Below are positions 1 through 35,246 of a DNA stretch of 35,246 nt, one piece after another. Source of the DNA: Dehalococcoidia bacterium (GTDB taxonomy: Bacteria > Chloroflexota > Dehalococcoidia > Lucifugimonadales > Lucifugimonadaceae); NCBI GenBank assembly GCA_014239685.1, contig JAAZYK010000006.1:1-35246 (forward strand), read 5' to 3'. How positions within the stretch are numbered: the stretch's first letter is position 1; the number at the start of each line of letters is the position of its first letter. A program made the position numbers and the translations under genes. The notes under the pieces were generated by a model. That model worked only from the letters and a program-made list of their open reading frames with translations, was not told the origin of the DNA and made no database searches.

Positions 1-2
1 GA

Positions 3-443
3 GGTTCGGGCGAGAAACGTACGATACCGCTGGTGGCGAAATACGCTGATGAGTGGAATGCCGTCAACGTTCCATTGAGTCTGTATCAGCACAAGGTGGA
101 CGTACTCGAGGCTGCATGTGCTACTCAGGATCGCGACCCGATGACGGTTCACCGCTCACGAATGTCGATGGCCCTCGTGGCCGACGATCAGTTGTCACTA
201 GACCGCATGACGAGATGGCACATGTCCATGAACGGCGCTACCGGTTCGCCTGCTGAGTACCGGAAGGACAAGTCCGAAAACAATAATTTCCTCGTCGGAC
301 TGACCAGTGAACTGGTTGACACCCTCGGACAATTCGCAGACATGGGCGTTGAAGAAGTTCAGTTTGAACACTTCAATTTCGGTTCCGATGAATGGCCGGA
401 ATACCTGGCCAGTGAGATCGCTCCAGTTGTAGCGGCCTTTTAG
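3..443 (+). CDS. LLM-class flavin-dependent (F420-type) oxidoreductase, C-terminal fragment; 5' end lies outside the window
   Basis: The frame is open from base 3: GSGEKRTIPLVAKYADEWN..., a typical luciferase-like/F420-dependent C-terminal motif; stop at 441-443. Confidence 0.8.
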   Translation, partial: GSGEKRTIPLVAKYADEWNAVNVPLSLYQHKVDVLEAACATQDRDPMTVHRSRMSMALVADDQLSLDRMTRWHMSMNGATGSPAEYRKDKSENNNFLVGLTSELVDTLGQFADMGVEEVQFEHFNFGSDEWPEYLASEIAPVVAAF

Positions 444-458
444 TAGCCCTTCATAAAC

Positions 459-632
459 CTATTCAAAATTAAAGGCGTCGGGAATTGCCGCAGGTCCCCC
501 AAACGCGAAAAAGATCAGGATGATGCCTAGATATACAGCAATCCAGGCGGCCCACTTGACCTTCTTGCGGTCATCAATGACCGCCGCAATGGTCCCGGGC
601 ACCAGAAACAACACTCCGATAATCAGAAGCAT
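459..632 (-). CDS. 57-aa small membrane protein
   Basis: Hand-translated MLLIIGVLFLVPGTIAAVIDDRKKVKWAAWIAVYLGIILIFFAFGGPAAIPDAFNFE*; two hydrophobic segments. Below the track's length cutoff. Confidence 0.5.
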   Translation of the reverse strand: MLLIIGVLFLVPGTIAAVIDDRKKVKWAAWIAVYLGIILIFFAFGGPAAIPDAFNFE

Positions 633-868
633 TTCATAATCCTCTTATCTGGCAGAATTAGCGACCCAATACGTTCCGTCAGGTCTGTAACCTCAATCTC
701 CATCGGCCCGTTCTCAATAGTCTCGCGGTGTGCAACCACTTGTCGACTTTCACTACTCGGCATTATGACGTCTTTCGCGGCAAGCACGATAAGGTAATGT
801 CCGCTTGGACTGACCCAACTCTCCAAATAGGACAAATCACATGCCAAGGTTTGACGGCAAAGTCGCAC
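623..868 (-). CDS. small hypothetical protein; possible internal start at 763
   Basis: 81-aa ORF whose end (ATGAAATGCTTCTGA) overlaps the start of the 57-aa membrane ORF; no recognised family. Confidence 0.25.
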   Translation of the reverse strand: MRLCRQTLACDLSYLESWVSPSGHYLIVLAAKDVIMPSSESRQVVAHRETIENGPMEIEVTDLTERIGSLILPDKRIMKCF

Positions 869-1620
869 TGATCACCGGGGCCGCTAGCGCGGTCGAAGGC
901 CAGCTCATGGGTTTTGGAGGATGCGCGGCCTGGCGGATACTGCGTGAGGGCGGACGCGTGATGATTGCCGATATCGCCGACGACCGGGGCGAGCAGGCCG
1001 TCGCTCAGATGCGGGACGAAGGACTGGACGCCACATACGTTCACTTGGACGTGACCAGAGAAGATCATTGGATCGCGGCGGTCAACATGTCGGTTGCCCG
1101 GTACGGACAATTGGACATCCTGATAAACGTCCCAGGAACGTCGGATCGCGGTTCGATCCTCAACACCGACGAAGACACATGGCAGACCGTTATGGACGTC
1201 TCAAGTCGGGGAATGTTCCTTGGCGCCAAATCTGTTGCACAAGCCATGCACGAATCGGGTGGCGGTGCAATTGTAAATGTGGCCTCTATGGCCGCCCGCT
1301 ACGGGGGACCGTATGGGGCTGCCTACTCATCGTCCCGGGCAGCAATCGTCGCGTTCGGGGGGTCGGCCGCTGTCCAGTTCGCCCCATTGGGCATCCGGGT
1401 GAATTCGGTGCTGCCGGGGTGGACTCATACTCCGTTCACCGACCAGCTTTTCAACGACGAAACAGCCAGTACGATCCGTATAAACAGGACACCACTCAAA
1501 CGATGGGGTGAACCCGAAGAGATCGCAGCCGGAATCCTTTTTTTATGCTCGGATGATGCCTCGTTCATTACCGGAACCGAGCTGGTGATTGATGGCGGAG
1601 TTACGGCCGCCCTGCAGTAG
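841..1620 (+). CDS. SDR family oxidoreductase (atypical motifs)
   Basis: Rossmann start KVALITGAAS..., GQLDILINVPG, VNVASMAARYGGPYGAAYSSSRAA, C-terminal ITGTELVIDGGV. Confidence 0.9.
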   Translation: MPRFDGKVALITGAASAVEGQLMGFGGCAAWRILREGGRVMIADIADDRGEQAVAQMRDEGLDATYVHLDVTREDHWIAAVNMSVARYGQLDILINVPGTSDRGSILNTDEDTWQTVMDVSSRGMFLGAKSVAQAMHESGGGAIVNVASMAARYGGPYGAAYSSSRAAIVAFGGSAAVQFAPLGIRVNSVLPGWTHTPFTDQLFNDETASTIRINRTPLKRWGEPEEIAAGILFLCSDDASFITGTELVIDGGVTAALQ

Positions 1621-1628
1621 TCTGGATT

Positions 1629-2117
1629 CTAATTAGAGGTCTTCAACACGCGTTCGAAGACCTCTAGGGTCTTCTCCGTAAACAGGTCCATATTCTCTGC
1701 CCGGTCGGATATACCCGTCTCCAATGTCTCCGTATGGGCTGATGGGCCGGCCACTGCTATGCATGTGTGCCCCGCATCATCGCCGTAGCTATTGCCGGTC
1801 GGTCCTGCGGCTCCAGTCTCAGCGAGTCCCCATGTGGTGCCGAGCCTCGTCCGTGCGGCGTCGGCGCAAAGCAAAGCGAACGGCTCACTGCTTGATCGCA
1901 CTCCTGGATGGTCGTTCAGATCGATCTGGGCAAACGCGTCCCGAGCAGCGCCCGTGTAAATCACCATGCCGCCCATGAAGTATGCAGATGCACCCGGAAC
2001 GGCCAGCAACGCGGCCGAAACCAGACCACCAGATGACGACTCAGAAACACCAACAGTCTCCCCACGACCCTTTAGCAGCGTGCTTATCGATTCCGCCAGC
2101 TCAGCTATTCGTGTCAT
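1629..2117 (-). CDS. CinA C-terminal-domain protein (nicotinamide-nucleotide amidohydrolase-like), stand-alone
   Basis: MTRIAELAESISTLLKGRGETVGVSESSSGGLVSAALLAVPGASAYFMGGMVIYT...GLAETGAAGPTG; matches the CinA_C pattern. Alternative start at 2138. Confidence 0.85.
   Translation of the reverse strand: MTRIAELAESISTLLKGRGETVGVSESSSGGLVSAALLAVPGASAYFMGGMVIYTGAARDAFAQIDLNDHPGVRSSSEPFALLCADAARTRLGTTWGLAETGAAGPTGNSYGDDAGHTCIAVAGPSAHTETLETGISDRAENMDLFTEKTLEVFERVLKTSN
1634..1666. terminator. Perfect 11-bp inverted repeat between convergent genes
   Basis: TAGAGGTCTTC (1634-1644) and GAAGACCTCTA (1656-1666); no strong T-tract. Confidence 0.5.
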
Positions 2118-2388
2118 ATCGTTCTCCCTGTCTGTCATGTGCCTGAGTCGTTGAAATTACAGAGCGAAACCAGATTCTATTGGCTTATTTGCGATTCTGC
2201 TGCTTGATACACGAGGGAGTACTTGACACCATCGGTAACGCATCATTCCTGCTGCAGAGGAATTGAAACGTCGTTATCCGATCACCACACAACCCCCAAT
2301 AAGACAATCTCTATCGTACAAAAAGTACCGCCCCGCACCAGAATCAGGATGCCGCCAACATAAGACGTTGAGCGACTCGTCGTAGACG

Positions 2389-2416
2389 TTACACGATCGA
2401 AAACTCGGATGTATGA
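2389..2416 (+). promoter_or_regulatory. Putative sigma70-type promoter for the first ThDP gene
   Basis: TTACAC (2389-2394), 16-nt spacer, TATGAT (2411-2416); AAGGAGA-like RBS then ATG at 2472. Confidence 0.45.
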
Positions 2417-2471
2417 TCCCGCAATACACCCAGTACAACCGAATAAAATCCTCACAAGGAGACATAAACCA

Positions 2472-4199
2472 ATGCCCACACGCCCAATAACAGCCAACGC
2501 ATCCCGGGTGATGGTGGAACAGCTAGTGGCTTCTGGCATCGATTACGTCTTCTACAATTCCGGTTCGCGAGAAGCCCGGTTTTTCGACTCACTTCACGCA
2601 AACCCAGACATCCAGGGCGTCCTCTCCCTTCACGAAGGAATCGTCACGGCCGCAGCCGGCGGTTACAGTCAGGTTAAGGGCGACCCAGCGGTCATGGTCG
2701 TCCACCTGGGAGCCGGCCTCGCACAATGCCTAGGCCAGCTCATAAATATTTGGTCTGCCAACCTTCCAGTCGTCGTGATCACGTTTGCCGGTGACACCGG
2801 TAGCTTCGCCGACCGAATATCGTTGGACCTTGGCCATTCCTTCGGTCCAACCTCCATCGCAGCCCCGTTCGTAAAAGCAAGTTGGGCGGTATACGAGCCT
2901 GAAGGCCTTCCACAGGCATTTGAGCGAGCAATTCGGGTAGCCAAAACGCCACCGTTCGGACCGGTACATCTCGCCATCTACGACCGTCTTCTCGAAGACG
3001 ATCTCGTTACGACAGGAATCATTGAAGGAGAAATTCCGGAAATCAGAGCCGGGTACCCGTCCGATGAAGATGTGCAATCTCTCACATCGGCACTAGAAGA
3101 AGCCGAGCGGCCGATGTTCTACATCGGTGACGGCATCTGGAAGAGCGGTGCTGAAAATAAACTCCTATCTCTGGCCGAGCACTATGGAGCCACCGTGGTT
3201 ACGGGCTTTGACGATGCCCGTGGCCTTCCGATCACACATCCCCTCCACTGCGGCCGGATCAATCTCGCCGTCGATAGTCTTAAACCTGATCAGATCTTCT
3301 GCTTTGGAATTCGCCACGGAGGGAATGGCAAGACCGACGATTTCGACGTGTTCTCAACTGCCGACCGGATTATGGCAGTTGGATCGGGAGTGGAAAATTT
3401 CCAGAACCTCCCAGGGCTGTCCCTTGAGGTACTTGCGGACGAGTTCAGGACACTGGAACGACTCGAAGAGTTCGCATCAAATAACGGACCAGCTTCGAAA
3501 TACGATAAACGCCGGGACAGTGCGCGCATACATTCCGCCAAACTTCGCGAAGAGCGACGTAAGGTGACCGGTTGGGCACCCCAAACGGAGGGCCAAGTTC
3601 GCCCACTGGTGTTACTTGACACTATGGACCAGGCTCTCGAAAACGTTGGAGGCGGCATCATAACTACGGAACAGTTCGCTGCTCCATTTGATTGCATTCC
3701 GGCTAAAGACGGTGGTGGAAACAATATCTACATCCGCCCCGCGGGCGGATCAGAGGGATATGGAATCGGCGCGGCAATCGGCGCAAAGTTAGCTGCCCCG
3801 GACACCCCGGTGATTGGGCTCGTCGGAGACGGATCAACCTTCTACCACGACTCCGGATTGTGGACCGCCGTTCACCACAACATACCTGTGTTGTATGTGA
3901 TCCCAAACAACGGCGCTTACGGCATCGTTGCGGGCGCATTTGGAGCCGCTGGTGAAGTGATGACTGACACCGGCGAATATGCCAGCGTAGCGCTTGAGGG
4001 AATAGATCCTGTCGTTATTGCAAGTGGGTTCGGGATGGACGGCGTAACTGTCGATGACGAGTCAAAAATCGCAGACGAGATCGCACGTGGACTGGACATC
4101 GTGATGAACGAGAAGCGTCCATACATCATCGACGTCAAACTCCCGCTCGGCCTCCCACAGGGCGGCACACCTGCAGAAGTCTGGAAGTTCGCCGAATAA
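2472..4199 (+). CDS. Thiamine-diphosphate-dependent enzyme (acetolactate synthase/benzoylformate decarboxylase-like), paralog A
   Basis: Catalytic-Glu motif LHEGIVTAAAGGYSQ; ThDP motif GDGSTFY...NN; 575 aa from the RBS-preceded ATG at 2472. The track start at 2409 overlaps the putative -10 box. Confidence 0.9.
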   Translation: MPTRPITANASRVMVEQLVASGIDYVFYNSGSREARFFDSLHANPDIQGVLSLHEGIVTAAAGGYSQVKGDPAVMVVHLGAGLAQCLGQLINIWSANLPVVVITFAGDTGSFADRISLDLGHSFGPTSIAAPFVKASWAVYEPEGLPQAFERAIRVAKTPPFGPVHLAIYDRLLEDDLVTTGIIEGEIPEIRAGYPSDEDVQSLTSALEEAERPMFYIGDGIWKSGAENKLLSLAEHYGATVVTGFDDARGLPITHPLHCGRINLAVDSLKPDQIFCFGIRHGGNGKTDDFDVFSTADRIMAVGSGVENFQNLPGLSLEVLADEFRTLERLEEFASNNGPASKYDKRRDSARIHSAKLREERRKVTGWAPQTEGQVRPLVLLDTMDQALENVGGGIITTEQFAAPFDCIPAKDGGGNNIYIRPAGGSEGYGIGAAIGAKLAAPDTPVIGLVGDGSTFYHDSGLWTAVHHNIPVLYVIPNNGAYGIVAGAFGAAGEVMTDTGEYASVALEGIDPVVIASGFGMDGVTVDDESKIADEIARGLDIVMNEKRPYIIDVKLPLGLPQGGTPAEVWKFAE

Positions 4200-4264
4200 A
4201 TTGAAGCGGGTTCCTAAGACACTTTTACCAGAAAAACCTATCAAAAAAGGACGACTTGATTCAG

Positions 4265-5995
4265 ATGTCAATTCACCCGATCACTGCCAACGCGTCTCAG
4301 ATTATGGTCGAACAGTTGGTCGCATCCGGCATTGATTACGTGTTCTACAACTCCGGATCACGCGAAGCGCGGTTCTTCGACTCTCTCCATGCCAACCCTG
4401 ACATCCAAGGCGTCCTTGCACTTCATGAAGGAATCGTCACGTCAGCCGCCGGTGGGTACAGTCAGGTCAAGGGCGATCCCGCGGTAATGGTCGTTCACCT
4501 AGGAGCCGGGTTGGCACAGTGCCTCGGGCAACTCATCAACGTGTGGTCTGCAAGTCTCCCAGTGGTCGTCATAACTTTTGCGGGCGATACCGGCAGTTTC
4601 GCTGATCGTGTCTCATTGGACCTTAGCCATACATTTGGACCGACATCTATCGCTGCACCGTTTGTAAAAGCGAGCTGGGCGGTTATTGAACCAGAGGGAT
4701 TACCACAGGCATTAAAGCGAGCGATACGGGTAGCAAAGACGCCACCGTTCGGCCCGGTACATCTCGCCATTTACGACCGTCTTCTTGAAGATGATCTGGT
4801 TACGACGCACATCATCGATGGCGAAATCCAAGAACTACGAGCCGGGTACCCATCCGACCATGATGTAGAGACGATTTCATCAGCTCTGGATGCCGCCGAA
4901 CGACCAATGTTTTATATCGGAGATGGAGTCTGGAAAAGTAACGCCGAAAACAAACTAATTGCTTTGGCCGAGCACTACGGCGCCGCGGTAACGACCATAC
5001 CGTTCGCCGATGCCCGAGGTGTCCCCGTCGCTCACCAACTGCATTGCGGAAGGATTGATACGGCCGCCGAGAGCATTAAACCAGATCAGATTTTTTGTTT
5101 CGGGGTACGACATGGAGGAAATGGAAAAGCCGATGACTTCGACTCATTAGCAACAGCAAGCAACATCATTGCAGTCGGTTCAGGAGTCGCTAACTTTCAG
5201 AACCTCCCCGATTTAACGCTCGAAGTCCTGGCTGATGAAGCAAGAACCATTGATCGGTTACTCGAAATTGCCGAAAAAACGTTCCCTGCTTCGAAGTATG
5301 ACGCGCGACGCACTGTTGCGGAGGCTCACTCAACAGCCCTCAGAGAACAGAGACGTAAAGTCACTGGATGGGCGCCAAAACAAACAGGGCAAGTTCGACC
5401 ATTAGTACTGCTTGACACCCTCGACGAAGAACTCGAACTTGTCGGCGGAGGTGTAATGACGTTCGAATCTCCGTCGACTTCGTTTGATTGCGTTCAGTCC
5501 AAAGAAGGCGGAGGAAACAATATCTATATTCGTTCCGCCGGTGGGTCGGAAGGCTATGGAATCGGCGCTGCAATAGGCGCCAAGTTGGCAGCGCCGGATA
5601 CGCCCGTAGTAGGCCTTGTCGGAGACGGGTCTACCTTTTACGCAGACTCTGGTCTTTGGACCGCAGTACACCACCGAATCCCGGTGCTCTACGTAATCCC
5701 AAACAACGGTTCATACGGCGTCGTGGCCGGAGCTTTTGGTCGGGAGGGAGAGGTGATGAGTGACACCGGTCAATATGCCAGTGTTGCCCTTGAAGGAATA
5801 GATCCTGTAGCAATAGCAGGAGGCTTCGGTATGGACGGTATCGTAGTCGACGAAGAGTCTGAACTTCAGGATGCAATCAAACACGGTTTGGACGTCGTTA
5901 TGAACGAACAAAAGCCGTACTTAATCGATGTCAAACTTCCACTCGGACTACCTGAAGGTGGAACCCCTGCAGAAGTCTGGAAGTTCGCCGGTTAA
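4265..5995 (+). CDS. Thiamine-diphosphate-dependent enzyme, paralog B (tandem duplicate)
   Basis: Near-collinear with paralog A along the whole length (576 aa); LHEGIVTSAAGGYSQ and GDGSTFY...NN retained. Confidence 0.9.
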   Translation: MSIHPITANASQIMVEQLVASGIDYVFYNSGSREARFFDSLHANPDIQGVLALHEGIVTSAAGGYSQVKGDPAVMVVHLGAGLAQCLGQLINVWSASLPVVVITFAGDTGSFADRVSLDLSHTFGPTSIAAPFVKASWAVIEPEGLPQALKRAIRVAKTPPFGPVHLAIYDRLLEDDLVTTHIIDGEIQELRAGYPSDHDVETISSALDAAERPMFYIGDGVWKSNAENKLIALAEHYGAAVTTIPFADARGVPVAHQLHCGRIDTAAESIKPDQIFCFGVRHGGNGKADDFDSLATASNIIAVGSGVANFQNLPDLTLEVLADEARTIDRLLEIAEKTFPASKYDARRTVAEAHSTALREQRRKVTGWAPKQTGQVRPLVLLDTLDEELELVGGGVMTFESPSTSFDCVQSKEGGGNNIYIRSAGGSEGYGIGAAIGAKLAAPDTPVVGLVGDGSTFYADSGLWTAVHHRIPVLYVIPNNGSYGVVAGAFGREGEVMSDTGQYASVALEGIDPVAIAGGFGMDGIVVDEESELQDAIKHGLDVVMNEQKPYLIDVKLPLGLPEGGTPAEVWKFAG

Positions 5996-6065
5996 CCCTC
6001 CGGATGTCCGATCAAACGAGCTCAGAGTAATTCCGGTGGTCTGCGATGATGCAGGCTCCACGTGA

Positions 6066-7505
6066 GTGTGCCAGTATTGCGTGGGCCAACTCCGATTCAC
6101 CGCCAACACCTCTTCTGTCTGGATTCCTAAGATCAAGTTTTTCCATAGAAATCAAACGCCGGCCGAATCAGACTCGCCCGGGCGAGGAAAAATTTTCTAC
6201 GGATGGTGGATCGTTGGAGCGGCGGCCATCACAAATGGTACCGGTGGGGCGCTCCAGTGGCAGGGCTTCACGGTCCTGTTTCTTCCTGTAAGCGAAAGTC
6301 TAGGCCTCGGGTTGGGAGCAACGGCCCTTGCCTTTGGCCTGGCACGTGCCGAGAACGGCGTTATCGGGCCAATATCAGGGTGGTTGATCGATAAATACGG
6401 CGTCCGACCGCTCATGTTCGCTGGCACATTCATCGTCGGAATCGGCTATCTGCTGTTGTCCCGGGCAGACAACTTCATTGCCTTTCTGGTGGTTTACATA
6501 TTCGTAATTTCTATCGGCGCGTCGACCAGCTTCATGCAGGCGACAACAGCAGGCATCAACTCGTGGTTTATCCGTAAACGAGGTCTTGCGATGTCTGTCA
6601 ACGCCGCTGCATTTCGGCTTGGTGGCGCAGCGATGGTGCCAATCCTTTCCATCTTCGTTCTGAAGTACGGTTGGCAAAACGCATCGATCGGCATCGGGCT
6701 GATGATGATCTTCCTTGTAATGCCGATGGCGCTTTTCTTTCGGCGTTCTCCCGAGGCCTACGGCCTCAATCCGGATGGTGACCCGACCCCACATGAAGAT
6801 TCATTGTCAACAGACGGGGACAGCGCAGCGCCGATCGCAACTTACGATAGTTGGACCACAAAGCAAGCGTTGAGGACTCGTGCCTTCTGGATCCTATCGA
6901 TCGGCACTATGCTCCGTATCGCGGCCCACGGAACTATCTTCGTCCATCTCATCGCCATCCTTGACTGGAAGGACATAGACCGACAGGTCGCTGCGAACAT
7001 GGTCGGTGGCCTGGCCCTAGTAGCCGTCCCACTGATTCTATTGGCCGGGTACTACGGGGACCGAATCGGGCGGACTAAGATCTTGTCTCTGGGCTACGCC
7101 ATGTCCGCGATCAGCCTATTTATTGTCGTGTTCACCGAAGGTACCCTTCCGCTCTTCCTCGCTCTATTGCTATTCACCGGGTCAGAAGCGGGAAGCGCGC
7201 TAAATTGGGCGCTGGTAGGCGATATGTTCGGTCGCAAAAGTTTCGCGACTATCCGCGGCATGATGGCTCCGCTTTACAACAGTGTGCTAATGGTCGGGCC
7301 CGTTGCCGCCGGCTTCGTTTTCGACTGGACCGGCACCTACACACCTGTCCTGATCACGGGAGGCGTGCTCATGCTCGCAGCGGCCGTGGTGTTCCTCCGG
7401 CTTGAAGCGCCCACCTTGTCCCCTGTACCTCAGTCAACCGAATCTAGTCCGTCCGCCATGGGTTCCGATACGTCAATCTCGACCAGACCTACGGCGGACG
7501 ACTAA
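6066..7505 (+). CDS. MFS transporter (monocarboxylate/oxalate-formate antiporter-like)
   Basis: KIFYGWWIVGAAAITNGTG..., about 12 hydrophobic segments, GWLIDKYGVRPLMFAG loop. Exact start uncertain. Confidence 0.85.
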   Translation: MCQYCVGQLRFTANTSSVWIPKIKFFHRNQTPAESDSPGRGKIFYGWWIVGAAAITNGTGGALQWQGFTVLFLPVSESLGLGLGATALAFGLARAENGVIGPISGWLIDKYGVRPLMFAGTFIVGIGYLLLSRADNFIAFLVVYIFVISIGASTSFMQATTAGINSWFIRKRGLAMSVNAAAFRLGGAAMVPILSIFVLKYGWQNASIGIGLMMIFLVMPMALFFRRSPEAYGLNPDGDPTPHEDSLSTDGDSAAPIATYDSWTTKQALRTRAFWILSIGTMLRIAAHGTIFVHLIAILDWKDIDRQVAANMVGGLALVAVPLILLAGYYGDRIGRTKILSLGYAMSAISLFIVVFTEGTLPLFLALLLFTGSEAGSALNWALVGDMFGRKSFATIRGMMAPLYNSVLMVGPVAAGFVFDWTGTYTPVLITGGVLMLAAAVVFLRLEAPTLSPVPQSTESSPSAMGSDTSISTRPTADD

Positions 7506-7608
7506 CGGTGTGAGTCTCGTCGACCTAGAGATAGACCCGTTTCATCATTGTCAGGTTGACCGTTGCCGGGGAGTCCAACAGGCCGTTACCACCGAGTTCA
7601 CAGGAGAA

Positions 7609-8505
7609 TTACCAAGCGTCTCCGCTGCCGTAGTCACGCGGTAGCCAAGTCCCAAGCTCCACCAGGGATAGAAACTCCGCCACAAGTTGGTTGAAGACCA
7701 TCGGTTCCTCGATATTGACAGCGTGCCCAGTCTGCGGAACAACCGCCAGCCCAGCCGTAGGAACTGTCCTCTTAAGAAACAAACCGGGCTCAAGACAGGG
7801 TTCATCCTCGTCGCCGTTTATGACAAACATAGGTATGTGTAGATTTTTAAGATCCGACTCCCATGTGTAGATGGAAGGTCTGGTCCCCTGGAATCCACGG
7901 AACGTGTTAGCGGAACCTTTCGCCGAGTGCGACAGGAAGAGCTCTTCAAACAGCGCATACCCAAGAGGGTCTTTGAACCTGAAACGTGCCCGGGTGTCTC
8001 CGGTGCTGTATGAGCGCATTGCCTCCATACCACCAGATTCCATCAGATCTGCGTATTTGGAGGAGTTTTGATGGAACTTTGCAACATCCTCGGATCCGCT
8101 ACCCGCGCCGGCAACGATCAAGGAACTACACATCTCAGGGTGCGTTAGTCCAAAACCAATGGTGGTGTATGCACCCATCGACAACCCACCGATATGGGCT
8201 TTCTCGATGCTGAGATGGTCCAGAAGTCCCTTTAGGTCTGCCACCTGTTGCTTGTGGTTGTAGACATCAGGGTTTTCCGGAACATCCGAAGGCGTGTAGC
8301 CACGAGCGTTGTACACAATCACCCGGTACTTACGTGCGAAGTAATTGACCTGTTGATCCCAGTTTTCCATGCTTCCGGCGAACTCGTGAGCCAACACAAG
8401 TGGATACCCAGACCCTGTTTCCCGGTAAGCCAGATTCACGCCGTTTATATCTACAAAGTCCACGCCTGTCGCCTCCATGTTCCACGTCATTTTCGACCCG
8501 ACCAC
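7609..8505 (-). CDS. alpha/beta-fold hydrolase
   Basis: Nucleophile elbow GGLSMG, MFVINGDEDEPC, catalytic TGHAVNIEEP. Alternative start at 8490. Confidence 0.9.
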   Translation of the reverse strand: MVGSKMTWNMEATGVDFVDINGVNLAYRETGSGYPLVLAHEFAGSMENWDQQVNYFARKYRVIVYNARGYTPSDVPENPDVYNHKQQVADLKGLLDHLSIEKAHIGGLSMGAYTTIGFGLTHPEMCSSLIVAGAGSGSEDVAKFHQNSSKYADLMESGGMEAMRSYSTGDTRARFRFKDPLGYALFEELFLSHSAKGSANTFRGFQGTRPSIYTWESDLKNLHIPMFVINGDEDEPCLEPGLFLKRTVPTAGLAVVPQTGHAVNIEEPMVFNQLVAEFLSLVELGTWLPRDYGSGDAW

Positions 8506-8546
8506 GCGCCCACAATGGCTCTCGCAATATGTCTTATCGAATTGGG

Positions 8547-9311
8547 CTATCCGGCCACCCAGCCGCCATCTACGAGAAGATGATGCCCTACCACCCCTGA
8601 AGCCGCTGGACTCGCAAGGTACACGAATGCACCCGCAATGTCGCCGGGGTCAAGCCTCCGTCCGAGGGGTGACCGGTGCGCCACCTGGGCCTCTATGTGG
8701 TCAGGCGTATCAGCGACGAGCTCCGTCTCGACAGGTCCAGGACCCACGGCGTTCACGTTGATGCCGTACTCAATCCATTCCACCGCCAAAGCCCTGGTCA
8801 TCGCCACCACACCGCCCTTGCTCGCCGTGTATGCCGCATTCCAGACACGTGCCGACTCTGCTACCTGCGAACCGGTATTGATGATCCGTCCACCCCCATG
8901 ATCCTTCATATAGCGAGCGGCGGCCTGGGCGCAGAAGAACATTCCTCGCAAATTCACGCCCAGTACCCGATCCCAATCTTCTTCGGTCTGTTCCATTGCA
9001 GGCTTACGGACCGCGATCCCGGCGTTGTTGACAAGGATATCGAACCCGCCCATATCCGCCGCAGCCTTCTGGAACACTTCGGCAATAACGGATGTGTGCG
9101 TCACATCGAAACCGTACCCGAACGCCGTCCCACCTCGAGATCGGATCTCTTCACACACTGAAACGATCTGAGATTCCTTGGAAGGTACGTCCGTGACAGA
9201 TACCGTCGCCCCGGCCGAGGCCATGGCCAACGCGATCGCGTGCCCGATGCCCTGCGCCGCCCCTGTCACCAGAGCGCTCTTGCCGTCCAACCTGAACATC
9301 TCGGTCTGCAT
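8547..9311 (-). CDS. SDR family oxidoreductase, canonical
   Basis: TGAAQGIGHAIA, NNAG, INTGSQ, YTASK, VDGGW. ATG at 9311 (MQTEMFRLDGKSALVTG). Confidence 0.92.
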   Translation of the reverse strand: MQTEMFRLDGKSALVTGAAQGIGHAIALAMASAGATVSVTDVPSKESQIVSVCEEIRSRGGTAFGYGFDVTHTSVIAEVFQKAAADMGGFDILVNNAGIAVRKPAMEQTEEDWDRVLGVNLRGMFFCAQAAARYMKDHGGGRIINTGSQVAESARVWNAAYTASKGGVVAMTRALAVEWIEYGINVNAVGPGPVETELVADTPDHIEAQVAHRSPLGRRLDPGDIAGAFVYLASPAASGVVGHHLLVDGGWVAG

Positions 9312-9488
9312 TCGACATCTCCATGACTCAATAATCGGAACCCCGTACCGGGCGATGAGAAGAGTTTCGCAGGTAATACACCACAAAGTAACAAGTCGTA
9401 AACGCACTCCCCCGGTGCAGACACATCTCATCGCTCGTACAATGCGGCCATCTGGTCAAACACCGGTGACAGGCAGTGGGAGGTTACT

Positions 9489-10424
9489 TTGGCTCTGCAT
9501 CCACAGGTAGCGTCAGCATTAAAAATGGCAGAAGCGTTAAATCTGCCGGCTTTGAACACGCAGACACCCGAGGCAGCCCGTGCCGCGGCGAAGGTGAACA
9601 GCGCGGCGGCACCAACCGAGCACGACCATGTGCTCAGCGTCCGGGACACTGTGATTCCCGGCCCTGGTGGTGATCTCCCGGTCCGCATATACACGCCTTC
9701 TGAGGCCACCGATCACTCACTGATCGTGTGGTTCCACGGCGGTGGCTGGGTACTCGGGGATCTGGACACCGAGGACCCGGCGTGCCGTGTCATCTCAAAC
9801 GCCACCAACTCGGTGATCGTTTCGATTGACTACCGCCTTTCCCCGGACGTTCGATTTCCCGAACCAGTGGAAGACTGTTACGCAGGCCTTTTGTGGGCGC
9901 ACAAACACGCCACCGAACTCGGCGCCGACGGATCACGGGTCGGGGTAGCCGGAACCTCTGCAGGCGGCAATCTATCGGCCGCCGTATGCCTCATGGCTCG
10001 AGATCGTAACGGCCCTAAGATCTCGCATCAGGTCCTATTCTGTCCGGTGACAGATCACGATTACGGCACAGCCTCTTACTCAGCAAACGCCGACGGCTAC
10101 AGCCTGTCCCGGGACTCCATGATCTGGTTCTGGGATCACTACCTTGGACCGGACGGCGACGGGTCTCACCCGTACGCGTCTCCGATACGCGCCGAGAGTC
10201 TCAACGATCTGCCCGCTGCAACGATCATCGCCGCGGAGTACGACCCGTTGGTCGACGAGGCCGAGGCTTACGCGAACGCGTTGAAGGCTGCCGGCAATGA
10301 CGTCACCTACAACTGTTACGACGGAATGATCCACGGCTTCAACGGTCGTGTAGGAATTTTCGACCGCTCACGAGAGGCGCTTGCTGAGGCGGCAGTCCGT
10401 CTCAACACATCCCTTTCAGCCTGA
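9489..10424 (+). CDS. alpha/beta hydrolase, hormone-sensitive-lipase-type esterase
   Basis: HGGGWVLGD oxyanion motif, GTSAGGN nucleophile, DPLVDEAEAYA, IHGF. TTG start after a GGGAGG RBS. Confidence 0.92.
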   Translation: MALHPQVASALKMAEALNLPALNTQTPEAARAAAKVNSAAAPTEHDHVLSVRDTVIPGPGGDLPVRIYTPSEATDHSLIVWFHGGGWVLGDLDTEDPACRVISNATNSVIVSIDYRLSPDVRFPEPVEDCYAGLLWAHKHATELGADGSRVGVAGTSAGGNLSAAVCLMARDRNGPKISHQVLFCPVTDHDYGTASYSANADGYSLSRDSMIWFWDHYLGPDGDGSHPYASPIRAESLNDLPAATIIAAEYDPLVDEAEAYANALKAAGNDVTYNCYDGMIHGFNGRVGIFDRSREALAEAAVRLNTSLSA

Positions 10425-10479
10425 ATAACCAACCATCCGACGTTCCCACGTCCAGCATCGGAAAATTGAGGACTAATCC

Positions 10480-11709
10480 ATGAAGATCGAGATGTTCCAC
10501 CTCTGCCCTTACCGTGATCTACCGGAGGACTTCCGGGAGAAGAATCGCAGCGTGTGGGTGGACGTGCCTTCACATTTGTTCGACGCCGAGATTGCTACTC
10601 GCACGTATAACGACACGCTAGATGAGCTGAAGTACGCTGCGGAGATGGGCTATGACGGCATCTGCGTCAACGAACACCATCAGAACGCATACGGCCTTAT
10701 GCCATCGCCGAACCTTATGGGCTCAGTCATGGCACGAGAGACCAAGGACGTGGCGATTATCATCATGGGCAACTCTATCGCCCTTTATGACCCTCCCATT
10801 CGTGTGGCAGAAGAATTCGCCATGCTTGACTGCATCAGCGGTGGGCGGCTCGTGGCCGGGTTTCCGGTCGGTTCCGCTATGGACACGGCGTACGGCTACG
10901 GCTCCAACCCGGCACTTCTCCGTGACAAGTACGCCGAGGCGGAGGAGCTCATTCTCAAAGCGTGGACCGAAAAAGAGATCTTCGCCTTTGACGGCAAGTA
11001 CACGCAGCTCCGTTACGTCAACATCTGGCCACGGCCGATGCAGAACCCGCGGCCTCCGGTATGGGTCCCTGGAGCTGGTTCCATAGAGACGTGGAACACG
11101 TGTATCGACAAAGGACACCTGTACGCCTACCTCTCTTACAGCGGATACAAGCGTGGCAAACAGGTCATGGACGGATTCTGGAAGGTTGCCAACGCGGCCG
11201 GCGTGGATAACCCCTACCACGCAGGCTTTTTGCAACTTGTCTGCGTCGCCGATAACGAACAGGAGCTGCACGACAAGTACGCTGCCCACACCGAGTACTT
11301 CTTTAACAAGATGTTGCACATCTACCCTGGTTTCGCTGATCCGCCAGGATACCGGACGGCTGACACGATCAAGGCAGGGCTACTGTCCCAGACAACAAGT
11401 TTCGGGCGCGGGAGTGCAAAGGAACTGACGTTCGACGAGTTCCGTGAGGCAGGCAACGTTGTTGCAGGAACGCCATCCCAGGTGACCGAGCAACTACGGG
11501 AAATCGCCAAAGATCTCCACATCGGCCACCTGATGTTGCTCAACCAGTTCGGCTCTATCCCGCACGAACTGGCCAAAGAAAACATCCGACGAACGGCCCA
11601 GGAAGTCGTTCCAAACCTGCGTGACATGTGGTCCGAGTACGAAGACCACTGGTGGCCACAGAACGCCATCGTCAGGGAAGGAACAGCAGCCCCAACGTCT
11701 GCGGACTAG
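10480..11709 (+). CDS. LLM-class flavin-dependent (luciferase-like) oxidoreductase
   Basis: EMGYDGICVNEHHQNAYGLMPSPNL, ISGGRLVAGFPVGS, VAGTPSQVTEQLRE. Confidence 0.92.
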   Translation: MKIEMFHLCPYRDLPEDFREKNRSVWVDVPSHLFDAEIATRTYNDTLDELKYAAEMGYDGICVNEHHQNAYGLMPSPNLMGSVMARETKDVAIIIMGNSIALYDPPIRVAEEFAMLDCISGGRLVAGFPVGSAMDTAYGYGSNPALLRDKYAEAEELILKAWTEKEIFAFDGKYTQLRYVNIWPRPMQNPRPPVWVPGAGSIETWNTCIDKGHLYAYLSYSGYKRGKQVMDGFWKVANAAGVDNPYHAGFLQLVCVADNEQELHDKYAAHTEYFFNKMLHIYPGFADPPGYRTADTIKAGLLSQTTSFGRGSAKELTFDEFREAGNVVAGTPSQVTEQLREIAKDLHIGHLMLLNQFGSIPHELAKENIRRTAQEVVPNLRDMWSEYEDHWWPQNAIVREGTAAPTSAD

Positions 11710-11926
11710 CGCTGACACCCAAACGGTGCACACGTCAAGGGCCTCGGGGCGGGGTTTTACGAGGGATGCAACTCACCAATTCGCTTCGTTAAATCGGATG
11801 AAGGGTGCGGTCATCGGATCCTTCACACAAGGACAATGCGTCAGCGCGTTGATCTAACTCACGACTCCAGTCGAACAGATACCTTCACAGATTTCTCCCA
11901 GAACAAACTCCCACAAGAGGAAAGAC

Positions 11927-12742
11927 ATGAACGAAAGATCGGTCTCAGTCCGAAGCGGTGATTTCCAGGTAGACGTCCTAGAAGGCGGTTCGGGCGACCC
12001 GCTTCTTTACTTGCACGGCGTCGCAGGACTTCAATGGACACCGTTCCTGGAGCAACTGGCGAACGGTCACACCGTTATCGCCCCGCACACTCCGGGATTC
12101 GGCGGAACCACTGGCACAGAAAGCCTGCATGATCTACAAGACCTCATCTATTTTTACCTTGATTTTCTAGATGAGCTGGGGCTCGACAACCTGCCAATAG
12201 TCGGCCACTCACTAGGTGGTATGTTCGCGGCCGAACTGGCCGCCGTACAACCGGCCCGTTTCAGTCACGTCGCCTTGGCAGCGCCGTTCGGGCTCTGGGA
12301 CCACTCGGACCAAATCCCGGACCTGTTCTCGATCCCACTCCCGGAACTTGCCGCTGGTATGTACGCCAACGTCGAGTCGGAACCCGCCGTCGCCGTGGCA
12401 ACTGCGCCTTCCGCGCGCATGACAGAGGTCGACCCGGACACGGCAGAGGGCCAGGAGACCATCAACTATCTGATCGAACGTTCAAAATCGATGTCTACGG
12501 CCGCGAAGTATTTGTGGCCGATCCCGAACCGGGGTCTGTCCAAGCGCCTTCACCGTGTGACCCAGTCGGCGCTAATTATCTGGGGCGAGAAAGATGGGGT
12601 CGTACCACCTGGATACGCCGATCGCTTTGCCGCACAAATGCCAAACGCCGCTGTACACGTCGTACCAGACGCTGCGCACATGGTAGTAGACGAGCAGCCC
12701 GACCACGTAGCCGGATTAATCGAAAGCCTGCTGGCGAGATAA
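11927..12742 (+). CDS. alpha/beta-fold hydrolase
   Basis: LYLHGVAG, nucleophile GHSLGG, IIWGEKDGVVPP, DAAHMVVDEQP. Confidence 0.9.
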   Translation: MNERSVSVRSGDFQVDVLEGGSGDPLLYLHGVAGLQWTPFLEQLANGHTVIAPHTPGFGGTTGTESLHDLQDLIYFYLDFLDELGLDNLPIVGHSLGGMFAAELAAVQPARFSHVALAAPFGLWDHSDQIPDLFSIPLPELAAGMYANVESEPAVAVATAPSARMTEVDPDTAEGQETINYLIERSKSMSTAAKYLWPIPNRGLSKRLHRVTQSALIIWGEKDGVVPPGYADRFAAQMPNAAVHVVPDAAHMVVDEQPDHVAGLIESLLAR

Positions 12743-13120
12743 ACCAAATCAGAGGGCGGGCTGCTCGATAAGATCCAGTCAAAAACGCCGAAAGATCGTT
12801 TAAGGATCAGAGTAGCCACACGACCTCTGGATTCGACGATCAACGTCCCGAATATTTCATCCCTGGAAGCCCGGCTTTATACCTCGTCGCCATGCGAGAA
12901 ATCCCTAAACGGGTAACCGATCTGGCCTCACTTACTTGCGATCTTCTACTGCGTGACGGATTCATCCAAAAGATGCACCGACAACTCATCTACTACCCGC
13001 ATCGCAATATGGCGTTAAAGGCGGGTAGGTGTTAGCTTGCCCGAAACTCTGACCTTGAATAGAACGGTCCGGATCAAGTAGCAACCCCGGGACGAAGTAA
13101 CGAAAGCCACAGGTGACGAT

Positions 13121-14767
13121 TTGACCATCGATGTAGCAACCGGCATAGCAAGGATTCTCAAGCAGGAAAACGTCCCATGGGTATCGACCTTTCCAGTTAG
13201 CAGTGTCAACAACTCGTTTGGGCGAGAAGGCCTGAAGCTTTTGATGATGCGAGATGACCGTTACGCAGTGGCGGTTGCCGACGGGTTTTCCCGGGTGACA
13301 AACGGTGAACGCATTGGCGTTTGCACTTTCTCGGGAGGTATAAACGCCGCCGGAGCACAGGTTGCATATTCCGGAATAGCCCAAGCTTACGAAGACGGTT
13401 CCCCTGTTTTGTGCATAGTGGATTCGGTGCCACCGAGTGCAGCAGAAAGTACTCGATATGATCAGGCCACTGCTCTGCGAGGCGTCTCCAAATGGTACGG
13501 GGCTATCGACACACCCGAACGTGTGCCAGAAATGATGCGCCGGGCCTACACCATGCTTCGTTCCGGTCGACCCGGTCCCGTGGTCTTGGGAGTGCCTGAT
13601 GCGCACGCTACGTACGACGAAACGCTAGACCCATACACATCTCCAAAAGGATGGAAAACTCTTCCAGATCCTGATGATGTCGCCAGTGCAGCGAACGCGC
13701 TTCGATCATCAAGACGTCCGCTCTTGTTCGCCGGTGAGGGGGTTCTTTACTCGAATGCCGCCGCTGAACTTCGAGAGTTCGCCGAAAAGGCCAACCTGCC
13801 CGTCGTAACCACGCTGAAAGCAAAAGGGGTGTTCCCGGAGAACCACCCCCTTTCGGTCGGGACCCGAGGCGATCATGTCGTCAAGTACATCGAGGAGGCA
13901 GACCTAATTTTCGCGATCGGAGCCAGTATCTCTCCGGGACGTTTCGGACACGGGATCCCCGATGGCGTGAACAAGAAGATCATCCAGTGCAACATCGACG
14001 AATTCGATGTGAACAGGATTTACCCGACTGCGAACGCCGTCATTGGTGATGCAAAAGCGACATTGAAATCGCTGATAGCTGAACTCGACAGTGAACCTAT
14101 CGAGAGTCGAGATGGAGTCGTAACAGAAGTCAAATCAGCAAAAGACGCTGGGATGGCCGTTTATCGCGAAGCAATGGCTTCGGATGAGAAACCGATAAAT
14201 CCGTATCGCGTTTACAGCGATTTAATGAACGCGCTGGATCGTGAAAACGCTTTCGTAACTCACGAATCGGGCAACACACGCGACCAGCTTTCAACAGCAT
14301 TCGAAACCCTCATTCCTCGGGGATTTCTCGGCTGGGGAAACGTCTCGTCGCTGGGGTTCAGCTTCCCGGAGGCAGTTGGTGCCAAGCTGGCCTACCCGGA
14401 TCGTCAATCGGTCGCTGTCATAGGAGACGCCGCTCTCGCCTACATGCTTGGAAACTTCGAAGTTCTCTCGAGACTCCGGCTGGGCGTTACGGTGGTTCAC
14501 ATCAACAACGGTGGGTTCTCAGGCTACGGCCCTGGATTCTGGGGCGAAGGTCACGACCCATACACATATGACGTTCTCGGCCCTGATGACATAAACATGA
14601 CCAACGCTATAAAGGAAATCGGCTGGTCAACCGAACGAGTTCACGAACCTGGTGAGGTAAACGCCGCTCTCAAACGGGCATTCGCAGCCAACGAAAACTC
14701 TCAACCCGCTTACGTCGAGATCATCGCAAGTCAGTACCCGGTGTATGGCTCCTGGGCGTCTGCCTAG
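13121..14767 (+). CDS. Thiamine-pyrophosphate-dependent enzyme, acetolactate synthase-like, divergent from the tandem pair
   Basis: ThDP-enzyme N-domain (MRDDRYAVAVADGFSR), central FAGEGVLYSNAA, C-domain GDAALAYMLGNFEVLSRLRLGVTVVHINN. TTG start. Confidence 0.88.
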   Translation: MTIDVATGIARILKQENVPWVSTFPVSSVNNSFGREGLKLLMMRDDRYAVAVADGFSRVTNGERIGVCTFSGGINAAGAQVAYSGIAQAYEDGSPVLCIVDSVPPSAAESTRYDQATALRGVSKWYGAIDTPERVPEMMRRAYTMLRSGRPGPVVLGVPDAHATYDETLDPYTSPKGWKTLPDPDDVASAANALRSSRRPLLFAGEGVLYSNAAAELREFAEKANLPVVTTLKAKGVFPENHPLSVGTRGDHVVKYIEEADLIFAIGASISPGRFGHGIPDGVNKKIIQCNIDEFDVNRIYPTANAVIGDAKATLKSLIAELDSEPIESRDGVVTEVKSAKDAGMAVYREAMASDEKPINPYRVYSDLMNALDRENAFVTHESGNTRDQLSTAFETLIPRGFLGWGNVSSLGFSFPEAVGAKLAYPDRQSVAVIGDAALAYMLGNFEVLSRLRLGVTVVHINNGGFSGYGPGFWGEGHDPYTYDVLGPDDINMTNAIKEIGWSTERVHEPGEVNAALKRAFAANENSQPAYVEIIASQYPVYGSWASA

Positions 14768-14828
14768 TCAAACCGTCCCAACAAGACTCGGTTAACGCTG
14801 GCTCTCAGCGAATAAGAACGGACGTCAC

Positions 14829-14884
14829 CCAATAACAATGGCCCCTCTGCTTTGTGATCAAAGTGAAGGGGCCATTGTTATTGG
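14829..14884. terminator. Strong bidirectional intrinsic-terminator-like hairpin
   Basis: Perfect 18-bp arms CCAATAACAATGGCCCCT (14829-14846) / AGGGGCCATTGTTATTGG (14867-14884), plus inner CTTTG/CAAAG; lies between convergent genes. Confidence 0.8.
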
Positions 14885-14985
14885 TTAATTGTTCCTTTAG
14901 ATAAGTCCCGTTCGAATAACCAGGAACCCATTTTTATCGCCGTATAAATATCCTCGATCGACGACGAACCTTCGATTGGTTTTTA

Positions 14986-15939
14986 CTAACCGCTTACCCG
15001 TTCCCACTTGCGCAAACTCACAGGCTCCCGATCAAAAGTGTCGCCCGTGGGGATGACTGTAGTGAACGACACCTCGGCAATATAAACATTGCCTTCAGCG
15101 TCCGTATCCATCCCATGGGGAGCCATAAACTGATCTGGGCCTTCTCCCTGAGTCCCGGCACCGAACCGAGTGACTTCGTTGCCATCACGGTCAATGACTA
15201 TTACGTAGAGACCAAGTCCCGGAACGTCTTTCTGCACCGGCGGCGGACCTGCCTCTGCGACATACAGGTTCGTATCTTGGCCCCGCCCGGCAGCGATAGC
15301 TATGGGACGGTGGAAGTGCCACTGATCAACGTACTCTCCTGACGTCGTGAACACCTGTACTCGGAAATTCTCACGGTCGCAGAGCGCCACTTTGTCATCA
15401 CCAATCATGGTGAGATTGTGCGGCAGTGAGAATTGACCCGGTCCTGTGCCAGGTTCGCCCCACGACTTGATGTGGTTGCCACCGGCATCAAATTTATGAA
15501 TGCGAGAGTTGCCGTAACCGTCGGAAACAAAGAAGTCGCCAGTGGACGGCTGGATCGCTACATGAGTTGGACGATTGAACGTTCCACCCTCTTGCCACGG
15601 GCTCGGCTCGCCCGGCGTACCAAGCGTAAAGATCACATTTCCATACGGGTCAGTTTTCTTAATTGTGTGATCCAGGTCGTCAGCAAGGAACAGGTTACCT
15701 TCGGGGTCGACTGTCACGCCGTGCGGACGTATGTAGTCACCCTGTCCCCACGACTCAACGTACTCACCCGCTTTGTTGAGTACGACCATCGGATGGTTAC
15801 CCCGATTGAACACATACACGCGGTCACGATCGTCATCTACCGCTGCCGCCGTAGCGTCCTTGAAATAGATTCCATGCGGAATCCGGCCCCAGAGTGCGAC
15901 CGGTTCGTAAACAGTGCTAGAGCTAGCTGGTCCTGGCAA
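14986..15939 (-). CDS. NHL-repeat / six-bladed beta-propeller protein (SMP-30 / peptidyl-hydroxyglycine lyase-like fold)
   Basis: Repeated blades: RPHGVTVDPEGNLFLADDLDHTIKK, RPTHVAIQPSTGDFFVSDGYGNSRIHKFD, APHGMDTDAEGNVYIAEV. Confidence 0.85.
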   Translation of the reverse strand: MPGPASSSTVYEPVALWGRIPHGIYFKDATAAAVDDDRDRVYVFNRGNHPMVVLNKAGEYVESWGQGDYIRPHGVTVDPEGNLFLADDLDHTIKKTDPYGNVIFTLGTPGEPSPWQEGGTFNRPTHVAIQPSTGDFFVSDGYGNSRIHKFDAGGNHIKSWGEPGTGPGQFSLPHNLTMIGDDKVALCDRENFRVQVFTTSGEYVDQWHFHRPIAIAAGRGQDTNLYVAEAGPPPVQKDVPGLGLYVIVIDRDGNEVTRFGAGTQGEGPDQFMAPHGMDTDAEGNVYIAEVSFTTVIPTGDTFDREPVSLRKWERVSG

Positions 15940-16003
15940 TTTGATACTCCTAGTTAACTACCCCGTCCTGTGGGAAGAGATTTGTGCGAGGCGATATACG
16001 ATC

Positions 16004-16786
16004 CTATTCCTTGGGTGCCGGATCATCGCCGTCATAGATATGAACGCCGGCCCGGTTTGTCACTGCCAGCCGAACCGCTGACTCATCACTCACCGTAACG
16101 ATCTCATGTCGGTAACCTTTCTCAACAAACACAACATCACCCGGTCCAGCGCGGAATGGATTTTTTTTACCTACTCGCCATTCCAATTCGCCCTTGAGCA
16201 CGACCCACCACTCATCGAAGTCAGGATGCCAGTGTGGGTTGTTTGACGAACCGGGGATCGAGTGGATGAAGTTGACCCGATTGCGCTGATCCAGGACAAC
16301 TTCTTCACCCCAGTTAGTCTCAGTGCCGTGGCGCGCCAACATCCACTCATAGGACGTGTGGATAAGATTCGCGGGTTCGGCGTGGGGCAAGGGGATGAAT
16401 TTTGACGGCTCGATCCCTTTTATGTCGTGGTTGCTCCACTGTGGTCCGACAACCAGGCGCATATTCCAAGGACCAGTTCCGATCGACCGTATGTCATGTC
16501 GGTAGCCGGCGGGGGCAATCACTACATCCCCCCACTTCGCAGTAAAAGGCTCGTACTGGCCGATCTGGTATTCAGTCTCTCCATCCAGCATGATCCAGAA
16601 CTCATTAAAGTCCGAATGGATGTGCGGATCCGGCGGGGCACCGGGATTGGCAGAGATAAGCAGGGCCCTGTTTCGTCCGTCCTTGTTGAGGAGATGGTTC
16701 CATCCCTCTTTACCATCGTTCGCGGCGCGCAGGTCCGCGAGGCGGGTAATCTCTTGATTAACTATCGGTGACGCTACGATCACCAT
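16004..16786 (-). CDS. Bicupin (two cupin domains)
   Basis: Two metal-binding cupin motifs: PHIHSDFNEFWIML...GDVVIAPAGYRHDI and PHWHPDFDEWWVVL...GDVVFVEKGYRHEI. Confidence 0.88.
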   Translation of the reverse strand: MVIVASPIVNQEITRLADLRAANDGKEGWNHLLNKDGRNRALLISANPGAPPDPHIHSDFNEFWIMLDGETEYQIGQYEPFTAKWGDVVIAPAGYRHDIRSIGTGPWNMRLVVGPQWSNHDIKGIEPSKFIPLPHAEPANLIHTSYEWMLARHGTETNWGEEVVLDQRNRVNFIHSIPGSSNNPHWHPDFDEWWVVLKGELEWRVGKKNPFRAGPGDVVFVEKGYRHEIVTVSDESAVRLAVTNRAGVHIYDGDDPAPKE

Positions 16787-17079
16787 GTTGGATAACTCCT
16801 AAACATATCTCGAGAGAGTGTCCTCCGAGCGGCCGGAGTATACATCTGACTGACCGGGTCCAAAGACTGCCGTTATAGTCCATTTCAACTTAGGATTGGG
16901 CAGCTAGTGTCCGCCGCCGTGCGTCCAAGTCGCTGTCAGTCTGCCGGTTTGGCTGTCAAGGCGTTAATCATCTCCACGACACAACTCATATCTGGTAGTC
17001 CGTCACCTGCCACAGCACGGCTAGCTCGCGTGTAAATATGAAGGCGGGAGTTCAATTTGATTGAAAGGAATTGGGCACG

Positions 17080-17796
17080 ATGAAAATACCTGGCGTTAAG
17101 GCGCTCACGTTCGACGTTGGTGGCACCGTATTCGACTGGCGAGGAGCGATCGAAGTGGAAATTCAACGTCAGTCCGATGAGAAAGGGGCAGGTGTTGACG
17201 CTCGACAGTTTGCTACGGACTGGCGGGTAAAAATGTTCCAGACCCTTGATCGCATGAAGGCGGGCGAATTGCCGATGCTAAATGCAGACGGTATACATCG
17301 ACGGGTCCTCGACGAGGTGCTCGATGATCACGCTTCGCTCAAACTATCGGTGTCCGAACGTGATGAGCTAAATCAAATTTGGCACAGGATGAAGACTTGG
17401 CCAGGCGCGGTCGATGCGATTCACAAACTGCGTGATACCTACACGACGACCGTATTGACCGTGTTGAGCTTCGCGATTGCCGTGGACTGCTCAAAATATA
17501 ACGGTCTGAGTTGGGACGGCATCATGTCGGGCGAATTCATGGATCACTACAAAAAAGATCCAGAGGCGTACCAGCAGGGCGCAAGACTTTTAGGACACAA
17601 ACCTGATGAAGTGATGATGGTTGCAACACACGCAGTCGATCTGATGGGTGCCAAGATGGCGGGACTCAAGACCGCGTATATTCATGTCGAGGAAGAGTGG
17701 ATCAATATCTATCCAACGCCGGAGCCCGTCCACCCACTCGATGAGTTCGATGTGAGTGCGTCAAGCTGGGCTGAACTGGTTGAAAAGCTGACGTGA
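17080..17796 (+). CDS. HAD-superfamily hydrolase, type II haloacid dehalogenase-like
   Basis: LTFDVGGTVFDWRG, YKKDPEAYQ, MMVATHAVDLMGAKMAGLKTAYI. ATG at 17080 (TTG at 17071 is possible). Confidence 0.85.
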   Translation: MKIPGVKALTFDVGGTVFDWRGAIEVEIQRQSDEKGAGVDARQFATDWRVKMFQTLDRMKAGELPMLNADGIHRRVLDEVLDDHASLKLSVSERDELNQIWHRMKTWPGAVDAIHKLRDTYTTTVLTVLSFAIAVDCSKYNGLSWDGIMSGEFMDHYKKDPEAYQQGARLLGHKPDEVMMVATHAVDLMGAKMAGLKTAYIHVEEEWINIYPTPEPVHPLDEFDVSASSWAELVEKLT

Positions 17797-17962
17797 ATTA
17801 CGCGAGTTCAGGAGATAGTCGACGAACACGTTGAGAACGTTGCCGAAGCCCGATGTGTTGAGCCGGTACAGTTCAGTGTGGAAGACCCTTAAGAGTTAAG
17901 CTGCGAGGATATTCCCAGATAATCACCCTAAACGTTCCGCAGGATTTTCAGGAGTCGGTAGT

Positions 17963-18325
17963 TTGAATGAAACCGTCAAACAAGCATTGGCCACAGACAA
18001 AACAATAGACATTACGACCACGGGCAAACGATCACGCCAGCCACGCAAAACTGAGATCTGGTTCATGTACATCGAGGAGCGCGTTTTCATAACAGGCACT
18101 CCTGGACGCCGGGATTGGTACGCCAATCTCGTGGCAACCCCCGAGTTCACGTTCCACCTCAAAGAGTCGACGGAGATAGATCTCACGGCACGGGCTTACC
18201 CAGTGATCGAACCAGAGGAGAGGCGCAGAGTCATGTCCGCTCCCGAAACTGAGTGGTACCGAGGGCGGGCGACGATGGACGAATTGATCGCCCGAAGCCC
18301 GATGGTCGAGGTCCAATTCGAGTGA
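17963..18325 (+). CDS. Deazaflavin (F420)-dependent nitroreductase / FMN-binding split-barrel family protein
   Basis: TTGKRSRQPRKTEIWFMYIEE...TPGRRDWYANLVATPEFTFHL resembles the Ddn/PPOX split barrel. TTG start. Confidence 0.75.
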   Translation: MNETVKQALATDKTIDITTTGKRSRQPRKTEIWFMYIEERVFITGTPGRRDWYANLVATPEFTFHLKESTEIDLTARAYPVIEPEERRRVMSAPETEWYRGRATMDELIARSPMVEVQFE

Positions 18326-18486
18326 CCAGATCTCTATCAAACCGATGGTCGGATACGGACCCTCGTTTGCTATGATTACGGTGACTGTTTTTGAGTAGGG
18401 TTTGAACTGGCCGAGGCAGTAAATCCGTCTTGCAAACTTAATCTGATACGACTCGCACGAAAATCCTACCCAACGGAGCAATCTCA

Positions 18487-19878
18487 ATAGCCGCTACCGA
18501 CTCTTCGGGCATTGATGCCGGAGATACTCAACAAGTCTCAACCCCTTCAAACTCCAACAAGCGCACAGGCATTTACCGCGGCTGGCCAATTGCCGGGATC
18601 GCATTCCTATCGTCAGGATTCGCCATCGGGATGGCGCAGTACGCTTTTGGTTCGTTCGTAGAGCCACTCGAACAGGAATTTGGATGGACTCGTACCCAGA
18701 TCAACTTTTCGTTGACCCTGGGTTTGACCACCGGGTTCTTATCTCCGCTTGTCGGCCGATGGATGGACAGGTTTGGAGCAAGACCTGTCATGGTCATTTC
18801 ACTTCTGTTTCTTGCCGCAGGTTTCCTGTTACGTGCGGTTATGACCAACGCTGGGAATGTGACGATACACACATCTCCAGACTTGATTTTCTGGCAACCG
18901 GATATCCATTTCACCTTCCTGACCCAGTTCTATCTGTTCAGCCTCCTCCTCTTTGTCGGATTTCCTGGTGCCACGGTCATGCCGGCTGGCCGGCTAATAT
19001 CGATCTGGTTCTCCCGAACACGCGGACGAATGATGGGAATCGTTACCGCCGGGAATAATTTCGGTGGATTGACTATGGTGCCGCTTGGCACTTTTGTGAT
19101 TGCTGCCGCAAGTTGGCGATGGGGTTACGCGGTATTTGGTCTCATCATCATCGGGATAGCAGTAGCCACGTGGTACCTGGTACGAGACAGGCCGGCAGAC
19201 GTCGCAAAAGAAAACAACAAACGTTGGTCGCCCCCCGAACTCGACGCAGCGACGGCAGCCGCTGCGGCCGCGGGTTACAGCATGAAACAGGTTCTCAGGA
19301 TGAAGACCTTCTACTTCATAACCATCGGTGTCACCGCGGCCATGTTTACCTACACTGCCGTGTTGACCCAATTAATCCCACATCTAGAGGCCGAAGGGTT
19401 CTCAAAAAACGAGGCCGCCGCGGGCCTTTCAATCGTTGCAGCATGCGGCATCATCAGCAAACTGGTATTCGGGCGACTCAGCGAAACGATAACGGCCAGA
19501 TGGGCGGCAGTTCTAAGTCTGAGCATTCAGACTGCCGGACTCGTGCTACTCGTCATCTCTGACGGCACCAGCATGGCCTGGTTGGCCGTGATCGTATTCG
19601 GCCTTGGCTTCGGTGGTATCGGGGCACTTATCCCCCTTACGGTAACTGAGGCATTTGGAATCCGTTACTTCGGAAGTATTCTCGGGACCATCAGCATGGT
19701 AGGAGTCTTACCCGTAGTAATTGGCCCATTAATGGCCGGGATCATTTTCGACAGAACGGACAACTATGATCTGGCGTTCGGGATCACAATCGTGATATTT
19801 ATGGTTGGCGCGGTGTTTATGACCCTAGCCAGCCCGCCCAGACGCCCTACGGCTGAGCCAGTACCGGCATCCACCTGA
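18487..19878 (+). CDS. MFS transporter; probable non-canonical start
   Basis: MFS signature VGRWMDRFGARPVMV. The track gives ATG 18631, but the coding frame (TGIYRGWPIAGIAFLSSGFAIG) continues upstream to a stop at 18439. GGAG at 18475 lies 8 nt before ATA 18487. Confidence 0.75.
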   Translation: MAATDSSGIDAGDTQQVSTPSNSNKRTGIYRGWPIAGIAFLSSGFAIGMAQYAFGSFVEPLEQEFGWTRTQINFSLTLGLTTGFLSPLVGRWMDRFGARPVMVISLLFLAAGFLLRAVMTNAGNVTIHTSPDLIFWQPDIHFTFLTQFYLFSLLLFVGFPGATVMPAGRLISIWFSRTRGRMMGIVTAGNNFGGLTMVPLGTFVIAAASWRWGYAVFGLIIIGIAVATWYLVRDRPADVAKENNKRWSPPELDAATAAAAAAGYSMKQVLRMKTFYFITIGVTAAMFTYTAVLTQLIPHLEAEGFSKNEAAAGLSIVAACGIISKLVFGRLSETITARWAAVLSLSIQTAGLVLLVISDGTSMAWLAVIVFGLGFGGIGALIPLTVTEAFGIRYFGSILGTISMVGVLPVVIGPLMAGIIFDRTDNYDLAFGITIVIFMVGAVFMTLASPPRRPTAEPVPAST

Positions 19879-20802
19879 TCAACCGAGCTCTGATCGAACC
19901 TCAGCTTCAAGTTTTCGCATGTACTTCAAACTGCGAGTATCCATCTCAAACTGGTCCCCTTCCCTGCCGCCTTCGATCGCTACATAACCGTCATAGCCTG
20001 CGTCGACCATGGCTGTCATGAGAAACCGATAATCCATCTCGCCGTCCTCAAGTGAGACCTTCCACGCCACCGCCCGCTCGTTTTCTGGGTGATTTACTCG
20101 CACCACGTTTTTGCAGTGCCAGTAAACACAAACGTCGGCCAGCGCTTTCACATTTTCCTCAGGTGTTTCTTCCGGTTCGTTATATTCCCACGCGACATTC
20201 CCGATATCAGGATTGATACCGAAGTTAGGACGGTCAACCAGGTCGTGTAGCAGTCGAGCCGACCAAGAGTTGTCGACCGGAGAGGCATGATGCATCTCTA
20301 TGGCGACTGTAATACCTCGGTCGGCTGCTTCGTCACATACAGGACGAATCGAATCAGCCACGCGTTCGTATAGATAAATTGACGCGTCTTTGGACGAATC
20401 CTGAGAATGAGTCCTCCCAGTCGCTTCCCAACCCGCAGGAAGATAGCGCTGAGGCGCCATGAGGTTGCCGACCACCAATAATGAGCCGACCCCTTCTGCA
20501 TAATCCACGCTTCTGCGTAATACATCGAAGTTACGCATTGCCGATTTCGCTTCTATGAGGGAACCACCAGCGCGGACAGCCACTATCGGTACCCCGAACC
20601 CTTCAAAGCGATCCTTAAATTCCTTAACGGCAGAGACCCCGTCAAGTAGTGACAGTGCGTTAGCACCCACTTCCAACCCTTCATATCCGTGCTTACTGAC
20701 AGATCGAAGCCATGCATCTGTGAAGTGTGAAGGGCGCGCGCTCCAGGTGCTGTAAACATCTGGGAATGCAGCCTGTCGTCTATTCGCGTAGCAGTACTTC
20801 AT
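19879..20802 (-). CDS. Sugar-phosphate isomerase/epimerase-like TIM barrel (AP endonuclease 2 / xylose isomerase-like), paralog 2
   Basis: MKYCYANRRQAAFPD..., VAIEMHHASPVDNSWSARLLHDLVDRPNFGINPDIGN, VYWHCKNVVRVNHPENERA. Confidence 0.85.
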   Translation of the reverse strand: MKYCYANRRQAAFPDVYSTWSARPSHFTDAWLRSVSKHGYEGLEVGANALSLLDGVSAVKEFKDRFEGFGVPIVAVRAGGSLIEAKSAMRNFDVLRRSVDYAEGVGSLLVVGNLMAPQRYLPAGWEATGRTHSQDSSKDASIYLYERVADSIRPVCDEAADRGITVAIEMHHASPVDNSWSARLLHDLVDRPNFGINPDIGNVAWEYNEPEETPEENVKALADVCVYWHCKNVVRVNHPENERAVAWKVSLEDGEMDYRFLMTAMVDAGYDGYVAIEGGREGDQFEMDTRSLKYMRKLEAEVRSELG

Positions 20803-20827
20803 AGAATTTTTCACACCTGAAAACACA

Positions 20828-20855
20828 TTGAGGCGGGCCGAAGCCCGCCTCAATT
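20828..20855 (-). terminator. Intrinsic terminator between the two isomerase paralogs
   Basis: Perfect 12-bp stem ATTGAGGCGGGC/GCCCGCCTCAAT with a TTCG loop on the minus strand, followed by GTGTTTTC. Confidence 0.8.
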
Positions 20856-20883
20856 AGCAATTCGAACTTAGTGGAGTGGAGAT

Positions 20884-21807
20884 CTATCCTCGTCCAGCGT
20901 CAATGTCAGAAAGTACCGACTTCGCGTACTCAACGCTTTTCCCATCCGCCAGCCATTGATCCCCGGTCACAGCACCCTCGATTGCCATGTAGCCGTTGTA
21001 ACCGGCTTCGGACATAGCTGTGATGGCGTAGCGATAGTCGATTTCACCATCCGAAATCGGGACACGGAGGAACACCGAGCGTTCATTCTCCGGATGATTC
21101 ACCCGAAACAGGTTCTTACAGTGCCAGTACACCGAGATAGGGGCAACCGACTTGATATGTGCATCCGTTGTTTCTTCCGGCGTATCGTAGGTCCAGTAGA
21201 CGTTACCCAAGTCCGGGTTGATGCCAAAATTGTCACGGTCCACCAGATCGTTGATCAAGTGCGCAGACCAAGAGTTATCCACTAGAGAATTCTGGTGCAC
21301 CTCTACCGAGATCGTTACGCCCTTGTCACCGGCTACATCGCTGGCTTCCTGTAGTTCCTGGCCCAGTCGCTCGTAATCGTAAATCATGGCGTCACGGCTG
21401 GCGTCCTGGGACTTGTACCAACCAGAGCCACTCCCAGGTTTGCCCGGGTAACGTGTCGGAGCACTTAGGGCACCATTGACGATGTCCGCGCCGACCGTCT
21501 GTGCAGTGTCGATCATTCGGTGCAGACGGTCACGGTTCTGCTGATATCCGGCGGCGGCGGTCAGCGAACCACCCGACCGTATGGCCATTGCAGGAACGCC
21601 ATGGTCGGCAAGTCGCTTTCCGAAATCCTTTACCTTTTGATCGGTACCCAGCGCCTCAAGCGCTTGAAAACCGATCTCCATCCCATCCATACCTATGTCC
21701 TGCGCTTTGGATAGGAATTTATCGGTATAGTCCTCCGCTTTAACGTCCCAGTTGGGCTGGCTGTCTGGGTACAAAGCGTGACGTCGGTTTGCGTAACAAA
21801 ACTTCAT
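20884..21807 (-). CDS. Sugar-phosphate isomerase/epimerase-like TIM barrel, paralog 1
   Basis: MKFCYANRRHALYPD..., VTISVEVHQNSLVDNSWSAHLINDLVDRDNFGINPDLGN, VYWHCKNLFRVNHPENERS. Same 924-bp length as its neighbour. Confidence 0.85.
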   Translation of the reverse strand: MKFCYANRRHALYPDSQPNWDVKAEDYTDKFLSKAQDIGMDGMEIGFQALEALGTDQKVKDFGKRLADHGVPAMAIRSGGSLTAAAGYQQNRDRLHRMIDTAQTVGADIVNGALSAPTRYPGKPGSGSGWYKSQDASRDAMIYDYERLGQELQEASDVAGDKGVTISVEVHQNSLVDNSWSAHLINDLVDRDNFGINPDLGNVYWTYDTPEETTDAHIKSVAPISVYWHCKNLFRVNHPENERSVFLRVPISDGEIDYRYAITAMSEAGYNGYMAIEGAVTGDQWLADGKSVEYAKSVLSDIDAGRG

Positions 21808-22028
21808 CGAATCGACCTTCTTAAAGCGCTTATCCTGATCGTGAATAACAGGATTATATTAGCCTAGTTCGAGCGACCGGAGTCTAGCACGACGTAGGCT
21901 CTCAGACCTCAAATCTCCATAACCCACCGACGAGACGACCTGCGCAGCGACTGTATGATTACGCCGCTTTATTTAAATTTCGCAATTCGTTGTCCCATCA
22001 CAGATCAACGTAAAGGCATTCCATTCAT

Positions 22029-23207
22029 ATGAAAATCACCGACATTAAGGTCTGGCCGACACGCGTCGTGGAAAACCGATCCTGGATATTTATCGAGGTC
22101 AACACCGACGAGGGCATCACCGGATTCGGGGAGGCGACTAACTCCGGTGGCGGCGGCGTGATTATGGTCGCCCGCTTAGTCGAGCTCATCCGTGACACTG
22201 TGCAGGGCGCCGACTTCGCAGAAGGCCTGATCGGACAGGACGCAAACGACATAGAGCGGATCTGGCAAAACCTGTACCGACGATTTACCACACTTGGCCC
22301 ACGCGGCCTTGTGACGTCGGTGATCAGCGGCATCGATATGGCTTTATGGGACATCAAGGGCAAAGCCCTCGGCGTTCCCGTCTACGAGCTGCTGGGCGGC
22401 AAGGTCAGAGACAGCATCCAGCTCTACACTCACGTATCAAACCAGGCCGACCCTGTTGCTGCCGCCCGCCATGCTCGCGAGGTTGTGGATATGGGTCACA
22501 CCGCCCTCAAGACCGACCCTTTCTCGCCCGAGATGGGGCAGTACCATCGCCGCTACATGGACGGTCGTATCTCAGCTGCCGGAGCCCAACATGGGGTCGA
22601 CGTGATGACCGCTATCCGGGAAGAGGTCGGCCCGGAAATTGATCTAATGATCGATGCCCACGGCAACTTCAACGTAGCGACAGCGATAGACCTGTGCAAT
22701 CGTATGACGGCGATTAATCTGACCTGGTTCGAGGAGCCGGTTCAGCCGGAAAGCCTGAACGCACTCAGGCAGGTGAAGGCAGGAACAGATGTCCCGCTTT
22801 GCGTCGGTGAGCGGTTGTACACGCGCTATGATTTCGCCGACGTTCTGTCTGAGGGTCTAGCGAACTACATCATGCCGGACATCTGCTGGACCGGCGGTAT
22901 CTCGGAGATGCGCAAGATTGCCACGCTTGCGGAGACCTACTACGTTCCTATCAGCCCGCACGATGCAAGTGGTTCGCTGAACGTAGTTGGCGGTGCTCAC
23001 GTGATGATGGCGACGCCAAACTTCTACCGGTTGGAAACCTCAAGGCCAAATCCAGATCAGTACAACCGCGTGCTTACGGAACCAATCGAGTTTGTTGATG
23101 GTTACCTCACCCTTCCGGATAAGCCGGGACTCGGAGTGGCCTTAGACATAGAGTTTATGGCGGCCCACCCGGACCCACACTGGGCGCAAGCGGGCGGCAG
23201 TAACTAA
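22029..23207 (+). CDS. Mandelate racemase/muconate lactonizing enzyme (enolase superfamily), sugar-acid dehydratase-like
   Basis: ALWDIKGKALGVPVYELLGGKVRD, IDLMIDAHGNF, WFEEPVQPES, CVGERLYTRYDF, ISPHDASGSLN. Confidence 0.92.
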   Translation: MKITDIKVWPTRVVENRSWIFIEVNTDEGITGFGEATNSGGGGVIMVARLVELIRDTVQGADFAEGLIGQDANDIERIWQNLYRRFTTLGPRGLVTSVISGIDMALWDIKGKALGVPVYELLGGKVRDSIQLYTHVSNQADPVAAARHAREVVDMGHTALKTDPFSPEMGQYHRRYMDGRISAAGAQHGVDVMTAIREEVGPEIDLMIDAHGNFNVATAIDLCNRMTAINLTWFEEPVQPESLNALRQVKAGTDVPLCVGERLYTRYDFADVLSEGLANYIMPDICWTGGISEMRKIATLAETYYVPISPHDASGSLNVVGGAHVMMATPNFYRLETSRPNPDQYNRVLTEPIEFVDGYLTLPDKPGLGVALDIEFMAAHPDPHWAQAGGSN

Positions 23208-23293
23208 CCAGGCAGAGATTACAATCTCGTTCACTGGGAAAATACCGGTATACGCTAACCCAATGATCTTGATCCTTAGATCAAAGAAATAGA

Positions 23294-24499
23294 TTGGCTG
23301 CGATATCCGCCAGAAAAGGTGGGAGTATCGGACTAAGTGAGTCCGATCGCCGCCGCGGTGTTATCACCGTCACCGTGGCGACGATCTTTCTGTACCTTTC
23401 CCTTTACCTGTACGTACCGTTCCTACCGCTTCGTGCAGCTGAACTAGGCGCGAGCAACACCATGATCGGTGCCGTCATCGCCGGGTTCGCTGTGGGACAG
23501 GTCGTACTACGCCTGCCCATCGGTATTGGCGCAGACCTGATCGGCCGACGCAAACCTTTCGCCGTTGGCTCTCTCGTACTTGCGACCCTTGGTGGGTTAG
23601 GACTGGCACTCGCACCCAACACCGAGATGCTGCTTGCAGCAAGACTACTTACCGGTGCGTCTGTCGCCGGTTGGGTGGCGATCACAATCCTGTTTTCATC
23701 CTATTACCGCCCAGAAGAGACATCAAAAGCGATGTCTCGGATTATGACTGTTTGGGCCGCAGGACTTGTTCTCGGAACTTTCTCCGGTGGGATAGTGGCA
23801 GATCTGTTCGGAGTAAAGGCGACATTCTGGGGTGCAGTAGGCGCTGGTGTTATCGGTACTGCACTCATCCTGTCTGCGCCGGAGCCAGTCATGGAGAAGA
23901 CCGATAGATACGGATTCGATACGCTCAAGAAGGTTGCTACATCAGGGTTCTTGCTGCGATTATCCCTGATCGGTATAACCGTTCAGTTTGTTGCATTCGC
24001 GACCTATTTCGCTTTTGTCCCCGTATATGCCGAAAGTATCGGCGCGTCCCTGTCCACGATCGGATACATAACAACATTCACGTTGGCAGCGGCTATGACG
24101 GGAACGTTGATCGCCCCATTCGTGATAGCTCGAATCGGATACCGTGCAACGATACCAGCGACGTTGATCGTTGTTGGCGCCGCAACGGCGGCCGTCACGC
24201 TCACCAACTCCACTCTCTCTCTACTCATCATCCAGGGCATCGCCGGACTCGGTCACGGCCTTTTATCCGCTGCCCTCATGGCACTTGCGGCCCTTTCCGC
24301 CGTTCCGCGACTCCGCGCCACAGCAATGGGCTTATACCAGTCATCCTACGGAGTAGGCGTACTTGCCGGACCACTGGCGGCGGGTTTCGTTGCGGACAGG
24401 TCTGGATTAAACGAAGTCTTCGTCGTCACAGCAGGGGTGGCAGTGGTCGGTGCCGGACTGGCCTCAATCACGCGCATGCCGCCCAACACGAACGTCTGA
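23294..24499 (+). CDS. MFS transporter
   Basis: IGIGADLIGRRKPFAVGS loop motif and about 12 hydrophobic segments. TTG start. Confidence 0.88.
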   Translation: MAAISARKGGSIGLSESDRRRGVITVTVATIFLYLSLYLYVPFLPLRAAELGASNTMIGAVIAGFAVGQVVLRLPIGIGADLIGRRKPFAVGSLVLATLGGLGLALAPNTEMLLAARLLTGASVAGWVAITILFSSYYRPEETSKAMSRIMTVWAAGLVLGTFSGGIVADLFGVKATFWGAVGAGVIGTALILSAPEPVMEKTDRYGFDTLKKVATSGFLLRLSLIGITVQFVAFATYFAFVPVYAESIGASLSTIGYITTFTLAAAMTGTLIAPFVIARIGYRATIPATLIVVGAATAAVTLTNSTLSLLIIQGIAGLGHGLLSAALMALAALSAVPRLRATAMGLYQSSYGVGVLAGPLAAGFVADRSGLNEVFVVTAGVAVVGAGLASITRMPPNTNV

Positions 24500-24506
24500 T
24501 TCGAAA

Positions 24507-25433
24507 TCAATCCCCAAACACCGGTTGCATCCAAGCTTTTTCGCCGTTGGAGGCGTACACGGTCGCGCGCACGTAGTCGTCTGAACGCGATAAGGTGAAT
24601 CGGGCGGAATTTCCGGAAGTGGTCCACAACTCACGACCGTTTGGACCGGTGAAAACAGTCCTGTACTTAAGCTGAAGTTCGGTCTCTGTCTCCAACTCTA
24701 TAACGATCTCTCGCCCTCGCACCTCCAATTCGGCAAATTTCACACCGGTGGAGGCATAAAAGTCTCCGCGCTCCATAGCCGAAAGAAGAGATTCATCAGA
24801 CACTCCGTCGGCTCTGACCGATATCCAACCTCGGCCAGGATTAGACCGTCGTGGTCCGAACTCCCCTTGGAAGTGGTGTGCATCGTCAGTCGCGACCCCA
24901 AACATCCGACGACCTGAGGCAAGAACTCGATCCCATATCGACTCGGCACTGGGGCTTGCGCCACCACCCTCGTTATTCACACCAGGGTGACCGTTAAACA
25001 CCTCCATAGCCCAGGCTCCATGGGTGGCGATAATCTCCCTGTCGCTGTAAGACCATTTGAAATTCGGATGGTTGAGCGTTGCAAGGCCACCAGCTTCTTC
25101 TATGGCGTCTATATTGACCTGCAGGGTCTCTACCAGCGTCCGTGCTTCGCGCTGGCCTACCAGTTCGCGCGTGCCGATCCCGCCCAGATGAACAGGAACC
25201 TCTCCGAAAGCGGCCGTAATCTCCTCACCCGGGATCAGGTGAGGCCATTTCGCACGTTCAGCTTCGGTGCCGTCAAGAATGGTTCTATGGTTGTGATCCG
25301 ATAACACAAGAAAGTCGTAATCGTGATCGTGGTACCACTCCGATACGTGCTCCGGCGGCGTATCACCCGGTCCACGTTCACTTGCAGATGTGTGAGTGTG
25401 GAGGTTGCCCTTGAACCAGTGCTTGTTTGACAT
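24507..25433 (-). CDS. PHP-domain (CehA/McbA-type) metal-dependent phosphoesterase
   Basis: KGNLHTHTSASERGPGDTPPEHVSEWYHDHDYDFLVLSDHNH, GLATLNHPNF, GVATDDAHHF. Confidence 0.88.
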   Translation of the reverse strand: MSNKHWFKGNLHTHTSASERGPGDTPPEHVSEWYHDHDYDFLVLSDHNHRTILDGTEAERAKWPHLIPGEEITAAFGEVPVHLGGIGTRELVGQREARTLVETLQVNIDAIEEAGGLATLNHPNFKWSYSDREIIATHGAWAMEVFNGHPGVNNEGGGASPSAESIWDRVLASGRRMFGVATDDAHHFQGEFGPRRSNPGRGWISVRADGVSDESLLSAMERGDFYASTGVKFAELEVRGREIVIELETETELQLKYRTVFTGPNGRELWTTSGNSARFTLSRSDDYVRATVYASNGEKAWMQPVFGD

Positions 25434-25757
25434 CGGGTAAGCCTACACGCGCTCCTTACGGATGCGAACCGTCACTTCCCGGTGACGCCAAGAAAGATTA
25501 ACCGAGGCCAGAATTCGGTCTCGAAATGGGCCAAGTGAATCGAGGTTACTGCACAATATCGGGCGCCTCCCAACCCGCGCCGTATCGCCCATTACGTAAC
25601 CTGACGACTTCAAATGCGTGTTTCGCTTACCTGCTACCGGTCGAGAGTCAAATTGCATATTAGTGAGCAACTGTTCTGGTCGAATCCCCTCCCATTTGAC
25701 AGTCGCCACGCTCCATCCGAGACTCCGCCCACGGACAATCATGAAAGGCGATGACGA

Positions 25758-26414
25758 TTGACAGGCGATCCAAAGCAACCATTGACAGGCCGATCTTTAC
25801 TTCCAGGTTTCTGGGAGGTCGGAGCGTCAATCCATAACGAGATCATGGGCCTGACTGAAGAAGAATTGGCCTGGACGTCTGACCGGTTTGAATGGGCTGA
25901 ATGGAGCATCTCCAGACAGACCAGCCACATGGCATCGATGCTGTATCGCTGGATGTTGCTCCGGTGGGGCGAACAGCTATTTCCAGAAGGGCCGGGACTG
26001 GATGATTCAGAAATCACGGCCCTCGCCGCGTCCGATACTGATCGCGCCCTCGACGAGAATATTTTCAAAAGTATCGACGACATTACCCATGCCCTCGATA
26101 ACGGGCTGGCGCTTGCACAAAAATTGCTAGATTCCCACACCGTGGTCCAGATGCGGCACATGACCATTGAGTCAGTACAGGGGCAGCACTGGGACCTGAT
26201 GATCAATGCCCACCCGACCGGCATAGACCGGGACAGGAAGACCGGAATATCCATCCTCACAATGGAGGGCACCTTCCGGCACATGTACTTCGAGTTAATC
26301 ACGCACCTGTTCAACATCCAGCGGCTCAAGCGAGCACAGGGTCTAGAAGCCGCATCAGATCTACCCAGTGTCGGCTATTACGTGCTCGACGGATGGGACG
26401 TTTCCGAGGCGTGA
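25758..26414 (+). CDS. DinB-family putative metal-dependent hydrolase
   Basis: Helical DinB-like protein with WSISRQTSHMASMLYRWMLLRWGEQLFP and FRHMYFELITHLFNIQRLKRAQGL. TTG start. Confidence 0.65.
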   Translation: MTGDPKQPLTGRSLLPGFWEVGASIHNEIMGLTEEELAWTSDRFEWAEWSISRQTSHMASMLYRWMLLRWGEQLFPEGPGLDDSEITALAASDTDRALDENIFKSIDDITHALDNGLALAQKLLDSHTVVQMRHMTIESVQGQHWDLMINAHPTGIDRDRKTGISILTMEGTFRHMYFELITHLFNIQRLKRAQGLEAASDLPSVGYYVLDGWDVSEA

Positions 26415-26642
26415 AAGACCTAGATTTGGATCCGGAGTTGGAGAAGTAATTCTGGCAACAACACCGTAGGGACGATGCCTGCCCTAACTACACCCGTACT
26501 TCAACATCAGGATTATGGGATCGGCAACAAATAAGCGACTTCCAGATGCCCTCTCTCCCAACGGGAGATGGTGTGTGGAAGAAGAACATTCCTGCTCCCA
26601 GACGGTTAACAGCACACAAATACGTAGCTATCGGAGACAAAC

Positions 26643-27551
26643 GTGGCAGACAAGCGAAAAGTCCTGATAACCGGCGGGGCCGGGTACCTGGCGGGGATGC
26701 TGTGCGAGGGGCTATCGGACAGGTTCAATTTCTCGCTCGTCGATGCCGTAGAGAAGCGTGACGGTGATCCGCGGCCGGACGTCGCCGTACGAGATCTGAT
26801 CGACCCCGACGTATCAAAGTACGAGGACGTCTTTGAAGGAGTCGATACCGTCATCCATCTCGCGTACAAAAACCCGGGAGGCATGTTTGGAAGCGCCGTG
26901 GCACCGCTCGAACGCTTTCCGATCGAAATGCAGAATATCCTGATGGCGTTTAACGTTCTCAGCTGCGCCCACAGCGCCGGGGTGCGCAGGGTGCTGATCG
27001 CCACATCAAACTCGGTCACAAGTTGGACGGAACAAAACCGCATCCATTCGCGACTACAGGACGTTATCCACCCGGACGACGCACCGTTCCCTGCCTCGTT
27101 CTACGGCTGGGCCAAGCTTTCCTACGAGCAACTCGCCTTCCTGTTTGCCAATGGCGATATCGGACGGAAGATGGACATCGTCTCGATGCGTATTGGAGCC
27201 CCAAGGCCTGTGGAGTTGGCCGACTACGGTGACGATATGAACCGATATAAACGAGACCTCGCCGCATACATCAGTCCCCGTGACTGGCGCCAATTTGTTA
27301 CACGCGCAATCGAGACAGATGACATCTCAAACTCGGACGGTGTGCCCTTCATTATCGGCTACGTGGTGAGCGAGAACACCCGTCGGTTCATGTCGATCGA
27401 AAACACTCGACGCATCCTAGACTACAAGCCAGAGGACGACGCAGAAGTGATCTGGGCGGAAGATATACGAAACGCGCTGGCGGGCGAAATCCCACATCCG
27501 GGGCGAGTTGGCCCCGGACGCGCAGGCGGAGCATCTACCCAGGGTCAGTAA
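26643..27551 (+). CDS. NAD-dependent epimerase/dehydratase family, uronate dehydrogenase-like
   Basis: KVLITGGAGYLAGMLCEGL, VDTVIHLAYKN, SFYGWAKLSYEQLA, VSMRIGAPRP, IIGYVVSENTRRFMSIENTRRILDYKPEDDAEV. GTG start. Confidence 0.82.
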   Translation: MADKRKVLITGGAGYLAGMLCEGLSDRFNFSLVDAVEKRDGDPRPDVAVRDLIDPDVSKYEDVFEGVDTVIHLAYKNPGGMFGSAVAPLERFPIEMQNILMAFNVLSCAHSAGVRRVLIATSNSVTSWTEQNRIHSRLQDVIHPDDAPFPASFYGWAKLSYEQLAFLFANGDIGRKMDIVSMRIGAPRPVELADYGDDMNRYKRDLAAYISPRDWRQFVTRAIETDDISNSDGVPFIIGYVVSENTRRFMSIENTRRILDYKPEDDAEVIWAEDIRNALAGEIPHPGRVGPGRAGGASTQGQ

Positions 27552-27587
27552 CGATGGTTACGCCCTCTAGAAGGTGGTCATGGCGAT

Positions 27588-28451
27588 ATGGATGACAACA
27601 CCCTGGAAGTTACGCTTCTCGGCACAGGATCACCGATTTTCGTGCCAGGACGATATTCGATCAGCACCCTTATCAGAGCCGGCGATAATTACCTGCTCTT
27701 CGACTGTGGTCGCGGGGCAAGCATCCGGCTTCACGAGACAGGTTTGCACCCGGGCCACATCAACAAACTATTCCTCACACATCTCCACTCGGACCACGTC
27801 GTGGGAATTCCTGATTTCTACATCTCAGGCTGGTTCACGACCTATGGCCGGCGGCAGGGACCGCTTCGAGTGTGGGGGCCTGAAGGTTCGGCCGCAATGA
27901 TGTCGAACCTAGACAGTGCATTCGAATTCGATGAAGGCGTCCGGGCCGCCGAGATGAAGATCCACCACAACGCCAACAAGACCCATGACATCGAACCCGG
28001 CGTGATTTTCGAGGAGGACGGCATTCGCGTAACCGCTTTTTACGTCGACCACCGGCCTATCTCGCCAGCCCTAGGATTCAAAGTTGAATTCGCTGGCCGC
28101 TCCGTCGTTCTCTCGGGAGATACTCGCCCGACCGATTCGGTGATCAAACATGGCGCTGGTGCAGACCTGCTCATCCATGAAGTGATTTGCGGTGACAAAG
28201 ACAACGCACCGGAACCTGAACAGTTTGAACGGATCATCGCTCACCACACAACACCTCAGCAGGCTGGCGACATATTCACAAAGGCCCAACCCCGGTTAGC
28301 CGTGTACTCGCATATCGTTCTGCTGACCGGCGCCGACTCCAGAATGCTGGAACACCAGACGAGAGAGACATATGGAGGTCCGCTCCTAGTTGGAGAAGAT
28401 CTAACGCGCATCACGATCGGAAACGAGATCACGACAGAACGCCTGTCCTGA
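27588..28451 (+). CDS. MBL-fold metallo-hydrolase (RNase Z/arylsulfatase-like)
   Basis: LLGTGSP, FLTHLHSDHVVGIPD, VLSGDTRPTD, HEVICG, AHHTTPQQAGDIF. Confidence 0.9.
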   Translation: MDDNTLEVTLLGTGSPIFVPGRYSISTLIRAGDNYLLFDCGRGASIRLHETGLHPGHINKLFLTHLHSDHVVGIPDFYISGWFTTYGRRQGPLRVWGPEGSAAMMSNLDSAFEFDEGVRAAEMKIHHNANKTHDIEPGVIFEEDGIRVTAFYVDHRPISPALGFKVEFAGRSVVLSGDTRPTDSVIKHGAGADLLIHEVICGDKDNAPEPEQFERIIAHHTTPQQAGDIFTKAQPRLAVYSHIVLLTGADSRMLEHQTRETYGGPLLVGEDLTRITIGNEITTERLS

Positions 28452-28558
28452 CTCCTTTAGAGTAGTTCCCGCCTCGCGTGGATTCCCGTCTCCCGTCCGA
28501 GAGAGAGCGCAGCAGGAGATAGTTGTCGCTTGAAGAAACGCGTCCGGCGTAAGCCGCC

Positions 28559-28588
28559 CCCTCGTGAGCCTTAGGACACCCACGAGGG
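28559..28588. terminator. Candidate bidirectional terminator hairpin between convergent genes
   Basis: CCCTCGTG (28559-28566) / CACGAGGG (28581-28588); no clear T-tract. Confidence 0.4.
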
Positions 28589-28635
28589 TGAGGACCAGGT
28601 CACGCCCTTACATCAGTGCGGGATCAGGGTTCCGC

Positions 28636-30360
28636 TCAATCGTAAATCGGCAGCTTTCCCTGGATCAGCTTATCGTCGCCGATGTGCGACCGGATCTTCT
28701 CCCAGCCCTCGTAATCCCACTCCGCCATGAAGGTAATTGCGTAGCCTCTGCGACCCATACGCGCTGTCCGACCGATCCGGTGAACGTACTCTTCGACGTT
28801 GTCCGGCATGTCGTAGTTGACGACGTGGGTGATCTCAGGGATGTCGATCCCGCGGGCGGCGACATTGGTTGATACAAGGATCGGCAACTCTCCGGCGCGG
28901 AACATGCCCATCGCCTGGTTCCGTTCTCCCTGCGACAACCCGCCATGCAGCCCCATAGCACCAAAGCCACGCGACTTAAGTGCGTTTGCGAGCCGATCCA
29001 CACCGATCTGGGTCCTGCGAAATACGAGCATTCGGTAATCGTCAGCCGTGTCATCTAGAACCAGTCGCAACGCGGTCTGTTTGTCTCGTTCTGCGACCTC
29101 AAAGTAAATCTGGTCCACCTCGTCCACGGTCTGAATCTCGGCTCCCAGTTGGATCCACATAGGGTCATCCTGGTAGCGTCGAATCAAACGTTTTACAAAG
29201 CCCGGAACGGTTGCCGAAAACAGCAGGGTCTGCCGTGAGCGCGGCGTGTGTCGAAGTATAAATTCCATGTCTTCGGCGAATCCGATGTCGAGCATCTCGT
29301 CAGCCTCGTCCAGTACCGCAACTCTAACGTTCTGCAGATCAAGCGTTCCCCGTCCCATATGATCCATAACCCGGCCGGGGGTTCCAACGACAACATTGAC
29401 GCCGCGCTGAAGAGCCGCAAGTTGGCGATTTATCGGCTGCCCGCCGTATACGGCACAAACGCTGATCCCACGGTATTTTCCGATCCGCTCAACTTCCCGC
29501 GCCACCTGCATCGCAAGTTCACGTGTCGGCACAAGGACAATCGCCTGTACATCCCGGGAGTAAGGGTCAACTCGTTCACATATCGGGATGCTAAACGCGG
29601 CGGTCTTGCCGGACCCGGTTATGGCCTGCCCCACGAGGTCACGTCCCTCAAGACATCCGGGTACAGCTTCAAGTTGAATTGACGAAGGAGTCTCATAGCC
29701 CATGTCCGCGAGTGCAGCTGCTATGGGACCAGATAGTTCTATATCGCCGAATTTACCGCGCGGCGGACCGTCATAGTTTTGAAGACTGCTTCCGGTGTTC
29801 TCGAGCGGAGCACGTTCGTCGATCCGCCTTGGTGCCTGAGATTTCCGTCCGGAATCTCTTGAACTCGAAGACCGTCCTTGGGGTCGGCCTCTGCCACCTC
29901 TGGAACCTTTCGGCGCGGCGTCTCCATGTTGATCTCGCCGACTTCGTGGCTTTCGTTCAGAGCGTGACACCACCTGCGAGTCCTGCCGCCGTGATCGGCG
30001 TTCCCGACTCGGCTTGTCTTCGGAAAGTGGTTCCATCTCTTGCTGAGACGAATCGGCGCGTTCTCCGGCTACTTGGTCACCATTTCCGCTGCGCCGGCCG
30101 CGCCCTCCACGAGATCGGCGGCGGCTTGGCGCGGGCGCGTCATTTTCGTTTCGAGGAACTCGCTGATGCGTTTCTGTCTCTAACCGGTCGGTGTGGCTTA
30201 CCGCGGATTCACCGGACCGGGGAGTTTCTACAGAGTTGCTGTTTCGGTCACGGGTTACAAATGAAGAAAGAGTGCGACGGATGATGCCTTGTTTGCGTCT
30301 ACCACCCGAACTATCACTATTTGTACCTGAGTCTTTGTTTAAATCTGGCATGTAATACAT
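28636..30360 (-). CDS. DEAD-box RNA helicase with long N-terminal Arg/Ser/Gly-rich low-complexity extension
   Basis: Walker A ITGSGKT, VLDEADEML, LFSATVP, HRIGRTARMGRRG. About 195 aa of charged sequence precede the Q-motif. Alternative ATG at 30351. Confidence 0.93.
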   Translation of the reverse strand: MYYMPDLNKDSGTNSDSSGGRRKQGIIRRTLSSFVTRDRNSNSVETPRSGESAVSHTDRLETETHQRVPRNENDAPAPSRRRSRGGRGRRSGNGDQVAGERADSSQQEMEPLSEDKPSRERRSRRQDSQVVSRSERKPRSRRDQHGDAAPKGSRGGRGRPQGRSSSSRDSGRKSQAPRRIDERAPLENTGSSLQNYDGPPRGKFGDIELSGPIAAALADMGYETPSSIQLEAVPGCLEGRDLVGQAITGSGKTAAFSIPICERVDPYSRDVQAIVLVPTRELAMQVAREVERIGKYRGISVCAVYGGQPINRQLAALQRGVNVVVGTPGRVMDHMGRGTLDLQNVRVAVLDEADEMLDIGFAEDMEFILRHTPRSRQTLLFSATVPGFVKRLIRRYQDDPMWIQLGAEIQTVDEVDQIYFEVAERDKQTALRLVLDDTADDYRMLVFRRTQIGVDRLANALKSRGFGAMGLHGGLSQGERNQAMGMFRAGELPILVSTNVAARGIDIPEITHVVNYDMPDNVEEYVHRIGRTARMGRRGYAITFMAEWDYEGWEKIRSHIGDDKLIQGKLPIYD

Positions 30361-30513
30361 CCCAGTCTAGGTACTGCGTAACGTCGATGCAATCAAAGTC
30401 AGTGGCGTTCGATTGTTAATCACCAGTAAGGAACACCGGTTAGAGCCTATCAACACTCGTCAGAATCTGTCGCGACCTCAAACGGCGAACGCCCGATTGT
30501 TCCTGTTAGGTTC

Positions 30514-31965
30514 ATGTCGATGGATACACACGCCGAATTTCGGACCTCTGAGCGGGAGACTCTGGCCATACGGCTGGCTGTGATAGCCGGCGCGCTTTTG
30601 TTCGGGCTAATGACCGGAGCCGACCTTATAGGCGTGCTGGTACTTGCGGTCGTATTTACTTCATACACGGTCCTGCTGCAGTTCATCCTCCTTTCGCGGT
30701 TCCACTCAGACGGATGGATCTACGGCATGATGGGCGCCGATCTCCTCTTCACTGGAGGTGCAACCGCCATCCTCGGGCTGCCTGGCCCGGCCATCGCGAT
30801 ACCGGCCCTGTTTGCCGCCCAGTACGCCCTGTTCCTCGGATATCGGGGCGCGACCATCTCGGCCGTCCTTGGAATTACCGCCGCACTAGGCGGAGGAATA
30901 ATCGCTGGTGGCATTACTGTAGACGCAATATCAGCCACCATACCGGTCATCTCCGGGGTCGCTGCCTTGTCCGGATATATTGCTTCGAGCCGATTTTCTG
31001 AACGTTCCGCACGTCGGGAGGTACAACTGGGCAATGATTCTGATGCCCGAGCAGCGAGGTTGCTCGATGGACTCCGGCCGATTTCTTCTGCCAACGATGA
31101 GACCACTGCGCTAGAAGCGTTCGCCCGGTCCATACTGACCATCACCGGGTTCGACGCGGTCGTGGTTTACACCCACAGGGGTGGGCTGGGACTACAACAA
31201 CGCGTGCTTCTCAAACGAGATGGGGAGGACGACACAATCAACGATTCAACGGGTGCTTCCGAAGAGTCGATAAACGGCGAATCCGTTGCCGCCCGTACTG
31301 TGGCACAGGGTGTCGCGCTTGCGCTGGGAATCGGCGGCCGGGCTTCGGAAGACATGCCCAGTTGGGCGATCCAGATGGGGTACCAGTCTGGAGTTGTCGC
31401 TCCAATGATCGTCGGGCATATCCCAACTGGTGTTGCGTTCGGGCTGTGCCGAAACGAAAACTCTTTGACACTGGACCAAATCGACCAGATGGAACGATTC
31501 GTCTCGTTGTCGGCCCGTCTGGTGGCGGCGCACAACTCCAGGACTCAGCCAGCCGCACGCGACCGGCTTTCACTTGAATTGGACGCCGCAGGAAGGACCG
31601 AACTCGGCGAGTCTCGACCGATCATCAAAATGGACGGACTGACGTTAGATCCTGCGACGGATCGATCTTCAGTGGTCGGCGTGCCTGTTTCGCTCTCCCG
31701 TTCGGAGTTCGACCTTCTCTATGCTCTTGCAGGAACCCCGGGACAGGTGATGGATCCGGGGTTACTCATAGAATCGGCGTTCGGCGACGCACCGGACGGC
31801 GGACAACGGGCCGTAGACACCACCCTCTATAGATTGAGGCGCAAATTGTCGCGAGCGCCTAAGGGCGAAGACTTAATCCACACGATCCGCGGCAAGGGAT
31901 ATCTTCTGGTGCCACCATCAACTGAGAAGGTCCCCGACGATATCTCAAACGCTGTCTCCGCCTGA
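30514..31965 (+). CDS. Membrane-anchored TM-GAF-winged-helix (OmpR/PhoB-type) putative transcriptional regulator
   Basis: About 6 hydrophobic helices (aa 18-165); GAF-like middle region; C-terminal VSLSRSEFDLLYALAGTPGQVMDPGLLIESAFG...RAVDTTLYRLRRKLSR...IHTIRGKGYLLV. Confidence 0.82.
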   Translation: MSMDTHAEFRTSERETLAIRLAVIAGALLFGLMTGADLIGVLVLAVVFTSYTVLLQFILLSRFHSDGWIYGMMGADLLFTGGATAILGLPGPAIAIPALFAAQYALFLGYRGATISAVLGITAALGGGIIAGGITVDAISATIPVISGVAALSGYIASSRFSERSARREVQLGNDSDARAARLLDGLRPISSANDETTALEAFARSILTITGFDAVVVYTHRGGLGLQQRVLLKRDGEDDTINDSTGASEESINGESVAARTVAQGVALALGIGGRASEDMPSWAIQMGYQSGVVAPMIVGHIPTGVAFGLCRNENSLTLDQIDQMERFVSLSARLVAAHNSRTQPAARDRLSLELDAAGRTELGESRPIIKMDGLTLDPATDRSSVVGVPVSLSRSEFDLLYALAGTPGQVMDPGLLIESAFGDAPDGGQRAVDTTLYRLRRKLSRAPKGEDLIHTIRGKGYLLVPPSTEKVPDDISNAVSA

Positions 31966-32213
31966 AGATAACCAAGCGGCCCATACGGGAGGACGGCTAG
32001 CTCCTAACTGAAGGCAGCAGTGGTGTCGCGAGCGTCGCGAAGTCGTCGCCGATCCTCGGCCGATTCGTCGATCGACTCCGCCATAGAGTTCTCACTCTCA
32101 ATTTCACCGCCCTTGGTGACAACTTAGCAAGTCGTGATCAATTTGGTCCGTAATTTGAGACCTGTATCTGCGGGCATTGGAACTAAACGTTGCGGCCGGT
32201 ACCGATAACGAAG

Positions 32214-32354
32214 ACGAGCGATCGGGTCAGCGCCGGGGGGCGTTACTGATCCCAATCGCTCGTTATACGTCCGTGCCCATCAAGGGGGGCTGATGGTCGG
32301 TGGCGCACTGCCTGCTGGAATAATTCCCAACAGGCCGGTGAAGGGGGTTCACCG
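32214..32354. ncRNA. Candidate structured non-coding RNA / RNA element with multiple hairpins; strand undetermined
   Basis: Hairpins: 32214-32263 (9+7+4 bp, G6 near the apex), 32277-32296 (CCATCA/TGATGG, G6 loop), 32311-32334 (CCTG..GGAA/TTCC..CAGG), 32336-32354 (CGGTGAA/TTCACCG, G5 loop). Lies in a gap of about 520 bp. Confidence 0.5.
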
Positions 32355-32484
32355 AATTATTGAACGGTAGCACGTTTGTTCTAATACCTGCCCGCAACAT
32401 CTATTACGAGTTTTGGAACAATTGTGCTAATTTTCGAATTCCAGACTTTGAGATACCTAAACCGTTTCCGCGAGCAATCACCTC

Positions 32485-33222
32485 ATGCCAGCTAGCAAAA
32501 GACCCTTCCACCGCGCCAGCGACAATCTCATGACATATCGACTTAAGTGGGCTGCATGGGAGTGGCTGTACAGCGAGGCAAAATGCCGAGCCATCGGTTT
32601 CGAGGTTCGACTGGAAGGCCCTGGCGGCCGCGTTGTAGATGTCGTTGGAGTCGGGCCGGATAATCGCGTTTACGCTATCGAGGTGAAAGCGTCGCGGGGC
32701 GACAAGGCCCGCGATGATCACGATATCGACGATCTGAAGCGCCTTCAATCTCGAGTCCCCGTGATGGATAAAACGGTTCAGTTTACGGTCGGGGTTTTGG
32801 AGGCGGCCGCAGAGTACGCGGTGTCGTCTGGTGTCAAAAAACTTGGATCTGATCCGGCTTATCGCCAGGCGCTATCTGATCTTGATAACCGAACGGAGAA
32901 ACGGAACGCTTACGCAAAACGTGTGGCCAACTTCAGTACCAAGTTCCGGGACCCCGGTTTCCTGAGCACCGCCCATTGCCACTACCTCATGGCTCCTGCC
33001 GGGATGATACGGCGTGACGAGTTACCGCCGTTCTGGGGTCTTCTTGACGGAACGCCACGAGTTGTTATCGAAGCGCCGGTAAAACAGGTCGCAGACGCGA
33101 CAACACACGTACTCCGTAACATAGCGCGATCGAACTCGACGACGATGATGACCGAATACGGTGTAATCAGATCAAAGGGACAGACAATGTTTCCAGACCA
33201 CGTAAGGCCGGTTAATGCGTGA
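32485..33222 (+). CDS. PD-(D/E)XK nuclease-like protein (MmcB-like core plus extra C-terminal region)
   Basis: Core VVDVVGVGPDNRVYAIEVKASRGD fits a D-x(n)-ExK active site; the remaining sequence is not recognised. Confidence 0.6.
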   Translation: MPASKRPFHRASDNLMTYRLKWAAWEWLYSEAKCRAIGFEVRLEGPGGRVVDVVGVGPDNRVYAIEVKASRGDKARDDHDIDDLKRLQSRVPVMDKTVQFTVGVLEAAAEYAVSSGVKKLGSDPAYRQALSDLDNRTEKRNAYAKRVANFSTKFRDPGFLSTAHCHYLMAPAGMIRRDELPPFWGLLDGTPRVVIEAPVKQVADATTHVLRNIARSNSTTMMTEYGVIRSKGQTMFPDHVRPVNA

Positions 33223-34386
33223 CTATCGCGTCGCGAGCATTTCCTTGATCTGCGAGATACCTTTGATGAGGTTTTCCTCAGAGTTGGCAAACGACAGCCG
33301 AGCGTAGCCCTGACCAAACTCACCAAATGCAGTACCCGCAAGTAACGCCACATTAGCGTCATACATGCATGCTTCGGCGAACTCCTGACTCGTCATGCCG
33401 GTACCACGTATGTTCGGGAACACGTAAAACGCGCCGTCCGGCGTTCGGCAATCTATGCCGTCGATGGAGTTCAGACCGTCCACGATCACTTTTCGGCGCT
33501 TCTTGAACTCACGAACCATGTCGATCACCGGTTGTTGCGAACCTTCAAGCGCCGCTATCCCGGCTATCTGAGTAAACGTGGTCGACGCCGACACGGAGTT
33601 GGTGGTCAACCGACTGAACGGCTCCACCAACGCATCAGGCAGCACCGCCCATCCGAGCCTCCAACCAGTCATCGCGTAGCTTTTAGAAAAGCCGTCAAGG
33701 ATGATAGTCCGATCACGCATCCCGGGAATCTGTGTAATCGAAGTGTGCTCGCCGTCGAAGTAAAAGTCGTGGTAGATCTCGTCACTCAAAACGATCAGAT
33801 CGTGCTTGATCGCCAACTCTGCGATCCGCTCAAGATCTGAGTGCGGGATCACACTTCCACAAGGATTGTTTGGGGAGTTTACAACGATCAGTTTCGTTCG
33901 CTCGGTAATCTTCGATTCCAGATAGTCGATGTCCGCAGTGAATCCAGACTCTTCATTCAATGGCAGTGGAACAGGCGTCCCGCCACTGAAGTTAATCATC
34001 GACTCATAGATCGGAAATCCCGGATTCGGGTAAATCACCTCGTCGCCCTCTTGCACCAGGGCGAGCATCGTGTAGAACATAATCGGCTTTCCGCCGGGTG
34101 ATACAACGATGTTGTCTGGGCTGACGTCGTAACCCATTCGCTTCGATACGAAGTCGGCGACCGATTGTCGAGCCTCCGGCAAACCCGGCGACGGCCCATA
34201 ATGAGTGAAACCATCGTCGATCGCCTTCTTGCCGGCCTCGCGAATGTGCTCCGGTGTGTCAAAGTCCGGTTCGCCGATTTCAAGATGGATGATAGTCCGG
34301 CCTTGTGCCTCTAATGCCCTGGCCTTTGCCAGCGTTTCAAACGCCGTCTCAGTGCCGAGGATACTCATCCGTGAGGCTAGTTTCAT
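33223..34386 (-). CDS. PLP-dependent class I/II aminotransferase (aspartate aminotransferase-like)
   Basis: HLEIGEPDFDTPEHI, VVNSPNNPCGSVI, ILSDEIYHDF, DGFSKSYAMTGWRLGW (PLP lysine), ARLSFANSEENL. Confidence 0.94.
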   Translation of the reverse strand: MKLASRMSILGTETAFETLAKARALEAQGRTIIHLEIGEPDFDTPEHIREAGKKAIDDGFTHYGPSPGLPEARQSVADFVSKRMGYDVSPDNIVVSPGGKPIMFYTMLALVQEGDEVIYPNPGFPIYESMINFSGGTPVPLPLNEESGFTADIDYLESKITERTKLIVVNSPNNPCGSVIPHSDLERIAELAIKHDLIVLSDEIYHDFYFDGEHTSITQIPGMRDRTIILDGFSKSYAMTGWRLGWAVLPDALVEPFSRLTTNSVSASTTFTQIAGIAALEGSQQPVIDMVREFKKRRKVIVDGLNSIDGIDCRTPDGAFYVFPNIRGTGMTSQEFAEACMYDANVALLAGTAFGEFGQGYARLSFANSEENLIKGISQIKEMLATR

Positions 34387-34642
34387 TACGCGGACCAACT
34401 TCAGACATCTCGCGGGCGCATGGCGTCGTTATCGCCCGCGATCATTGTTTGTGAATGATTTAACAGAAAATTATTTTGGGCGAGGCCCAATCGGGTGTCA
34501 ACAGTTCATCCGTGTAACTGAGTTTGGATTCGGAGATATTCAAACGATTCAAATCGCCCGTCGGTGCGATAATCCCGCTGCCAGACAGTTTGGCGGCCTT
34601 GCCAAACGATTCCTGACACCGTGTCACAGGGGGACTCTCCAA

Positions 34643-35246
34643 GTGCTCAAAAACAAGATGAAGGCGAAGATCAAGGCCGGCGAGCCCGTGTTCGGGATCT
34701 CTATCATGTTCCCCTCACCACATCTGGTCGAGATTATCGGACTGCTCGGTTTCGACTGGGTATTGATCGACTGCGAGCACGGTTCCATGACGGCAGAGAA
34801 CGTTGAAATGCTGGCTCTCGCGGCCGAACGCCACGGAATGACGCCCATCGTCCGCCCAGAGGTAAATCGCCCGGATTTGATCGCAAAATATTTGGACCGA
34901 GGCTGTCAGGGCGTACAGGTCCCACACGTCATCACCCGTGAAGACGCCGAACGAGCTGTCAGGGCGGTCAAATTCGCGCCAGAAGGCATGCGAGGGTTGG
35001 CGCGAGGAACCCGAGCCGGGGACTACGGCTTCCTTGGCGATGGGCCCGATATGGTGAAGGCGCTCAACGATGAGACGTTGATATGTGTTCAGATCGAGGA
35101 TCGTGAGGCACTGGATAACCTCGAAGATATCCTCAAGACCGATGACGTCGACGTATTCTTTGTCGGCCCCTCAGATCTTTCACAGTCGCTAGGGCACCCC
35201 GGAGATCGAAGTCACCCCGAAGTACAGAGCGCCATTGCAGACGCCT
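34643..35246 (+). CDS. HpcH/HpaI-family aldolase, truncated by the window end
   Basis: Not in the ORF track. Hand-translated MLKNKMKAKIKAGEPVFGISIMFPSPHLVEIIGLLGFDWVLIDCEHGSM...GCQGVQVPHV...FAPEGMRGLARGTRAGDYG...FVGPSDLSQSLG. GTG 34643 or ATG 34658. Confidence 0.9.
   Translation, partial: MLKNKMKAKIKAGEPVFGISIMFPSPHLVEIIGLLGFDWVLIDCEHGSMTAENVEMLALAAERHGMTPIVRPEVNRPDLIAKYLDRGCQGVQVPHVITREDAERAVRAVKFAPEGMRGLARGTRAGDYGFLGDGPDMVKALNDETLICVQIEDREALDNLEDILKTDDVDVFFVGPSDLSQSLGHPGDRSHPEVQSAIADA

Follow-up and report, generated by a model that had tools for sequence, protein, structure and literature searches.

What do the closely spaced hairpins between a membrane/GAF-like gene and a nuclease-type gene represent: an RNA, and if so, one read from which strand, under whose control and to what end? 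The locus lies in a window, here the whole 35,246-nt stretch of DNA that was analysed, whose host is an uncultured marine bacterium, represented by a fragmented SAR202-type Dehalococcoidia/Chloroflexota MAG. The two genes and the elements of the predicted small RNA (sRNA) between them are:

30514 to 31965, plus strand: membrane/GAF-like protein with a winged helix (Trans_reg_C) at its C-terminus, in convergent orientation to the sRNA
32203 to 32367, minus strand: sRNA region and covariance model R1 (from the alignment, the R1 model and fold z-scores)
32204 to 32213, minus strand: T-rich tail after P4, CTTCGTTATC in the window (from the sequence)
32214 to 32263, minus strand: P4, long 3′ hairpin with about 18 bp and a C-run in its loop, candidate intrinsic terminator
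32269 to 32308, minus strand: P3, 5-bp closing stem around a C-run-loop hairpin (CCATCA-GCCCCCCT-TGATGG)
32310 to 32335, minus strand: P2, hairpin whose loop has no C-run, two-sided changes in 6 of 9 pairs
32336 to 32354, minus strand: P1, 5′ hairpin with a C-run loop, CGGTGAA-CCCCC-TTCACCG
32485 to 33222, plus strand: MmcB-like PD-(D/E)XK nuclease-type protein of 245 aa, divergent to the sRNA (structural match 3dnx)

All four hairpins of the original prediction are present where it had placed them (32214–32263, 32277–32296, about 32310–32335 and 32336–32354), and three of their apices carry the runs of 5–6 G on the plus strand that it had described, equivalent to C-runs on the minus strand. 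The outer stem of P3 had been absent from that description. It wraps around 32277–32296 by pairing minus-strand positions 32308–32304 with 32273–32269, and reads GUGCG/CGGAC in the window compared to GUCCG/CGGAC in the genus. P4, the first hairpin of the original prediction, resembles a terminator by its sequence, and the tail that follows it is T-rich in most homologues (TTTTTATTGG, TTTCTTTTTC) and weak in the window. A generic consensus scan of the region for promoters and terminators recognised neither element and did not score the P4 tail. The Infernal/Rfam check that had been suggested, run on the whole window, returned no family at its gathering score.

The four-hairpin architecture is found at the same locus in the window and in seven other genomes of the genus (8/8), with stem sequences that drift. 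In the alignment of eight sequences, three of which are close relatives, 15 of the 39 pairs show two-sided changes, and pairing holds in 93% of cells. None of 500 shuffles matched the alignment on cells paired, on two-sided changes or on covariation score; for further pair types, 21 of 500 were as high. When the partner was slid by 1–3 columns as a control, pairing fell to 26–48%. The covariation is carried by P2 and by P4, the latter with two-sided changes in 8 of its 18 pairs. The 6-bp core of P1 (CGGUGA/UCACCG) shows no change in 8/8 genus genomes; as this core and the outer stem of P3 are nearly invariant, they neither support nor refute the structure by themselves. Since compensatory base changes exceed the controls, we conclude that the locus holds a conserved structured RNA. 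The earlier proposal, a new regulatory RNA that is structured and whose loops are functional, is supported by the covariation, by C/G-run loops on drifting stems and by the lack of an Rfam match, and none of the outcomes named as speaking against it (an Rfam hit, missing covariation, homologous loci devoid of G-run loops) was seen.

R1, the covariance model built for the minus-strand RNA, identifies one full-length copy in each of the eight genus genomes, at 125–156 bits. In the family's 68 remaining genomes it picks out no more than two sites, both with weak scores (27.0 and 18.5 bits). A match of 27 bits in G062 appears to be coding sequence and was not counted, nor were borderline matches of 19 bits in G103 and G145, from a sample of the order. 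Opposite-strand matches inside the genus are a shadow of the palindromic P4, and a 26-nt second copy in the host's own genome (C96) is a chance match that falls within the coding sequence of a transporter-like gene. Given a single copy per genome at one locus, we reject a mobile or repetitive element, and a small ORF is unlikely, as no frame is consistently open across the region and indels do not come in threes.

At the orthologous place in two sister lineages (L029 and L030), R1 scores only 4–6 bits. By eye, a long P4-like hairpin can be recognised there, some 180–320 bp before the nuclease gene; it shows a G-run when read on the plus strand (a C-run on the minus strand), is accompanied by a GTCCG element and may be a diverged form of the RNA. 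A GAACN4GT[TG]C box was sought within 1 kb upstream in both lineages and not found. In L028, at about 2400–2800, short inverted repeats of the type CCCTCTCCC...GGGAGA resemble a dispersed intergenic repeat.

The original prediction left the strand open and described the hairpins on the plus strand; the evidence from z-scores, wobbles and a promoter block favours the minus strand. Folding of the 181-nt region gives z = −3.4 on the plus strand and z = −6.9 on the minus strand, and none of 200 dinucleotide shuffles was as stable on either strand. The minus-strand z-score is the better one in 8/8 genus genomes (−4.0 to −8.4, compared to −1.8 to −4.6), and the minus-strand reading yields 20 G-U wobbles versus 10 A-C cells. 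A promoter-like block ends 13–14 nt before P1 in 8/8 genomes. Most likely, the RNA is read from the minus strand, in a layout that would be that of an sRNA gene with its own promoter; the transcript is predicted to start at about 32357 (± 3) and to end at about 32205. The predicted promoter elements on its 5′ side are:

32364 to 32369, minus strand: predicted −10 element TANNNT (TACCGT) with a TGC extension, overlapping the box (8/8, also at recA; by sequence comparison)
32368 to 32384, minus strand: LexA/SOS-type box TTAGAACAAACGTGCTA of the sRNA promoter, the same in 8/8 genus genomes
32413 to 32429, plus strand: LexA/SOS-type box TTGGAACAATTGTGCTA, the second of the two, oriented towards the nuclease gene and at constant spacing from the first in 8/8
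32428 to 32433, plus strand: predicted −10 element TAATTT of the nuclease-side promoter (from the sequence)

Because the next plus-strand gene is the nuclease gene, the hairpins could instead belong to a plus-strand RNA with G-run loops: either to the nuclease mRNA, as a long structured leader at its 5′ end, or to the mRNA of the GAF-like, winged-helix gene, in its 3′ region. Plus-strand folds are likewise more stable than shuffles, and in several homologues the raw plus-strand energies are near or below the minus-strand ones. However, the z-scores and the wobble balance point the other way, and so does the geometry: the distance from box to P1 is fixed and the spacing between the two boxes constant (8/8), whereas the second box is anywhere from 51 to 255 nt away from the nuclease gene. 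Moreover, since both promoter-like boxes separate the hairpins from that gene, the gene's own promoter would leave the hairpins off its mRNA. We therefore consider a plus-strand RNA improbable.

On the minus strand, the loops are C-runs and not G-runs. At least five C are present in 22 of the 24 loops of P1, P3 and P4, against a background of 0.4–1.7% of stretches of 10–30 nt; the two without a C5 run are P1 of L024 and P1 of L023. The loops of P3 and P4 hold C5–C8 in 8/8 homologues, and P2 has no C-run in any of the eight members. Of the two examples that the original prediction gave for loop function, pairing of C-rich loops with Shine-Dalgarno sequences consequently fits better, and G-rich loops sequestering another RNA fit worse. 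It might be argued that P4 is a mere bidirectional terminator between convergent units and the other hairpins incidental, as P4 lies close behind the stop codon of the GAF-like, winged-helix gene in compact genomes and a P4-like hairpin occupies the same place in L029 and L030. This is very improbable, given that P1–P3 are equally conserved, with invariant cores and with covariation in P2, and given the C-run loops and the fixed promoter geometry.

The conserved block before the minus-strand RNA consists of TTAGAACAAACGTGCTA followed by NNNT. It includes TTAGAACAAACGTGCTANNNT, near-identical to the recA promoter in the same genus, with two central positions differing between the sRNA box and the recA box; a −35 element is not recognisable. 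The second box is located 48 nt from the first. The original prediction had missed what limits the possible function most, namely both boxes, the recA-like LexA/SOS one at the promoter and the divergent one facing the nuclease gene, while its hairpins stand. The recA promoters (L107–L112) carry TTAGAACATCCGTGCTANNNT in 6/6 readable genus members, the lexA promoters (L049, L051–L055) carry GAACATTAGTGC, a close form of the box, in 6/6 members, and a palindromic form, TTAGAACANNNGTTCTA, is found at DUF72/IMS (impB-type, Y-family polymerase) operons (L126, L137, L141, L142, L145 and L146). Allowing at most one mismatch, there are 35 box sites in the 8 genomes, compared to 3 for a reversed control. 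As a genus-wide pattern, the putative LexA box TTAGAACANNNGTGCTA/GTTCTA is clearly seen at recA, at the Y-family polymerase operon and at the sRNA/MmcB locus, and in a shorter form at lexA. The Caulobacter LexA box differs in sequence from the box of this SAR202 genus. The box at the sRNA promoter is probably a LexA/SOS box.

Relatives of the 245-aa nuclease gene that the second box faces were found across Dehalococcoidia. Searches of the protein against Pfam and NCBIfam gave no match. Its AlphaFold model (pLDDT 84) has a single significant structural match, 3dnx/SPO1766 (E 3.9e-5, TM 0.69 by target), which we take to be an MmcB-like protein, and the conserved residues D52...E66-x-K68 fit a PD-(D/E)XK nuclease. 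This MmcB-like family is widespread in Dehalococcoidia, where the 3dnx fold alone was recognised. On the other flank, the GAF-like gene adjoins the RNA locus in six genus loci (those with enough upstream sequence); in the window, its winged helix is OmpR-type and sits at the C-terminus of a membrane protein.

As a test of SOS regulon membership, we looked for a LexA-type box in the promoter that is common to lexA and recA of the genus, and such a box is present. This strongly suggests membership in the LexA regulon for both the sRNA and the nuclease gene. The identity of the boxes is read from sequence and they are unusually invariant (8/8 identical), so they might belong to another regulator, with the sRNA outside SOS control. 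The near-identical box at recA, the close form at lexA, the palindromic form at the Y-family polymerase operon and the MmcB-like nature of the divergent gene all argue against such a regulator, which we regard as about as improbable as a plus-strand RNA.

We consider it rather likely, from the sequence and by analogy, that the locus encodes a LexA-controlled minus-strand sRNA of ∼150 nt whose three C-rich loops would block G-rich ribosome-binding sites in the SOS response. For its transcription, LexA binding, SOS induction and targets, we infer the following course. The gene would run 5′ to 3′ from P1 (C-loop) through P2, P3 (C-loop) and the terminator-like P4 (C-loop) to the T-rich tail, behind a promoter that would overlap a recA-type box, on which LexA would keep the sRNA off until DNA damage. 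RecA-stimulated cleavage of LexA would then release both divergent promoters and yield nuclease and sRNA together, co-induced with recA, lexA and the Y-family (impB-type) polymerase operon. The single-stranded C5–C8 loops would pair with G-rich ribosome-binding sites and so block translation of target mRNAs during the SOS response.

The C-runs of a minus-strand sRNA could also serve something other than pairing with ribosome-binding sites, such as a C-rich-binding protein or the sequestering of another RNA. No obvious G-rich partner is apparent in the SOS regulon; ftsZ leaders, inspected as a target by analogy with DinR (see below), show no conserved G-run. However, in 6C/B11, the best-studied C-loop RNA of such a shape, the loops of the mycobacterial RNA pair with G tracts at or near ribosome-binding sites, and either C-loop of B11 on its own suffices for repression of a six-G leader (PMC10470900). 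Another role for the C-runs thus seems unlikely, if less so than the other alternatives, and we retain pairing with ribosome-binding sites.

The 6C RNA is Rfam family RF01066, known as B11 in mycobacteria, with a gathering score of 47 bits. Like 6C, the sRNA has adjacent hairpins with C-run loops, the last of them long and rich in G+C, with U-rich sequence behind it in most homologues, and its P3 and P4 have the about six C per hairpin loop that are looked for in 6C. In contrast, 6C consists of two hairpins in about 75–100 nt with two C-loops and is found in Actinobacteria, whereas the sRNA has four conserved hairpins in about 150 nt, three C-loops and a promoter with a recA-type LexA box, in Chloroflexota. 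The best RF01066 match among the eight genomes aligns P3 and P4 of L098 with the entire model, at 31.3 bits and with an E value of 0.035 for that genome, followed by 21.2 bits for L097; the window copy gave no match at E ≤ 10. The gathering score was not reached anywhere, and the C. glutamicum genome, used as a control, likewise gave only a sub-threshold match. Over the eight genomes, the 6C match is not significant alone and does not separate descent from convergence. The sub-gathering scores (best 31.3 versus 47 bits) do not show the sRNA to be a member of 6C, and in view of its four hairpins, its three C-loops and the other phylum, it should not be filed as 6C. By analogy, it plausibly works like 6C. 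In C. glutamicum, mitomycin C is reported to raise the level of 6C RNA about two-fold (Pahlke 2016, as cited in PMC6789036).

The Streptomyces sRNA Scr3202 (RF02833) shares with the present RNA a GUCC/GGAC-type stem around a C-run, which closes its first hairpin, followed by a long hairpin. Over its full model, L098 scores 24.5 bits and L097 22.0 bits, against a gathering score of 52, and the window copy has no match. DinR of Klebsiella is controlled by LexA and targets translation starts in trans in the SOS response, as is predicted for the sRNA; DinR arises by processing from the dinI 3′ UTR, depends on Hfq and represses ftsZ (PMC10907235). The sRNA differs from DinR in having a predicted promoter of its own, another structure and no visible complementarity to ftsZ. 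In the Caulobacter SOS regulon, an MmcB-like PD-(D/E)XK nuclease lies behind an SOS box, as is predicted here; in the available part of that account, MmcB is SOS-regulated and acts against cross-links, and a divergent C-loop sRNA is not mentioned (PMC9578287).

The predicted sRNA gene is previously undescribed. Few stand-alone sRNAs are known to be controlled directly by LexA: apart from dinIR, the DinR paper reports none in its Klebsiella data, and it otherwise cites toxin-antitoxin regulators (PMC10907235). A limited literature search retrieved no study on regulatory RNAs or on the SOS regulon of SAR202, a major deep-ocean lineage. Tentatively, and at somewhat less than even odds, the RNA may represent a new family of LexA-controlled, stand-alone, trans-acting sRNAs of Chloroflexota that would have reached the same solution as 6C, convergently or by deep descent. 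If true, the DNA-damage response of bacteria would include C-loop RNAs as an arm that is either ancient or recurrent. A recA-type promoter on a C-loop RNA would put post-transcriptional repression into the SOS response of an uncultured lineage and, together with the link between 6C and SOS in Corynebacterium, would make it testable whether C-loop RNAs are a general device of the response to DNA damage.
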